Assembly (NCBI GenBank): GCA_021651055.1
Contig: JAJHOH010000001.1
Coordinates: 3,410,001 to 3,474,000, forward strand
Direction of reading: 5' to 3'
Source of the DNA: Candidatus Manganitrophus morganii
GTDB lineage: Bacteria > Nitrospirota > Nitrospiria > SBBL01 > Manganitrophaceae
Length of the DNA: 64,000 nt
Shown here in pieces: positions 1 through 64,000 of this stretch (position 1 is its first letter; each line of letters opens with the position of its first letter). Both the position numbers and the translations under genes were made by a program. The notes beneath the pieces were generated by a model. The model saw only the letters and a list, made by a program, of their open reading frames with translations, was not told where the DNA came from and did no database searches.

Positions 1-2016
1 AAGGGGATCGGCCTTTTTCGCCGGTCTCAATGCTTCGAGACGGCCGAACAGGTTCTCACCTATTATCGAACACGGACGGAAATCGACTATTTTCCGGTCG
101 TCGATGAGAATGAAACGGGGAGGGAAAAAATAGATGACATCCTGAGAAACCGGTTCGAGTTCAATCACGAGTCGCACCCATTGCCCGATCCGATCGACTG
201 GAAAGCCAACCCCAGCCGGGATGTCGAATGGCTGATCCTCCTCCACAAATTTTATTACGCGGTCGGCCTTGGCATGGCTTACCGGGAAACCCAGGATCCT
301 CGATACGCCGAGAAGTGGATGGCGCTAACCTCCTCCTGGATCGACTCCGTTCCCCTCGATTTCCTTCCGAGCGACGTCGCCGGCCGCCGGATCCAGAACT
401 GGATCTTTGCGCATTATTATTTCGTGACGTCGGGTCCGACCCCCGCCGTCTCGCCCGATTTCTACGTAAAATTCCTCGAATCGATCTATCGTCAGGTAAA
501 CCATCTCCGCGAGCATCTTACCCCGGCGCGGAATCACAGGACGCTCGAGCTCTACGCGATCTTTTTGGCCGCCGTTGTTTTTCCGGAGATGAAAGGGGCG
601 GAGGAGTGGCTTGCGTTTTCTAAAAACGAGCTGCTGAAGAACATACAAACCGACCTCCTCCCCGACGGCGTTCACTGCGAGCTCTCGACCGACTACCATC
701 ATCTTGTTTTGAAAAACTACCTCGGGATTCGAAGGCTGGCGGCCCTGAACGGGATCGGCATGCCGGGGGAGTTCGATTCGCTTATCCAAAAGGCGCTCAC
801 ATTTTCCCTTTATGTCCACAAGCCGGATGGATTCATTCCTTCCCTGAGCGACGGGGATGTCCGGAGCTTTCTCGATCTTCTCGCCCAGGGGTATCGGCTT
901 TACGGCTCGGAGGAGCTGCTTTATGCCGCCTCTAAGGGGAAGGGGGGACGGCCGCCGGCGCTTCGATCAAAAGGATTTCCCGCCGCCGGCTATTACATCC
1001 TCCGAAGCGGCCGGGGAAACGGGGCGGAGCCTTATGAAGACGAGCGATACCTTGTCTTCGATTGCGGCCCGTTGGGGGAGGGAAACCACGGGCATCTCGA
1101 TCTGCTGAGCATCGAGGTCGCGGGGTACGGCCGGTCGCTGATCGTCGATCCGGGACGCTACACCTATGATGAGTCGGGCGAGACGAACTGGCGGGCCCGC
1201 TTCCGAGGCACCGCTTATCACAACACGGTGATGGTCGATGGAAAAAACCAGACGGCGTATCGCTTCGACAAAAAGAAATTCAAAATCAAAGGACCCCCGC
1301 CGGATCGGGAGATGAAGCGTTTTATCTGCGGCCGCGGGTTCGATTATCTCCACGGGGTCGCTCGAAGCCATGAATATGAAGCGGTGCATGAGCGGAAGGT
1401 CTTTTTTGTCTGTCCGGAGTACTGGATCGTTTCCGATTTTCTCATCGCGCAACAGCCTCATGACTATGACCTTCTGTTCCATCTCTCGGACGAGGCGCAC
1501 CAAAAGGTCTCCGTTTCCTTAAAGAGCGACACGCTCCTGGTGAATTCACCCCATCTTGTCGTCGCGCAGGCGCTCGATCCCGAAGCCAAGCTGCACCTCG
1601 AACAGGGATATCTCTCCCGGACCTATGGGGTGAAACATCCGGCGCCGGTCCTCCGGTTTATCCGCCACGGAACGAATGTCTCCTATCACACGGTTCTCTA
1701 TCCTTATAAAGATCAAGCGCCGGGGATTTCCATGGAAGCGCTCTCTGTAACGGGCGGCTCCGGGGGGCATTGCTCGGAGGGAGCATCTGCGCTCTGCATC
1801 ATCGTGACCCGAAACGGCGAGCGGTTTTGCGATTACTACTTTACGGCTCGAAATGAGATCGGTTTGGAGTATTTCTTCAATGACCTGCAATATAACGGCA
1901 CATTCGCGTTTGTCAGAAAGGATTCGGAGGGAAGAATCGTCAGGGTTCATGCCGAACGGAGTCGAATATTATCAGTGTCGGGAAAAACGATCTTTCCTGA
2001 AGATCATCAGAGGTGA
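1..2016 (+). CDS. Heparinase II/III family protein, 5' end outside window
   Basis: The frame is open from base 1, so the gene starts upstream; the TTG at 181 is not its start. About 671 codons are visible. An alpha-helical N-terminal part with Asn-His-Arg-Thr-Leu-Glu and a DG..CE.S.(D)YH stretch is typical of the heparinase II/III N-domain. The C-terminal half carries the family's beta-sandwich hallmark GNHGHLDLLS followed by DPGRYTYD and YHNTVMVDG. Family members cleave uronic-acid polysaccharides by elimination and often sit in exopolysaccharide loci, where they may trim or edit the polymer. The neighbouring glycosyltransferases and ABC exporter support a role in making a surface glycan. 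The substrate cannot be told from sequence. The next gene follows after 3 nt. Confidence 0.85.
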   Translation, partial: KGIGLFRRSQCFETAEQVLTYYRTRTEIDYFPVVDENETGREKIDDILRNRFEFNHESHPLPDPIDWKANPSRDVEWLILLHKFYYAVGLGMAYRETQDPRYAEKWMALTSSWIDSVPLDFLPSDVAGRRIQNWIFAHYYFVTSGPTPAVSPDFYVKFLESIYRQVNHLREHLTPARNHRTLELYAIFLAAVVFPEMKGAEEWLAFSKNELLKNIQTDLLPDGVHCELSTDYHHLVLKNYLGIRRLAALNGIGMPGEFDSLIQKALTFSLYVHKPDGFIPSLSDGDVRSFLDLLAQGYRLYGSEELLYAASKGKGGRPPALRSKGFPAAGYYILRSGRGNGAEPYEDERYLVFDCGPLGEGNHGHLDLLSIEVAGYGRSLIVDPGRYTYDESGETNWRARFRGTAYHNTVMVDGKNQTAYRFDKKKFKIKGPPPDREMKRFICGRGFDYLHGVARSHEYEAVHERKVFFVCPEYWIVSDFLIAQQPHDYDLLFHLSDEAHQKVSVSLKSDTLLVNSPHLVVAQALDPEAKLHLEQGYLSRTYGVKHPAPVLRFIRHGTNVSYHTVLYPYKDQAPGISMEALSVTGGSGGHCSEGASALCIIVTRNGERFCDYYFTARNEIGLEYFFNDLQYNGTFAFVRKDSEGRIVRVHAERSRILSVSGKTIFPEDHQR

Positions 2017-2019
2017 TCG

Positions 2020-3438
2020 GTGATCCGGAATGAAGACATTCCACATGATGTAGCGCTCCCTCAATTGGCGGATGTGTTGAATCGGCCAAAGATGAAGAGG
2101 TTGTTTCAGGATGAATTTTTCCCGGAAGGAGGGTTGCAGATTCAAGGGTGTTCGATCGAACGGGTGAAGTACAAACCGGGAAAGAATTGCCTGGTTTCTT
2201 ATCGATTGGAGATACGGGACCGGATGACACAACAAGTTTTCACACAGCGGCTTTCGACCCGAATTTTCGAAAAGGGGGGGGCGATCTCCCGGTTCAAAAA
2301 AGCGCAATTACAAACCGGTGTCATGCCGGTTCTCGGAAGGGGGGTGAGCCACCTTCCCGCGCTCGACATGGTGGTCTGGGTCTTTCCCAACGACCGTAAG
2401 CTTCAGGGACTGCCGAAGATCACCGATTCGATTTATTTGAAAGAGAAGCTGCTTCCGGACCTGATGCGCTCGGCGTTTGGACCGGAGTGGATCATTTCCG
2501 AATTGTCGAATGAAGTGGTCCATTATGTTCCGGAACACACCTGCACCGTCCGGGTTTCACTTCGTCTGAAGAATTCCGAATCGAACAGAACGAAAGTGAT
2601 GACCCTCTATGGAAAGACCTACTACAACGAAGAGGGGAGAGAAGCCCATCGGATGATGGCGCAGTTGTGGGACGCCGAGATCAGGCGCACTGAACAGTTC
2701 AGAATGGCAGAACCGCTCGGTTACGATCCGGAGACAAAGAGCCTCTGGCAAATCGGCTTGCCGGGCGGAACCCTTCTGGATCGAGAGATGACCGATCTTC
2801 GTTTTTCGGCCCTTTTGGAGGGGGCGGCCGTGTCGGTGTCGGCCCTGCATCACTCCGGGCTGTCCTGTTCGAGATCGGTCGATTTAAACGATTGGGTCGT
2901 GAAATTAGAGGAGATGAGACGAGTGCTTCCGACGGCGTGGCCGTCGTGTCGGGAAATGCTTCAACCGGTGGTCGATCGTTTGGTTTTCCAGTCGAAACAC
3001 GTCAAGACGCATCCGGCCGTCACACTTCATGGAGACCTTCACTTTAAAAATTTCCTGGTAGACGGCGAAAAGGTTTCACTGATCGATCTGGATAACCTTT
3101 GTCACGGGGCCCCGCTCCAGGACATCGGAAGCTTTCTTGCGGGACTGCTTTATCGGGGCATCCTGACGCAGACGCCGGTCGAACGGCTCGAAAAAATCGG
3201 CGACCTGTTTGTCCGACATTATGAGAAACGTGTTCCATGGACCGTCTCCCGGTCGGAGCTCGGATGGTACACGGCAGCCGCCCTCATCAATGAGCGCGCT
3301 TTCCGCTGCTTAACACGGTTGAAACCTGGAAGGCGGGAAATCCTGGACCGGCTGATCCGGCTGGCCGATCGGATCAGTTTTGAATCGAGTGAATTTGGAA
3401 TTCTGTCATGGAGGAAGCAGGATGGGAACCTTCTGTAA
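2020..3438 (+). CDS. APH-fold phosphotransferase, paralog 1
   Basis: A 472-residue protein with an aminoglycoside-phosphotransferase-like kinase fold. The catalytic loop HGDLHFKN has His337, Asp339 and Asn344, and the metal-binding IDLDN has Asp356 and Asp358; an N-lobe Lys lies in LYGKTY. The region before the kinase lobe contains the signatures VVWVFPND and EVVHYVPE, shared with the paralog at 6251-7597. The GTG start lies 4 nt after the upstream stop. Proteins of this fold phosphorylate small molecules or sugars. In a glycan locus, a sugar, polyol or lipid-linked substrate is more likely than an antibiotic, but that is inference. The 3' end overlaps the radical SAM gene by 17 nt, indicating translational coupling. 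Confidence 0.8.
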   Translation: MIRNEDIPHDVALPQLADVLNRPKMKRLFQDEFFPEGGLQIQGCSIERVKYKPGKNCLVSYRLEIRDRMTQQVFTQRLSTRIFEKGGAISRFKKAQLQTGVMPVLGRGVSHLPALDMVVWVFPNDRKLQGLPKITDSIYLKEKLLPDLMRSAFGPEWIISELSNEVVHYVPEHTCTVRVSLRLKNSESNRTKVMTLYGKTYYNEEGREAHRMMAQLWDAEIRRTEQFRMAEPLGYDPETKSLWQIGLPGGTLLDREMTDLRFSALLEGAAVSVSALHHSGLSCSRSVDLNDWVVKLEEMRRVLPTAWPSCREMLQPVVDRLVFQSKHVKTHPAVTLHGDLHFKNFLVDGEKVSLIDLDNLCHGAPLQDIGSFLAGLLYRGILTQTPVERLEKIGDLFVRHYEKRVPWTVSRSELGWYTAAALINERAFRCLTRLKPGRREILDRLIRLADRISFESSEFGILSWRKQDGNLL

Positions 3439-4393
3439 AAGATTATGGGACCGCGTTTACGTCGATCAATACGGCGAAGTCTATGCTTGCTGCAAATACC
3501 AGCCGGACAAGCTCGGTAATCTTTATGAAAAAGAGTTCATGGAAATCTGGAACGGCCCGAAAATGCAGCAATACAGAAAGAATTCAATCGAAGGGACCCT
3601 CCACTGTTTTGAAGGCTGCACCCTTCTCTCGCCGGAGGAGAAGAAGAACAACGTCGTCCGAAAAACCGGGCTGACGGTCGAGGAGCGCGATTTGAAGAAG
3701 GTTCGCCTGATGTTCGGCGAGGGGTGCAATATCGCCTGCATCATGTGCAAGCAGGACCACCGCGACCGGCTCGCCCTGACCGAAGCGGTTTGGAAAGATA
3801 AAATTCCTTATCATGCCGTCAAAGTGGTCGAGTTCCAGGGGGGAGAGCCGCTCTTTATCACGGAGGGGCGGAACTGCTATCGCTATTTGACCGAGACATT
3901 GGGAAAGAAGGTCAACGTCATCACCAACGGCCTTTTGATCAATGAGGAATGGGCGGAGTTGCTCGTGAAGGGCTCCGACTACCTGATCCTTTCAATCAAC
4001 GGCGCGAGCAAACGCACGCATGAGATCGTCAATCAAGGCTCGAATTGGGAAAAGGTGATGGCGAATATCGGGCGTCTTGTCGAGGCCAAGGCTCGTCACG
4101 GGTCGAAGATCGAGCTGGTCGGGCATATGACGCTGGTCGTCGAGAATATTCGGGAGATCCCCGACTTCATCACACTGGCGCAACAGATCCGGCTCGATAC
4201 AGTCGAGTTCGGTTACGATCAGCCGACCGTTCCCCCCTGGCTGGGAGCGAATCCGGAGGTGAAGAGGACGCTCATCGAGCGGATCAAACGGGTCAGGGAA
4301 GAGGTCCCGATGAACGTCGATCAGAACAGACTGGTTCATTTAGGTCTTGTCGAAAGAGCATCTCCCGCCGTTACCGCGGGTTTATCAAGCTGA
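3422..4393 (+). CDS. Radical SAM protein with N-terminal twitch/SPASM-like domain
   Basis: A 323-residue protein. The ATG at 3422 is chosen because a GGAGGAAGCAGG Shine-Dalgarno lies just upstream; the frame is open earlier, inside the preceding gene. Residues 5-66 hold Cys5, Cys23, Cys24, Cys62 and Cys66 in a layout like a SPASM/twitch auxiliary cluster, including LGNLYEKEFMEIW. The radical SAM motif CNIACIMC (Cys102, Cys106, Cys109) comes after it, then QGGEP. This order is the reverse of ordinary SPASM enzymes and matches the known class of radical SAM proteins with an N-terminal twitch domain. Such enzymes do radical chemistry on peptides, sugars or cofactors. The substrate here is unknown; context suggests glycan tailoring. 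Confidence 0.85.
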   Translation: MGTFCKRLWDRVYVDQYGEVYACCKYQPDKLGNLYEKEFMEIWNGPKMQQYRKNSIEGTLHCFEGCTLLSPEEKKNNVVRKTGLTVEERDLKKVRLMFGEGCNIACIMCKQDHRDRLALTEAVWKDKIPYHAVKVVEFQGGEPLFITEGRNCYRYLTETLGKKVNVITNGLLINEEWAELLVKGSDYLILSINGASKRTHEIVNQGSNWEKVMANIGRLVEAKARHGSKIELVGHMTLVVENIREIPDFITLAQQIRLDTVEFGYDQPTVPPWLGANPEVKRTLIERIKRVREEVPMNVDQNRLVHLGLVERASPAVTAGLSS

Positions 4394-4421
4394 GCAGAGG
4401 GGTCTGCGGGAGGGAGTGACA

Positions 4422-5057
4422 ATGAAAGAATCCCAACCGACCAAAATATTCCTGATAAGACACGGCCAAAGTGAATGGAACGGCACAAAAAGAATATCGG
4501 GACAGCTTGATCCGCCATTGTCCAAAAAGGGGATGAAACAGGCCCGAGCGCTGGAAAAGGCGATTCGCTCTGAAAAACTTTCTGCCATCTATACGAGTAC
4601 CCTGCAGAGGTCTATTGAAACGGCGAGACCGACCGCCGAGCATCATCGGATTTCCATCCAGAAGAAAGAGGCATTCATGGAGATTCACCTCGGTATTTTA
4701 CAGGGAAGATTTCGAGATCAACGAGATCTCGAGGCGCAACGTCTTTGGATCGCTCGGTCAGCGGATCGACTGACCTATCGGATTCCGGGGGGCGAGACTT
4801 TCTCCGAGCTTGAACAACGGGTGGCCCCTTGCATCAACGAGATTCTCCAAAAGGAAGCGGGGGGTGTCGTTCTGATTGTCGGCCATCGCAATACCAATCG
4901 GGCGATTCTGGGGGCCTTAATGCGCTGGACATCTAATTCCGTGTTGGGGTTAAAGCTGAGCAGCAAATATTTGTACGAGATCACGCTCGGAGACGATCCG
5001 AGCATTAAGACTATCTCCCTGGATGAGAATCTCAAGTATGACGGTTTTAAAGTCTGA
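4422..5057 (+). CDS. Histidine phosphatase superfamily protein
   Basis: A 211-residue phosphoglycerate-mutase-like protein. The RHG motif with the phospho-acceptor His14 follows the first beta strand (IFLIRHGQSEWN), and the second catalytic His is His155 in IVGHRNTNR. The ATG at 4422 follows a GGGAGGGAG ribosome site; the frame is open further upstream over the radical SAM end. Cofactor-dependent mutases, CobC-type phosphatases and sugar-phosphate phosphatases share this fold. The gene lies in the glycan locus between two enzymes that probably handle phosphorylated substrates, so a phosphatase acting on a pathway intermediate is plausible. It is over 9 kb from the cobalamin operon, so a CobC (alpha-ribazole phosphatase) role is possible but not supported by position. 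Confidence 0.8.
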   Translation: MKESQPTKIFLIRHGQSEWNGTKRISGQLDPPLSKKGMKQARALEKAIRSEKLSAIYTSTLQRSIETARPTAEHHRISIQKKEAFMEIHLGILQGRFRDQRDLEAQRLWIARSADRLTYRIPGGETFSELEQRVAPCINEILQKEAGGVVLIVGHRNTNRAILGALMRWTSNSVLGLKLSSKYLYEITLGDDPSIKTISLDENLKYDGFKV

Positions 5058-5093
5058 ACTTTATTATCGACAGGTTATTCCGGGAGACGATGG

Positions 5094-6254
5094 GTGAAGA
5101 AGATAAAACTGGCGCATGTTGTCAATAATGCGATGGGCAGAGGCGGCGTATCGACGGTGGCCTATCACCTTTTGAAGCGCTTATCTGATGAGAGGTACGA
5201 ACGTTACCTCTATTCCTTGAAATTCGATGAGAGCGATTCTATCGCCCTGGATGGCCAGACCAACCGATTTAAAGAAATTGGCATAAAAGCATCTTTTGCC
5301 TCCCAGGATAAAAAGAAGTCTTTCGAGGTGGGGAGTCTCGCTCGGTGGCTCCTTGATCATCAGATCGATATTCTTCATACACATTCGTACAGACCCAATA
5401 TCATTGGACGACTCGCAGGGGTTTTATGTGGAAAGATGAAGATTGTCGGCCACTATCACAACTACTACGACAACAAATGGGAAAAAGACGATAGTCTTAT
5501 TTTCGATCAACTACTCGCTCCCTTTTCGGACCAGTTGATTGCCTGTTCGGAGTCGGTTCAGAAACATATCTCAGAGAGAGTCGGCGTACCGCCGGAAAAG
5601 ATCGAAGTGGTTTTAAACGGTGTCGATTTAGATCAATTCAAGCCTTGCGATGACCCGATATCGTTGAAAAGAGAGATGGGTCTCCCTCTCGATCGCAAGG
5701 TTATTGGTATGGTCGGAAGAATCTCGGAACAAAAGGCACAGGATGATTTCATTAAAGCCGCAAACCTGATCAAAAAAGCGATTCCAAATACCATTTTTCT
5801 AATCGTTGGACAAACAGGGGACGATTCCCTCATAACACGTCTGACGGAGCTTGCAGTGGCTCATGGAGTCGATAAGGATGTGATCTTTACAGGGCATATT
5901 CCCGATGTTCACCGGGTTTACTCCGTTCTCGATATTTTGGTTGTGCCTTCCCGTTGGGAAGGGCTTGCGTTAGTCTGGGTTGAGGGGATGGCCTCCGGGA
6001 AGCCGATTGTGGCGACAAACGTGGGCGCAATTCTTGAAGTGGTTGTACAGAATGAAACGGCTCTTTTGGTTCCCCCGTCGATGCCCTCTTCGATTGCATC
6101 AGGCGTCATTCGCCTTCTTAAAAACCCCGAAGAGGCAAGGACAATGGGGGAGAAAGGTCGAGAACGAGCCGAAATGTTTTCGTGGGATCGGTCGGCCATG
6201 CAACTGGACAACCTTTATAAGAAACTGATGGAAGAGAGCCGGATTTGTCCATGA
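5094..6254 (+). CDS. GT4 family glycosyltransferase
   Basis: A 386-residue GT-B enzyme. The N-terminal Rossmann half begins KIKLAHVVNNAMGRGGVSTVAYHLL, with the Gly-rich acceptor loop. The C-terminal donor half has VVGRISEQKAQDD and the E-x7-E signature in WEGLALVWVEGMASG followed by PIVATNVGA. These are standard for retaining GT4 transferases that use nucleotide-sugar donors on the cytoplasmic face. The start is GTG at 5094, 36 nt after the upstream stop. The stop overlaps the ATG of the next gene (ATGA at 6251-6254). Donor and acceptor are not predictable. Confidence 0.9.
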   Translation: MKKIKLAHVVNNAMGRGGVSTVAYHLLKRLSDERYERYLYSLKFDESDSIALDGQTNRFKEIGIKASFASQDKKKSFEVGSLARWLLDHQIDILHTHSYRPNIIGRLAGVLCGKMKIVGHYHNYYDNKWEKDDSLIFDQLLAPFSDQLIACSESVQKHISERVGVPPEKIEVVLNGVDLDQFKPCDDPISLKREMGLPLDRKVIGMVGRISEQKAQDDFIKAANLIKKAIPNTIFLIVGQTGDDSLITRLTELAVAHGVDKDVIFTGHIPDVHRVYSVLDILVVPSRWEGLALVWVEGMASGKPIVATNVGAILEVVVQNETALLVPPSMPSSIASGVIRLLKNPEEARTMGEKGRERAEMFSWDRSAMQLDNLYKKLMEESRICP

Positions 6255-7597
6255 AAGAATTCGAACTGTTTATCGACCCAGACCGGATGAGGGCTCTTTT
6301 CCAACAGCAGCTTTCTGAGTTTTCTCAAGGCCATCTTATCATTACAGACTGCCGCATCGGGTATGCCCGATATAAGACGTATAAAAAGCTGTCGTCCTGG
6401 GACAGGTCCTCTCTCGCGATCTGTTATCACCTGGAAATTCACGATCGATTGGTCCGAAAGAACAGGAGACAGATCCTCTATGCAAAGGCCTTTTTAGGAG
6501 ACCGCAGCCGGATCGAATTTCAAAAGATTAAGGGGGTTTCGTCCATTCCAAGCGGATGTGAAGAGGGGATCATGCATCTCCCCGAACTCGATATGATCGT
6601 CTGGGTTTTCCCAAACGATCCGGTATTGCTTCACCTGCTGGAGTGTATTCATCCGGAAGCGGTGAAGCGACATCTCCCTTACGACCGTCTCCCCGCCGGA
6701 CTGGATGGAGCTGCCGACATTGTCGATATCACCAGCGAGGTCGTGCATTACCGCCCGGAGGCCCGCTGTACGACCCGCTACCGCCTGCAGTGGGGCGCTC
6801 CTGATAAACCGAGGGAGCTGGCTCTCTTCGGGAAGACGTTCAGCGATGACCGGGGGAGAGAGATCCATCAGAAAATGGAGGCCCTCTGGAAGATCTCATC
6901 CAGTGATCCTAAAAGCTTTATGGTGGCAGAGCCGTTGGCCTATCAGGAGGGGATCAAAACAGTCTGGCAGGCGGGTCTCAACGGCGATCCGTTCGTCAAC
7001 GTGATCGAACGAACGAATGATCGGCCCCTCCTTGAAGCGGTTGCAGAGGGCTTGGCACGTTTCCACAAAAGCGATCTTTACAGCTCGGTTCAGATCACGC
7101 TCAATGATCACCTCGCAGAGATTCGGAAAAAGATCTCCAAACTGATGTATGCCTTTCCCGGACTGCGAGAACCGCTTCAATCCCTTGGTCAGAATTTAAC
7201 GCGACGCATGGATCGACTGACGCCGGTCCCTGAGCGAATCATTCACGGAGATTTTACCGTTCAGCAGCTCCTTGTTTGTGAAGGACGGATTGCCTTTTTT
7301 GACTTTGATGAATTTGCGATCGGGGACCCGACCCAGGACGTTGCCAATTTCATCGTCGATCTCCATTTTCGTTCGTTCGACCGAAGCCTTGTGGAAGAGA
7401 TGAAAGTCGTTTTTTCCCACGCCTACCGACGTCGGGTGGATTGGCCCCTCTCCGCCGACCGGTTGTTTTGGCATCTGCAGATTCAATTCATCACCAAAGC
7501 ATACCGGATCTACATCCAGCAAAAACCGGGGATGGAGAAAGAGATTAAAGAGATCATCGTGCTCGCCCAAGAAGGAATGGTTTTGGAGAAGGTGTGA
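6251..7597 (+). CDS. APH-fold phosphotransferase, paralog 2 (Asn to Gln in catalytic loop)
   Basis: A 448-residue paralog of the protein at 2020-3438. They share HLPELDMIVWVFPND, SEVVHYRPE, FGKTF, GREIHQKMEALW, AEPLAY and the kinase C-lobe. The catalytic loop is HGDFTVQQ: His332 and Asp334 are kept, but the Asn that coordinates metal in APH enzymes is Gln339. FDFDE (Asp351, Asp353) keeps the metal aspartates. The ATG at 6251 is chosen over the in-frame TTG at 6245 because it forms an ATGA overlap with the previous stop. Either catalysis tolerates Gln or this copy has a regulatory or altered substrate role. The pair probably arose by duplication inside the locus. Confidence 0.78.
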   Translation: MKEFELFIDPDRMRALFQQQLSEFSQGHLIITDCRIGYARYKTYKKLSSWDRSSLAICYHLEIHDRLVRKNRRQILYAKAFLGDRSRIEFQKIKGVSSIPSGCEEGIMHLPELDMIVWVFPNDPVLLHLLECIHPEAVKRHLPYDRLPAGLDGAADIVDITSEVVHYRPEARCTTRYRLQWGAPDKPRELALFGKTFSDDRGREIHQKMEALWKISSSDPKSFMVAEPLAYQEGIKTVWQAGLNGDPFVNVIERTNDRPLLEAVAEGLARFHKSDLYSSVQITLNDHLAEIRKKISKLMYAFPGLREPLQSLGQNLTRRMDRLTPVPERIIHGDFTVQQLLVCEGRIAFFDFDEFAIGDPTQDVANFIVDLHFRSFDRSLVEEMKVVFSHAYRRRVDWPLSADRLFWHLQIQFITKAYRIYIQQKPGMEKEIKEIIVLAQEGMVLEKV

Positions 7598-7599
7598 GA

Positions 7600-9585
7600 A
7601 TGACAAAAAAAAAGGTGCTCTTTTACTGTCAACATGTTTTAGGAATGGGCCATTTTATCCGAAGCATGGAAATCGTCCGAGCTCTGAAAGATTTCGAAGT
7701 CTGTTTCTTAAATGGCGGGGAGGTTGTCCCGGGATTTGAGTTTCCTCCCTCCGTCAATGTGGTGCATTTGCCGCCGCTCACGTCGGATGCAGCGTTCAAG
7801 GAGGTCCAATCCGACAGTCCACATCCTCTCGAAGAGATTAAAGAGGTCCGACGGTTGAAAATCCTCTCGGAATTTGAGCGCTTCAAACCCGATCTTTTTA
7901 TCATCGAGCTCTTTCCGTTTGGAAGGAGAAAATTTGCCCTTGAACTGGTCCCGCTTCTTGCGCGGATCCGTTTGAGCGGGTATCCGATCAAGGTGGTTTG
8001 CAGTCTTCGGGACATTTTGGTCGGCAAGCGGGATCAGGCGCGGCATGAAGATCAGGTCTGTCGCATTGTGGATCGCTATTTTGATCTGATCCTGATTCAC
8101 TCGGATCCCAGGTTTCAGCGATTGGATGAGACATTTTCCAGGATGGAAGATATTCATGCGGCTACCTGGTATACCGGTTTTATTGCACAGCAGGTCCGTA
8201 AACCCTCTGGTGATCGGTGCGAAGAGATTCTGGCGGATGAAGAAAAACCGATGATCCTCGTCAGCATCGGAGGGGGGCGCGTCGGCGTCGAATTGCTGGA
8301 GTGCGCCATCGATGCGAGTCCGATCGTTGGAGAAACGGCGCCGCATCGGATGCTCATGTTCACAGGACCTTACCTTCCTGAGGATGACTTTTTACGGCTA
8401 CAAAGGAAGGTTGAAGCAAAGCCGAATATCGTTCTCCGGCGGTATACGGCCGATTTTCTATCCTATATGAAACGGGCCGACCTCTCGATCAGCATGGCCG
8501 GCTACAACACCTGCATGAATATTTTGACCACCGGGAAAAAAGCGTTGCTTCTGCCGTTTACAGGAAATCAAAATGAGGAGCAGACCATCCGGGCGGAAAA
8601 ACTGGAAGCCCTCGGTGTTGCCGAGATGATTCGTCCGGATGAACTACAGCCGGGATTGCTTGCCAAAAAGATCGTTCACGCTCTTAAAACAGAGCCGGTT
8701 TCGGTCGGCTTGGACATGCAGGGCGCCGAGAAGACAGCTCGGTTTCTTGGTGAAATGCTCAGGGCGGCCGGGCAGCGGGTGACAAGTCAGACAAAGAATA
8801 AATTCGATTCCCTCGAACGGCGGCTAGAACCGTTCCTTGAGAAAATGGGTGAGGAAAATAAGAAGATCGACCTCTTCTTAAGAAACGATGATGTCGACAA
8901 TGATGAGGAAACGCTTCAACAGCTATTCGATATCACCCTGGCGCATCACGTTCCCCTGAATCTGGAAATTATTCCGGGGGCGCTCACCGATTCAGGGATC
9001 AAGCTGCTCGATCACCACAAGCATCTTCACCCGACTCTGTTTGAACTCAACCAACACGGCTGGCTTCACCTGAACCATGAGAAGGAGGGGAGGAAATGTG
9101 AATTCGGGATCAGCCGCAGTTTCGATCAACAGTGGGAAGATATCTCAAAGGGGAAAGCGCTTCTGGAGAAGATCTTCGGGGAGAAGTTCTATCCCGTTTT
9201 TACCCCCCCCTGGAACCGCTGTAACGAAGAGACCTTTCAAGTCCTCGACCGGTTGGGGTTTCAGGTCTTTTCCAAAGCTAAAGGGGATCGGCCTGTCACC
9301 CGATTCAGCTTCAAAGAGATCTCGACGACGCTCGACCTCTATCGCTGGAAGGGAAAGCCTTTGATGAAATCGCCGGAGGAGATTGTGGAAAGCCTGACGA
9401 TTCAGATGAGAGAAACCGGGCCGGTCGGAATCCTCCTCCACCATAAAGTGATGAATGAGGAGGCGTTTGCCTTTTTCGACGCGCTGCTCGGCGTGTTTTG
9501 TCGGTATACGCATATCCGATTTCATTCCTTTCAAAGCCTGGCGGAGTCGGCTAAGCCGCGGCCGGAAGATGCGAGGGTTCGGTGA
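7600..9585 (+). CDS. Fusion of GT28/MurG-like glycosyltransferase and NodB-like deacetylase
   Basis: A 661-residue two-domain protein. Residues 1 to about 390 form a GT-B transferase: VLFYCQHVLGMGHFIRSMEI at the start, then a donor-site segment GYNTCMNILTTGKK with LLLPFTGNQNEEQ, as in MurG/UDP-glycosyltransferase C-domains. Residues about 420-640 resemble polysaccharide deacetylases: LRNDDVDND (Asp430, Asp431), His486/His490/His493 in QHGWLHLNH, and FTPPWNR. No signal peptide is seen, so both activities would be cytoplasmic, unlike typical exported deacetylases. Start is ATG 7600, 2 nt after the upstream stop. The fusion suggests sugar addition and N-deacetylation are coupled on one intermediate; this is inference. 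Confidence 0.82.
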   Translation: MTKKKVLFYCQHVLGMGHFIRSMEIVRALKDFEVCFLNGGEVVPGFEFPPSVNVVHLPPLTSDAAFKEVQSDSPHPLEEIKEVRRLKILSEFERFKPDLFIIELFPFGRRKFALELVPLLARIRLSGYPIKVVCSLRDILVGKRDQARHEDQVCRIVDRYFDLILIHSDPRFQRLDETFSRMEDIHAATWYTGFIAQQVRKPSGDRCEEILADEEKPMILVSIGGGRVGVELLECAIDASPIVGETAPHRMLMFTGPYLPEDDFLRLQRKVEAKPNIVLRRYTADFLSYMKRADLSISMAGYNTCMNILTTGKKALLLPFTGNQNEEQTIRAEKLEALGVAEMIRPDELQPGLLAKKIVHALKTEPVSVGLDMQGAEKTARFLGEMLRAAGQRVTSQTKNKFDSLERRLEPFLEKMGEENKKIDLFLRNDDVDNDEETLQQLFDITLAHHVPLNLEIIPGALTDSGIKLLDHHKHLHPTLFELNQHGWLHLNHEKEGRKCEFGISRSFDQQWEDISKGKALLEKIFGEKFYPVFTPPWNRCNEETFQVLDRLGFQVFSKAKGDRPVTRFSFKEISTTLDLYRWKGKPLMKSPEEIVESLTIQMRETGPVGILLHHKVMNEEAFAFFDALLGVFCRYTHIRFHSFQSLAESAKPRPEDARVR

Positions 9586-10658
9586 GCCGAAGCCGGATCG
9601 CGATGGTGGTGAGCGGTTTTCCGCGCCGGTCGGAGACATTCATGCTGAACGAGCTGCTCGCTTTGGACGCGCGTGGTTTACTCGCCGCAGTTTTTGCGAC
9701 GAAACCGGGAGATGGATCTTCTCTTCACCCAGATTGCCGCAAAATTCTCGACAAAGTCCGGTTTCTTCCGCCGGGAAGTCCGATTCAGCAGGCCGAGGCG
9801 ATGATCGACGCGCTCGATCCTCGGGACATCGCCGGCGTCCATGGCTACTTTGCGCACACGCCCGCCGAGGTGGCCTTCCATGTCGCCGAGCGGCTCGGAG
9901 TTCCATACGGCTTCAGTGCTCATGCGCTCGACCTGCGCAAGGTTCCTGAAGAAGAAATGGCGAAGCGTGCGGGCGAAGCCGCCTGCGTGATCGCCTGTAA
10001 TTGGGATGCCGCTGCGGAGCTCTCCCGGAGTGGTGCGAAAGTAACACTGCTTCCGCACGGCGTCGATATCGACCGATTTCGCCCGACCCCGTTGACCCTT
10101 TGTGAGCCGGTCCGCTTGCTTGCGGTCGGCCGGCTCGTTGAGAAAAAAGGCTTCCATGTTCTGATCGAAGCGGTCCGGCGGCTTTCGTTTCCTTTTCACC
10201 TTCGGATCATCGGAGAGGGACCTGAACGAGCGCGGCTGGCGGCGGCCATTTTTGAGGCCGGTCTTTCAGACCGGGTTGAAATCTGCGGCGGGATGACGCA
10301 TGCCGAGCTTCCGGGTGAATACGCAAAGGCAGATATCATCGTCGTTCCGTCGATCCAAAGCGGTTCCGGCGATCGAGATGGCCTCCCCAATGTCGTTCTC
10401 GAAGGAATGGCGAGCGGACGACCGATCATCGGCAGCAATATCGGGGCGATCGGGAGCGCCGTCGTGCATGGAGAGACCGGAATGCTCGTCCCCCCGGGCG
10501 ACGCCTCGGCGCTGGCAAACACGCTTGAAACGCTGGTTCGCACCCCCGGGCTCTGTGTGAGATTCGGGCAGGCGGCGCGCCGACGTGTCGAGCGCGATTT
10601 CGATCTCGGCGCCTGTGCGGAACGCTTTTGCCGGTTTTTAGAAACGGTCTATGTTTAA
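9582..10658 (+). CDS. GT4 family glycosyltransferase
   Basis: A 358-residue GT-B enzyme beginning MSRSRIAMVVSGFPRRSETF, a form common in exopolysaccharide GT4 proteins (RSETF). The donor domain has LLAVGRLVEKKGFHVLIEA and DGLPNVVLEGMASGRPII, the GT4 acidic motif with Asp in the first position. The GTG start overlaps the upstream stop (GTGA), and its own stop overlaps the ATG of the ABC exporter, so three genes are translationally coupled. It likely adds a residue to the lipid-linked or free glycan before export. Confidence 0.9.
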   Translation: MSRSRIAMVVSGFPRRSETFMLNELLALDARGLLAAVFATKPGDGSSLHPDCRKILDKVRFLPPGSPIQQAEAMIDALDPRDIAGVHGYFAHTPAEVAFHVAERLGVPYGFSAHALDLRKVPEEEMAKRAGEAACVIACNWDAAAELSRSGAKVTLLPHGVDIDRFRPTPLTLCEPVRLLAVGRLVEKKGFHVLIEAVRRLSFPFHLRIIGEGPERARLAAAIFEAGLSDRVEICGGMTHAELPGEYAKADIIVVPSIQSGSGDRDGLPNVVLEGMASGRPIIGSNIGAIGSAVVHGETGMLVPPGDASALANTLETLVRTPGLCVRFGQAARRRVERDFDLGACAERFCRFLETVYV

Positions 10659-12444
10659 GATGAGAAAAAAAAGATCATCCAATTTCAACCGGATCGTGCT
10701 GAATCAACTGGGCGAGGTCAAGGGAAACCTTTTCGTCGCCTCTGTTTGCATGATCTGCTATACGCTGACCGAGCTCCTTTCTCCCTGGCCTTTAAAAATC
10801 ATCTTCGACTACATTCTGTTGGGTGAACCTCTTCCTTCGTCTCTTTCCTTTTTAAAAGGAATTTTCCAGCGCGGAGAGATTTTCTCCTTGGTCGTCCTTT
10901 CTCTTTCGATTTTTCTGATTGCGATTTGTAAAGGTCTCTTTTCTTATCTCCAGATTTATATGACGTCACGCATCGGCTATCAGGTGGTCGACATCCTCCG
11001 GAGGGAGCTTTTCGGCCATCTCCAGCGGCTCTCCCTCTCCTTTCACAATCGGACCCGGTCGGGCGAGCTTTTAACGAAGGTGACCAGCGACACCAACATC
11101 TTGAAGGATGTTTTCGCAGGATCGGTGCTGACCTTTACCGCCCATCTTCTCAGCATCATCGGAATGTTCGGCATCATGCTTGCCATGAGCTGGAAATTAA
11201 CGCTGATCGTCCTGGCGACCCTTCCGATTTTATCGTATGCCCTCTTTTATCTTTACGGAAAGATCAAAGCGTCGGCCCAGACGCAACGGCGAATGGAGGG
11301 AAAAGTCGCCTCCCGGCTCAATGAGATCTTGACATCGGTCTCTCTGGTCCAGGCCTTCGGCAGGGAAAAATATGAGAAGGAGCGGTTCGAGACGGAGAGC
11401 GCCGAAACGTTCGAAGAGAGCATCCGGACCGCGAGGATGGAGGCGGCCACCACCCGGACCGTCGAGATCGTCAGCGCGGTCGGCGTCTGCGCCGTGGTTT
11501 TCTTCGGCTCCTTTCAGGCCCTCCAAGGCCGGATGACCCCCGGTGAGGTGTTGGTCTTCATCGCTTATTTGAACAACATGTACAAACCGATCCGGAATCT
11601 CGCCCGACTTTCAACCAAATTTGTCAGAGCGAAGGTCAGCGCGGAGCGGATTTCTGAAATATTGGAAATCGAGCCGGAGATTCAGGACCCTCCGGATGCC
11701 GTCGAAGCATCCGGTCTGAAGGGAGAGATTGTCTTTAAAGAGGTCTCATTCGATTACGGAGAGGGAAAAGATGTTTTGAAGAAGGTTTCTTTTTCAATCC
11801 TTCCAGGTCAGAAGGTCGCGCTGGTCGGCGCCTCCGGGGCCGGCAAGTCGACCATCGTCAACCTCCTTCTTCGTCTTTATGATCCCCAAGGAGGCGTTAT
11901 TTTGATCGACGGGGTCGATATCAAGCAGTATCGCCGGGAATCTCTTCGTCGCGAGATCGGGATTGTCCTTCAGGATTCGATTCTGTTCGGCGCGACGGTG
12001 AAAGAGAACATCTCTTACGGCAAGCCGGAGGCGACGAAAGAGGAGATCGAAGCCGCGGCGCGGCGGGCCCATGCGCACAACTTCATCACTCGTCTTCCCG
12101 AGGGATACGACACGGTCCTGGGGGAGCGGGGGAGCACCCTTTCAGGGGGACAGCGCCAGCGGATCTCTCTCGCCCGCGCCATCATCAAGCAGCCGTCGAT
12201 TCTGGTCCTCGACGAGCCGACCTCCGCGGTCGACGCCGAATCGGCGAATCTGATCCAAGACGCCCTCAGCGATTTCCAAAAGGGACGGACGATCCTGGTG
12301 ATCGTTCACCAATTTTCGGCCATCAAACATTTCGACCAGATCTTCGTGCTGAAGAACGGCGAAGTGGTTGAACGGGGAACCCACGATGCGCTCTTGGAAC
12401 GGAAGGGGCATTATCATCAGCTCTTCGAGTTTCAGCTCCGTTAG
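10651..12444 (+). CDS. ABC exporter, fused permease and ATPase (MsbA type)
   Basis: A 597-residue half-transporter. Residues 20-310 contain about six hydrophobic helices of a type I exporter. The ATPase domain holds Walker A GASGAGKST (Lys399), signature LSGGQ (498-501 region), Walker B ILVLDEP and an H-loop in IVHQFS. MsbA-like proteins act as homodimers and flip lipid-linked substrates out of the cytoplasmic membrane. The ATG lies inside the end of the upstream glycosyltransferase, so this exporter is the probable flippase or exporter of the locus product. No Wzx, Wzy or ABC-2 transporter is visible in the window, which makes this the likely export route here. Confidence 0.92.
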   Translation: MFKMRKKRSSNFNRIVLNQLGEVKGNLFVASVCMICYTLTELLSPWPLKIIFDYILLGEPLPSSLSFLKGIFQRGEIFSLVVLSLSIFLIAICKGLFSYLQIYMTSRIGYQVVDILRRELFGHLQRLSLSFHNRTRSGELLTKVTSDTNILKDVFAGSVLTFTAHLLSIIGMFGIMLAMSWKLTLIVLATLPILSYALFYLYGKIKASAQTQRRMEGKVASRLNEILTSVSLVQAFGREKYEKERFETESAETFEESIRTARMEAATTRTVEIVSAVGVCAVVFFGSFQALQGRMTPGEVLVFIAYLNNMYKPIRNLARLSTKFVRAKVSAERISEILEIEPEIQDPPDAVEASGLKGEIVFKEVSFDYGEGKDVLKKVSFSILPGQKVALVGASGAGKSTIVNLLLRLYDPQGGVILIDGVDIKQYRRESLRREIGIVLQDSILFGATVKENISYGKPEATKEEIEAAARRAHAHNFITRLPEGYDTVLGERGSTLSGGQRQRISLARAIIKQPSILVLDEPTSAVDAESANLIQDALSDFQKGRTILVIVHQFSAIKHFDQIFVLKNGEVVERGTHDALLERKGHYHQLFEFQLR

Positions 12445-12484
12445 GAGCTATCCGCCAATTATTCAGAGAGGAGTGTTTCTCATC

Positions 12485-13810
12485 TTGATACGCATTCTGT
12501 TTGTTTTGATCGTTCTTCTGGTCCATCGTTCGCCTTCGTTCGCTTTGGAGAACGGCCGGGAGGTTTTACAGGAGGGGAGGGCGGCTCCCAATGGGAAAAA
12601 CGAGGTTCCTCCCGTGATCGATCCGGACGCCTCTCCCGCCCTGAGTTTTGAGATCACGCCGAGGTTCTCGGTGGGGGCAAAGCTTGGAATGAATTTTCAG
12701 AGGCGGGTCGATCGGGATCTCAATGATGCGAGAGAAGACGACCGGACCGACACGGAAGCTTCGTTGGATCTGGCGGCGCAACTCATTCTGACCCGAGACC
12801 TTCTCTTTTTTGTCGATCTCGATTTCTCCGATGAACGTCTCTTTCGAGACGGCGAGGGGGGAACGGAAAGAGAAACAAAGGGCGAGTTCGATCGTCTGTA
12901 TCTTCTCTGGGAGCGCTTTCTCTTTCCTTCTCTGGACCTTCAGGTGGGGCGCCAGCGGTTTAACGATGCGCGCGAATGGCTCTACGACGAAGAGCTCGAC
13001 GCCGTCCGCCTCTTTTATACCAAAGATCCTTTTGATCTGGAGATCTCCGTGGGCACAAACCTCCTCGATCCCAAGGAGCCGGAAGAGAAGATCCGAAACT
13101 ATGTTTTATATGGGACGTATCAGTTCGGCCGGAAGGAGAAGATTTCGATTTATGGCATCGCCCAACGGGATCCGACCGAGGGGGAGAGGAACCCGAATTT
13201 TGTCGGCCTGTTGTGGCGGGGAAAGGCGATCAAGGATCAAAAATACTGGCTGGAGATTGCCTCCCTGTCTGGACGCGAAGGTTCGACGAGGCTCAGCGGG
13301 TATGCATTTGATTTCGCTTGGACCTCGCGGTTTGATTCTCCCCTTGAGCCTTCTTTTACAATCGGCTACGCGTTCGGCACCGGCGACTCCGATACGGAAG
13401 ATGGCGTTGATCGGAATTTCCGGCAGACGGGGCTTCAGGACAACGAAGCAAAATTCAACGGCGTCCGGAAGTTCAAGTATTATGGCGAATTATTCGATCC
13501 GGAGCTGAGCAACATGAGGATACGCACCCTCGGATTCGGAATCATTCCTTTTGAAAAGTTCTCATTCGATCTTGTTTATCATTCTTATTCGCTCGTTTAC
13601 TCCGGCGTGGAGTTAAGGGATTCGGGCATCCGGGAGGAGCCGTCCGGGAGATCGAAAGGTCTTGGTCAAGAAGTCGATCTGATCGTCGGGTTCAAGATGA
13701 CGCCGCAGACGCTGCTGGAGATCTCGACCGCTGCTTTCGTGCCGGGTAAAGCGTTTCCCGGCGCAGGCAATGCTTATTCCGGAGAGGTGACAATCCGCGT
13801 TTCGTTCTAG
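12485..13810 (+). CDS. Outer-membrane beta-barrel protein, alginate-export-like
   Basis: About 441 residues. The TTG at 12485 gives a clean Sec signal peptide (MIRILFVLIVLLVHRSPSFA) and sits behind an AGAGAGGAG ribosome site; a GTG at 12473 is the alternative. The mature part is rich in alternating beta strands with aromatic ends and closes with a terminal Phe (GEVTIRVSF), as in barrel proteins. The arrangement (acidic loops, DLQVGRQRFNDAREW) resembles AlgE/AlgJ-type alginate export porins. It directly follows the ABC exporter, so it may be the outer-membrane exit for the glycan. Its length is close to the usual 450-500 of AlgE proteins. Function is inferred from position and fold. Confidence 0.75.
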   Translation: MIRILFVLIVLLVHRSPSFALENGREVLQEGRAAPNGKNEVPPVIDPDASPALSFEITPRFSVGAKLGMNFQRRVDRDLNDAREDDRTDTEASLDLAAQLILTRDLLFFVDLDFSDERLFRDGEGGTERETKGEFDRLYLLWERFLFPSLDLQVGRQRFNDAREWLYDEELDAVRLFYTKDPFDLEISVGTNLLDPKEPEEKIRNYVLYGTYQFGRKEKISIYGIAQRDPTEGERNPNFVGLLWRGKAIKDQKYWLEIASLSGREGSTRLSGYAFDFAWTSRFDSPLEPSFTIGYAFGTGDSDTEDGVDRNFRQTGLQDNEAKFNGVRKFKYYGELFDPELSNMRIRTLGFGIIPFEKFSFDLVYHSYSLVYSGVELRDSGIREEPSGRSKGLGQEVDLIVGFKMTPQTLLEISTAAFVPGKAFPGAGNAYSGEVTIRVSF

Positions 13811-14102
13811 ATTTTTATTAAGAACTTTGAGAATTCGCAGATGATTGGCAGTCCGAAAAATAAAATTAAGTAGTTGATAAGAGGTGGCTGGCCTTCGCGG
13901 ACAATCTTAGAACTTTTGTATTGTATTCTCAATGGGTAGCTGAATTAACCATCCTCTGCACTGATCCAACGTTGTATGCCTTACTGGCAAGACTGTTTTA
14001 AAGCAGAGCTTTTTTTAAACTGAATTGTGGCTCGAGTCCAGTCCTACCTTTACCGTTTAAAAGAATTAACGAGGCGCTTGCTGGAAGAAGAGAATTTTTT
14101 AC
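13811..14102. other. Non-coding stretch upstream of the cobalamin operon
   Basis: No convincing open frame occurs here. The region is AT-richer than its surroundings. No clear intrinsic terminator for the glycan locus is visible after 13810. Confidence 0.5.
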
Positions 14103-14132
14103 TTGCATTCTGTTAAACAGGTCTGATATAAA
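14103..14132 (+). promoter_or_regulatory. Candidate sigma70 promoter of the cobalamin operon
   Basis: TTGCAT at 14103-14108 and TATAAA at 14127-14132 with an 18-nt spacer. The expected start of transcription, near 14139, lies just before the riboswitch, which fits. Confidence 0.5.
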
Positions 14133-14149
14133 CGGACCGTTGTTGAAAT

Positions 14150-14345
14150 AAAATCGTTCAGGTGATCTCGACGTCATGTCGGGATTGAAAAGAGAATCCC
14201 GTGAGAATCGGGAGCGGACCCGCCGCTGTGATGGGGGACGAAACTCACCAAATACCACTGTCCTAAATTTTCAAAGGATGGGAAGGGGTGAGGAGTAGGG
14301 CGATCCCTAAGCCAGAAGACCTGCCTGGATGTTATCTCGTATCTG
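14150..14345 (+). promoter_or_regulatory. Cobalamin riboswitch (RF00174-type)
   Basis: Core elements are readable in order: GTGAGAATCGGGAGCGG at 14201 onward with CCCGCCGCTGT (the conserved arm before the ligand pocket), ACCACTG, GATGGGAAGG, and the B12 box AAGCCAGAAGACCTGCC at about 14309-14325. Boundaries are estimated. It binds adenosylcobalamin or a related corrinoid and controls the downstream corrin operon. The terminator at 14382-14424 indicates transcriptional control. Confidence 0.93.
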
Positions 14346-14381
14346 TCTTCGATGGTCAAGACGGAGGAGTGGGTCTTTTCA

Positions 14382-14424
14382 TCCCCAGCCTTTTACCGTC
14401 CCGAAGCTGGGGATTTTCTTTTTT
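14382..14424 (+). terminator. Rho-independent terminator of the riboswitch expression platform
   Basis: TCCCCAGC (14382-14389) pairs perfectly with GCTGGGGA (14406-14413), followed by TTTTCTTTTTT. It lies between the riboswitch aptamer and the first gene, so corrinoid binding would be expected to favour this stem and stop transcription. Confidence 0.88.
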
Positions 14425-14544
14425 AAGACATCCCTCTTTATCCTCAACGCCAATCGATCAGACAGATGCGGGTCCATCGGAGGAGGCGGAATTTAATTCC
14501 GCGCTCTTCCGGACATCATTGCGCTTTCGTGGAGCAGAAGACGC

Positions 14545-15609
14545 ATGGACACCGGTCATGGCGGCAATCTCGCCGCGGTCTGCGATTTGTACGGATGGCC
14601 GCCCGAGGAAATTCTCGATTTCAGCGCCAGCATCAATCCCTTCGGGCCTCCGAAGAAGGCCTGGAGCGCTTTTCGAGAATCGTTTAGTCAGATCACCACC
14701 TATCCTGATCCGGAGTGCAGAAGGCTGCGCCGTCGGATCGGTGCGCTTCTCTCGGTGCCGACAGACCGGATCTTGATCGGGAACGGCTCGACCGAGCTCA
14801 TCTTTTTAATTCCAAGAGCACTCTCGCCTCGCGTTATCTTTATTTTCTCTCCGACCTATCAGGATTACGAAGCGGCGGCCCAAGCCGCACGCTGCCGGAT
14901 GCAATTTTCGCATCTGCCCCTGTTACCGACGGTCGATCATTTCAATTCAGCGCTCTCGCATGTTCAATCCAGAATCGACCTCGTTTTCTTGTGCAACCCG
15001 AACAATCCCACTGGAAGCGGTCTCTCCGCGGAGGCCGTGACATGGCTGGTCAAGCGGCATCCTTCGATTCTTTTTGTCATCGATGAGGCCTACGCCGACT
15101 TCGTCGATGAAGAGAAGACTTCACTTCTAAAGCGGCCGCTTCCGAAAAATGTAATTGTCCTTCGTTCCTTTACCAAAATCTTCAGCATCCCCGGCTTAAG
15201 ACTTGGATTCGCAGTTGGTTCTGAAAAGATCATCGGGAAACTCCGCCGCTTTCAGGAGCCGTGGAGCGTGAACGGGACGGCCTTAAGCGTGGGAGAGTCG
15301 TTGCTCGGCGAGAAGGCCTTTGTCGAACAGAGCCGGATTCATCTTCAGAGGGCGAAGAAATCGCTCTTTGAGGGGTTAAGCCGGATCAAGGGCCTGGAGC
15401 CGATCCCTTCGGAAACAAATTTCCTCCTGGTCCGGCGGACCGACCGACGAAGCGTCGAGCCGCTGAGGCGGTCGTTGGTCCGGGAAAAAGTGTTGATTCG
15501 GAGCTGCGGCAACTTTCGCGGACTCGGCCGGTCGTATTTCAGGGTGGCCGTGAAGAGAGAAGCCGAGAACCGGAAGCTGATCGCGCTTCTGAAGGAGCGG
15601 ATGCCGTGA
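14545..15609 (+). CDS. cobD: Threonine-phosphate decarboxylase CobD (PLP aminotransferase fold)
   Basis: A 354-residue class I/II aminotransferase-fold protein. The N-terminus MDTGHGGNLAAVCDLYGW plus ILDFSASINPFGPP is characteristic of CobD/CobC of cobalamin synthesis. The PLP lysine is Lys211 in SFTKIFSIPGLRLG. CobD decarboxylates L-threonine-O-3-phosphate to (R)-1-amino-2-propanol phosphate, the linker of the nucleotide loop. It is the first gene after the riboswitch and overlaps the threonine kinase gene, giving both steps of linker synthesis as one unit. The name is in the Salmonella sense; histidinol-phosphate aminotransferase is the main look-alike but is unlikely in this operon. Confidence 0.9.
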   Translation: MDTGHGGNLAAVCDLYGWPPEEILDFSASINPFGPPKKAWSAFRESFSQITTYPDPECRRLRRRIGALLSVPTDRILIGNGSTELIFLIPRALSPRVIFIFSPTYQDYEAAAQAARCRMQFSHLPLLPTVDHFNSALSHVQSRIDLVFLCNPNNPTGSGLSAEAVTWLVKRHPSILFVIDEAYADFVDEEKTSLLKRPLPKNVIVLRSFTKIFSIPGLRLGFAVGSEKIIGKLRRFQEPWSVNGTALSVGESLLGEKAFVEQSRIHLQRAKKSLFEGLSRIKGLEPIPSETNFLLVRRTDRRSVEPLRRSLVREKVLIRSCGNFRGLGRSYFRVAVKREAENRKLIALLKERMP

Positions 15610-16481
15610 GTTTTTTCGTTCGCGTTCCGGGAAGCTGCGGAGAGTTGGCCCAAGGATGGATCGACGGCGTCCGCCTCCATGTCTCCTGTCCGGTGAACCG
15701 CTACAGCTGGGCCGCTCCGGAAGCGTCCTCCCGGCAGGGGAGTGTCGGTCTGAAAGTCCGGAAGGCGCTCGCGCTCGCTGCCACTTTCTGGAAGGGAGAA
15801 GCGTCCGCCGATGGACTCTCTCTCTACTCCGGCCTGCCGGTCGGGAAGGGAATGGCGAGCAGCACGGCCGATATCGCGGCGGTCCTCGCGGTGCGTCAGA
15901 TGACGGCGCGGTCGTTCATCGATCTCGATGAGACGGCGCGCCTGGCGCTCGCAGTGGAGCCGACCGACGGCGTGATCTTTGAGGGGATCACTTTGTTCGA
16001 CCATTACCGTGGGACGGTTCGGCGGGGGCTCGGGAATCCCCCTTCGCTCGATATCCTTGCCATCGAGTTCGAGGAGACGATCGATACCGTTTCTTTCAAC
16101 CAGCGGGATCATCGGCGAATCGCGCGCGAGCAGACGCGGTCGGTCCTGGCGGCGTTTAGCCTGATCGAGGAGGGACTGCGGGAGGGATGCGTTCGGAAGA
16201 TCGGAGAGGGGGCCACGTTAAGTGCCTTGGCCCATCAGAACCTGCTGCGCAAGCCCGATCTGGAGCCGATTCTCAAAATGACCCTCGATCTCGGCGGGGT
16301 CGGCGTCAACATCGCCCACAGCGGATCGATGATCGGGATGCTCTTTCGACGGGGAACCTATCGGCTCGGAGCGGTCCGGCGACGAATCCGGGACCTGCTT
16401 CGCCGTCCGCTGCCGATCCATCCGTTGCGGCTTCGGGGCGGAGGGATTGAGGTGGGGCGGGGGCGAGGAGAGATCAAATGA
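15606..16481 (+). CDS. pduX: L-threonine kinase, PduX-like (GHMP kinase family)
   Basis: A 291-residue GHMP kinase. The start VRVPGSCGELAQGWIDG and the ATP loop GKGMASSTAD (residues 80-89) match PduX-type threonine kinases. It makes L-threonine-O-3-phosphate for CobD, encoded immediately upstream with a GTGA stop/start overlap. It also ends with an ATGA overlap into cbiP. Late corrin synthesis is therefore translationally coupled from threonine to the adenosylcobyric acid step. Confidence 0.85.
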   Translation: MSFFVRVPGSCGELAQGWIDGVRLHVSCPVNRYSWAAPEASSRQGSVGLKVRKALALAATFWKGEASADGLSLYSGLPVGKGMASSTADIAAVLAVRQMTARSFIDLDETARLALAVEPTDGVIFEGITLFDHYRGTVRRGLGNPPSLDILAIEFEETIDTVSFNQRDHRRIAREQTRSVLAAFSLIEEGLREGCVRKIGEGATLSALAHQNLLRKPDLEPILKMTLDLGGVGVNIAHSGSMIGMLFRRGTYRLGAVRRRIRDLLRRPLPIHPLRLRGGGIEVGRGRGEIK

Positions 16482-18061
16482 CAAAAAGACAACCCCGCGC
16501 GCTGATGGTTCAGGGGACCGGGTCGAACGTCGGGAAGAGCATTCTGACGACGGCGCTCTGCCGGATTTTTCTGGAAGATGGTTTCCGGGTGGCGCCATTC
16601 AAGGCGCAGAACATGGCGCTCAACGCCTATGCGACGCGCGACGGCCTGGAGATGAGCCGCGCCCAGGCGCTGCAGGCGGCGGCCTGCCGGCTCGACCCGG
16701 ATGTCCGAATGAACCCGATTCTGATCAAGCCGACGACCGAGCGCGCCTCTCAGCTGGTGGTAATGGGAAAGGCGATGCCGCTGATGACCTGGAGCGAGTA
16801 TAACGAATTAAAGCCGACGCTCCGGCCGGTGGTTCAGGAGGCGTACCGCTCGCTCGCGGAGGGGTTCGATCTGATCGTTCTGGAAGGGGCGGGGAGTCCG
16901 GCGGAGATCAACCTGATGGCGCACGACATCGTCAACATGGCCGCGGCGGAGATGGCCGACGCCTCCGTCCTCTTGGTCGGCGACATCGATGCCGGCGGGG
17001 TCTTCGCCTCTCTGGCCGGAACGGTGGCGCTTCTGCCTCCCCATCAGGCGGCGCGGATCAAGGGTTTTGTCCTCAACAAGTTTCGAGGGGATCGCGCGAT
17101 CCTGGCCCCCGGCTTAGATCAGATTCGAGAGATCACCGGCAGGCCGGTCGTGGGAGTGGTTCCCTATCTTGAGAAGCTTCTCCTTCCGGAAGAAGATTCG
17201 GTTGACTTCAAGAGCGGCCGGATGCCCCGATTCAAAAAAAAGGGGGCGGCGGAGGTCTTATGCCGGATCGCCGTGATCGATCTGCCGAAGGTGAGCAACT
17301 TCACCGACCTCGATCCCTTTTGTGTGGAACCGGATGTCGAGATGTCGATCCTTCGTCCGGGAGATCCGCTGGAGAAGGACGGACGGCTCCCTGATGTCGT
17401 GATTCTTCCCGGATCGAAGAATGTCGCCGAGGACCTGCATCTCCTGCGGCAACATCACTTCGATCGGGCGCTCCGGGAATTTGTCTCCGGAGGGGGAGAG
17501 GTGGTCGGCCTCTGCGGGGGCCTTCAGATGTTGGGAGAGCGGATCGAAGACCCGCATCGGATCGAGGGGGACCGATCGTCGGTCCCTGGGTTTGGTTTTC
17601 TCCCAATAAAAACCATCTTGGAGCGGGAGAAGGTTCTGCGGCCGGTTGCGGCCCGTCACCTCGTCAGCGGTTTGGACGTGCGCGGCTTCGAGATCCATCA
17701 TGGCCGGACCGAGGCGGCCGCCTGCCATCCCGCGTTTGTGCAGACCTCCAATGGCATTGAAGAAAGGACCGCCTTCCGGAGTTCCATCCAACTGGGATGG
17801 ATGAATGAAACGGGCCAGGTCTGGGGAACCTATCTTCACGGCGTCTTCGACGACGATCCCTTCCGTCGCTGGTTCATCGACCGGATAAGGGAGAAGAAGG
17901 GCCTGCCCCCGCTGAAGAAGATTCAGGCGATCTACGATATCGAAGCGATGATTCAGCGGCTCGCGGAGGTCGTCCGGAAGGAGCTCGATATGCCGGCTGT
18001 CTATGACCTGCTGGGAATGGTTGGAGGTGGCAACGGAAACCATCGAATGGCGGGTCTCTGA
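16478..18061 (+). CDS. cbiP: Adenosylcobyric acid synthase CbiP/CobQ
   Basis: A 527-residue amidotransferase. The N-terminal ATP-binding domain starts ALMVQGTGSNVGKSILTTAL. The C-terminal class I glutaminase has the nucleophile Cys346 in GLCGGLQMLG and catalytic His454 in YLHGVF. It amidates the b, d, e and g carboxylates of adenosylcobyrinic acid a,c-diamide using glutamine and ATP. The last 20 residues carry the run GMVGGGNGNH. It is encoded by a 41-nt DNA segment repeated at the start of bluB, and the tail is not part of the known fold. The next gene starts 3 nt after the stop. Confidence 0.93.
   Translation: MTKRQPRALMVQGTGSNVGKSILTTALCRIFLEDGFRVAPFKAQNMALNAYATRDGLEMSRAQALQAAACRLDPDVRMNPILIKPTTERASQLVVMGKAMPLMTWSEYNELKPTLRPVVQEAYRSLAEGFDLIVLEGAGSPAEINLMAHDIVNMAAAEMADASVLLVGDIDAGGVFASLAGTVALLPPHQAARIKGFVLNKFRGDRAILAPGLDQIREITGRPVVGVVPYLEKLLLPEEDSVDFKSGRMPRFKKKGAAEVLCRIAVIDLPKVSNFTDLDPFCVEPDVEMSILRPGDPLEKDGRLPDVVILPGSKNVAEDLHLLRQHHFDRALREFVSGGGEVVGLCGGLQMLGERIEDPHRIEGDRSSVPGFGFLPIKTILEREKVLRPVAARHLVSGLDVRGFEIHHGRTEAAACHPAFVQTSNGIEERTAFRSSIQLGWMNETGQVWGTYLHGVFDDDPFRRWFIDRIREKKGLPPLKKIQAIYDIEAMIQRLAEVVRKELDMPAVYDLLGMVGGGNGNHRMAGL
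18003..18043 (+). repeat. Direct repeat copy 1, end of cbiP
   Basis: ATGACCT at 18003, three variable bases, then a 31-nt block 18013-18043. Copy 2 at 19023-19063 matches at 37 of 41 bases, with one mismatch in the 31-nt block. Both copies are read in the same frame, and the two copies lie exactly 1020 nt apart, bracketing cbiB. ATGGTT (18017-18022) and AACCAT (18038-18043) can pair. Confidence 0.9.
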
Positions 18062-18063
18062 CG

Positions 18064-19014
18064 GTGGAGGTCATCGGCGCAGTCGCGTTGGCGCTGCTTC
18101 TCGATCTCTTGCTGGGCGATCCGCGTTGGATGCCGCATCCGGTCCGGGGGATGGGGAGACTGATCGAGGCGGGGGAACAGACTCTGAGAAGGCGCTTCCC
18201 GGGTCATGAAAGGCTCGCCGGGGTCTTTCTTGCCGCGTCGATGGTCCTGGGGGTGTATGCGTTCGGCCGCGGATTGTCTTCCGCATCGGAGCAGATCGAT
18301 CCGGCGCTGGGGGTCGTCGTGCAGGCGCTCTTGATCTATTTTTCTCTGGCGCCGCGGGATCTCGCCGTGCATGCGCTCCGGGTGCGGCGGGAACTGAGGG
18401 GGGGAAATCTGGAGGGGGCGAAGACAAAGGTGTCGATGATGGTGGGGCGGGATGTGGCGCAGCTTGATGAAAAGGGGGTGATCCGCGCGACGGTGGAAAG
18501 TGTCGCCGAGAACACGGTCGACGGGGTGACCGCGCCGCTCTTCTTCGCCTTTCTCGGCGGAGGGCCGGCGGCGATCGCCTACCGGGCGGCCAACACCCTC
18601 GACTCGATGGTCGGCTACCGCCACGCCCCTTATACCGAGATCGGATGGGCCTCGGCCCGGTTCGACGACCTTCTCAATCTTCTGCCGGCGCGGCTGACGG
18701 CAGCGGTGATGCCGCTTGCCGGAATCTTTCTTGGCGGGTCGATCCTGAGAGGCTACCGCGCGCTCCTCCGGGATGGGAGAAAACATGACAGCCCCAACTC
18801 CGGTCTTCCGGAGGCGGCGATGGCCGGGCTGCTCGGGGTCCGGCTGGGGGGGCCGCACTGGTACCGGGAGAGGCATTATCCCTCTCCCTGGATCGGCTTC
18901 GATCGCCGTCCGATCGCTCCGGGGGATATCGTCAAAGCGATCGGGGTGATGGCGATAACGACGTTGATTCTGTTCCTTCTCTTTTCATGGATGAGGTGGA
19001 CTGTTGCCGGATAA
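18064..19014 (+). CDS. cbiB: Adenosylcobinamide-phosphate synthase CbiB
   Basis: A 316-residue multi-pass membrane protein. LLDLLLGDPRWMPHPVRGMG at the N-terminus, ENTVDGVTAPLFFAFLGGGP and NTLDSMVGYRHAPYTEIGWA are family hallmarks. CbiB joins aminopropanol phosphate (or threonine phosphate) to adenosylcobyric acid. The GTG start lies directly after the cbiP stop with a poor ribosome site, so coupling to cbiP is likely. The gene is bracketed by the 41-nt direct repeat (18003-18043 and 19023-19063). Confidence 0.93.
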   Translation: MEVIGAVALALLLDLLLGDPRWMPHPVRGMGRLIEAGEQTLRRRFPGHERLAGVFLAASMVLGVYAFGRGLSSASEQIDPALGVVVQALLIYFSLAPRDLAVHALRVRRELRGGNLEGAKTKVSMMVGRDVAQLDEKGVIRATVESVAENTVDGVTAPLFFAFLGGGPAAIAYRAANTLDSMVGYRHAPYTEIGWASARFDDLLNLLPARLTAAVMPLAGIFLGGSILRGYRALLRDGRKHDSPNSGLPEAAMAGLLGVRLGGPHWYRERHYPSPWIGFDRRPIAPGDIVKAIGVMAITTLILFLLFSWMRWTVAG

Positions 19015-19714
19015 AACCGACCATGACCTCGGGGGAATGGTTGGAGGTAGCAACGGAAACCATGCCTTCCCCGGCCCGCTGAAGCAGGGGGTCTACGAGG
19101 CGATTTACCGGCGGAGGGATATACGGCGGTTTTTGCCCGATCCAATTCCGGAGGAAATCCTTCTCCGTATTCTGAACGCGGGCCATCAGGCCGGTTCGGT
19201 CGGGCTGATGCAGCCGTGGAACTTTGTCGTGATTCAGGACCGGTCGATCAAGGCGAAGATCAAGTCGGTTTTTTTGGAGTGCAACCGGGCGGCGGCGAAA
19301 GTCTATGCGGGGGAGCGGCGGGTGATGTACGACGGTCTGAAGTTGGAGGGGATTGCGGAGGCGCCGATCAATCTCTGTGTGACGTGCGACCCGATCCGGA
19401 AGGGGCCGCATGTCCTCGGCACCCGGACCATGCCGGAGACGGCGGTCTATTCGACCGTCTGCGCAATCCAGAACCTCTGGCTGGCGGCGAGGGCCGAGGG
19501 GGTCGGGATGGGATGGGTCAGCATTCTCGACCCGAAAGAGGTGAAGGCCGCTCTTTCGATTCCCAATCCGATCGTCCTGGTCGCCTATCTCTGTCTGGGG
19601 TATGTCGAGTCGTTTCCGGAAATTCCGGTGCTGGAAAATGTCGGATGGGAGAAGCGGTTTCCGTTGGAGAAGGTTCTTTATTGGAATCGTTGGGGAGGTT
19701 CGCAAGGGGAATGA
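19004..19714 (+). CDS. bluB: 5,6-dimethylbenzimidazole synthase BluB
   Basis: A 236-residue flavin nitroreductase-fold protein. AIYRRRDIRRFLPDP, LNAGHQAGSVGLMQPWNFVV and the C-terminal GMGWVSILDP segment identify BluB. It breaks down reduced FMN with molecular oxygen to make the lower ligand DMB, so this cell must see oxygen at least at times. The TTG at 19004 overlaps the cbiB stop; an ATG at 19037 inside the repeat is the alternative start. Residues about 12-21 (GMVGGSNGNH) come from the repeated DNA segment and precede the conserved fold. Its stop overlaps the cbiX ATG. Confidence 0.92.
   Translation: MPDKTDHDLGGMVGGSNGNHAFPGPLKQGVYEAIYRRRDIRRFLPDPIPEEILLRILNAGHQAGSVGLMQPWNFVVIQDRSIKAKIKSVFLECNRAAAKVYAGERRVMYDGLKLEGIAEAPINLCVTCDPIRKGPHVLGTRTMPETAVYSTVCAIQNLWLAARAEGVGMGWVSILDPKEVKAALSIPNPIVLVAYLCLGYVESFPEIPVLENVGWEKRFPLEKVLYWNRWGGSQGE
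19023..19063 (+). repeat. Direct repeat copy 2, start of bluB
   Basis: Partner of 18003-18043. The single mismatch in the 31-nt core (A at 19049 versus G at 18029) changes Gly to Ser. Same reading frame as copy 1. Confidence 0.9.
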
Positions 19715-20580
19715 TGACGCAGGAGATTTTGCTTCTGATCGGCCATGGGAGCCGGGACGCGGAAGGAAACCAGGAGTTCCTGGAGATGGTCCGGCAGCTC
19801 CGGGAGAAGAATCCGCACCGGCGGATCGATGCCGCGTTCATCGAACTGTCCGAGCCCGATATCCAGACGGTGCTCGACGGCTATGCCGATCCCGCGCCGA
19901 AAATGGTCTGGATCATGCCGGTCTTGTTCTTTGCCGCCGGGCATTCCAAGGTCGAGATCCCTGAGATCGTCAATGAGGCCCGGCGCCGCCTCCCTCATGT
20001 GGCGTTTCACTACGGCGCCCCGCTGGGAATCCATCCGATCCTGCTCGATATCGTCCACGAGCGGGTCGTCGCGGCGGAGCGGGCGGCTTCCCTCCTCCCT
20101 AATGGCCTCGGATCAGGGGCGGCCACCCGAGAGGAGACCGCGATCCTCGTCATCGGCCGGGGCAGCTCCGACCCCGATGCCAACGGCGACCTGCACAAGA
20201 TCGCCCGGCTTTATTGGGAGCGGTATTCCTACGGATGGGTGGAGAGCTGTTTCATCGGGGTGACGCAGCCCGATCTTCCCACCGGCTTGAAGCGCTGTGT
20301 CCGATTGGGAGCAAAGCGAATCATCGCCATTCCTTATTTCATCTTCACGGGCGTTTTGATCAAGCGGATTCACCGGATCATTTCGGAAGAGCAAGCAAGT
20401 CATCCCGAGGCGGAGATGATCGTCGGAGATTATTTGGGCCGGCACCCCGCCCTGCTGACCCTGATCGAGGAGCGCTTCGAGGCGATCCGCAAAGGACCGG
20501 TGTTGATGAATTGCGATCTTTGTAAATATCGAGTCCATGATCTGGTTTCGCAAACCCATTCTGAGGGGAGGAATCACTGA
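19711..20580 (+). CDS. cbiX: Sirohydrochlorin cobaltochelatase CbiX, two-domain
   Basis: A 289-residue chelatase with two CbiX domains. The first has LIGHGSRD (His12) and FAAGHSKVEIP (His78), the metal-handling histidines. The second (about 145-260) has VIGRGSSDPDAN, where the chelatase His is replaced by Arg. The C-terminus holds MNCDLC (Cys268, Cys271), the MxCxxC motif reported to bind an Fe-S centre in Bacillus megaterium CbiX, then a His-containing tail. It inserts cobalt into sirohydrochlorin, committing to the cobalt-early pathway. ATG 19711 overlaps the bluB stop and is preceded by AAGGGGA. Confidence 0.92.
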   Translation: MMTQEILLLIGHGSRDAEGNQEFLEMVRQLREKNPHRRIDAAFIELSEPDIQTVLDGYADPAPKMVWIMPVLFFAAGHSKVEIPEIVNEARRRLPHVAFHYGAPLGIHPILLDIVHERVVAAERAASLLPNGLGSGAATREETAILVIGRGSSDPDANGDLHKIARLYWERYSYGWVESCFIGVTQPDLPTGLKRCVRLGAKRIIAIPYFIFTGVLIKRIHRIISEEQASHPEAEMIVGDYLGRHPALLTLIEERFEAIRKGPVLMNCDLCKYRVHDLVSQTHSEGRNH

Positions 20581-21200
20581 TGTTTCCGAAAATCATCGAC
20601 CCTGAAAAAATCGAGGAAGAAAGCTTTCGAATCATCGAGGCGGAGGTCGGACCGCACCCATTCTCGGTGTCGGAGTTCCAAATCGCCCGGCGCGTCATCC
20701 ATGCCACGGCCGATTTCGAGTTTACAAAAACGATCCGGTTCCATCCGGAGGCGATTGCAAGCGGGATCAACGCATTACGAAGCGGCGCTTCGATCGTCGC
20801 CGATGTAGAGATGATCCAGTCGGGAATCAGTAAAGTAGGGCTGAAGCCGTTCGGAGGCGGGGTGCATTGCTACATCTCCGATGAGGACGTTGTCGCTTCG
20901 GCCAAATCGCTCGGGATCACGCGGGCGATCTGCGCGATGAGAAAGGCGGCGAAAACCGACGCCGCCGTTTATGCCGTCGGAAATGCCCCCACCGCGCTTT
21001 TTGAGCTGATTCGTCTCGTGCACGAGGGCCTGATTTCACCCGCCTTGATCGTCGGGGTTCCGGTCGGGTTCGTCTCCGCCGTCGAGTCAAAAGATGCGCT
21101 GCTTGGAATTAAAACACCCTTCATTACGGCCCTGGGAAGAAAGGGGGGAACGCCGGTGGCGGTGGCAATCGTTAACGCGTTGCTGAGACTCGCGCGGTAA
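20580..21200 (+). CDS. cbiC: Cobalt-precorrin-8 methylmutase CbiC
   Basis: A 206-residue protein. The catalytic His41 lies in ARRVIHATADFEF, and the VGNAPTALFEL and GVPVGFVSAVESK segments are family signatures. It moves the C11 methyl group to C12 to give cobyrinic acid. It overlaps cbiX (TGATG) and cbiD (TAATG), indicating tight translational coupling. Confidence 0.95.
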   Translation: MFPKIIDPEKIEEESFRIIEAEVGPHPFSVSEFQIARRVIHATADFEFTKTIRFHPEAIASGINALRSGASIVADVEMIQSGISKVGLKPFGGGVHCYISDEDVVASAKSLGITRAICAMRKAAKTDAAVYAVGNAPTALFELIRLVHEGLISPALIVGVPVGFVSAVESKDALLGIKTPFITALGRKGGTPVAVAIVNALLRLAR

Positions 21201-22288
21201 TGGAAGGAAAAAAGGGGACACGGACCGGTTATTCCACCGGGGCCTGCGCGACGGCGGCGACGAAGGGGGCACTGCTTGCGCTGCTCCATCAGCAGCCGGT
21301 CGGAGACGTCGAGATCGCCCTTCCGCTGGGACAGTGGGTGCGCTTCCCGATCGCTCAATGCGAGATCGGACCGACGGAGGCAACCTGTGGGGTGATCAAA
21401 GATGCGGGGGATGATCCCGACGTGACCCACGGTGCGACGATCCGCGCGACGGTCTCTTTCATCGAGACGCCGGGGGCGGTTCTGCTGGAAGCGGGCGAGG
21501 GGGTCGGGCGGGTGACCCAGCCGGGGCTCGGACTCCCGGTGGGAGCGCCCGATATCACCCGCGTTCCCCGGAAGATGATGACCGAAGTGGCGGAGGCGCT
21601 AGCCGCGGCGCAGTTGAAAGAGAGAGGGGTCAAGGTCGTTCTCTCCGTTCCGGGCGGAGAGGAGATGGCGAAGAAGACCGAACTGATCCGGCTCGGCGTC
21701 CTCGGCGGAATCGGGATCTTGGGAACCACCGGGATCGTCCGCCCCTATTCGACGGCCGCTTTCCGGGCCGGGATTGGCGTGGCGGTTGCCTCCGCCGCGG
21801 CGCGCGGGTACCGGCATTTGGTTCTCACCACCGGCGGGATGAGCGAAAAATTCGCCCGCCGCTCGATCGATCTTCCGGAGGGGGCCTTCATTCAGATGGG
21901 GGATTTCGTCGGCTACGCCCTGGAGCAGTGCGCGAAGCGGGGGATTTCACAGGTGACGATCTCCGGGATGATCGGAAAGCTCTCGAAGATGGCGATGGGG
22001 AAGATGATGACCCACGCCGCCGGCTCCGATGTCGATACCGGCTTCCTTGCGCAGCTCGCCGCGATGTCCGGCGCGCCGGAAGAGGTTGTGGAAGAGATCC
22101 TGCGGGCCAATACGGCGCGGCAGGTGGCGGAGATCGTCCAGGCGCGGGGACTCGTCCCCTTTTTCGACCGGCTCGCTCAGAGGGTTTGCGAGGCATGCCG
22201 CCGCCATGTCAAGGGGGAGTTGGATATTGAATGCCTTCTGACCGATTTTGAGGGGAATATCATTGGAAGGGGAAGCGCAGGAAAATAA
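21200..22288 (+). CDS. cbiD: Cobalt-precorrin-5B C1-methyltransferase CbiD
   Basis: A 362-residue protein with the CbiD opening GTRTGYSTGACATAATKGAL. The TTGGMSEKFAR and MGDFVGYALEQ segments are typical. It methylates C1 of cobalt-precorrin-5B and is a marker of the cobalt-early (anaerobic-type) route. Length is normal for the family. The 3' end overlaps the cbiET start. Confidence 0.95.
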   Translation: MEGKKGTRTGYSTGACATAATKGALLALLHQQPVGDVEIALPLGQWVRFPIAQCEIGPTEATCGVIKDAGDDPDVTHGATIRATVSFIETPGAVLLEAGEGVGRVTQPGLGLPVGAPDITRVPRKMMTEVAEALAAAQLKERGVKVVLSVPGGEEMAKKTELIRLGVLGGIGILGTTGIVRPYSTAAFRAGIGVAVASAAARGYRHLVLTTGGMSEKFARRSIDLPEGAFIQMGDFVGYALEQCAKRGISQVTISGMIGKLSKMAMGKMMTHAAGSDVDTGFLAQLAAMSGAPEEVVEEILRANTARQVAEIVQARGLVPFFDRLAQRVCEACRRHVKGELDIECLLTDFEGNIIGRGSAGK

Positions 22289-23537
22289 AATTTTTGTCAT
22301 CGGGATGGAGGGGGATGGGATCGACCGTCTGACCCCGGAGAGTCAACGGCGAATCGCCGCCACCGATCTGCTGATGGGAGGGGAGCGGCACCTCGTCCAC
22401 TTTTCGGATGCTGCGGGAGAGCGGATCGCCATCGGATCGAATCTGCAGGAGATCGCCGAGCGGGCCTTGTCGGGGTTGAAGGAAGGGAAACAGGTCGTGG
22501 TCCTCGCTTCGGGAGACCCTCTTTTTTACGGGATCGGCGCGTTCCTCATCAAGCGGATCGGAAAGGAGCGGGTCGAGATTCATCCCGCCGTGAGCGCCAT
22601 GCAGCTCGCCTTCGCGCGGGTGAAGGAGCCGTGGCAGGAGGCGGCGCTGGTCAGTCTTCATGCGAAGCCGATCGAAAATCTGCTCCCCGCCCTGGAGGAG
22701 AAAGGGCTGATCGGGCTTTTCACCGACGAGACCAACACCCCCGATGCGGTCGCTCGTTTTCTCTTGGGCCGGGGCGAGGCCGGTTGGGCCGGGTGGGTCT
22801 GCGAAAATTTGGGTGGGATAGAAGAGCGGGTCGGCGCGATGACGCTCGATGAGATGGCCCGGGGAAAATTCGCCTCCCTGAATGTGGTGATCCTGAAGCG
22901 GGAGAAGCCGACCGATGCCGCCGGGGCCGACCGGCCGGTCCGGTGGGAGGGGGCCTTCGGCATTCCCGACGATCTCTTCGTCTGCCGGAAGCCCAAGGCG
23001 GGGCTGATCACGAAGAAAGAAATCCGCGTGATGAGCCTCGCGGAGATGGGGCTTCGGCGCGACGGCGTCACCTGGGACATCGGCGCCGGCTCCGGATCGG
23101 TGTCGATCGAGCTGGCCCGTCTCTGCCCGGAGGGAGCGGTCTTCGCCGTCGAGAAGAACCGGGAGGATTTCGAGCTGATCGAGCGGAACATGCGCCGGTT
23201 TGGAATTAAAAATATCACCGCGGTCTGCGAGCAGGCACCGGCGGGGTTGGAGCACTTTCCAGATCCCGATGCGATTTTCATTGGAGGATCGGGCGGAGAG
23301 ATGGAGGAGATCCTCTCCCTCTGTACCGCGCGGCTTAAGCCCCGAGGGCGAATCGTAGCGAACCTGATCACGATGGAGAACCTCCACCACTTCAGCCACT
23401 TCTTCAAAGAGGTTCCGTGGGAGGTCACCTATACCCTGGTCCAGGTCTCACGATCCAAACCGATCTTGGAGATGGTCCGGTACGAGGCGCTCAATCCGAT
23501 CACCATCGCCGTCGCAAAAAGAAAAGGAGAAAGATGA
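22263..23537 (+). CDS. cbiET: Cobalt-precorrin-7 methyltransferase/decarboxylase CbiET fusion
   Basis: About 424 residues. Residues 1-200 are a tetrapyrrole methylase (CbiE, C5 methylation) with VVVLASGDPLFYGIG. Residues about 220-424 are the CbiT class I methyltransferase with WDIGAGSGSVSIELA, which methylates C15 and decarboxylates the C12 acetate. The TTG at 22263 has GAGGGG 8 nt upstream; a TTG at 22248 is the alternative. The fused form is common (CobL-like). It overlaps cbiD and, by ATGA, cbiL. Confidence 0.92.
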   Translation: MEGEAQENKIFVIGMEGDGIDRLTPESQRRIAATDLLMGGERHLVHFSDAAGERIAIGSNLQEIAERALSGLKEGKQVVVLASGDPLFYGIGAFLIKRIGKERVEIHPAVSAMQLAFARVKEPWQEAALVSLHAKPIENLLPALEEKGLIGLFTDETNTPDAVARFLLGRGEAGWAGWVCENLGGIEERVGAMTLDEMARGKFASLNVVILKREKPTDAAGADRPVRWEGAFGIPDDLFVCRKPKAGLITKKEIRVMSLAEMGLRRDGVTWDIGAGSGSVSIELARLCPEGAVFAVEKNREDFELIERNMRRFGIKNITAVCEQAPAGLEHFPDPDAIFIGGSGGEMEEILSLCTARLKPRGRIVANLITMENLHHFSHFFKEVPWEVTYTLVQVSRSKPILEMVRYEALNPITIAVAKRKGER

Positions 23538-24247
23538 GGCTGGGAAGATTCTATGGCATCGGCGTCGGCCCGGGCGATCCGGAACTGCTGACGGTTAAAG
23601 CACTCAATCGGCTCCGATCGGTCGATGTCATCTGCTACCCCGCCTGCCGGCCGGGGGCGGGAAGCTATGCGCTCCAGATCGTGCAGGGACTGATGGGAGA
23701 GCGGGCCCAATTGAAAGGGCTTCTCTTCCCGATGGAGCGGGAGATGGAACGATTGGTTCCGATCTGGAAAGAATCGGTCGCCGCGGTTTACGGCGACCTC
23801 TCCGCCGGGCGGGAGGTCGCCTTCATCACCGAGGGAGATCCTTTCTTCTACAGCACCTTCGTCTACCTCTACGATCTGATGCGACAGCTTCATCCCGAGG
23901 TGGCGATCGAGGTGATTCCGGGGATCTCTTCGGTCATGGCCGCCTCGGTCCGGGCGGGGGTTCCGCTGGCGATGGCCGATGAGCGGATGGCGGTCCTCCC
24001 GGCGACCTATGAAGATGACTACCTCGAGGAGGCGCTTGATCGATTCGACACGGTGGTCTTCATCAAGGTCAGCAGCGTCCTTCCGAAACTGATCGCGCTG
24101 CTTGAACGGATGAAGCTGATCGACCGGGCGGTGATGGTCGAGCGCTGCGGAAGCGCCGAGGAGCGGCTGGTCTACGACCTGAGCACTTTACGTGAAGCGC
24201 GGTTGAATTATCTTTCACTGGTGATCGTGAGGAAGGAGAAGGGCTGA
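23534..24247 (+). CDS. cbiL: Cobalt-factor II C20-methyltransferase CbiL
   Basis: A 237-residue tetrapyrrole methylase. GIGVGPGDPELLTVKALNRL is the N-terminal SAM-binding hallmark, with EGDPFFYSTFVYLYDLM and VIPGISSVMAAS. It methylates C20 of cobalt-sirohydrochlorin. The ATG forms an ATGA overlap with the cbiET stop. It is followed by the only sizeable gap inside the corrin block (24248-24404), which holds a nested inverted repeat. Confidence 0.93.
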   Translation: MRLGRFYGIGVGPGDPELLTVKALNRLRSVDVICYPACRPGAGSYALQIVQGLMGERAQLKGLLFPMEREMERLVPIWKESVAAVYGDLSAGREVAFITEGDPFFYSTFVYLYDLMRQLHPEVAIEVIPGISSVMAASVRAGVPLAMADERMAVLPATYEDDYLEEALDRFDTVVFIKVSSVLPKLIALLERMKLIDRAVMVERCGSAEERLVYDLSTLREARLNYLSLVIVRKEKG

Positions 24248-24384
24248 CGCCGGACGAGATCGGTGCGCCCTGGGGGTTGGCCTCTTGGAGGCCGGACCAA
24301 GAAGCGGCCTCCAAGAGGCGCCTGGGCCGGGCAAAGGGGGCCGATATGACGCTGTGTCCGCTCCTTCGCCGGACGGCGTCAGCC
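24242..24384. repeat. Nested inverted repeat between cbiL and cbiG
   Basis: Outer arms GGCTGACGCCG (24242-24252) and CGGCGTCAGCC (24374-24384) are perfect complements. Inside, GCCTCTTGGAGGCC (24280-24293) and GGCCTCCAAGAGGC (24306-24319) pair over 14 bp around a 12-nt loop. No U-tract follows, so it is not an ordinary terminator. It may be a REP-like mobile palindrome, a transcript-stability structure or a regulatory RNA. Confidence 0.85.
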
Positions 24385-24404
24385 GGAATGGAGAGAGGTT
24401 AAGA

Positions 24405-25499
24405 ATGAAAAAGGATTTGGCGATCATCGCCATCACCAAAGGGGGGGTGGAGATCGCCCGGCGGCTTCGAGACCATTTCTCCGAGGCGGACTTCCTCATT
24501 TCGGAGAAGTTCGCCGCTGCGGCGGGAGAAGGGGTCATCCCACTGAAAGGACCTCTGAGCAAGAATGTCGGCGAGTTCTTTCATGCCTACGACAAAATCG
24601 TCTTCCTCGTCTCTCTGGGGGCGGTGGTCCGGCTGATCGCGCCGCATCTGAAGGACAAACATGTCGATCCGGCGGTCCTGGTCGTCGATGATCGGGCGCA
24701 GTTTGTGATCTCCGTCCTTTCGGGTCATGTCGGTGGAGCGAATGCCTTTACCGAAACGGTAGCCAAGGCGCTGGGCGCCGCGCCGGTGATCACGACGGCA
24801 TCGGACGTGGGGAAGACGATCCCGGTCGATATCCTCGGCCGGGAACTGGGCTGGACCCTGGAAGGGGAGGAGCATGTCACCCGGGTTTCGGCCAGCGTGG
24901 TGAACGAGGAGCCAGTCGCCTTTCTTCAAGAGACGGGAGAGAAGAGCTGGTGGACCCGGCCGACCCCGCTTCCCCCCAATATCGAATGTTTCACCTCTTT
25001 GGAGGCACTGATGGAGAAGGAGGGATTCGGCAAGCGGTATGGGGCCTATCTGGTCGTAACCGACCGGAGCCGGAGTTCCTTTCCGAGACAAATGCAAGAC
25101 CGGACCGTCCTCTACCGTCCCAAGAGCCTCGATCTCGGGATGGGGTGCGACCGGGGGACGCCAATTGAAGAGATCGAAGAATTGATCGGGACGACGCTGG
25201 AGAAGAATGGTCTCTCGATGGCGTCGGTCCGGGCGCTTGCCACGCTCGATCAGAAATCGGACGAGCCGGCCTTCCTTCAGCTCTGCGAGAAAAACGGCTG
25301 GAAGTTGGTAGCCTTTTCCAAGGAGGAATTGCAGCAGGTCGAGGGGATTCTGACCCCCTCCGCCGTGGTCGAGAAGTGGGTCGGCACGCCGAGTGTCTCG
25401 GAGGCCGCGGCGCTGAGATCGAGCGGCGCATCAGCTTTGTCGATTCCGAAGGTCAAAGCAAAGCGGGCGACGCTTGCCGTGGCCCGGGTGGTCTTTTAA
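24405..25499 (+). CDS. cbiG: Cobalt-precorrin-5A hydrolase CbiG
   Basis: A 364-residue protein. The N-domain starts LAIIAITKGGVEIARRL, the middle has VVRLIAPHLKDKHVDPAVLVVD and SGHVGGANAFTE, and the C-domain has GMGCDRGTP. CbiG opens the delta-lactone ring and releases C20 as acetaldehyde, the oxygen-independent ring contraction. The ATG at 24405 follows GAGAGAGG; the frame is open upstream into the hairpin but lacks homology there. Confidence 0.93.
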   Translation: MKKDLAIIAITKGGVEIARRLRDHFSEADFLISEKFAAAAGEGVIPLKGPLSKNVGEFFHAYDKIVFLVSLGAVVRLIAPHLKDKHVDPAVLVVDDRAQFVISVLSGHVGGANAFTETVAKALGAAPVITTASDVGKTIPVDILGRELGWTLEGEEHVTRVSASVVNEEPVAFLQETGEKSWWTRPTPLPPNIECFTSLEALMEKEGFGKRYGAYLVVTDRSRSSFPRQMQDRTVLYRPKSLDLGMGCDRGTPIEEIEELIGTTLEKNGLSMASVRALATLDQKSDEPAFLQLCEKNGWKLVAFSKEELQQVEGILTPSAVVEKWVGTPSVSEAAALRSSGASALSIPKVKAKRATLAVARVVF

Positions 25500-25513
25500 T
25501 AAGGAGTCGATCG

Positions 25514-26353
25514 ATGGATAAGAAGGGTGAGCTTTATCTCGTTGGATTTGGGCCCGGAAGTTTCGATCATCTGACCTTCCGGGCGCGGCAGGCGATCGAG
25601 CGGGCGAAGGTCGTGGTCGGATATCGAACGTATATCGACTTGGTCGCCGATCTTCTGGAAGGAAAAGAGATCGTCGCGACCGGCATGACCGAGGAGATCG
25701 ACCGGGCCCGGGTCGCCGTGGATCGGGCGCAGAAAGGGGAGCGGGTCGCGATCGTCTCCAGCGGCGACGTCGGGATTTATGGGATGGCGGGGCTGATCTT
25801 CGAGATCCTCTCCGAGATCGGCTGGAAGCCGGGGGGCGATTTCTCGGTCGAGGTGATTCCCGGCATCACCGCCCTTTCTGCCGTTGCGTCCCTCGTTGGG
25901 GCGCCGCTTACGCACGATTTCGCCGCGGTGAGCTTAAGCGATTTGCTGACTCCCTGGGCCGTCATCGAGAAGCGGCTCCATGCGGTGGGGGAGGGAGATT
26001 TTGTGATCGCCCTCTACAATCCGCAGAGCAAGCGGCGGGACTGGCAGCTCAAAAGGGCTCAGGAAATTTTGCTTCAGTATAAGGTTCCCGACACCCCGGT
26101 GGCGGTCGTCAAGAGTGCCTATCGCGAGGGAGAGCGGATCGTTCTGACGACGCTGGACCGCATGGCGGAGGCGGAGGTCGGAATGCTGACGACGATTCTG
26201 ATCGGGAATGCGTCGACTTTCCGGTATCTCGATTTTCTGGTGACGCCCCGGGGCTACTCCGGAAAATACGATCTTGAATCGGGAGAGATCCTCCACAAGG
26301 GGATCGACCGGCCGGGGCGGTCGTTGAACCGGCCGCCCGACTTCAAACCATGA
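25514..26353 (+). CDS. cbiH: Cobalt-factor III C17-methyltransferase CbiH
   Basis: A 279-residue tetrapyrrole methylase with LVGFGPGSFDHLTFRARQAI, SSGDVGIYGMAGL and VIPGITALSAVASLVGAPL, as in CbiH/CobJ. In the cobalt-early route it methylates C17 and forms the delta-lactone during ring contraction. ATG 25514 follows AAGGAG. The last base block overlaps the cbiF ATG. The C-terminal 30 residues are basic and proline-rich and look non-conserved. Confidence 0.92.
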   Translation: MDKKGELYLVGFGPGSFDHLTFRARQAIERAKVVVGYRTYIDLVADLLEGKEIVATGMTEEIDRARVAVDRAQKGERVAIVSSGDVGIYGMAGLIFEILSEIGWKPGGDFSVEVIPGITALSAVASLVGAPLTHDFAAVSLSDLLTPWAVIEKRLHAVGEGDFVIALYNPQSKRRDWQLKRAQEILLQYKVPDTPVAVVKSAYREGERIVLTTLDRMAEAEVGMLTTILIGNASTFRYLDFLVTPRGYSGKYDLESGEILHKGIDRPGRSLNRPPDFKP

Positions 26354-27132
26354 CCGAGGAGACCGTGATGATCCCAGGCAAGATCTACATCATCGGCGCG
26401 GGGCCGGGCGATCCTGAACTTTTGACGGTAAAGGGGATGCGGCTGCTGCGGGAGGCCGATGTGATCCTCTATGCCGGATCTCTGGTGAACCCGATCGTTC
26501 TCCAATTTGCCCGTCCCGATGCGACTCTTTACGACAGCGCCGGTTTGGTCTTGGAAGAGATTGTCCGAATCCTGATCGAGACGGCCCGGACGGGGAAAAA
26601 GGTGGTCCGGCTGGCGAGCGGCGATCCTTCTCTCTTCGGGGCGATCGGAGAGATGACCGAGCCGATCCTCAGAGCAGGCCTGGAATTCGAATTCGTCCCG
26701 GGGGTGAGTTCGTTTCTGGCCGGCGCGGCTTCCCTCAAAAGAGAGCTGACGGTGCCGGAGGTGAGCCAGACGGTGATCTTGACCCGCTGCGAGGGGAGAA
26801 CCCCGATGCCCGATCTGGAGAAGCTGACCGAACTGGCCCGGCATCGATCGACGATGGTGATTTTTCTGAGCGCGCACCTGGCCGGCAAGATCGAGAGAGA
26901 ACTCTTGTCGGTTTATCCGGCCGAGACGCCGGTGGCGATTGTCTACCGGGCGAGTTGGGAGGATGAAAAGATCGTCCGGGGGCGATTGAGCGAACTTCAC
27001 GCCTCGATCAAAGAGAATCAGATCACCAAGACCGCCTTGATCTATGTCGGTGAATTCCTCGCCTCGGAAGGGACCCGCTCCCGGCTTTACGATCCGACAT
27101 TCAGCCATGGGTACCGGAAAGCGTCGGAGTAG
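26350..27132 (+). CDS. cbiF: Cobalt-precorrin-4 C11-methyltransferase CbiF
   Basis: A 260-residue tetrapyrrole methylase. IIGAGPGDPELLTVKGMRLL, DVILYAGSLVNP and RLASGDPSLFGAIGE are the CbiF/CobM signatures. It methylates C11 of cobalt-precorrin-4. The ATG overlaps the cbiH stop. Its TAG stop (27130-27132) begins the 71-nt repeated element described separately. Confidence 0.94.
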   Translation: MTEETVMIPGKIYIIGAGPGDPELLTVKGMRLLREADVILYAGSLVNPIVLQFARPDATLYDSAGLVLEEIVRILIETARTGKKVVRLASGDPSLFGAIGEMTEPILRAGLEFEFVPGVSSFLAGAASLKRELTVPEVSQTVILTRCEGRTPMPDLEKLTELARHRSTMVIFLSAHLAGKIERELLSVYPAETPVAIVYRASWEDEKIVRGRLSELHASIKENQITKTALIYVGEFLASEGTRSRLYDPTFSHGYRKASE

Positions 27133-27200
27133 GGTGTGGGACATGGCGTACCGAAGGGGAATATCTAAAATCAAAGGCAGATTTTAGCGCCGGCCCCACA
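27130..27200. repeat. 71-nt structured element, copy A
   Basis: It begins with the TAG stop of cbiF. It is the same length as copy B (47989-48059), with near-identical ends (21 of 23 matches at the left; AGCGCCGGCCCC shared at the right). CTAAAATC pairs with GATTTTAG, and TGTGGG pairs with CCCACA. Confidence 0.85.
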
Positions 27201-27220
27201 TATTCTAAGGATAGAAGGAC

Positions 27221-27745
27221 ATGCCTACAAAAGGGCTGATCATGATCAATACCGGCAACGGGAAGGGAAAAACCACGGCTGCCCTGGGGACCGCTTTCCG
27301 GGCGCTCGGCTACGGCTGGAAGATTCTGGTGGTTCAATTTATTAAAGGGAAGTGGCATTACGGCGAGCTTGATTCGGCGAAGAAATTCGGCGATCAATTT
27401 CAGATTCGCCCGATGGGAGAGGGCTTCACCTGGGACACCAAAAATCCCGAACGGGACCGGCAGAAAGCGCAAGAAGCATGGGCGTTCGGGGTGAAAGAGG
27501 CGCTCACCGGAAACTATCAGATGATCATTTTCGACGAAATCAATTACGTCATCCGTTATCACTACCTCGAAGTCGCGGAGGTCATTGATTTTCTCAAAAC
27601 AAAACCGCCGGCGCTCCATGTTTTCCTGACCGGCCGGGACGCCGATGAACAATTGATCGAGATCGCCGATCTGGTCACGGAGATGCGGGAGATCAAACAT
27701 CCATTCAAGAAAGGAATCAAGGCCCAGAAGGGGATTGAGTTTTAA
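27221..27745 (+). CDS. cobO: Cob(I)yrinic acid a,c-diamide adenosyltransferase CobO
   Basis: A 174-residue P-loop protein with IMINTGNGKGKTTAALGTAF and VVQFIKGKWHYGELDS, as in CobO/BtuR/CobA. It transfers the 5'-deoxyadenosyl group of ATP to cob(I)alamin precursors. Length is a little short of the usual 190-200, mainly at the N-terminus. ATG 27221 follows AAGGATAGAAGG. Confidence 0.95.
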   Translation: MPTKGLIMINTGNGKGKTTAALGTAFRALGYGWKILVVQFIKGKWHYGELDSAKKFGDQFQIRPMGEGFTWDTKNPERDRQKAQEAWAFGVKEALTGNYQMIIFDEINYVIRYHYLEVAEVIDFLKTKPPALHVFLTGRDADEQLIEIADLVTEMREIKHPFKKGIKAQKGIEF

Positions 27746-27765
27746 GGGGACCTTGAAATGTTTTG

Positions 27766-29184
27766 ATGAAGAGAAGCGGATTCCTGATCGCCGGAACCCA
27801 TAGCGGCGTTGGAAAAACAACGGTGACCCTCGCCCTTCTGGAAGCGCTGATCCGGAGAGGCATGAAGGTGCAGGCATTTAAAGTCGGGCCGGACTACCTC
27901 GACCCGACCTTTCATCGGGTGGCGACGGGGCGCCCCTCCAGGAATCTGGACGGCTGGATGATGGGGCGTTCGGAGGTTCTGAAAAGTTTCGCGCGCGCAT
28001 CGGACGACGCCGATCTCTCGGTCATCGAAGGGGTGATGGGATTATTCGATGGGCTCCGAGGCCGATCGGAGGAGGGGAGTTCCGCCCAAATTTCAAAGTG
28101 GCTCTCTATGCCGGTGATCCTGGTGATCGATGCGGGAGGGCTGGCCCGAACGGCGGCGGCGCTCGTGCGCGGCTGCCAGGCCCTCGCTCCGGAATTGAAG
28201 ATTTCGGGTGTCATCTTCAATCGGATCGGAAGCAAGAACCACCTCGACATTTTAAGGGAGGCGGTTGAGTCAACCTGCGGGGTTCGTGTCTTGGGCGGGT
28301 TTCCGAAAGAAGAGGGGATCACCCTTCCAGAACGCCACCTTGGCCTCGTCCACGCCGCTGAGAGCCTCACTCCCTTGATGCGCAGGCGTCTGGGAGAGAT
28401 GGCCGAGACATTTCTGAAGCTTGATGAGATCGTGAAAATGGAATATGCAATCAAAGAGATGCCCCTTTCTCTCTTTGGGCAGGAGGGGGAGAGACAGATT
28501 CGGTGCAGGATCGGGGTCGCCCTGGATGCGGCTTTTCATTTTTATTATCAGGATAACCTCGATCTGTTGGAGAAGGCCGGGGCCGAGCTGGTTTTCTTCT
28601 CTCCGCTTAATGAGGTGGAGATCCCAGCGGGTCTGGACGGACTTTACTTCGGCGGAGGATACCCGGAGGTCTATGCAGAGGGGTTGTCGAGAAATCGGAC
28701 AATGGCCGAGTCGATTCGGAGGTTTTCCGCAAGAGGTGGGCCGATCTACGCGGAATGCGGCGGTCTGATGTATTTGGCAAGCCGGATTGAGACCGTCGAG
28801 GGGAGATCCTTCCCGTTGGTCGGACTTTTGCCAGGGCAGGTCCGAATGGGGAGAAAGTTAAAAGCGCTGGGATATCGAGAGGTCGAAGCCGAGGAGGAAT
28901 GTCTTCTTCTTGAAAAAGGGGAGAGGGTAAGAGGACATGAATTCCACTACTCGGAATGGGCAGCAGACTCCTCAGATTACCCGGCGGGTCAATTAAAAAG
29001 ACCCTACCGCCTTTTCCGGGGGGGAGAGCCGTCCGAATATCGAGAGGAAGGTTTTTCCGACGATCATCTCCTTGCCAGTTATGTTCACCTTCATTTCGCT
29101 TCCAATCCAGCCATTGCAAAGCGGTGGGTATTTTTATGCGAGCGCTTTCGGCGTCGGATCGATCGGAGTGAATCGAGAAAATAG
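27766..29184 (+). CDS. cbiA: Cobyrinate a,c-diamide synthase CbiA/CobB
   Basis: A 472-residue amidotransferase. The ATP domain begins FLIAGTHSGVGKTTVTLALL, with VGPDYLDPTFH and VIEGVMGLFDG. The glutaminase domain has LYFGGGYPE and the nucleophile Cys in YAECGGLMYL. It amidates the a and c side chains of cobyrinic acid. ATG 27766 is taken over the TTG at 27763. The 21-nt gap to cobO is consistent with one transcript. Confidence 0.93.
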   Translation: MKRSGFLIAGTHSGVGKTTVTLALLEALIRRGMKVQAFKVGPDYLDPTFHRVATGRPSRNLDGWMMGRSEVLKSFARASDDADLSVIEGVMGLFDGLRGRSEEGSSAQISKWLSMPVILVIDAGGLARTAAALVRGCQALAPELKISGVIFNRIGSKNHLDILREAVESTCGVRVLGGFPKEEGITLPERHLGLVHAAESLTPLMRRRLGEMAETFLKLDEIVKMEYAIKEMPLSLFGQEGERQIRCRIGVALDAAFHFYYQDNLDLLEKAGAELVFFSPLNEVEIPAGLDGLYFGGGYPEVYAEGLSRNRTMAESIRRFSARGGPIYAECGGLMYLASRIETVEGRSFPLVGLLPGQVRMGRKLKALGYREVEAEEECLLLEKGERVRGHEFHYSEWAADSSDYPAGQLKRPYRLFRGGEPSEYREEGFSDDHLLASYVHLHFASNPAIAKRWVFLCERFRRRIDRSESRK

Positions 29185-29206
29185 GTTTATTTAAAGTGGA
29201 GGTCCC

Positions 29207-29596
29207 ATGGAACCCGTTTTGAAAGCGGAGAAGCCGTCGATCAAGCCTTATAACAAACACCTGCTCGTCTGCACCGGTCCCCGCTGCACCTCGGGAGAAG
29301 CGGAGAGCCTCTTTAAGATGATTGGGGAGAAGCTGGCGGCGAACGGCCTGGAAGGAGGGGAATTTCGGGTGAAGCGGACCCGCTGCAGCTGTTTTGCCGT
29401 CTGCAAAGGGGGGCCGATCGTGGTGGTTCATCCTGACGGAACCTGGTACTACGGGGTCACCCCGGAGGTGTTGGATCGAATTTTAATAGAACATCTCAAA
29501 GAGGGAAGACCGGTAAAAGAGCATGTTTTTCATCAGGCCTCGTTGATCGACTCTTCCAATGAAGGTGTTCCGGAGGAGGGGGATGATCTGTGTTGA
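29207..29596 (+). CDS. (2Fe-2S) ferredoxin domain protein, thioredoxin-like
   Basis: A 129-residue protein with HLLVCTGPRC and, further on, RCSCFAVCKGGPIVVVHPDG followed by WYYGVTPE, the layout of thioredoxin-fold 2Fe-2S ferredoxins. Similar small proteins occur in corrin operons (CbiW-like), where they may deliver electrons, for instance for cobalt reduction before adenosylation. Its place right after cobO and cbiA fits that, but the role is inference. The start has GTGGAGG upstream. The 3' end overlaps the porin-like gene. Confidence 0.85.
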   Translation: MEPVLKAEKPSIKPYNKHLLVCTGPRCTSGEAESLFKMIGEKLAANGLEGGEFRVKRTRCSCFAVCKGGPIVVVHPDGTWYYGVTPEVLDRILIEHLKEGRPVKEHVFHQASLIDSSNEGVPEEGDDLC

Positions 29597-30921
29597 TGGG
29601 TTGGACCGGTGCACTGTTCTTATTGATTGCGATCGATGTCGGGAATGCCTTGGCCCAACAGGAGGCTCTTCCGGAAGATAAAGCATCGGAAAGGACATTA
29701 AATGAACGGGTCAAAGCGATTGAAGAGCGGCTCGACAGGCTCGACCGGGTCGAAACGATTAAAAAGGTCGAAGAGTATTTATGCCCGGATGGAGAGATCC
29801 ACGATGCCCCGCCTCCGGGGGGGCGTTGTCCTGACGGCACGATTCCCGAAGGGAGGATCACCTTCAGAAAAATCCCGTTTTCGAGGAGAGAATCTTTGGA
29901 CGAGAGAATCGGGGCCGCGCTCGAAGAAGCCGAGTCCAAACGGGTGGCCGTCGGCGGATCGGCCCGAGGGGTCGTGCAGCAGGTTTTAAACAGCGAAGAG
30001 AGCGACAAGCTTTTTTCCACAGGCGCGGTCGACCTTTTCTTCCTCTCAATGCCGACGGTTTTTTCGACCTTCTTTGTCGATCTGGAATCGATCGGCGGGG
30101 CCGGCCCCGATGAGGTCCTTGGAAGCCTCTCTCGATTGAACGCCGATGCGGAGACGCTCGGGGTAACCGACGATGTAAAGGTGCGGGAGGCGTGGCTTCA
30201 TTTTAAACTCTTGGACGACCGGCTGAGAATCGTCGGCGGAAAGATCGACCTGACCAACTACTTCGACCGGAACGCGGTCGCCAACGATGAGACCAGCCAG
30301 TTTCTTAATACGGCGCTGGTGAGCAACCCCCTGCTCCGGCAGCCGCCCAACGGTCCCGGTTTGGCCATTCAGTACGATACCGGAGGAGAGATGGGGGTGG
30401 CGCTCGGGATTCAGTCACCCAATGACACGGCCTCTACCATCACAGAGAAGGTCTATGCCGTGGTCGAGATCGACTACCATAGTCACCTTCTTCTTGCGAG
30501 GGAAGGGAATTACCGGTTGTGGGGGCGAACTGGAAGAGTCTCGGAGGAACTTGAGAAGAAGACGTGGGGTGTGGGATTCAGCCTCGATCAACAAATCACC
30601 GCGCGCCTCACCTTCTTTGCCCGGGCGGGAATCGGCCGGACGGAAGAGGAGGATCAAAACGCATACGCCTGGTCGGCCGGATTTCAGGCCCCGTCCCCTT
30701 TCAAGGCATCGACGAAAGATCAAGTGGGTGTCGCCTTCAGCCGGGAAGTCGAGGCAGACCAGTCTGAAAATATCGCCGAGGGGTACTATCATCACATTCT
30801 CACAGACCGGCTCTGGGTCTCGCTCGATCTGCAGTGGCTTATTTCTGGAACAAACGGCATGACCGGCGATGAGAACGAAAACATTTTTATTCCCGGTGTC
30901 CGGACGACCGTTAATTTCTAA
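29590..30921 (+). CDS. Outer-membrane porin-like protein with N-terminal coiled coil
   Basis: A 443-residue exported protein. Possible starts are GTG 29590, TTG 29593 or ATG 29596, all behind GGAGGAGGGG. A signal peptide (GWTGALFLLIAIDVGNALAQ) is followed by a short heptad-like segment (NERVKAIEERLDRLDR) and two CPDG boxes (LCPDGEI and RCPDGTI), then a barrel with GGKIDLTNYFDRNAVAND and a terminal Phe. The barrel resembles OprB-like carbohydrate-selective porins. It sits in the riboswitch-controlled operon, overlapping the ferredoxin gene. An outer-membrane pore for corrinoid, cobalt or a precursor is an attractive guess. No TonB box is seen. Confidence 0.7.
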   Translation: MLMGWTGALFLLIAIDVGNALAQQEALPEDKASERTLNERVKAIEERLDRLDRVETIKKVEEYLCPDGEIHDAPPPGGRCPDGTIPEGRITFRKIPFSRRESLDERIGAALEEAESKRVAVGGSARGVVQQVLNSEESDKLFSTGAVDLFFLSMPTVFSTFFVDLESIGGAGPDEVLGSLSRLNADAETLGVTDDVKVREAWLHFKLLDDRLRIVGGKIDLTNYFDRNAVANDETSQFLNTALVSNPLLRQPPNGPGLAIQYDTGGEMGVALGIQSPNDTASTITEKVYAVVEIDYHSHLLLAREGNYRLWGRTGRVSEELEKKTWGVGFSLDQQITARLTFFARAGIGRTEEEDQNAYAWSAGFQAPSPFKASTKDQVGVAFSREVEADQSENIAEGYYHHILTDRLWVSLDLQWLISGTNGMTGDENENIFIPGVRTTVNF

Positions 30922-30953
30922 TAGGGCTCAATAATAAAATGGGAGGAGAGCGC

Positions 30954-32168
30954 ATGTCGAAAAAATGTTTTTGGATCATGATCGGTTCTATCTTTATTCT
31001 TTTTTCCGGTTTTTCCCGAGGCTGGGCCGATGAACGGAAAAGTGCGCCGCTCGATCTCGCCGCATACGATCCGAAGACGCTGGTCTTTGTGGCCAACCGC
31101 GATTCCAGCGATATCGCCGTCATCGACACCCGGACCGACCAGGTCATCCGCCGGATCGCCCTGGGTAAATATGCGAATCCGCACATGGCGATGTTAAGCC
31201 ATAACGGGAAGAAGCTTCTGGTCTCCGCGACCGGCAGGGACCGGTTCCTTGTTGTCGATCTGGCGACGGAAGCGATCGAGAGAACGATCGAGACCGGCCA
31301 GGCGCCGGAGCATTTTGCGATTACAATGGACGATCGATTCGCTTATGTCGGCAATATGGAAGACTCAACCGTTTCGGTGATCGACCTGGAAGAGGGAAAA
31401 GAGGTCCGGCGGCTGAAGGACTTCTTCGAGCCGCACGGCTTCAGCGTGCTGCCCGGAAACGACAAGCTCTATGTTTCTAATTTCGGCGCGCACGAAATCA
31501 GGGCGGTTGAAATCCCGTCCCAACGGCTGGCAAAGCGGCTGGCGATCGGCAATGTCCACCGCGCGGCGATTCGGGACCCGGAGCGGTATCGAAGCGAGTT
31601 GAAAGGGATCGCCAACCCAACACCGACGATCGATGGCCGTTTTATCTATGCGGCCGACGGCGATGCCGGCGTGGTTGGGATCATCGATACCGAAACCGAT
31701 CGCGTCATCAAGACACTGAAGGTCGGCGAGGCGCCCTGGCGGGCGTATGCCTCTCCGGACGGCCGTTTTATGATGGTCCCGAACAATGGAGATGAGACGA
31801 TCTCGGTCATCGATGTGACGACACAGGAGGTGGTGACGACGCTGCAAGGTGGAGCGGGCATGACCGGCGTCAATTTCACTCAGGGAGGGAAAAAGGCCTA
31901 TGTCATCAGCGGGGAAGAGGGCGCCGTCTCCGTATACGATATGACGACCTTCAAGAGAGTAAACCGTTTAAAGCTGGGAGCCAATTTGTCTCTTGAGACC
32001 GGCGCAACGACGGCCGATGGACGGAAGATCTATGTCGCTTCTTCAACCGATGATTCGGTGTATGTCATCGATTCAAACACGGATCAGGTAAAACGCATTC
32101 CCAATGTCGGACGTTTTCCCTGGGGGGTCATCATCCTGGGGGCGGCGAGCCCGAACTACTGCCATTAA
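30954..32168 (+). CDS. Periplasmic YVTN/YncE-like beta-propeller protein
   Basis: A 404-residue protein: signal peptide (MSKKCFWIMIGSIFILF then SGFSRGWADE), then about seven repeats of the form LVFVANRDSSDIAVIDTRTD..IRRI. These are YVTN-type blades, as in YncE and in the d1-haem propeller of NirS/NirN/NirF. ATG 30954 follows GGGAGGAG. It is the last gene of the corrin transcription unit, 32 nt after the porin gene. It ends with a lone Cys-His pair (NYCH). A binding or scaffold role for a corrinoid, metal or partner protein in the periplasm is possible; nothing proves it. Confidence 0.75.
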   Translation: MSKKCFWIMIGSIFILFSGFSRGWADERKSAPLDLAAYDPKTLVFVANRDSSDIAVIDTRTDQVIRRIALGKYANPHMAMLSHNGKKLLVSATGRDRFLVVDLATEAIERTIETGQAPEHFAITMDDRFAYVGNMEDSTVSVIDLEEGKEVRRLKDFFEPHGFSVLPGNDKLYVSNFGAHEIRAVEIPSQRLAKRLAIGNVHRAAIRDPERYRSELKGIANPTPTIDGRFIYAADGDAGVVGIIDTETDRVIKTLKVGEAPWRAYASPDGRFMMVPNNGDETISVIDVTTQEVVTTLQGGAGMTGVNFTQGGKKAYVISGEEGAVSVYDMTTFKRVNRLKLGANLSLETGATTADGRKIYVASSTDDSVYVIDSNTDQVKRIPNVGRFPWGVIILGAASPNYCH

Positions 32169-32335
32169 AAAATTATTCTGGGGCTGGATACACACAAGGA
32201 TCTGGGCCTTTTTCTCAGATAATTCTGGAGAACGATAGGGCACATAAGAATTCCTCATGAGCCCCTAATCCATGGCGGCATAAGGAACCTGAAGGCCTGC
32301 TGAATAGACAGGTTTCGGCTTGAGGCCTGAAGTTC

Positions 32336-32840
32336 TTATCCCTTCGGGGAGCTTTTAAACCGGCGGTTCACATTATTACCCAGAACCGGCCGGTTGAAAC
32401 AGTATCCCCGCGCAGCATCGCAGCCAAGGGAGGCGAGTCCTTCTGAGATTTCCTTGTTTTCCATCCTTGCACCAAATTGAACCATGTTGATCGATGAGCG
32501 AACGATCATGGCATCGGCCTTCTCTGTCAAATTCTTGACAAATAACTTGTCAATCTTAATGACAGTTTTCTCAAGTAGGCGAGAGGAAGAGTGACCAATG
32601 TCGAAGTTGTCGATTGCGTGGCTAACCGCTTATCTTAAAGGTAAAGCTGAAGTTTCCATCGTGCGCACCGGATCGGCCCCTGAGAACTTTTAATGATCTC
32701 CGATTTAAGATGTCTGCCGGCAGATCGTAGGTCTTCAGAAGCCAGACGATATCCTTACAAAGCAGAAATCTTGCAGTTGCGCCACAAAGGTCGACCGTTT
32801 ACCCGGACCTTTGGCCCACGTCCCGCCAAGAAGAGCAGGT
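32336..32840 (-). pseudogene. Decayed EAL-domain remnant
   Basis: The minus strand encodes an intact stretch (32336-32530) with DAMIVRSSINMVQFGA, EGLASLGCDAARGYCFNRP and RFKSSPKG, closely matching the C-terminus of the GGDEF-EAL gene at 39467-41197. DNA similarity continues upstream (for example ACTTGTCAATCTTAATGAC versus ACTTGTCGATCTTGATGAC, and GCGCACCGGATCGGCC in both) but with frameshifts and stops. No full EAL catalytic set remains. The 3' flank (AGTTCTTATCCCTTCGG) also resembles the flank of the intact gene. It is a truncated relic of a duplication or of an older gene. Confidence 0.82.
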
Positions 32841-32968
32841 TTTGGGCGGACCGGCGGGTAGTTGGTGGAGGGACTTTGATTTTGGCCAGAATGGGAAAAG
32901 GAATTTCGTTCTCATCAATGAAAATCGGAATATTCCTATTCGGAACTTGATACTTGGAAATTTCCCTC

Positions 32969-32997
32969 TTGTTTTATCATTTAATCTGTACTAGATT
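32969..32997 (+). promoter_or_regulatory. Weak candidate promoter for the PAS kinase cluster
   Basis: TTGTTT (32969-32974), 17-nt spacer, TAGATT (32992-32997), about 125 nt before the histidine kinase start. The match is modest. Confidence 0.3.
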
Positions 32998-33122
32998 GTA
33001 TTCAGGTGCGGTCCTCTGGGAATATTTCGCAATGAATCGCCCGGCCAGAGATTGCCTCCCATAAATCTCGAATTTCCGTTGAGGACACGTCTCAGAAAAC
33101 CGCCTACTCAGGAAGTCTACCC

Positions 33123-36044
33123 ATGTTGGCTATACTGATTCTGACGACATCGATAGTGTTTCAACTCGCCGCGGCGTATCTTGCCCTGAGATTGATCCGA
33201 ATCACCGGAAGACGGACCGGTTGGACAATGATCGCTGCCGCTGTTTTTCTGATGGCCCTCCGGCGATGCATTACCTTGTTCGGCTTCTTATTTGGGAACG
33301 GAATGCCGGCTCCAGATCCGTTGACCGAATGGGTCGCTTTGATTATCTCGGTTCTGATGTTGGTCGGTATTGGGGCAATAAGCCGTCTTTTTTCCTCCAT
33401 AAAGCGATCTGAGGAGTCGTTCAAGCAGAGCGAAGAAAAATATCGGACCTTGGTGGAGCAGGCAAGCGATGGCATCCTTATTGCCGACCCATCTGGAAAC
33501 TATCTTGATGCAAACGACAGCGCTTGTAGGATGCTCGGTTACACGCGCAATGAAATTCTCCGGTTAAATATACGAAGCATCGTTGCATTTAAAGGCCGTT
33601 CTCATGTGCCTCAGGCTATTTTGCATCTCAAAGATGGCAGAGAATGGATCGACGAATGGATGCTCGAAAGAAAGGATGGGACAACCTTTTCTGCCGAGAT
33701 CAGCATGAAAGGGCTTTCGGATGGACGGCTGCTCGGAGTCGTCCGCGATATTACCGAGCGCAAGCGCACAGGGGAAGCGCTGAGAGAAAGCCAGCGGACC
33801 CTTGCTACCCTTATGAGTAGTCTCCCGGGGGCCGCTTACCGCTGCCGAAATGACAAGAACTGGACTTTGGAATTCATTAGCGAAGGAAGCCACTCACTAA
33901 CCGGTTATTTCCCTTCTGATTTTACGGAGGGGAAGATCTCGTTCGGGCAACTCATTCATCCGGATGACCAGAAAGCGGTCTGGAACGATGTCCAAACCGC
34001 TCTACAAGGGAAGCGACCCTATCAACTGACCTATCGAATCCGCACCCTCTTGGAGGAAGAGAAATGGGTATGGGAAAAGGGGCAGGGAATTTTCTCCCCT
34101 GCGGGTGAACTCCTCTTCCTGGAAGGCTTCGTGACGGATATCACCGAGCGCAAGCGGGCGGAAGAATCGCTGCAAGAGCGAGAGGAGCGGCTGCGTGCCA
34201 TCATTGAGAATGAGCCTGAATGCATTAAACTTGTCGACCGTGCCGGCAACCTTCTTGATATGAACCCCGCTGGTCTTCGGATGATCGAAGCTGATTCTCT
34301 GGAACAGGTGGAAGGACAATGTATTTTCCGGCTTGCTGTGGTGGAGCATCGCGAAGCCTTCGAGCAGCTGCACAAACGAGTGCTGCAGGGGGAATCCGGC
34401 TCGTTGGTTTTCGATATTATCACTCTCAAAGGCGCGCGCCGCACGCTTGAAACACATGAGACTTTGCTACGAGACGCTTCTGGTAGGGTAGTGGCTGTGA
34501 TTGGGATTACTCGAGATATTACCGAGCGCAAGCGGGCGGAGGAGGCGTTGGTTCAAGCGGAAGCACGGCTCCGGCTTGCGCTTCAGGCAGGCCGGATTGG
34601 AACGTGGGACTGGAACATGGCAACCGGACAAATCATCTGGTCCCAGGGTCATGAGGAATTGTGGGGCATGGCCCCAGGTGCTTTCAAGGGAACCTATGCG
34701 GAATTCGACGCCCGATTGCATCCGGAAGACCGCGATGGGCTTCAGACTGCTGTAGAGGAGGCCCTCGCGCAGCGTCGGACCTATTGCCACGAGTTTCGCG
34801 TCATCTGGCCTGACGGTAGCCTTCATTGGATGGCCGGTCAAGGGGAGCCCCTCTTCGACTCCGCCGACCAGCCGGTTCGGATGATCGGTGTGGTTCAGGA
34901 CATCACCGAGCGCAAGCGGGCGGAGGAAGCGCTGAGGGAAAGCCAGGCCAGCTTGGAAGCTGCTCAAGAGCGGGCGCGGTTGGGGAGTTGGGAGATCGAT
35001 GTCAGCGCGCAGCGCGGTTTCTGGTCGCGGGAGATGTTCCGTCTGTTCGACCGCGACCCGACGCTCGGTCCGCCTACATTCGAAGAGTTCATCGAATTCG
35101 TCCACCCCGAAGACCGGCAAATTCTTTTAGCGACCCATGCGCGCATCATCGAGAACAATGAAACGGCGATATTCGATTTTCGCACCAACCCCGACCGCGG
35201 AGCGGTGAAACATTTTCGCGCGACGGTGGACGGTATCGCCGACGCCGCCGGACATGTCGTACGGCTGGCCGGCACTATCCTCGATGTGACCGAGCGCAAG
35301 GAGGCGGAGGAGGCGATCCGGCGGCTCAACCAAGACCTGGAGCGGCGGGTCGCGGAGCGGACCGCTCAGCTGGAAGCGGTCAACAAAGAGATTGAATCAT
35401 TCAGCTACTCTGTCTCCCACGATCTGCGGGCGCCGCTTCGGGCGATGGGCGGCTTCAGCCGCGTCCTCCTCGCAAGATATTCCGACCGGCTCGACCCTCA
35501 GGGGAGGGATTTTCTCCAACGGGTCGATGCAGCAAGCCAGCGGATGGCGGCGCTGATTGAGGATCTCCTCAACCTCTCCCGCATCACCCGGCGCGTTATG
35601 CGGAAAGCGCCGTTGGACCTGACGGCCCTTGCCCGGTCGATCGCGGAAGAACTCCAGGCAGCGGACCCAAAACGGAGGGTCACCTTCCTAATCCAGGATC
35701 GTATGAAAGCCGAAGGGGACCGAGGCCTCCTGAGGATCGCTCTGGAAAATCTGCTCGGGAATGCCTGGAAGTTTACCTCGAAGCGTCCGAAGGCGATCAT
35801 CGAGTTCGGACGGGTTGAACAAGAGGGAAAACCGACCTACTTTGTTCGGGACAATGGGGCGGGATTTGACATGGCCTACGCCGACAAGCTATTCGGGGCA
35901 TTCCAGCGCCTCCACAGTATGAGCGAATTTGAAGGAACGGGAATCGGCTTGGCCACTGTTCAACGGATCATCCATCGACACGGCGGAGAGGTTTGGGCCG
36001 AAGCAGAGGTGGAAAAAGGGGCAACATTCTACTTCACGCTTTGA
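33123..36044 (+). CDS. Five-PAS sensor histidine kinase
   Basis: A 973-residue membrane kinase. Three hydrophobic segments lie within residues 1-95. Five PAS/PAC units follow, each ending in a copy of DITERKR.(A/T)EEAL or [11 protein letters not shown] (ends near residues 218, 347, 470, 601, 727). A coiled segment leads to the HisKA box [13 protein letters not shown] with the phospho-acceptor His766, then HATPase motifs [18 protein letters not shown] and GTGIGLATV. This C-terminus is of the phytochrome/Cph1-like class. The cognate partner is probably the Rcp1-like receiver encoded next. The input signal is unknown; nothing shows haem or flavin binding. Confidence 0.92.
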
Positions 36045-36158
36045 GAGGTTCATCGGTCGATGAGGATCGTTATGTCGTGGCGAGGCGGTTTCTCACCTCC
36101 TGTCCCGTCTGGGGACCCGCCGGGTTGCCCCGCGTCATCCACCACCTTAAGGAAACCG

Positions 36159-36605
36159 ATGGCTAAAAAAACGATATTGTTGGTGGAGGACGATCCGGAT
36201 GACGAAATGCTCACCCGCATGGCGCTTGAAGAGAATCATCTGATGAACGAGATTGTGGTCGCCCATGACGGCGTCGAGGCCCTTGATTACTTGTTCGGCG
36301 GGGGAAAGTACGCCGGCCGGGAGCTCACAGACCTGCCGCAGGTGGTCCTCCTCGATTTGAAGCTCCCTAAGCTTAACGGTCTCGATGTCCTTCGCGCCAT
36401 CCGCGCCGACGATCGAACGAGGCTCCTTCCCGTCGTCATCCTGACTTCCGCGAATGAAGATACCGATCTCCTCGCCGGGTACAACCTGGGAGTCAACAGC
36501 TATGTTCTAAAACCGGTCGATTTTCACCAATTCACCGAGGCCGTGAAGCAGCTCGGTCTTTACTGGCTTCTTTTAAACGTGCCTCTTCCCGGAGACAACA
36601 GATGA
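36159..36605 (+). CDS. Single-domain response regulator, Rcp1-like
   Basis: A 148-residue CheY-fold protein: ILLVEDDPDDEMLTRMAL, phospho-acceptor Asp66 in LLDLKLPKLNG, Thr/Ser in ILTSANEDTD and Lys in YVLKPVD. The EDDPDDEML opening and GG.Y insertion are typical of Rcp1-type regulators paired with phytochrome-like kinases, fitting the upstream kinase. The ATG at 36159 follows TTAAGGAAAC. It has no output domain, so it may relay phosphate. The stop overlaps the next ATG. Confidence 0.92.
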   Translation: MAKKTILLVEDDPDDEMLTRMALEENHLMNEIVVAHDGVEALDYLFGGGKYAGRELTDLPQVVLLDLKLPKLNGLDVLRAIRADDRTRLLPVVILTSANEDTDLLAGYNLGVNSYVLKPVDFHQFTEAVKQLGLYWLLLNVPLPGDNR

Positions 36606-37732
36606 GAAAATCTCTTCACGTATTGGTCGTGGAAGACTCCGAAGATGACACCCTGTTGATCGTCAATGAATTACAACAGATTGGATATGATCTCTCCTAC
36701 AAGCGGGTCGAGACGCCCAAAGCGATGGATGACGCTCTATGCCAAGCCGGTTGGGACCTAATCGTCTCCGATTACTTCATGCCCCGATTTAGTGCTCCGG
36801 AGGCCCTTAAACTCGTTAAGAAGGCCGGACTGGAAATCCCCTTTATTATTATCACCGGAAGCGTGGGAGAGGATATCGCCGTGGCCGCGATGAAGGCGGG
36901 GGCGCACGACTACTTGATGAAAGACAATCTGGCCCGGCTCTGTCCGGCCATCGAGCGGGAGTTGAAAGAGGCCGAGAGCCGCCGGGAGCGCAAGCGGGCC
37001 GAGGAGGCCCTGAAAGAATCTCGTGAACAGTTGCGGAACCTTGCTGCCCGGATGGACTCTCTCCGGGAGAAGGAGCGGACCTGGATCGCCCGCGAGGTTC
37101 ACGACCAGCTCGGCCAAGTCTTCACCAGCATCAAGATCGACCTCTCGCTGATGCAAAAAGCGCTCGCCCGATCCGATCGCTCAGGTGAAAAGACACTGGC
37201 CCTTCTTCACGAGAAGATTGCGTCGATGTCGCACTTAGTAGACGCCGCCATTCGAACGGTGCAGAAGATTGGAACGCAGCTGAGACCGGGAGTGCTCGAC
37301 GACTTGGGGTTGGTTGCGGCGATTGAATGGCAAACAAAGGCGTTCCAAACTCGAACCGGTATCTCGTGCCGGATCAAAACCAACCTTCAGACCGTTGACC
37401 TCGACCGTGATCGCGCGACGGCCGTCTTCCGAATCTTCCAAGAGATATTGACAAATGTCGCCCGCCACGCGAAAGCGACACGGGTGGACATCCTGGTAGA
37501 GGAAGAGAACCGCCAACTCTTTCTAGACGTAGAGGACAACGGCCTGGGAATTTCCAATCAAGAGATCTCCAATCCCACCTCTCTGGGGTTGCTGGGGATG
37601 CGGGAGCGCGCCCTTCTCTTCAACGGAGAGATCAGCATCAGCGGCATTTCCGGCAAAGGAACAAAGGTCGGTCTTCGGATTCCGCTGAAAAAGCGAGGCG
37701 CCGACAGAAAGGCCCGGAAACCGAGTATCTGA
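36602..37732 (+). CDS. Receiver-histidine kinase (HisKA_3, NarX/DegS type)
   Basis: A 376-residue protein. Receiver domain residues 5-125 with Asp57 in IVSDYFMP and Lys in YLMKDN. A helical linker follows ([16 protein letters not shown]), then HisKA_3 with His167 in AREVHDQLGQ and HATPase with VEDNGLGIS. The receiver comes first, so phosphorylation of it could gate the kinase; no membrane segment is present. It is coupled to the preceding receiver gene by ATGA. NarL-type regulators are the usual partners; the LuxR-type HTH protein at 42813 is a possible but unproven one. Confidence 0.9.
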   Translation: MRKSLHVLVVEDSEDDTLLIVNELQQIGYDLSYKRVETPKAMDDALCQAGWDLIVSDYFMPRFSAPEALKLVKKAGLEIPFIIITGSVGEDIAVAAMKAGAHDYLMKDNLARLCPAIERELKEAESRRERKRAEEALKESREQLRNLAARMDSLREKERTWIAREVHDQLGQVFTSIKIDLSLMQKALARSDRSGEKTLALLHEKIASMSHLVDAAIRTVQKIGTQLRPGVLDDLGLVAAIEWQTKAFQTRTGISCRIKTNLQTVDLDRDRATAVFRIFQEILTNVARHAKATRVDILVEEENRQLFLDVEDNGLGISNQEISNPTSLGLLGMRERALLFNGEISISGISGKGTKVGLRIPLKKRGADRKARKPSI

Positions 37733-37758
37733 AGATATAAAACAATTAGGAGACAGCG

Positions 37759-39300
37759 ATGACGACCCCCCTGCGAGCGTTGATCATCGAGGATTCCCAA
37801 AGTGATGCAGAATTGATCCTGCTGGAATTGCGGCAGGGCGGTTTTGAACCGACGTATGAGCGCGTCGAGACCGCCTATGAAATGACGGACGCCCTCCGGC
37901 GCCAAACCTGGGACGTTATACTGGCCGACTACACCTTGCCGAAATTCAGCGCGCCGGAGGCGCTGGCACTCCTAAAAAAAACGGGGCGCGACATCCCGCT
38001 CCTCATCATTTCGGGAAGCATTGGAGAAGAGACCGCCGTGGCCGCGATGAAAGCCGGGGCGCACGACTATTTAATGAAAGACAACCTCACGCGCCTGCCC
38101 GCCGCCATTCAACGGGAGCTGCGCGAGGCCGAAAATCGCGCCGAGCGAAAGTCGCTTGAAAAGCAGCTCCTTCAGGCGCAAAAGATGGAGAGTCTCGGCC
38201 AGCTCGCCAGCGGGATCTCTCACGATTTCAACAATGTCCTGACTGGTATCCTCGGCTATTCCGATTTGGGCTTAGCCAAAATTAATTTGGGACATCCTCT
38301 CTATCCCAACTTTATCACCATCCGAAAGCTGGCGGAGCGGGCCGCAGGGATTACCCGACAGCTCCTTGCTTTCGCGCGCCGGCAGACGATCGAGGCGATC
38401 GACCTGAATCTGAATGCGATCATTTCGGACCTCCTTAAACTGATCGCCACGACCCTGGGAGAGGATATCCGAATCAAATTCACTCCCGACGCTGCGCTCA
38501 AGACGGTTCATGCGGACATTGCTCAGATCGAGCAGGTCTTGATGAACCTTTGCATAAACGCTAGAGATGCGATGCCGCAAGGGGGAGCGTTAACGATTGA
38601 GACGAAGAATATTCACTTGGAAAAAGCGGACTGCCTCGCTCTTCCGAATGCCCGTCCCGGATCGTACGTTCTCCTCGAAGTGATCGATACCGGAACCGGA
38701 ATGGAAGAAAAAGTCCGGGAGAAGATCTTTGAACCTTTTTTCACGACAAAGAGTCCGGGGAAGGGAACAGGGCTCGGCCTCTCACTGGTTTACGGCATTG
38801 TCCGTCAACACCATGGAACCATTCAAGTTCAAAGCGCCCCTGGTAAAGGGACCGCCTTCAAAGTTTATTTTCCATCCGTCGAAAAACCCGCCATTCCCAA
38901 ACCGTCCCCTCCCTCCCTTCCACCGAGAGGATCGGGAACGATTCTGGTGGTAGAAGATGATCCCGCCGTCCGGAATCTTATTAAACTGGTTTTAGACAAC
39001 TTCGACTACGCCGTCCTCGCCGCCGACAGCGTGAAAGAGGGGTTAAAAGTATTCCAAGCGCATTCTAATTCAATTACGCTTATTCTCTCGGACATGGTCA
39101 TGCCGGAGGCAAGCGGAATGGACCTCTTCAGGAAAATACAGGAGTTGAAACAAAACGTGCCGTTCCTATTCATCAGTGGCCACTTTAACCACTTCGAAGA
39201 TCCGGACTTCCTCTTGAGAAACAACTTCCATCTACTCGAAAAGCCTTTTAGCCCGTCGGAGCTGGCGGCGAAGGTCGACGCGATTCTAAGGAAAAAATGA
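37759..39300 (+). CDS. Receiver-HisKA-HATPase-receiver hybrid kinase
   Basis: A 513-residue soluble hybrid kinase. The first receiver (Asp57 in ILADYTLP) is a close paralog of that in the preceding gene, with [12 protein letters not shown] shared. His155 lies in [15 protein letters not shown], and the ATPase has EVIDTGTGM and [13 protein letters not shown]. The C-terminal receiver has Asp445 in LILSDMVMP and Lys in LLEKPF. The two receivers bracketing the kinase suggest multi-step relay. A 26-nt gap with AGGAG separates it from the gene above. Confidence 0.92.
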
Positions 39301-39466
39301 ATTTAACCCTTCCGACCGTCCCGATTTAAATTGAAGTCTATTTTCCTTTCACCTCCGAGAGCGCATTCATTATGAGTACGATTTCGGAAAACAGTAGAGG
39401 TGGAGAGGTATAAAGGATCTAAAACCCTGTCGAAAGGACAGATGTCCCGCGGGAAACGTGAAATTC

Positions 39467-41197
39467 TTATCCATTTGGTAAGTTTTTGAACCAGTTGGAC
39501 AGGTCCTTTGGCGGAATCGGTCGGCTGAAATAATATCCTTGTGCGGCATCGCAGCCGAGAGAGGCGAGTACTTCGCAAATTTCCTTGCTCTCCACCCCCT
39601 CTGCCACCACCTTCCGCCCCAAATTGTGCGCCAGGTCGATCGTAGAGCGGACGATCATGGCGTCGTCCTTATCCTCGGCCAAGCCTTTGACAAAGGACTT
39701 GTCGATCTTGATGACGGCGGCTGGTAGCCGTTTCAGGTAGCCGAGGGAAGAGTAGCCGATGCCGAAATCGTCGATCGCGAGGTGAATTCCTTTTCCGTTC
39801 AACTCTGAGAGAATCTCCATCGCGCGCACCGGATCGGCCATCAAGAAGCTTTCAGTGATCTCCAATTCCAGAAGGTCCGCTGGCAGATCGTGGGCCTCCA
39901 GCAACCAGGTAACCTCCTCGCAAAGATGGGGGTCTTGCAGGTTACGGGCGGAGAGATTAACTGCCACAAGAACTTCCAACCCCTCATCCCGCCAAGTCCG
40001 GCATTGCCGCAGCGCCTCCTCCAGCACCCAGAGGGTCAGCGGCTTGATCAACCCGGTTTGCTCCGCGAGGGGGATGAACTGATCGGGCGCCACAGGTCCA
40101 ATGTCCGGATGTTGCCAGCGCACCAGCGCTTCCACACCGATGGGGCGACTGGTTCTAAGATCTATCTTCGGTTGGTAGAGAAGAAAGAGCTGATTCTTTT
40201 GGATTGCCTGGCGCAAACCGGACAAGAGCGCCAGCCGCCGTGTCGTATGGGGATCCCGCTCGGAGGCGTAAACGGCATGGCTGTTCCCGGATTCCTTGGC
40301 GGCGTACATTGCAACATCGGCGCGCTGGATGAGCAGATCGGCCTCGCTGCCGTGGTCGGGACAGAGCGCAATGCCAATACTCGCGCCGACATCGACGGTC
40401 TGGCCCTCCAGAGAAAAAGGGCGCTCGAGGGTCTTTAAAATTTTTTCTGACGCCATGACCGCCCCCTCAGCCGACTCACCGGGAAGGAGAATGGCAAATT
40501 CATCACCGCCAAGCCGCGCCACCGTGTCGGTCATCCTCACGATCTCCTTTAAACGGGATCCGACTTGCTTCAACAAAAGATCGCCGTGATGATGCCCCAG
40601 CGTATCGTTCACCTCGCGAAAGCGGTTAAGGTCCATGATCAGCAGGGCGAGCGGCTTTCCCCCGCGCTGCCTGGTTAGGATTGCCTGCTCCAGCCGGTCT
40701 CGCAGCAAAACCCGGTTGGGAAGATTGGTTAATGCGTCGTGCAGCGCCTGATGTTCCCGGAGGTCGGCTTCCCTCTTGTGAGCGGTGATGTCTAGAACAA
40801 TTCCCTGGATACACTGAGGCCGGCCGGATTCGTCCCTGACTAACACCGCCTCCGCATGCACCCAGATCAGTCTCCCGTCGGCCGTCCGCATTCGATAGTC
40901 CGAGTTAAAAGGCTCGCCGTCTGTCAGGAAGCGATGCAGCTCGGCGACAACCCGCTCCTGATCGACTGGATCGACCTGCTTGATCCAGTATCTCGGCTCC
41001 GACATCCAAACCGATGCCGGGATGTTGAACATCCGCTCAATTTGGGGACTCACGTAAAGGGTCCTTTCATCAAGCGTGGTTAAGAATGTTCCGGCCGGGA
41101 TATGTTCGACCAAGGCGCGGTAGCGCGCCTCAAGAGCATCAAATTCGCGAAGGATGAGGCGATCTCCGCCGATCCGTACCGCCGCCAGCGCCATCAA
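39467..41197 (-). CDS. PAS-GGDEF-EAL protein, downstream half of a split gene
   Basis: A 576-residue reading frame from a start inside a membrane helix. A PAS domain (residues 22-145) ends in DITAHKREADL. GGDEF is intact (RLGGDEFAILL). EAL is intact in its first motif (GVEALVRWQHP) and has DDFGIGYSSL and the C-terminal VAEGVE. It could make or break cyclic-di-GMP; both active sites look preserved. The frame continues upstream without shift across a single TGA at 41423-41425 into the dCache sensor part (41426-42070). The whole would be about 867 residues: helix, dCache, helix, PAS, GGDEF, EAL. Confidence 0.88.
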   Translation of the reverse strand: MMALAAVRIGGDRLILREFDALEARYRALVEHIPAGTFLTTLDERTLYVSPQIERMFNIPASVWMSEPRYWIKQVDPVDQERVVAELHRFLTDGEPFNSDYRMRTADGRLIWVHAEAVLVRDESGRPQCIQGIVLDITAHKREADLREHQALHDALTNLPNRVLLRDRLEQAILTRQRGGKPLALLIMDLNRFREVNDTLGHHHGDLLLKQVGSRLKEIVRMTDTVARLGGDEFAILLPGESAEGAVMASEKILKTLERPFSLEGQTVDVGASIGIALCPDHGSEADLLIQRADVAMYAAKESGNSHAVYASERDPHTTRRLALLSGLRQAIQKNQLFLLYQPKIDLRTSRPIGVEALVRWQHPDIGPVAPDQFIPLAEQTGLIKPLTLWVLEEALRQCRTWRDEGLEVLVAVNLSARNLQDPHLCEEVTWLLEAHDLPADLLELEITESFLMADPVRAMEILSELNGKGIHLAIDDFGIGYSSLGYLKRLPAAVIKIDKSFVKGLAEDKDDAMIVRSTIDLAHNLGRKVVAEGVESKEICEVLASLGCDAAQGYYFSRPIPPKDLSNWFKNLPNG

Positions 41198-41422
41198 ACC
41201 GGCAAATCCGATCCAAAGGAGATTCCGGGTCAGGATCTGATCAGCGTCGGCGAAGGCCTCCTCCTTCGGGACCGCGACGCTGATATAGAATTCTCCTCCC
41301 GTTCCGGTCAGGCGGGTGACCCCGAAGAGGTGCGGAATACCAGCCGGTCCGGACGCTTCACCCCGGCCTCCCTGAGAGAGGATGACCTGAATGTTCTGCG
41401 ACTCCGGTGCTGGCTGGCCGAT

Positions 41423-42070
41423 TCACTTATCCGAGTCGGGGTAGCGGACCAGGACGATCCCATTGCGGTCGGTCATCGTTAGCATTGCTCCGGAAGGCAA
41501 CTTGGCCTTTTTTACCATTTCACTGAGCCGGGAGAGATCGAGCGCGGCGACGGCCACCCCCCGGATCTCTCCAGCATCGTCGAAAATGGGATAGCCGAAA
41601 TTGACTGAGGGTTTTCCGCTGACGCGGCCGATCTGGTATTCGCCGACGGCAAGGCTGCGTGTTTGAATCGCGCGTTGGAAGTAGTCTCGGTCGGCAACAG
41701 TGAGGGGACGTGGAAAGGGAGTGGAACTGCAGAATATGTTTCCGTCTGCCTGGATAACCCCGAAGCCGACATACAGCGGGTAAGCTTTCACAAGATCGGC
41801 AAAGAGTCGGCTACAACTAGCCGCGTCTCCGCGGCGGACTTCAGAAAGATGGGAGATGGTCACGAGGAGTTGATGCGCCCCTTCAAACAGACCTTCTTGA
41901 CTGCTCGCGGCGAGCCGCGCCAGCCGCAACGCATTGTCCTGAACTTCGATCGTGGCAAGCCGCCGCTGCTCCGAGGCGGTGGAAAGGGCCAGCGCCAAGG
42001 CAGGGACGACGGCCAGACATACCAGCAGTAAGAGCCGGGCCCGGAGTGATGGAAGAAAAAAAGAACGCAT
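41423..42070 (-). CDS. dCache sensor domain, upstream half of the split GGDEF-EAL gene
   Basis: 215 residues, ending at an in-frame TGA. A membrane helix (LLLLVCLAVVPALALALS) is followed by a dCache-type periplasmic sensor with YPLYVGFGVIQADGNIFCSS and FGYPIFDDAGEIRGVAVAALDLS. After the stop the same frame continues IGQPAPESQNIQVIL, so the dCache domain and second helix run on unbroken. Most likely a TGG tryptophan codon changed to TGA. Alone, this half would be an anchored sensor without output. Confidence 0.85.
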   Translation of the reverse strand: MRSFFLPSLRARLLLLVCLAVVPALALALSTASEQRRLATIEVQDNALRLARLAASSQEGLFEGAHQLLVTISHLSEVRRGDAASCSRLFADLVKAYPLYVGFGVIQADGNIFCSSTPFPRPLTVADRDYFQRAIQTRSLAVGEYQIGRVSGKPSVNFGYPIFDDAGEIRGVAVAALDLSRLSEMVKKAKLPSGAMLTMTDRNGIVLVRYPDSDK

Positions 42071-42445
42071 TCCGCGTTATCCTCAAAAGGAAACCGATAT
42101 TTTTGCAGTCTTTATCAGGGAACGAGGGACTCAGTTACTTGAGTACTTATCTTCCTTGGTGATGTTCAGAACAGCGCACACCAGCGGTGTTTATCAAACG
42201 CGAGACGGAAAAGGAGTTCTTCTGTCCCTCCAACTCGACCCCCTATTGGACGGCGGTAAATGCCATTACCTGAAAATATACCACAAGTGGTAGAAAGGAA
42301 AAGATATACCATCTCCAGGCAAGCATCTAGGGAGTGGCCGAACTTTTATCGAGGAGGAATGATCTCAAATGAGTCAAAGGGAGGACTTCTTTACCGACCG
42401 GTGGCAGAGTCCGATCCTTTCTCCCAAGTATTCCGCAAGAGTTTT
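42071..42445. other. Intergenic stretch, nothing recognised
   Basis: Divergent region between the split GGDEF-EAL gene and the HU-like gene. Open frames here lack any recognisable protein and overlap the promoter at 42446. Confidence 0.4.
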
Positions 42446-42474
42446 TTGACATTTGCTAGTCGAATCGATATAAT
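42446..42474 (+). promoter_or_regulatory. Consensus sigma70 promoter before the HU-like gene
   Basis: TTGACA (42446-42451), exactly 17 nt, TATAAT (42469-42474). This is the full consensus. The start of transcription would be near 42481, 32 nt before the HU ATG. Confidence 0.8.
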
Positions 42475-42512
42475 CCCGCACTATTTCGCTCAATCTGTTT
42501 CGGGAGAAGTTG

Positions 42513-42811
42513 ATGAACAAGAAATCGCTTCTTAAGGCGATTGCAAAAACCGTGCGGGTAATGGGATCAGCAAGAAAGCAATGACCGGCATTATCGGCGA
42601 AACACTTGCGGCCGTCGCCAAATGGGTCGAGAAAATCGGGCGATTCTCCTTCCCCGGCTTCGGAACGTTTACGATGAAGAGCCGTGCGGCGCGTAAAGGA
42701 AGTAATCCGCAGACCGATGAAACGATCATGATCAAGGCGAGTAGAGCGGTTAAATCCAAGACTGGCCCGGCTCTAAAGAAAGATCTATCGTCAGGAAAGG
42801 AGTTTATCTGA
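42513..42811 (+). pseudogene. Frameshifted HU/IHF-family DNA-binding protein
   Basis: ATG 42513 follows CGGGAGAAG and opens MNKKSLLKAIAKTV, a standard HU start, but this frame stops after 23 codons. The other frame (readable from 42581) continues with GISKKAMTGIIGETLAAVA, then IGRFSFPGFGTFTMKSRAAR and GSNPQTDETI, the HU beta-arm region. One missing base near 42560 (before GGGATCAGC) would rejoin them. Either a recent mutation, a sequencing error or programmed frameshifting. The strong promoter upstream argues that expression was useful until recently. Confidence 0.8.
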
Positions 42812-42812
42812 G

Positions 42813-43064
42813 TTGAAAAACCAACACAGGGAAATCATCTCCAAGGCAATCCGGCCCCGGGAGCTTACCAAGCGCGAGCGCGAGGTCGTCAAACTGGTTA
42901 CAGAGGGTTATAAGAACAAAGAAGTTGCCGAGGAGCTGGGCATCGCCGTCAAAACGGTGGAGACCCACCGCGCCAATATCATGAACAAACTGGCCTTTCG
43001 CAACATCGCTCAACTGGTTCGCTACGCGATCCAAAAGGGACTTGTCCAGATCGAGATCGACTAA
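42813..43064 (+). CDS. LuxR/NarL-type HTH-only regulator
   Basis: An 83-residue protein consisting almost only of a LuxR-type helix-turn-helix (LTKREREVVKLVTEGYKNKE, then VAEELGIAVKTVETHRANIM). The start is TTG at 42813 after AGGAAAGGAG, 1 nt after the HU stop, so it is likely co-transcribed from the consensus promoter at 42446. It has no receiver or ligand domain; it is comparable to GerE-like stand-alone regulators. Targets are unknown. Confidence 0.82.
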   Translation: MKNQHREIISKAIRPRELTKREREVVKLVTEGYKNKEVAEELGIAVKTVETHRANIMNKLAFRNIAQLVRYAIQKGLVQIEID

Positions 43065-43150
43065 ACCGCCTCACTTTTATCCGCCTCCTGCGCGAGCGCG
43101 GGTCAGAGGAGGAGAGCCCGACACTTCCGAAGGCGATTCACGAAATCACT

Positions 43151-43567
43151 TTATTTTAAGTCTTTACCGGTCGTGGTCGCAGTCAGTTTTCCATGCTTTA
43201 CCCCTTTTGTTGCGATGAGCGAATCGGCAATTCTCTTGATCTCACCGCTCCGGCCGCGTACGACCAATACCTCCAGGCAGCGATGCTGGTCCAGATGAAT
43301 ATGGAGGGTGGAGCGGATCAGTGAGGAATAATGGTGCTGCAGGTCGGTCAGCTTCTCCATCAGCTCATGGACTCCGTGATCATAGACAATCGTAATCGTT
43401 CCGACGGTTTCTTTATTTTCATCCCACTCCTGTTCGACCAGATGGTCCCGTATCAGATCGCGCAAAGCTTCAGAGCGATTGGTATATCTTTTTTCTTCTA
43501 TATACTGATCGAACTGTTTGAGAAGGCTCTCGTGGATGGAAACACCAAACCGAACGACATTTGACAT
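43151..43567 (-). CDS. nikR: Nickel-responsive regulator NikR
   Basis: A 138-residue protein. N-terminal ribbon-helix-helix (VVRFGVSIHESLLKQFDQYI) and C-terminal ACT-like metal domain. His78, His89, His91 and Cys97 keep the exact spacing of the E. coli NikR nickel site (His76, His87, His89, Cys95). It represses or activates transport genes in response to Ni(II). The gene points away from the metal efflux cluster that begins at 44046, suggesting control of that cluster or of its own transcription. The corrin operon raises the question of cobalt cross-talk. Confidence 0.94.
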   Translation of the reverse strand: MSNVVRFGVSIHESLLKQFDQYIEEKRYTNRSEALRDLIRDHLVEQEWDENKETVGTITIVYDHGVHELMEKLTDLQHHYSSLIRSTLHIHLDQHRCLEVLVVRGRSGEIKRIADSLIATKGVKHGKLTATTTGKDLK

Positions 43568-43609
43568 CGATCACCCTTTATCTCTCAAAAGGAGTTTTAC
43601 TCCAAAAAG

Positions 43610-43638
43610 ATAATGTATTAAACCCATTTCGTTGTCAA
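43610..43638 (-). promoter_or_regulatory. nikR: Candidate nikR promoter
   Basis: On the minus strand TTGACA (43638-43633), 17-nt spacer, CATTAT (43615-43610). It lies about 45 nt before the NikR start. GGAGT-TTT-ACTCC (43591-43603) between promoter and start could be an operator or hairpin. Confidence 0.6.
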
Positions 43639-43870
43639 GGCAATGTCGGGCTCTGGACAACCACAGCGCATATCGATTCTGAAAACACTCATGGGCATGT
43701 CTATGGGAAATAGGATCGGAAGTGAGCCGGTGCTAAGCACCACGCGATCAGGCAACGTTCTTAGTCTTTCTGCTAATTAATTTTAAAGAATGAATCGCCG
43801 ATTTCCTTTAGATATTTAAGGAGTGATCACTGCGCCAGGATCCGACCGACTGTCAGTGGAAGATCCATGA

Positions 43871-43884
43871 AGGTCGATCGACCT
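43871..43884. promoter_or_regulatory. 14-bp perfect palindrome upstream of metal cluster 1
   Basis: AGGTCGATCGACCT reads the same on both strands. It lies 19 nt before a possible -35 box, where an activator or repressor could sit. No regulator is assigned. Confidence 0.45.
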
Positions 43885-43903
43885 GTTTAGTTGGACAGAG
43901 GGA

Positions 43904-43934
43904 TTGCCGGGTCGGTGCGCTCCGCTGGTATGAT
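43904..43934 (+). promoter_or_regulatory. Possible promoter of metal cluster 1, 19-nt spacer
   Basis: TTGCCG (43904-43909), 19-nt spacer, TATGAT (43929-43934). The long spacer is like MerR-family controlled promoters and recurs at 54633. The -35 match is poor. The rest of 43640-44045 shows no gene. Confidence 0.3.
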
Positions 43935-44045
43935 ATTTACCATATCCCATTATCGCGAAAGCCCTTGTTGCCATCTGAAATTAAATCTGATATATATGTA
44001 AGTCATGTAGTAAAAAAGCATAACAAGTACTTCTTGGATCAGCAA

Positions 44046-44546
44046 ATGTTCTATCGTAAAAAAAACCAACCCCGATTTCGAATGGCCCTCGCGTGTCTGG
44101 CGGTTTACCTGCTGCTCTGGGTGGGAAGCGCTCAAGGTTTAACGCTCGTTTCCGTGTTAATGGACAGTTCCCATCAAACCTTCATCGCAGGAAAAAGTGA
44201 TCAGGTCCGCCTGATCTTTCATCATTCCGGCTATCAGGATGAGCATGAACTTTTTCCAGGACATCCTGCTAAAGATCATGCCAGCCTGCTGGACCGGGTA
44301 TTGGCGGGCGGGATGGGAGACAGCCCCGCTCCCGATCATGAGTTTTATCTCTCCGACCATGAGCAGCAAATCACTCCCGAATCCACGGCAAAACCCGCAT
44401 CGGTTTTTAAAGTCCTTCCTCCATTAACAACCGCGCAGGAGGCGCTGGCGTTCGTTCCACCGGTTTTGAATCGTCCCTCTCCGCCGCCTCCATTTAAAAT
44501 AAGCGCCACACTCCTCTCTCTCCGCGCCACCGTTCTTCTGATTTAA
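44046..44546 (+). CDS. Secreted His-rich protein preceding czcC
   Basis: A 166-residue protein if started at ATG 44046; the frame is open from 43965 but the earlier part looks non-coding. A signal peptide or anchor (MALACLAVYLLLWVGSAQG) is followed by a His/Asp-rich region (HHSGYQDEHELFPGHPAKDH, PDHEFYLSDHEQQ) and a proline-rich tail ending in LLI. Likely periplasmic and metal-binding. Similar His-rich leader proteins stand before the TolC-type gene of cluster 2 (54837 and 56508), so position is conserved although sequence is not. No family is recognised with confidence. Confidence 0.65.
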   Translation: MFYRKKNQPRFRMALACLAVYLLLWVGSAQGLTLVSVLMDSSHQTFIAGKSDQVRLIFHHSGYQDEHELFPGHPAKDHASLLDRVLAGGMGDSPAPDHEFYLSDHEQQITPESTAKPASVFKVLPPLTTAQEALAFVPPVLNRPSPPPPFKISATLLSLRATVLLI

Positions 44547-44623
44547 ATCCTCCAACTTCCTCTCTCCTGATTCAAGGAGAAGGGAGTAGCCTGTTCTCCC
44601 TCAACAGACCTTTTGGAGGATTC

Positions 44624-46009
44624 ATGCGTTCAAAAACACTCACCATCTTAATCTTTATTCTCTTCTTCCTCGGATCACACGCCGGCGCCACCGCCCGCGC
44701 TGAGGAATCGCCCCCGACACCGCGTCCTCTGGGGAGCGACCTTCCAGCTTTCCGCGCCATTGCGCCCCGCCAGGAGATGCCCGACAGCCGAGGGGACGGG
44801 GCGGCCACCCGAGAACCGACCGGGGCCCTCACCCTCCGACAAGCTTTAGTCTTGGCGCTGATGCGCAATCCGGAGCTTCGGGCCTTCTCCTGGGAGGTTC
44901 GTGCGAGAGAGGCGGCGACCCTCCAGGCAGGGCTTCTCCACAACCCGACGATCGGCGCCGACCTGCAGGATCTTGGGGTTTCAGCTTCCCCCGACAGTGT
45001 CCCTCAACCCCAGGGTACTTTGCAGCTTAGCCAGATCATCGAGCTGGGGGGAAAGCGGACGAAGCGGCGCGAGGCCGCGGCGCTTTCGCGCGACCTCGCC
45101 GGATGGGACTACGAAACCAAGCGGATCGAGATCTTCACGCAGGTCACCCAGGCGTTTGCCGATCTGTTGAGAGGACAGCAGCAGCAGGAGTTGACGGAAG
45201 AAACGGTCCGGCTTGCCGAAGAGACGGCCCGCGTCGTCTCCGAACGGGTCCGGGCGGGAAAGGTGTCGCCGATCGAGGAGATCCGGGCGAACGTCGCGCT
45301 GGCTTCGGCGGGGATCGAACGCAATCGGGCCGGGAAGGAATTAGAGGCCGCCCGAAAACAATTGGCGGCCACCTGGGGAAGCGCGATCCCCCAATTTGAA
45401 AAAGCGGAGGGAATACTGGACGCCATTTCTCCTATTCCCTCCATTTCACAACTGGCCGAGCGTCTGTCCCAGAATCCGGATCTCGCCCGCTGGGCGACCG
45501 AAATCGCCCAGCGCCGGGCAGTAATCGATCTGGAGCGATCGCAGGGCGTTCCCGACCTGACCCTGATGGGCGGCATCCGGCGGTACGAATCGACGGGAGA
45601 CAACGTCTTCATCATCGGCCTCTCTTTTCCCCTCCCGCTCTTCAACCGGAATCAAGGGGGGATTCAGGAGGCGCGCGACCGGCTGGAGAAGGGGGAAGAA
45701 GAGCGGCGGGCCGCGGAGGTGCGGGTCACGACTGCGCTCTCGGAGGCCTACCGGACCCTCTCAACCGCGCACATCGAGGCGACCGCTCTGGAGGAGAAGG
45801 TCCTTCCCGGCGCCGCGCAGGCATTCGAGGCGGTGAACGAGGGATATCGGCTCGGAAAGTTCGGTTTATTGGATGTGTTAGACGCGCAACGGACGCTGTT
45901 CGGTTCGCGTGCGCAACATCTGCGCGCCCTGGCCGACTATCACCAGGCGGTGGCAGAGGTCGAACGGCTGATCGGGGAGCCTTTGGATGTTACTGGTGGC
46001 CGCCCCTAG
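44624..46009 (+). CDS. czcC: TolC-family outer-membrane factor of heavy-metal efflux (CzcC type)
   Basis: A 461-residue protein with a signal peptide (LTILIFILFFLGSHAGATARA), a proline-rich linker, then two OEP repeats: LTLRQALVLALMRNPELRAF with LSQIIELGGKR, and RYESTGDNVFIIGLSFPLPL with YRLGKFGLLDVLDAQRTLF. This matches CzcC/CusC. It forms the outer-membrane channel of the tripartite pump with the next two pump genes. ATG 44624 follows TTTTGGAGG. The 77-nt leader between the His-rich gene and this one holds two adjacent small hairpins (44563-44580 and 44582-44600), without a U-tract. Confidence 0.92.
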   Translation: MRSKTLTILIFILFFLGSHAGATARAEESPPTPRPLGSDLPAFRAIAPRQEMPDSRGDGAATREPTGALTLRQALVLALMRNPELRAFSWEVRAREAATLQAGLLHNPTIGADLQDLGVSASPDSVPQPQGTLQLSQIIELGGKRTKRREAAALSRDLAGWDYETKRIEIFTQVTQAFADLLRGQQQQELTEETVRLAEETARVVSERVRAGKVSPIEEIRANVALASAGIERNRAGKELEAARKQLAATWGSAIPQFEKAEGILDAISPIPSISQLAERLSQNPDLARWATEIAQRRAVIDLERSQGVPDLTLMGGIRRYESTGDNVFIIGLSFPLPLFNRNQGGIQEARDRLEKGEEERRAAEVRVTTALSEAYRTLSTAHIEATALEEKVLPGAAQAFEAVNEGYRLGKFGLLDVLDAQRTLFGSRAQHLRALADYHQAVAEVERLIGEPLDVTGGRP

Positions 46010-46098
46010 TGGCCGCTCCATTCCCTGGGCTACATTTTCTAGGCTATCCGAAACGGACAGGGGAAAAATGAGATCGATCAAAATAAGGGAGTCATCAG

Positions 46099-47592
46099 AT
46101 GAATAGTAAAAAGTTCATGGCTGTCGCCACCGTCCTCCTTGTGGGGATCGTCCTGGCATTGACGATTCTGCGGACCGAAAAAACGTCAAAGGGGAGCGAG
46201 TCTCATGAAGAGGGACAGGCCGGTGAGGAGGCGGTGAAAGGGCCTCATGGAGGGAGGCTCCTGTCGGACGGCGATTTTCAGATCGAGCTGACCATCTATG
46301 AGCGGGGGGTTCCGCCGCAATTCCGGGCCTACGCCTACGAGAAAGAAAAACCGGTCGATCCGGGCGAGGTCCAATTGACGGTCGCGCTTCACCGGCTCGG
46401 AGGGCGGGTGAACGAGATCCGGTTTCAAAAAGAGGGGGACTATCTCCGGGGAGATCAAACGGTCGAAGAGCCGCACTCGTTCGACGTGAAGGTTGCGGCC
46501 GAGCGAAAGGGAAAGGCATCTCAGTGGCAATATTCGCAGGTCGAAGGAAGGGTGGAGATGGCCCCCGAGGCCGCGAAGGCCGCCGGAATCGAAATCGAGA
46601 CCGCCGGCCCCATACGGATGAAGACGGTCTTGGATCTTCCCGGCGAGATCGTTCTAAACAAAAATAAGGTGGCCCATGTTGTTCCGAGGCTTTCCGGGGT
46701 TGTGACCGAGGTTCGAAAAAATTTAAGCGACAAGGTCAAAAAAGGAGAGCTGCTCGCTGTCATCGAAAGCCGCGAATTGGCCGACCTGAAAAGCAACTAT
46801 CTTGCCTCGGCCCAACAGGTTGAACTGGCCAGAGCGACATTCGAGAGGGAAAAGCAGCTTTTCGAGAAAAAGATCTCCCCCGAGCAAGAATTTCTGGCTG
46901 CGAAGCAGACCCTGGCCCAGGCCGAAATCGGCTTCAAAACAGCAACCGAAAAACTCTTCGCGCTGGGGCTTTCCAGAAACGATCTCGATCATGCTTCCAA
47001 AGGAGAAGGTCTTGCCCGCTATGAGTTGCGAGCGCCCCTTGACGGCGTGGTCATCGAAAAACGAATCGCCGTGGGAGAGGCGATCAAAGAAGACGCCGAC
47101 ATCTTCGTTATTGCCGATCTCTCTACCGTTTGGGGAGACATCACGGTCTACGCCAAGGACCTGCGCGCGGTTCGGTTGGGACAGACGGTCACGGTGCGAT
47201 CGAAGGAACTCGGAGTGGAGGCGACCGGAAAGATTTCCTTTATCGGCCCCCTGATCGGCGAGCAGAGCCGGGCCGCTTCCGCCCATGTCGATATACCGAA
47301 CCCAAAGGGGCTTTGGCGACCCGGTCTCTTTGTGACCGTAGAGCTGGCGCAAGAAGAAGTCCCCACACAGGTCGCCGTCTCCTCTGAGGCCCTTCAGACC
47401 TTTCGGGACTGGAACGTCGTTTTCGTCCAATTCGGAGATCAGTTCGAAGCGCGCCCGCTGGAGTTGGGGCGAAGCGACGGAAAGTGGGTGGAAGTGGTCT
47501 CGGGCCTCTCGCCGGGAGAAAAATACGCCGCGAAGAACAGCTTTGTGCTGAAGGCCGATCTGGGAAAAAGCGGGGCTTCGCATGATCATTAA
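46099..47592 (+). CDS. czcB: RND periplasmic adaptor with N-terminal CzcB metal domain
   Basis: A 497-residue membrane-fusion protein. One N-terminal helix (FMAVATVLLVGIVLALTILR) anchors it. Residues 35-145 form the extra CzcB domain (KGPHGGRLLSDGDFQIELTI and EEPHSFDVKV), followed by the usual barrel-sandwich and hairpin (VVPRLSGVVTEVRKNLSDKV, then APLDGVVIEKRIAVGEAI). The C-terminus is GASHDH. It links CzcC and CzcA and may hand over metal. The N-domain is what is found free-standing at 62744-63193. Confidence 0.92.
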   Translation: MNSKKFMAVATVLLVGIVLALTILRTEKTSKGSESHEEGQAGEEAVKGPHGGRLLSDGDFQIELTIYERGVPPQFRAYAYEKEKPVDPGEVQLTVALHRLGGRVNEIRFQKEGDYLRGDQTVEEPHSFDVKVAAERKGKASQWQYSQVEGRVEMAPEAAKAAGIEIETAGPIRMKTVLDLPGEIVLNKNKVAHVVPRLSGVVTEVRKNLSDKVKKGELLAVIESRELADLKSNYLASAQQVELARATFEREKQLFEKKISPEQEFLAAKQTLAQAEIGFKTATEKLFALGLSRNDLDHASKGEGLARYELRAPLDGVVIEKRIAVGEAIKEDADIFVIADLSTVWGDITVYAKDLRAVRLGQTVTVRSKELGVEATGKISFIGPLIGEQSRAASAHVDIPNPKGLWRPGLFVTVELAQEEVPTQVAVSSEALQTFRDWNVVFVQFGDQFEARPLELGRSDGKWVEVVSGLSPGEKYAAKNSFVLKADLGKSGASHDH

Positions 47593-47596
47593 AACC

Positions 47597-47627
47597 GGTA
47601 GAGACGCTCGGCCGGGGCGTCTCTACC
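47597..47627. repeat. Strong palindrome between czcB and the PII-like gene
   Basis: GGTAGAGACGC (47597-47607) pairs over 11 bp with GCGTCTCTACC (47617-47627). No run of T follows. It looks like a REP-type palindrome or transcript-stabilising hairpin rather than a terminator. Confidence 0.75.
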
Positions 47628-47649
47628 CAAAAATAAAGGGATGTCACCG

Positions 47650-47991
47650 ATGAAAGAAATCAAGGCGATCATTCACCCGCATATGGTCCATAAAGTGGTT
47701 CATGCCCTGCATGAGCTTGAACACTTCCCCGGTTTTACCCTGCTCGATGCGCGTGGGCAGGGGCGAGGTCGCGGCGCCGGCGGCGCCTTTGTCGTCACGG
47801 AAGACGACATTGACTATCATCGCAAGACGGTGATGGTGGTTGTCTGCTCCGACGAGATAGCCGCAACGATCGCCGACACGATCCGGGAAACGGCGCATAC
47901 GGGGCAAAGAGGAGACGGCATCATCACGGTGAAGAATCTGGAGGAGGTCATCCGAATCCGCACCGGTGAAACAGGCGACATTGCCGTATAG
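47650..47991 (+). CDS. PII-like signalling protein in an RND metal-efflux operon
   Basis: A 113-residue GlnB-fold protein: MKEIKAIIHPHMVHKVVHAL, then GQGRGRGAGGAFV, where PII proteins have the T-loop, and GDGIITVKNLEEVIRIRTGE at the end, close to the PII C-terminal GDGKIFV..V...IRTGE. The T-loop Tyr of GlnB is not evident. ATG 47650 is preferred over 47641 because AAAGGG then sits 9 nt upstream. A PII subgroup linked to heavy-metal RND pumps has been noted in the literature. It may sense a nucleotide or metal and modulate the pump. Its stop codon TAG begins repeat copy B. Confidence 0.85.
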   Translation: MKEIKAIIHPHMVHKVVHALHELEHFPGFTLLDARGQGRGRGAGGAFVVTEDDIDYHRKTVMVVVCSDEIAATIADTIRETAHTGQRGDGIITVKNLEEVIRIRTGETGDIAV

Positions 47992-48059
47992 GGTGTGGGG
48001 CATGGCGTATCTGGTGGGAAGATCTGGGACCGACGATTTCTTCCAGCGCCGGCCCCGCC
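47989..48059. repeat. 71-nt structured element, copy B
   Basis: Partner of 27130-27200, beginning with the TAG stop of the PII-like gene. Two base pairs of the inner stem covary with copy A (A-T in A, G-C here). GTGGGGC pairs with GCCCCGC at the ends. It separates the PII-like gene from czcA. Confidence 0.85.
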
Positions 48060-48067
48060 TGTAATGA

Positions 48068-51295
<3,228 letters not shown>

Positions 51296-51350
51296 AGCCT
51301 GTGCGAAGAGCCGCGCCCTATATCAACCCTCAACAGGGAGGCAACTTCTC

Positions 51351-51572
51351 ATGAACGAAGGACAACACGTCAGGGTGAAGGTGCGGACCATTCATGCCGT
51401 CTACACGGGAGACCTGTTCGTCCCGGCCAAGCGGAAACGCTTTTCGGATGTCATCAACGATCCCGGCGCGCTCTTCATCAATCTGACCGACGTGCGGATG
51501 AAGGATAGTCCGGAGAAGATCGGACATCTCTCCTTGAACAAGTATCTTATCGAATCGATCAGAGACGCTTAA
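51351..51572 (+). CDS. Small conserved-looking protein, function unknown
   Basis: 73 residues from ATG 51351, behind AGGGAGG. No signal peptide or membrane helix. The sequence has alternating beta-like stretches (VRVKVRTIHAVYTGDLFVPA, then ALFINLTDVRMKD). The codon use is like its neighbours, and it lies in the pump operon 55 nt after czcA. It is not recognised; possibly a small cytoplasmic sensor or accessory protein. Confidence 0.65.
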   Translation: MNEGQHVRVKVRTIHAVYTGDLFVPAKRKRFSDVINDPGALFINLTDVRMKDSPEKIGHLSLNKYLIESIRDA

Positions 51573-51647
51573 GATCGGTTTAAGGGAAACCTTCCGCCGT
51601 TTGTTTGAGCACCTTTCGTTCCATGGATAAAACAAGGAGGGAATAAA

Positions 51648-52175
51648 ATGGAAACATTGTTTCCCGGAATGACCGCGCTTCAGAAAAACATTCATCCCCT
51701 GCTGATCCACTTTCCGATCGCCTTCTTTTTGGGGGCGCTGGCGATGGAAGGGTTGGCCGTTTTGCGCGATGAAAAGTTTCACCTCGTCGCGACCTGGATG
51801 CTCTACTTGGGAACCCTTTCGGCGCTGGTCGCCCTCCCAACCGGATTCATCGCCGCCAACATTGTCGCGGCGACCGACCCGCGCGGACACGACGCTCCCG
51901 GACATGATTTTATCCACATTCACCGGAACTGGATGATCGCTTCCACCGCCGTAGGAATCCTTCTCGCGGGCTATCTCTTCTGGATCAACCAAAAAGGAAA
52001 TTGGGCCTCCCATCGCGGGAGACTCCTGTTGGGGCTGGCGGTTTTGTCGGCGCTGGTCGCCTTGGGGGCCGACCGGGGGGGCCGCCTCGTCTTTGAATTC
52101 GGAACGGGTGTGAATCCTGCCGTGATCAAAGAGGCCCCTCAAGAATCGGGAGATGATCATGGGGATGGACATTGA
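51648..52175 (+). CDS. DUF2231-type membrane protein
   Basis: A 175-residue protein with four predicted helices. The opening IHPLLIHFPIAFFLGALAME is the DUF2231 signature. A His/Asp-rich loop (DPRGHDAPGHDFIHIHRNW) and a His-rich C-terminus (GDDHGDGH) are consistent with metal contact. Function of the family is not established. ATG 51648 follows AAGGAGG. The end overlaps the next gene, a CDF exporter, so a link to metal handling is reasonable. Confidence 0.82.
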   Translation: METLFPGMTALQKNIHPLLIHFPIAFFLGALAMEGLAVLRDEKFHLVATWMLYLGTLSALVALPTGFIAANIVAATDPRGHDAPGHDFIHIHRNWMIASTAVGILLAGYLFWINQKGNWASHRGRLLLGLAVLSALVALGADRGGRLVFEFGTGVNPAVIKEAPQESGDDHGDGH

Positions 52176-53073
52176 CCCGACGGCGGACGACCGGTCCGGA
52201 CGAAAGAAGCGGCTCCTCTTTGTTTTCTTTTTAACCCTCACTTATCTGATCGTGGAGGTGGTCGGCGGTCTTTGGACCCGCAGCCTCGCCCTCCTGGCCG
52301 ACGCGGGGCATATGCTGACCGACGTGGGGGGGCTGGCGATCGCGCTGTTTGCCATGTGGTTCGCCGAACGCCCTCCGACGCCTCAGAAGAGCTACGGCTA
52401 TTATCGTATCGAGATTTTAGCCGCGCTGGTCAATGCCGTCATCCTGGTTTTTATCTCTTTTTATATCCTGTATGAAGCTTACCGGCGATTTGTCGATCCC
52501 CCCACGATCCTTGCGCTCCCGATGATGGCTGTGGCGACTGTCGGGCTGATTGTCAATCTCATCGGCATGCGGCTTCTTCATGCCGGCTCGAAAGAGAGTC
52601 TAAATCTAAAGGGAGCTTACCTGGAGGTCCTCAGCGACATGCTCAGCTCAATCGGCGTAATCATCGCTGCGCTCGTGATGCTCACCACCGGCTGGTACCT
52701 GGCCGATCCGATCATCAGTGTCGGCATCGGTCTCTTTATCCTTCCCCGCACTTGGGGCTTGCTCAAACAGGCGGTCAACATCCTGATGGAGGCCGTCCCC
52801 GAGCATATCGACCTGGAGGAGGTTGGACAAGCGATGGCCGCGGTGGAGGGAGTCGAAGAGGTGCACGATCTTCACGTCTGGACACTGACATCGGGAAGGT
52901 ATGCCTTAAGCGCCCATGTGACCCTTTCTCGGCTTGAGGACTGGCCTGCCATACAAAAAAAGCTTGAAACGATTCTGGCCGACCGTTTTCAAATCGGCCA
53001 TACAACGCTTCAGGTGGCAGTGACCCCGGGCCATCGGATCGAAGCGATCCGGTTTCCGGAGGAGAACGGGTGA
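52159..53073 (+). CDS. czcD: CDF family divalent cation exporter, CzcD-like
   Basis: About 304 residues; in-frame ATGs at 52153, 52159 and 52165, with 52159 best spaced from GGGAG. Six helices. TM2 has the metal motif LADAGHMLTD, TM5 has EVLSDMLSSIGV, and the cytoplasmic C-domain has VHDLHVWTLTSGRYALSAHV. CzcD-type proteins pump Zn, Co or Cd from cytoplasm to periplasm, feeding the RND pump. It overlaps the DUF2231 gene. Confidence 0.92.
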   Translation: MGMDIDPTADDRSGRKKRLLFVFFLTLTYLIVEVVGGLWTRSLALLADAGHMLTDVGGLAIALFAMWFAERPPTPQKSYGYYRIEILAALVNAVILVFISFYILYEAYRRFVDPPTILALPMMAVATVGLIVNLIGMRLLHAGSKESLNLKGAYLEVLSDMLSSIGVIIAALVMLTTGWYLADPIISVGIGLFILPRTWGLLKQAVNILMEAVPEHIDLEEVGQAMAAVEGVEEVHDLHVWTLTSGRYALSAHVTLSRLEDWPAIQKKLETILADRFQIGHTTLQVAVTPGHRIEAIRFPEENG

Positions 53074-53130
53074 AATGTGATCGGCCTCTTTTTGACCGGC
53101 CGACCTCTTTTGTGACGGAGCCGCAATAGA

Positions 53131-53412
53131 ATGAACCGGTTGAAGTCGGTCGGAATGAATTTGAAACGTGAATTAAAGGCCTATCAGCGGATGCTCCGGC
53201 ATCGCCGCACGCCGAGGACGGCCAAGTTTCTTCTCGCGCTCGCCGTCGGCTATGCCCTTTTGCCGTTCGATCTCATTCCCGATTTTATTCCTCTCATCGG
53301 CCAGATCGATGATATGATTATCGTTCCGGCGCTTATCTTTATGGCCGTGAAAATGATTCCCAAAGAGGTCGTCGAGGAATGCAGGATGACTGCAGAGAAG
53401 GAGGGAGGCTGA
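53131..53412 (+). CDS. DUF1232 (YkvA-like) membrane protein
   Basis: 93 residues with the DUF1232 core LALAVGYALLPFDLIPDFIP followed by LIGQIDDMIIVPALIF. Length and core match the family. Function is unknown. The 57-nt gap before it holds a small GC-rich inverted repeat (TCGGCC...GGCCGA). It is close enough to the CDF genes on both sides to share a transcript. Confidence 0.88.
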   Translation: MNRLKSVGMNLKRELKAYQRMLRHRRTPRTAKFLLALAVGYALLPFDLIPDFIPLIGQIDDMIIVPALIFMAVKMIPKEVVEECRMTAEKEGG

Positions 53413-53416
53413 TCGG

Positions 53417-54025
53417 ATGGATCCAACACTTCGGAGCCGAGCGCTCCGGTTGTCTTATTTCACAGTGGGATATAACATGCTGGAGGGAATTCTCTCGATT
53501 ACCGCCGGATTATTCGCCGGGAGCGTCGCCCTGGTCGGCTTCGGGTTGGACAGCTTCGTCGAATCGCTCTCCGGAAGCATCATGATTTGGAGATTCAGCG
53601 AGCATAAAGTGTTTACTCCGGAAGAGGAGGCGCGACGCGAGGCCAAGGCCGTTCGGCTGATCGGATGGGCTTTTCTCATTCTCGGCGCTTACGTGGGGTA
53701 TGAATCGGTTGAGAAGTTGATCTCTCGTGAAATTCCGGAGAAAAGTCTCGTCGGAATTTTTATCGCGGTCGCCTCGATCCTCATCATGCCGGTCCTCACC
53801 TATCAGAAATACCGGGTCGGAAAGTTGATCGACAGCCGAAGCCTGGTGGCCGATTCCAAACAGACGCTCGCCTGCGTTTTTTTATCGGTTGCTTTGTTGG
53901 CAGGATTGGGGTTGAATTATCTCTATGACTTTTGGTGGGCGGACCCGATCGTCGGTTTGATGATTGTTCTATTCGTCATCAAAGAAGGGTACGAGGCTCT
54001 AAAAGAAGAAAAGCTCTGCTGCTGA
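53417..54025 (+). CDS. Short cation transporter, CDF membrane domain only
   Basis: 202 residues with six predicted helices. GLDSFVESLSGSIMIWRF carries the TM2 Asp, and VADSKQTLACVFLSVALL the TM5 Asp, as in CDF-like permeases. The cytoplasmic domain found in CzcD is missing, and the C-terminus ends in Cys-Cys. It starts 5 nt after the DUF1232 gene, with GGAGGGAGG upstream. It probably exports a divalent cation; specificity is unknown. Confidence 0.85.
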   Translation: MDPTLRSRALRLSYFTVGYNMLEGILSITAGLFAGSVALVGFGLDSFVESLSGSIMIWRFSEHKVFTPEEEARREAKAVRLIGWAFLILGAYVGYESVEKLISREIPEKSLVGIFIAVASILIMPVLTYQKYRVGKLIDSRSLVADSKQTLACVFLSVALLAGLGLNYLYDFWWADPIVGLMIVLFVIKEGYEALKEEKLCC

Positions 54026-54056
54026 ACTGTGACTAGGCCGCAAAGGAGATAACGCG

Positions 54057-54387
54057 ATGGGCATCACTGCGTCGATATTTTATTTCATCCTGGCGGGTCT
54101 CTGTGAGATCGGAGGAGGATACCTCGTCTGGCTCTGGCTGCGAGAGGGGAAGCCGATCGGGTTCGCCTTGATGGGATCGGTCGTACTGGTTCTTTATGGA
54201 GCGATTCCGACGCTGCAACCGGCGCATTTCGGGCGGGTCTATGCCGCCTACGGAGGTGTCTATCGTTCTTTCTCTCCTATGGGGATGGCAGGTGGACGAG
54301 ATCGCCCCGGACAGATTCGATCTGATCGGCGTATCCATATTATGGAGTCTGAGTTTAGAGCTGCATTCCTGTGCTCCGAATGCATGA
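54057..54387 (+). pseudogene. ynfA: Frameshifted, truncated YnfA-family membrane protein
   Basis: The N-terminal half is a good YnfA/UPF0060 match ([20 protein letters not shown], then [15 protein letters not shown]). Right after VY (near 54261) the frame is lost; the continuation [20 protein letters not shown] and LIGVSILWS is read in another frame and runs to 54387. Loss of two bases explains it. The expected final helix is replaced by an unrelated tail. The gene is probably non-functional. The following 54388-54632 shows no gene. Confidence 0.8.
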
Positions 54388-54632
54388 AGACTGACTCCTT
54401 ATCCATTGCTCCTTTAACCTGCATGCAATGTGCATTAATCGTACAAACCGCATTATTTTGACCCCTGCTAACATTAAAGTCCTACGGATGACCCGTAGAC
54501 CCCACTATTCATGGGAATTTCCGGAACCTCTGAATAGGACACTACTTTAGCTGTACCCAATAAAATGTAAAGAATTTTCAGTTTCGTGATCTCGCAGAGT
54601 TTTCAACTGTTAGTGCTACGAAAATATTTTTC

Positions 54633-54663
54633 TTGACACGCAGCGGGGTCTCCGTGCTATAAA
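54633..54663 (+). promoter_or_regulatory. Candidate promoter of metal cluster 2 with 19-nt spacer
   Basis: TTGACA (54633-54638), 19-nt GC-rich spacer with a partial dyad (GCAGCGG...TCCGTGC), TATAAA (54658-54663). A 19-nt spacer is typical of promoters twisted open by MerR-family activators. The next gene starts about 165 nt downstream. Confidence 0.45.
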
Positions 54664-54836
54664 TTAAAAAAACTGTAACACACTGGCTTATACATCCATG
54701 GGGATATTTGAATTGGAGAATCTCACCTTCTAATCGGGGACCAATCCCAATAGACCGGCGTCGATTATGTAAGTAACAAGTACTCAAAAAAAGATCCCGA
54801 TCGCAAGACAAATGTCTTTTTTATTAGGTTAACAAA

Positions 54837-55229
54837 ATGAAAATGTCCATACGAAGGTATTCTGTACTTGTTCTGCTGACTGTTTGGTTTTTCATCTGGG
54901 GTATCTGTCCCTCAGACAATTCTTCGCCTACAGACCAGGCGATGGAGATGGCTCATACCAGTCACGGTCATCACCATGAAATGGATCATGCGCACCACTG
55001 TTCAAAAGGAACCGAGCATAGCTGTTCCGGTTCCATTGTTTATAGCAGCGATAATCCCAATTTAGGTCTTGTTTTCAGCTATACTACCCCGGTGTTGGTT
55101 CTCCCAATCGATACCGACTCTGATAATTTAAGCCAAGTTGAGGAATTTCAAAAACTTCTCTTTGAAAGAAGTCCCCTCCCAAAATTGATATCCGAATACT
55201 ACCAGCTCTACTCCGTTTATCGTATCTAA
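54837..55229 (+). CDS. Exported His/Cys-rich protein, paralog 1
   Basis: 130 residues. An N-terminal helix (YSVLVLLTVWFFIWGICP) is followed by a metal-ligand-rich segment: MAHTSHGHHHEMDHAHHCSK and EHSCSGSIVYS. The C-terminal half is without Cys and ends in YSVYRI. The paralog at 56499-56909 shares WFFIWGICP.DNSS, EMAHT.HGH, SKG.EHSCSGSI and a similar C-terminus. Probably a periplasmic, membrane-tethered metal-binding protein of efflux cluster 2. I do not recognise an established family. Confidence 0.75.
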   Translation: MKMSIRRYSVLVLLTVWFFIWGICPSDNSSPTDQAMEMAHTSHGHHHEMDHAHHCSKGTEHSCSGSIVYSSDNPNLGLVFSYTTPVLVLPIDTDSDNLSQVEEFQKLLFERSPLPKLISEYYQLYSVYRI

Positions 55230-55250
55230 ATCTTCTCTCGCACCTACGCA

Positions 55251-55317
55251 GCGTCTGCTTTGATCCGCGTGCCGTGCGCACTAGGCTCTATGTTCTCTAG
55301 AGAGGACGCCCTTTTTT
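55251..55317 (+). terminator. Possible weak terminator or attenuator
   Basis: GCGTC (55251-55255) can pair with GACGC (55305-55309), with CTCTA/TAGAG inside, and TTTTTT follows at 55312-55317. It lies between the His-rich gene and the barrel gene. Pairing is modest, so confidence is low. Confidence 0.3.
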
Positions 55318-55350
55318 GAAACATCAAGCATAGAAATAAGGAGAGAAGAA

Positions 55351-56304
55351 ATGAGAAATACAATAACGATCTGTTTTGCAGTCGGCCTTCTAATCGTATC
55401 TTCGGTTCAGACATGGGCACACGGAGATCCGGTCCGGAGCTTCGGTGCCGTAGGCAATTACACGACCGGTGGAGAGGTCAGCGAAGGGGTCGGATTCTCG
55501 ATCCGGTACGACCGAAGAGCTTATGATCTCTTTTCCGATGAGCAACTGCTTGCCTTCCGGGCACAAGGGGAAGATGTGCACCAGCATTCGAGCGAAGAGA
55601 CGATCTCTCTTAATTTCTCGGTCGGACTGAATAAAGATTGGGACCTTGGGTTCACTTTACCTGCAGCCCGCTTCACAGGCTTTAAAGATAATGGAGATGA
55701 TTTTGCCATTGCGAACAACACCATCTCTGAAACCGATGTGTCACAAGGATTGGGAGACCTTGTGATTCTGGGGAGGTATCGATTTTTTCAAAAGGACGAC
55801 CACCATATTGCTGCGCTCATGGGGGTGAAGCTGCCAACCGGAGACTACCGGCAGAGGACGAATGCCGGAGACCTCGTCGGAACCCACAATCAGCCCGGCA
55901 GTGGTTCGGTCGATTTCCAACTCGGTGTTGCGTATACAGGACACCTCCAGGATCTTTTGGCCATCTCGGCCGATCTGATTTCCAGGGTCAACACCGAAGG
56001 GGCCGGGGAATTTCGAAGCGGAAACTCGATTCTAGCTGATTTTGCAGTGGGTTATAGACCGCACTCCGCGTTTGTCCCCTTCATCGAATTAAATGCCATT
56101 TTTCAGCAGCGGGATATGGAATTTGACGAAGTAAAGAAAAACAGCGGCGTCGCTTCACTTTTTGTCTCGCCTGGGTTTCGCCTGACATTAGCGCGGGTTC
56201 ACACACTCTTTGCCTCATATTCCGTTCCCCTCTGGCAGTCTCTTCCCGGGATACAAAATGAAGAGGATTATCGGTTGGCCTTCGGCTACGGAATTGGTTT
56301 CTGA
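55351..56304 (+). CDS. Outer-membrane barrel of metal cluster 2 (phenol MetA-degradation-like)
   Basis: 317 residues. Signal peptide ITICFAVGLLIVSSVQTWAH, then beta-strand pairs with aromatic girdles: LNFSVGLNKDWDLGFTLPAA, GLGDLVILGRYRFF, and a terminal Phe in AFGYGIGF. The GLGD.VILGRYRF segment is common in the MetA-pathway-of-phenol-degradation family of barrels and in barrels near metal resistance genes. Likely an outer-membrane pore or sensor; the substrate is unknown. ATG 55351 follows ATAAGGAGAG. Confidence 0.75.
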   Translation: MRNTITICFAVGLLIVSSVQTWAHGDPVRSFGAVGNYTTGGEVSEGVGFSIRYDRRAYDLFSDEQLLAFRAQGEDVHQHSSEETISLNFSVGLNKDWDLGFTLPAARFTGFKDNGDDFAIANNTISETDVSQGLGDLVILGRYRFFQKDDHHIAALMGVKLPTGDYRQRTNAGDLVGTHNQPGSGSVDFQLGVAYTGHLQDLLAISADLISRVNTEGAGEFRSGNSILADFAVGYRPHSAFVPFIELNAIFQQRDMEFDEVKKNSGVASLFVSPGFRLTLARVHTLFASYSVPLWQSLPGIQNEEDYRLAFGYGIGF

Positions 56305-56471
56305 CTCATCACTTGTTTCCGCTCAAATCGCATCGGAGCGGGTCGTTTGCGTTGGTAGATTTCTTCCTGAAGCCGGCCGGTTCGAGCCCACAGCAGATAC
56401 TGTTAGAACCGGCTGGCTTCCAGAGGAGGATTTTTTCCAACTTTATTACACTCACCTTCTGTTCGTTTTAT

Positions 56472-56500
56472 TTGACAACGACCCAAGTCGCAAGTACAAT
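56472..56500 (+). promoter_or_regulatory. Strong promoter overlapping the start of His/Cys-rich paralog 2
   Basis: TTGACA (56472-56477), exactly 17 nt, TACAAT (56495-56500). Transcription would start about 7 nt on, at or next to ATG 56508, predicting a leaderless or nearly leaderless mRNA. Confidence 0.6.
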
Positions 56501-56507
56501 GAAGGAC

Positions 56508-56909
56508 ATGAAACCGAACTTCTATTTCAGGAATCGATTTTTCATCTCTGTGTTGCTCCTATTCTGGTTTTTCATCTGGGGGATCTGTCCTTGGGACAAT
56601 TCCTCCGAGGCCGCGCAGATCTTGGAGATGGCCCATACCCAGCATGGCCATCAGGCCGCCGAAGATACCCATCATGCTTCTAAAGGAATCGAACATAGCT
56701 GTTCCGGTTCGATTTCATATTCTCAAGTGAAATTAATAGAGGGAAAGGGCTTCCTTAAGCCCGCTCCACTGAGCGATTCTATCGTTCTGGTGGTTTTACC
56801 CTCCTACCTTTCTCAACCGCATCACCTCTCCTTACCTTTCTCCCAAACACCGCAATTGCCAAAACGTTTTTCTGAGCTCTATCAATTCAATCCAACCCTT
56901 CGTATTTAA
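56508..56909 (+). CDS. Exported His/Cys-rich protein, paralog 2
   Basis: 133 residues from ATG 56508; ATG 56499 is the alternative but overlaps the -10 box. The frame is open up to 56313 without clear coding. The helix FFISVLLLFWFFIWGICP is followed by EMAHTQHGHQAAEDTHHASK and EHSCSGSISYS, paralogous to 54837-55229. The His run is thinner here, and one Cys of paralog 1 is Ala. The tail ends in FNPTLRI. It directly precedes the TolC-type gene of cluster 2, as the His-rich protein at 44046 precedes czcC. Confidence 0.72.
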   Translation: MKPNFYFRNRFFISVLLLFWFFIWGICPWDNSSEAAQILEMAHTQHGHQAAEDTHHASKGIEHSCSGSISYSQVKLIEGKGFLKPAPLSDSIVLVVLPSYLSQPHHLSLPFSQTPQLPKRFSELYQFNPTLRI

Positions 56910-57001
56910 TCCGTCTTTTCAAAAACTAAATGAAGTAGTTCCGGATAGCATTTAATCGCTCCGGATCTTTGGATTTTACTTTTGAAAAGGAGGGAAATCG
57001 G

Positions 57002-58297
57002 ATGAAGATCATCCGTATTTGCCGATGGGCGTTCGTCCTATTCTTTAGCCTCTCCTCCGTTTTGCTGGCCCAAGAAAAAAATCCAGATCAATTCACTTTG
57101 GATCGGGCCATTCAAGAGGCCCTTGAGCGGAATCGTGACTTGGCGGCCGTCAGAAAGAATCGCGAGATTGCCGAGGGAATACTGGTTCAGTCCCGCACCT
57201 ATCCCTTTAACCCTGAGATTAACTTTGGAATGATGACTGATCAATGGACGAAGAACGAGAATGAAAACACCCGTAGTATTGGCCTCTCCCAGGAAATAGA
57301 AATTGCCGGTCAGCGGGGCTTAAGAATTCAGTCGGCGACCCTCGAGCAGGATAGGATTGAACGGGAGGTTCAAAACGCAGAGCGGCTTCTGGTGGCGGAG
57401 GTCCAGGCGCTTTTTAATCAACTGCTTCACCTAGAACGAAGGGTTGCCTTCTCCGATGAGGTCATTAACCTAAACCGCCAATTGGTCAAAACAACGGAGG
57501 ACCGGTTTGACGTCGGGGAGGCGCCGGGGTTGGATGTCAGCATCGCCCAGGTGGAACTGAACAGAACGATCAATGAGAGGACGGGCCTGGAACGGGAAAT
57601 GGCTGTGCTCCGGGCCCGCTTGAATCGCGTGATGGGGAGGCCTCCTCAGGACAATCTTAAACTGGTCGGCAGCATTGCCTTTCACCCGATCTCCCCGGAT
57701 TTAGAGGCGCTTCTGCAACTCGCCCGGGAAAATAGGCCCGATTTAATCTCCCTCCAAACCCGGCTCAAACAGGCCGACATTGAAACAACCCTCCAAAAGC
57801 GACAGCGGATGACAAACCTTCGGCTCTCTACATTTGTAGAGAAGAGCCGCGGAACGATTGGTGATGCGGCCGGAGCCACCCTTTCAGATCAGGATACGCT
57901 GATCGGAATCGGACTCTCTTTCTCCCTCCCTATCTTAAACCAGAGAAAGGGGGAGATCATCGAGGCGAGGGGGATCGCGCATCGGACCGAGCAGGAGAAG
58001 GAGGCGCTGGTCCTGCAGGTCGAAGAGGAGGTTCGTCAGGCCTTTTCCAGACTCAGCCTGACCCAAAAAGTTCTTACCCTCTTTGAGACAGGGATCTTGA
58101 ATCAGAGCCGGGAGAATCTCGATCTGATCCGAGCCGCCTATGAGGTCGGAGAGGTCGGGATCACGACGGTGATCCAGGAGCAGGAGCGTTTTATCCGGAC
58201 CAATATTTCCTATTTCGACTCCCTTTTTGACTTCCATGTCGCCTTCATCGATCTGGAACAGTCGGTCGGGAAGCGAATCATGGAAGGGATGATGTAA
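57002..58297 (+). CDS. TolC-family outer-membrane factor, cluster 2
   Basis: 431 residues from ATG 57002 behind AAAAGGAGGG. Signal peptide (FVLFFSLSSVLLAQ), first OEP repeat (FTLDRAIQEALERNRDLAAV with LSQEIEIAGQRGLR) and second (LIGIGLSFSLPILNQRKGEI, YEVGEVGITTVIQEQERF). It is the outer channel for the RND genes that follow. It lacks the proline-rich N-terminal linker of the cluster 1 protein. Confidence 0.92.
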   Translation: MKIIRICRWAFVLFFSLSSVLLAQEKNPDQFTLDRAIQEALERNRDLAAVRKNREIAEGILVQSRTYPFNPEINFGMMTDQWTKNENENTRSIGLSQEIEIAGQRGLRIQSATLEQDRIEREVQNAERLLVAEVQALFNQLLHLERRVAFSDEVINLNRQLVKTTEDRFDVGEAPGLDVSIAQVELNRTINERTGLEREMAVLRARLNRVMGRPPQDNLKLVGSIAFHPISPDLEALLQLARENRPDLISLQTRLKQADIETTLQKRQRMTNLRLSTFVEKSRGTIGDAAGATLSDQDTLIGIGLSFSLPILNQRKGEIIEARGIAHRTEQEKEALVLQVEEEVRQAFSRLSLTQKVLTLFETGILNQSRENLDLIRAAYEVGEVGITTVIQEQERFIRTNISYFDSLFDFHVAFIDLEQSVGKRIMEGMM

Positions 58298-58308
58298 AGG
58301 AGAATTCG

Positions 58309-59541
58309 ATGATGATAAAAAAAATTAAAAAAACGCTCTCTTTGGGGCTCCTCCTGTTGTTTCTTCTCGCGCTTTTTTTAGGGGGGCGCTCCTTTTTGAG
58401 AGGTAGTGAGACAGTGCCGGGAAAAAGCGACGAGGCGGCTTCCGAAGAGACGCCCTCGGGCGGCACGATGGAGGAGGGAATTCATCTCTCTGCGGAAGCG
58501 GCCCAAAACATTGGGCTTCAGATCGAAGAAGTGGCGGTCCGCGCCATCGAAGAGCTGATGACATTTACAGGTGGAATTTCTCCTGAGCCGGATCAGGAGG
58601 TCTTTGTGACCTCCCGAATACCCGGAAAGGTCGAGCGGGTTTATGTGAACCTGGGCGAGCCGGTCAAGCAGGGGCAGCTTTTAGCCGAGATTCGAAGCCT
58701 CGATTTTGAAAATCTACAAGTGGAGTTTTTTCGGGAACTGACCAACGAGGAGCTTCTCCACATTGATCGGGAGCGGATCAGAAATCTGGTGGAGAAGAAG
58801 ATCGCGGCATCAAAAGAGCTTGCAAAGGTGGAGTCCGACCATAAGAAGGTTGAAGGTGAAATTAATGGGCTTAAGAATAAGCTTCTCCTTTTAGGTCTCA
58901 AAGAGGAGGAAGTCGAAAGACTCGTTCAGACGAAACAATTTATTCCGGTCCTTCCCGTCGTGGCGCCGATCTCGGGTCAGGTGGTCGAGCGGGCCGCCAC
59001 GGTCGGCGGCACGGTCGATCCTCAGGACAAGATGTTCCATATCATCAACCTCTCCAGGGTGTTGGTGGAGGGGGATATTCCAGAGGACCGGGGGGGAATG
59101 ATCCGAAAAGGCCAGGAGGTCCGCGTCCGCGTCTCGACCTATCCGGAGGACGCCTTTAGCGGCCGGGTCAATTATATTTCCGATGTGGTCGATCCTCAAA
59201 AGCGGACGATTCATCTCTGGAGTGCCGTGCCCAACCCGGACCGGAAATTAAAACCGGGGATGTTTGCCAGAGTGTCGGTGATTACCGAAAAGAAAAATGA
59301 GGCCGTCGCCGTTCCGATTCGGGCGATTTTGGAAGAAGGGGCGGAGCGCTTTGTCTTTGTTCAAAACGGAGAGGAATTCATCCGGCAAACGGTGGTCTTG
59401 GGGGTCCGCGATGACCGGTATGTTGAGGTGAAAGAGGGGTTGATGCCGGGGGACCAGGTGGTGACCCGTGGAAATCAGCAATTGATGCTGGCCCAGATGT
59501 CGGGCGGCTCTACGGGCGGCGGGGATGGGCATACCCACTAA
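58309..59541 (+). CDS. RND periplasmic adaptor, cluster 2, without CzcB N-domain
   Basis: 410 residues: an N-terminal helix (TLSLGLLLLFLLALFLGG), a short acidic linker, then the core adaptor (MEEGIHLSAEAAQNIGLQIE, VTSRIPGKVERVYVNLGEPV, VVAPISGQVVERAATVGGTV). The C-terminus is GGGDGHTH, a possible metal-binding tail. The extra PHGG domain of CzcB is absent; an equivalent domain is encoded separately at 62744. ATG 58309 follows AAAGGAG, 11 nt after the TolC-type gene. Confidence 0.92.
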   Translation: MMIKKIKKTLSLGLLLLFLLALFLGGRSFLRGSETVPGKSDEAASEETPSGGTMEEGIHLSAEAAQNIGLQIEEVAVRAIEELMTFTGGISPEPDQEVFVTSRIPGKVERVYVNLGEPVKQGQLLAEIRSLDFENLQVEFFRELTNEELLHIDRERIRNLVEKKIAASKELAKVESDHKKVEGEINGLKNKLLLLGLKEEEVERLVQTKQFIPVLPVVAPISGQVVERAATVGGTVDPQDKMFHIINLSRVLVEGDIPEDRGGMIRKGQEVRVRVSTYPEDAFSGRVNYISDVVDPQKRTIHLWSAVPNPDRKLKPGMFARVSVITEKKNEAVAVPIRAILEEGAERFVFVQNGEEFIRQTVVLGVRDDRYVEVKEGLMPGDQVVTRGNQQLMLAQMSGGSTGGGDGHTH

Positions 59542-59555
59542 AAGAGGAGGGGACG

Positions 59556-62500
59556 ATGTTTAACAAAATGATCCATTTTTCGCTTCAAAACCGGTTGCTG
59601 GTGGTGGCCGGAGTCGCCCTCCTTTTTGTCTATGGCGCCTTTGTTATCATCCGCCTTCCGGTCGATGTCCTTCCCGACATGAACCGGCCGACCGTCACGG
59701 TCCTGGTGGAGACCGGGGGATTGGCTCCTGAAGAGGTCGAAACGCTGGTGACTTTTCCGATTGAGACGACTTTAAACGGCGCTCCGGGTGTGACGCGGGT
59801 TCGCTCCTCGTCGGCGGTCGGCTTTGCGGTTATTTGGGTCGAGTTTGATTGGGGCACCGATATTTACATCAATCGCCAGATCGTCAACGAGCGGCTTCAG
59901 ATCGCCGCCGGACGGCTTCCCGAAGGGGTGGGGACGGTCATGGGACCGATCTCTTCCATCATGGGAGAGATCCTCCTGATCGGGATGCGAAGTGAAACAG
60001 GAGAAACCCCTCCCATGGAGGTCCGGACTCTGGCCGACTGGGTGGTTCGGCAGCGCCTGCTGACGATCTCCGGTGTGGCGCAAGTGATCCCGATCGGCGG
60101 AGAGGTAAAGCAGTATCAGGTCTTAGTCTCTCCTCCGCGTCTGGCGCGCCTTGGGATCTCTCTCTCGGAGGTGGAGCAGGCGGTGAAAGAGGCCCAGAAA
60201 AATACCACTGGCGGTTTCCTAGAAAACCCGAACAAAGAGTTTCTGATCCGAAATTTAGGCCGGACTTCGGAGCTTTCCGAGATCGCCAATACGGTGATCA
60301 CCAATCGCGACCATGTCCCAATTTTAATTCGGGATGTCGCCCAGGTCCAATTCGGTCCCAGAATCAAACGAGGCGATGCCTCGATCAACGGAAGTCCGGC
60401 GGTGATCCTCTCGGTCCAGAAGCAGCCGGGAGCCAACACACTCGCCCTCACCCAGGAAATCGAAAAAGCCATGGCAGAGATTCAGGGGACGCTGCCCGGT
60501 GACGTGAAGTTGCTCCCTCTTTTCAAGCAGGCCAATTTCATCGAGGCGGCCGTCGCCAATGTGGAGGAGGCACTGCGGGACGGCGCCATCATGGTGGCCA
60601 TCATCCTCTTTCTCTTCCTGCTCAATTTCAGGACCACATTCATCACCCTGACCGCCATTCCTCTCTCGTTCATCATCACGGCGATTGTGTTCAAATATTT
60701 CGGCATCACGATCAACACGATGACTTTAGGGGGACTCGCCGTGGCAATCGGCGAATTGACCGATGATGCCATCGTCGACGTGGAGAATGTCTTCCGGCGA
60801 CTGAAAGAGAATCGTCACAAAGCCGATCCCGAAAATATTCTAAAGGTGATCTATCAGGCTTCTCTGGAAATCAGAAGCTCCATTGTCTATGCCACCATTT
60901 TGGTTATTCTGGTCTTTATTCCCCTGTTTGCCCTGAGCGGGATCGAAGGCCGGCTCTTTGCCCCGTTCGGGATTGCCTACATTACCTCTATCACCGCCTC
61001 TCTTTTTGTCTCCTTGACGGTGACCCCGGCCCTTTGCTCCTATCTGTTACCGAAGTCAAAAGCAATGGAGAAAGAGGAATATGGAAGCAGGTTGGTGCAA
61101 TTCCTAAAAAACCAGGATCGGAAGCTCCTTCATTTTACCCTTCGGCATGCTTACCTCGTGATGGCCGGGGCGGGGGTCCTTTTTCTCTCGGCCGTCGCAA
61201 TTATCCCCTTTCTGGGACGGGAGTTTCTGCCGGAATTTAATGAAGGGACCGCGACGATCAGCCTCTTAACCGTTCCCGGAACCTCTCTGGAAGAGTCGAA
61301 CCGGATCGGCTCTTCGGCCGAGCGCCTTCTGATGCAAGTTCCCGAAGTCGTCTCTGTCGGAAGGCGAACCGGGCGCGCAGAGTTGGATGAGCATGCGGAG
61401 GGGGTGCATTCCTCCGAAATCGATGTCGATATGAAACGCTCTAAACGTGACCGTTCGGAGATTCTTCAGGACATCCGGGGCCGTCTGGCTCAACTTCCCG
61501 GTGTGGTGGCGAATGTGGGCCAGCCGATCTCTCATCGTCTGGACCATCTCCTCTCCGGGGTCCGGGCCCAGATCGCGGTGAAGATTTTCGGGACCGATCT
61601 TGATCTGCTGCGCCGGAAGGCCCAGGAGGTCGAGTCCGCGATGCGGACGGTGCCGGGGGTGGTTGATCTTCAAACAGAAAAACAGGTTCTGATCCCTCAG
61701 GTGAAGATCAAAATCAAACGGGAGGAAGCGGCGCGCTTCGGGATCAAGACCGGAGAGCTCGCGGAGCTGCTGGAGACCGCCTTTAACGGAAAGGTCGTCT
61801 CCGAGGTGTTGGATGGTGTCCGGACATTTGACATCCTGATCCGGTATGAACCGGAGGCCCGGGCCAACCTAACCGCTTTCGAAGACGCTCTGATCGACAC
61901 CCCCACCGGCGGCAAGGTCCGCCTGGGAACGATTGCGGAGATCCAGGAATCGCTGGGGCCGAACGTGATCAACCGGGAGAATGTTCAAAGACGCATTGTG
62001 GTGATGGCCAACGTGGCGGAGCGGGATTTAGGAGCGGTGATCGAAGAGATCCAGAAGAAGGTCGCCTCGCAGGTGTCCTTTCCGCCAGGATTCTTCATCA
62101 CCTACGGCGGACAGTTCGAAAGCCAGCAGGCGGCCACCCGGATGATCGGCCTTCTCGGCCTCTTCTCCGTCGCGGCGATGTTTCTGGTCCTCTACACCCA
62201 TTTCAAATCGGCCCGGATCGTCCTTCAGATCCTGATCAACATCCCGCTCGCCTTCATCGGCGGGATGGTTGCCACCTTTTTGACCGGCAGGGTCCTGTCG
62301 GTCGCCTCGCTGGTCGGATTCATCGCCTGCATCGGGATCGTCAATCGGAACACGATCATGATGATCTCGCATTACATCCATTTGATCAAAGAAGAAGGAG
62401 AGCGATTTGATGAGAAGATGATTGTGCGGGGATCTCTGGAGCGGCTGGTCCCGGTGCTGATGACCGCGCTGACGGCCGGCCTGGCTCTGGTTCCCCTCGT

Positions 62501-62747
62501 CCTGGCCAAGGGGGAGCCGGGCAAAGAGATCCTCTATCCGGTGGCCACTGTCATCCTGGGGGGGATCATCGTTTCCACCCTTCTCGATATGGCCCTCACC
62601 CCGGCGGTCTTCTACAAATTCGGCGGTCCTGCGGTAGAGAAGTTTTTGAAGGAAGAAGGGAAAAAATTAGACACAGTGGAGGAGCGGAATGGCCATGAAG
62701 AGATCATGACCCTTTCCCCTCTGGAAGAAAAAGGAGGAAAGGTATGA
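59556..62747 (+). CDS. Heavy-metal RND efflux pump, cluster 2
   Basis: 1063 residues, twelve helices, two periplasmic loops. The TM4 motif is AIGELTDDAIVDVENVFRRL (Asp403, Asp404), different from the DFG-x3-DGA motif of cluster 1 and not the classical Cu/Ag motif. GREFLPEFNEGTATISLLTV corresponds to the periplasmic hallmark. Cation specificity is therefore probably distinct from the first pump. The TM4 type, rather than overall similarity, should guide assignment. It overlaps the final gene of the cluster by ATGA. Confidence 0.93.
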   Translation: MFNKMIHFSLQNRLLVVAGVALLFVYGAFVIIRLPVDVLPDMNRPTVTVLVETGGLAPEEVETLVTFPIETTLNGAPGVTRVRSSSAVGFAVIWVEFDWGTDIYINRQIVNERLQIAAGRLPEGVGTVMGPISSIMGEILLIGMRSETGETPPMEVRTLADWVVRQRLLTISGVAQVIPIGGEVKQYQVLVSPPRLARLGISLSEVEQAVKEAQKNTTGGFLENPNKEFLIRNLGRTSELSEIANTVITNRDHVPILIRDVAQVQFGPRIKRGDASINGSPAVILSVQKQPGANTLALTQEIEKAMAEIQGTLPGDVKLLPLFKQANFIEAAVANVEEALRDGAIMVAIILFLFLLNFRTTFITLTAIPLSFIITAIVFKYFGITINTMTLGGLAVAIGELTDDAIVDVENVFRRLKENRHKADPENILKVIYQASLEIRSSIVYATILVILVFIPLFALSGIEGRLFAPFGIAYITSITASLFVSLTVTPALCSYLLPKSKAMEKEEYGSRLVQFLKNQDRKLLHFTLRHAYLVMAGAGVLFLSAVAIIPFLGREFLPEFNEGTATISLLTVPGTSLEESNRIGSSAERLLMQVPEVVSVGRRTGRAELDEHAEGVHSSEIDVDMKRSKRDRSEILQDIRGRLAQLPGVVANVGQPISHRLDHLLSGVRAQIAVKIFGTDLDLLRRKAQEVESAMRTVPGVVDLQTEKQVLIPQVKIKIKREEAARFGIKTGELAELLETAFNGKVVSEVLDGVRTFDILIRYEPEARANLTAFEDALIDTPTGGKVRLGTIAEIQESLGPNVINRENVQRRIVVMANVAERDLGAVIEEIQKKVASQVSFPPGFFITYGGQFESQQAATRMIGLLGLFSVAAMFLVLYTHFKSARIVLQILINIPLAFIGGMVATFLTGRVLSVASLVGFIACIGIVNRNTIMMISHYIHLIKEEGERFDEKMIVRGSLERLVPVLMTALTAGLALVPLVLAKGEPGKEILYPVATVILGGIIVSTLLDMALTPAVFYKFGGPAVEKFLKEEGKKLDTVEERNGHEEIMTLSPLEEKGGKV

Positions 62748-63193
62748 ATAAGCTTTTTACGATCGGTTTTGGAGTGTGGGTGGTCTTAGGGTTGGCAATA
62801 TCACTTTCTTGGGCCGATGCGGGGCATTCCGGCCCGGAGAAGGAAGCCCCGATGAAAAAAGAGGAACACGCCCATCGGGGACCTCATGGCGGAGAGACGG
62901 TTCATAGCGGCGGGTATGAAGTAGAGTTGGCTGTTCGGGGAAGGGATGGCATTCTGGTCTGCCTGGCGGACAAAGATCTTAAACCAGTCGCTTTTCAGCA
63001 AAAAGAAGGAAAGGTTTTGTTGCAACTTTCAGACAAGATCAAGAAAGACGTTCCGTTACAACCGAGTAAAGAATCCTCATGTCTGGAAGGAGCCGTCGAC
63101 CTGAAGGGAATCAGTCGTTTCAAAGCGATCGTCAGTTTGGTCCTGGATGGAAAAAGACAAAACCTGAGATTTCAGTCCGCCGTAGCGCAGTGA
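62744..63193 (+). CDS. Free-standing CzcB N-terminal-type periplasmic domain
   Basis: 149 residues. Signal peptide (FGVWVVLGLAISLSWADA), a His-rich linker (GHSGPEKE, EEHAHRGPHGGETVHS), then GGYEVELAVRGRDGILVCLA and a small beta domain. The run GPHGG..(H/L).S.(G/D).(Y/F)..EL is the same as in the N-domain of the cluster 1 adaptor (46099). It is coupled to the RND gene by ATGA. It may act as a metal chaperone in trans for the adaptor that lacks this domain. Confidence 0.8.
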   Translation: MNKLFTIGFGVWVVLGLAISLSWADAGHSGPEKEAPMKKEEHAHRGPHGGETVHSGGYEVELAVRGRDGILVCLADKDLKPVAFQQKEGKVLLQLSDKIKKDVPLQPSKESSCLEGAVDLKGISRFKAIVSLVLDGKRQNLRFQSAVAQ

Positions 63194-63380
63194 ACAAGTG
63201 GAGGGGCTGAAAGGCGACAGATCTAAGAGAGGGGTCGGCGCAGAAGCTGCCCCCCTCCCATTTGCCATCCAAACCGCTGGAGAGCAGAGACGATCTTAGG
63301 ACAGTCCGGTGAAAGAAAGTTTTACCTCCGGCTATATAGGACCGGAAGAAAAACCATTTCACAGTATAAGGGGACAACGA

Positions 63381-63866
63381 ATGAAACAGATACTGATTGT
63401 CGATGATGATGTCACAGTATTAAGAAGAACGGAAGAGCTCGTAAGCTCATTGGTTGAAGACAAAGGCGCTGTTGAAATCCTTACTGCATCTTTAGGGGTG
63501 GAAGCTTTGGGGATAATGAGCTACTCTCGTATTGATTTGCTGATTACAGACTATTCGATGCCCGTTTTGGATGGGCTTGAACTCATCGCTCAACTTCACG
63601 ATCGGCTTGAGATGAGAAAAGTATTGCTGACTTTCAGTCTGCCTGGAATTCGTGATCGTATGAGAATTGCCGAGGTAGGCGTTGATGAGATCTTTCTCAA
63701 ACCTGTAGACGAATTTCGCCTCAAGAAGGTATTGCATAGATGTTTATGGACGAGCAGAACCATCAATGAAAGGGGTGTCAGTAACTCCGAGAACAGCAGG
63801 AAAAACAGAATCCGACGACGTACCAAATCGGAAAATTGTGCTTATAAACGCATAACTACAACCTAA
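63381..63866 (+). CDS. Single receiver-domain response regulator with basic tail
   Basis: 161 residues from ATG 63381 behind AAGGGGAC. ILIVDDDVTVLRRTEELV, phospho-acceptor Asp57 in LLITDYSMPVLDG, a switch-residue region VLLTFSLP, and Lys in IFLKPVDE. After residue about 125 comes a Ser/Arg/Lys-rich tail (SRKNRIRRRTKSE) without a known output domain. No kinase is adjacent on the right; the kinases at 33-39 kb are possible partners. Nothing else is visible from 63867 to the window end. Confidence 0.88.
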   Translation: MKQILIVDDDVTVLRRTEELVSSLVEDKGAVEILTASLGVEALGIMSYSRIDLLITDYSMPVLDGLELIAQLHDRLEMRKVLLTFSLPGIRDRMRIAEVGVDEIFLKPVDEFRLKKVLHRCLWTSRTINERGVSNSENSRKNRIRRRTKSENCAYKRITTT

Positions 63867-64000
63867 ATGTCAACGCTTCCCGAATGAATCCTGACAAGAA
63901 GGCGGACGAAGTCGTGCCGAGGAAAATAGAAAAATAGAGAAGTGGAATGGATATTTAAAGAAAGCCTTTCATAGGGGGCGAAGAGGGTAGCCGTGCCTCA

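Follow-up and report, generated by a model that had tools for sequence, protein, structure and literature searches.

In Rhodobacter capsulatus, the exported leader CutF carries a Cu-binding motif that delays its export, opening a stem-loop over the Shine-Dalgarno (SD) sequence of cutO (PMC9973294), and the filter of Ozturk et al. (2023) collects CutF-like ORFs by a PP in the last 15 residues, a length of <150 aa and an N-terminal Sec signal peptide. CruR acts through Rho, with a sign opposite to that of CutF (PMC9426467), while SecM, VemP, MifM and RAPP-type leaders are exported nascent chains whose C-terminal arrest sequence frees the next SD from a stem-loop (PMC10987492). CzcI, encoded before czcC, has been reported as a periplasmic protein quenching CzcCBA activity (PMC10127602). 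Here, we describe two unrelated families, F1 and F2, that are likely to be cis-acting leader peptides working as nascent-chain metal sensors.

Exported peptides in a metal-resistance region

The stretch of DNA analysed (64,000 nucleotides, hereafter the window) belongs to a single-contig genome of 4.29 Mb from the genus Candidatus Manganitrophus (Nitrospirota, Ca. Troglogloeales). Between 43 and 63 kb, it carries in order a NikR gene (43151–43567, minus strand, upstream of the F2 leader; the leaders, their promoter-like sites and pairing arms, and the genes that follow them in the window are on the plus strand), czcCBA, two CDF transporters, the F1 region and a second TolC-adaptor-CzcA set. 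The F2 leader (44046–44546) is an exported, His/Asp-rich peptide of 166 aa that ends LLSLRATVLLI*, and its predicted target is a CzcC-type outer-membrane efflux protein (44624–46009, PF02321). This CzcC is ~94–96 % identical to copies on the Manganitrophus plasmids CP114554 and CP114558, and the metal cassette that contains it seems to move between chromosome and plasmid. F1 leader A (54837–55229, 130 aa), an exported His/Cys peptide ending LISEYYQLYSVYRI*, precedes a Phenol_MetA_deg-type outer-membrane barrel (55351–56304; PF13557, E value 1e-12), its putative target. F1 leader B (56508–56909, 133 aa, ending RFSELYQFNPTLRI*) stands before its own putative target, a TolC/CzcC-type outer-membrane efflux protein (57002–58297, PF02321), which is followed by an RND periplasmic adaptor (58309–59541) and a CusA/CzcA-family RND pump (59556–62747, TIGR00914). 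The likely start of leader B is the ATG at 56508, not that of a longer TTG ORF, and the TolC start was re-assigned from its SD to the ATG at 57002, not the TTG at 56969. Upstream of the F1 region, a YnfA/UPF0060 ORF (54057–54461) matches its family over the first two-thirds only and is probably truncated or frameshifted.

The original prediction, which placed two paralogous exported His/Cys proteins at 54837–56909, was borne out: both ORFs are present, are 48 % identical (BLASTP: E value 5e-32) and share WFFIWGICPxDNSS, EMAHTxHGH, SKGxEHSCSGSI and their C-termini, and domain matches confirm that they flank the barrel and precede the TolC/RND operon. The family was also rightly called unnamed, since no Pfam or NCBIfam model matched F1 above cut-off; the same search returned no family for F2, and no match for the leader proteins was found among solved structures. 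The third exported protein, at 44046, is real and lies before czcC as predicted, but its assignment to the same class as F1 was not upheld, homology between F1 and F2 being rejected at a profile–profile probability of 5 %.

F1 comprises 21 members of 126–140 aa, with one of 154 aa. Each consists of an N-terminal hydrophobic helix with an invariant WGxCP, a potential metal site of the form HxH...HH...EH[ST]C (HGH...HH...EHSC), a linker and a C-terminus conserved right up to the stop codon (consensus LPKLLTEYYQLYSVYRI, end motif YYQLYSVYRI), without Pro near the end and without Pro-Pro in the last 15 residues. The pN/pS ratio is 0.27 for the C-terminus, 0.29 for the metal motif and 0.71 for the linker; the metal motif and the C-terminus are under strong protein-level selection, with synonymous change saturated. 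The linker shows 24 % identity, yet the distance from the Cys to the C-terminus is constant at 64–71 residues. AlphaFold, run on the 21-row F1 alignment, which is thin for such a prediction, returned no fold: besides the helix at the N-terminus it predicted just two weak ones (mean pLDDT 57, pTM 0.24), so F1 is predicted to be mostly disordered.

F2 has 15 members of 155–166 aa, is found in most genomes of the order and lies directly before czcC in 12/15 loci and before czcB in the other three. Its motif, HP...HHxGNxDxHE...HxHDLLD...HxDHE, is without conserved Cys; its end is [TS]x[IV]L[LI][IV] (...TVLLI*), and PP occurs ~17–22 residues before the end, with none in the last 15. The last DH lies 61–67 residues from the end, so that metal motif and C-terminus are equally far apart in two unrelated families. 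Alignments and structure prediction place a hydrophobic N-terminal helix in every member of both families.

Leaders A and B are joined by three further F1 copies within ~7.6 kb downstream of the window (genome 3474539, 3478540 and 3481169), giving five tandem copies over ~17 kb. F1 is present in 6/6 Candidatus Manganitrophus genomes examined, each of which has between two and six copies, and in a single genome from another family of the same order (two copies), and was not found in the remaining genomes of the 58-genome search. When 396 Nitrospirota genomes were searched with a profile, no credible member emerged beyond the order, and a contig scan of genomes returned just three F1 loci, every one inside it. 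Copies also occur on Manganitrophus plasmids, at positions where the PLSDB table has no gene. One locus (genome 1594121–1594255, minus strand) appears to be an F1 leader remnant of which the C-terminal codons and the post-stop complement of the SD alone are left, standing before the intact-looking start of a small outer-membrane gene.

A near-consensus sigma-70 promoter lies ≤75 nt upstream of the start of 12/21 F1 genes against 2/195 control ORFs, a comparison that is optimistic because the F1 sequences are related. Several of these promoters are close enough to the start to leave the mRNA with almost no 5′ leader, among them the promoter-like TTGACA-17-TACAAT at 56472–56500, whose −10 end is 7 nt from the leader B ATG. 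For leader A, a promoter-like TTGACA-19-TATAAA (54633–54663; consensus match only) is situated ~173 nt 5′ of the ATG and is similar to MerR-type promoters in its 19-nt spacer, which contains an imperfect dyad.

A single leader type, F1, heads many different metal genes. In addition to the barrel and the TolC of the RND operon in the window, its neighbours elsewhere include a multicopper oxidase with CopB, a YHS/P-type ATPase, cytochrome c, a heavy-metal-resistance (LTXXQ-like) protein, DUF326 Cys-rich proteins, and an uncharacterised small outer-membrane-type protein with a companion gene. Placement before TolC/CzcC genes, as first proposed, thus held insofar as F1 adjoins metal-handling genes, but the oxidase/CopB, P-type ATPase and cytochrome c loci go beyond it. 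The small outer-membrane-type protein (QADYRNLDPGRPI) and its His/Met-rich companion form a recurrent pair downstream of F1 leaders (L033, 9669–10451 and 10489–11673, and orthologs) without a Pfam match, and several copies look decayed.

Pairing of post-stop bases with the next Shine-Dalgarno sequence

Within a few bases 3′ of the leader stop begins a pyrimidine-rich segment, the anti-SD, whose sequence is complementary to the next gene's SD. In the window, TCTTCTCTC, just 3′ of the leader A stop (55231–55239), pairs with the sequestered SD region of the barrel gene, GAGAGAAGA (55341–55349); CTTTTCAAAA, 3′ of the leader B stop (56915–56924), pairs with 56980–56989, part of an arm, TTTTGAAAAGGAGGG (56980–56994; TTTTGAAAAG-GAGGG), that continues into the TolC SD; and ATCCTCCAA, immediately 3′ of the F2 stop (44547–44555), pairs with the czcC SD region, TTGGAGGAT (44613–44621). 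All three helices are part of the minimum-energy structures (fold z −3.0, −2.4 and −3.5 for A, B and F2, respectively).

Across both families, pyrimidines account for 80 % of the 12 nt that follow the stop; in 35 control gene pairs taken from the same loci, the share is 45 %, and the members form stronger duplexes than these controls do (p = 5.5e-6). The F2 arms are mis-registered in the MAFFT alignment, and permutations of own versus swapped SDs therefore serve as the test: post-stop arms prefer their own SD to a swapped one in F1 (p = 3e-4) and in F2 (p = 0.006), although these P values are all optimistic, as the sequences in each family share ancestry and some are almost the same. Since the arms differ among members and still pair best with their own SD, compensatory change is indicated. 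In 6/21 F1 loci (L037, L038, L040, L042, L045 and L046), pairing is no better than in shuffles; among the F1 loci with weak pairing, several have a decayed-looking next gene or an SD paired elsewhere. No stop-adjacent anti-SD follows the czcI stop before czcC in C. metallidurans CH34, and pairing next to the stop does not reach significance in Pro-Pro-ended CutF-like ORFs from Thauera, Rhodopseudomonas, Bradyrhizobium, Methylophaga, Novosphingobium, Glaciecola and Rhizorhabdus, suggesting that such an anti-SD is more than a general property of ORFs that precede TolC.

Peptide anatomy, conservation pattern, RNA pairing and gene order are thus established, and they bear on the role first suggested for these proteins, that of periplasmic metal buffers for RND pumps. 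On that account, F1 and F2 would be metal-buffering or pump-modulating proteins akin to CzcI or CusF, and the SD pairing would reflect stoichiometric translational coupling. Export, the His/Cys or His/Asp motifs and the adjoining metal genes all fit, as does the precedent of CzcI as a periplasmic protein (PMC10127602). However, the linker is free in sequence while fixed in length, the C-terminus is kept to the stop while synonymous codons vary freely, five near-redundant tandem copies stand ahead of different genes, the genes headed by F1 also include oxidase, ATPase and cytochrome genes, which are not RND targets, F1 is predicted to be mostly disordered, and a comparable anti-SD is absent at C. 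metallidurans czcI-czcC. The buffer proposal is thus not supported, and we regard it as unlikely. The free-sequence, fixed-length linker, the C-terminus conserved to the stop and the post-stop anti-SD are instead what a cis-acting leader peptide would be expected to show; the proteins may nonetheless have a role of their own as well.

Ribosome position could also control transcription termination in the intergenic gap, as opposed to SD access, by a CruR-like attenuation for which Rho-based CruR is the precedent (PMC9426467). In the gap between leader A and the barrel, a T run accompanies a terminator-like stem (55291–55308), and long T runs precede the SD in several F2 gaps. These T runs, however, pair with A runs after the anti-SD, lengthening the helix, the leader B gap has no terminator-like site, and the gaps are short (mostly 43–128 nt). 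We consider attenuation very unlikely and SD access the step that is probably controlled.

A proposed nascent-chain metal switch

From the anatomy of the peptides and the precedent of CutF, we infer a nascent-chain sensor that stalls in a metal-dependent way, along with the direction of its response and the identity of the metals. The leader would be exported via Sec during its own translation, and when the ribosome reaches the last codons, the metal motif would be ~61–71 residues from the peptidyl-transferase centre and only just emerging into the periplasm; a chain of ~65 residues is needed to span the ribosome tunnel plus the translocon. Metal binding in the periplasm would change the pull on the chain and lengthen the stay of the ribosome at the conserved C-terminus, probably at the stop codon. 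The waiting ribosome would cover ~9–12 bases past the stop that otherwise pair with the SD of the next gene, and the freed SD would permit translation of the detoxification gene. As a ribosome waiting at the stop codon would be expected to cover the anti-SD, and conservation extends to the last codon, we propose a termination-type or last-codon arrest. Several points weigh against this reading: neither C-terminus is a tested arrest motif, F1 lacks Pro near its end, the pairing at 6/21 F1 loci does not exceed that of shuffles, and plain translational coupling shows SD sequestration too.

The Cys ligand and the copper genes nearby suggest a Cu/Ag-like metal for F1, whereas the His/Asp-only ligands of F2, with czcCBA and NikR, point to a Ni/Co/Zn-like metal. 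The effect of metal may go in either direction, given the opposite signs of CruR and CutF.

A different signal, failure of Sec export itself, would be read if the leaders were export monitors of the SecM/VemP kind and the His/Cys motif a mere modulator. The signal or TM helix, variable linker, conserved C-terminus and SD-masking helix are all as in SecM and its relatives (PMC10987492), but the metal-ligand residues are invariant and the targets are metal-handling genes, not secA, secDF or yidC, which makes this explanation highly improbable.

If the leader reading is correct, hypothetical His-rich proteins become a predicted metal-detoxification sensing layer in manganese-oxidising Nitrospirota, in which outer-membrane and oxidase genes each seem to bear a translational metal switch of their own, and two candidate arrest motifs are gained that are directly testable in vitro.

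Comparison with known leader systems

Ends reminiscent of F2 occur on small exported ORFs directly before TolC on plasmids of Methylomonas (L103, 937–1392; L107, 801–1256; L108, 822–1277; ends LALRSTVLLI* and LALRSIVLLN*), Defluviicoccus (L110, 776–1225; IALRSVRLLT*) and Salinibacter (L104, 675–1274; SVILLI*). These ORFs, annotated merely as hypothetical proteins, differ from F2 in having another N-terminal sensor, which contains Cys. In M. koyamae, a 12-bp anti-SD lies right behind the stop, and the annotated TolC start looks too far downstream; with annotated starts, no anti-SD was found in Defluviicoccus or Salinibacter. The F2-type end may be a mobile arrest module joined to different sensors. 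We tentatively suggest, as a possibility that may well not hold, a modular class of periplasmic metal-sensing leaders whose arrest element, of the termination type, ends exactly at the stop without a late Pro-Pro (F1, YYQLYSVYRI*; F2, LxLR[ST]xVLLI*), and in which the F2-type end would be joined to varied metal-binding sensor domains and a stop-adjacent anti-SD switch in Nitrospirota, Proteobacteria and possibly Rhodothermota.

Neither family has detectable sequence similarity to known models. Like CzcI (NF045614/NF045615), F2 is a small exported His-rich ORF immediately before czcC, but these models, which do recover CH34 CzcI, match no F1 or F2 member, and the families differ from CzcI in their C-termini and in the anti-SD that the CH34 czcI stop lacks. 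F1 resembles CruR (DUF2946, PF11162; PMC9426467) in heading copper operons and in encoding an exported peptide whose metal motif lies at a constant distance from a conserved C-terminal motif. Unlike CruR, it has no CXXC or RAPP motif, its spacing is 64–71 versus 45 residues, and an SD switch is predicted in place of Rho termination; membership of DUF2946 was rejected (best score 14.7 bits against a cut-off of 23.7, E value 0.055), and a PF11162 search of the genome recovered 0 F1 loci. With SecM, VemP, MifM and RAPP-type leaders (PMC10987492), both families share an exported nascent chain and a C-terminal sequence ahead of a stem-loop over the next SD, but their targets are metal genes and their ends (YYQLYSVYRI* and LRxTVLLI*) are not RAPP-like: RAPP/RAGP-like C-terminal motifs and downstream secA, secDF or yidC are absent in F1 and F2.

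A classical CutF-like leader (CHCLCH ... RPPISLL*) precedes TolC on the Manganitrophus plasmid CP114559 (L112, 969–1316), indicating that several leader types coexist in the genus. The closest likeness of F1 and F2 is to CutF, with which they share a small leader predicted to be exported, a metal motif, conservation of the C-terminus and RNA pairing that masks the next SD (weak or absent in 6/21 F1 loci), and the genes downstream of CutF-like ORFs are, as here, OEP/TolC, RND, multicopper oxidase and similar. They depart from CutF in that the conserved end reaches the stop codon and the anti-SD begins no more than a few nucleotides past it. Both also lack a Pro-Pro in the last 15 residues, and F2 exceeds 150 aa, so the published CutF-like filter would exclude them. 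The trick itself is known; F1 and F2 are new families with different end motifs that most likely work like CutF, which would extend CutF-type control past the Pro-Pro ends used so far to collect such leaders.
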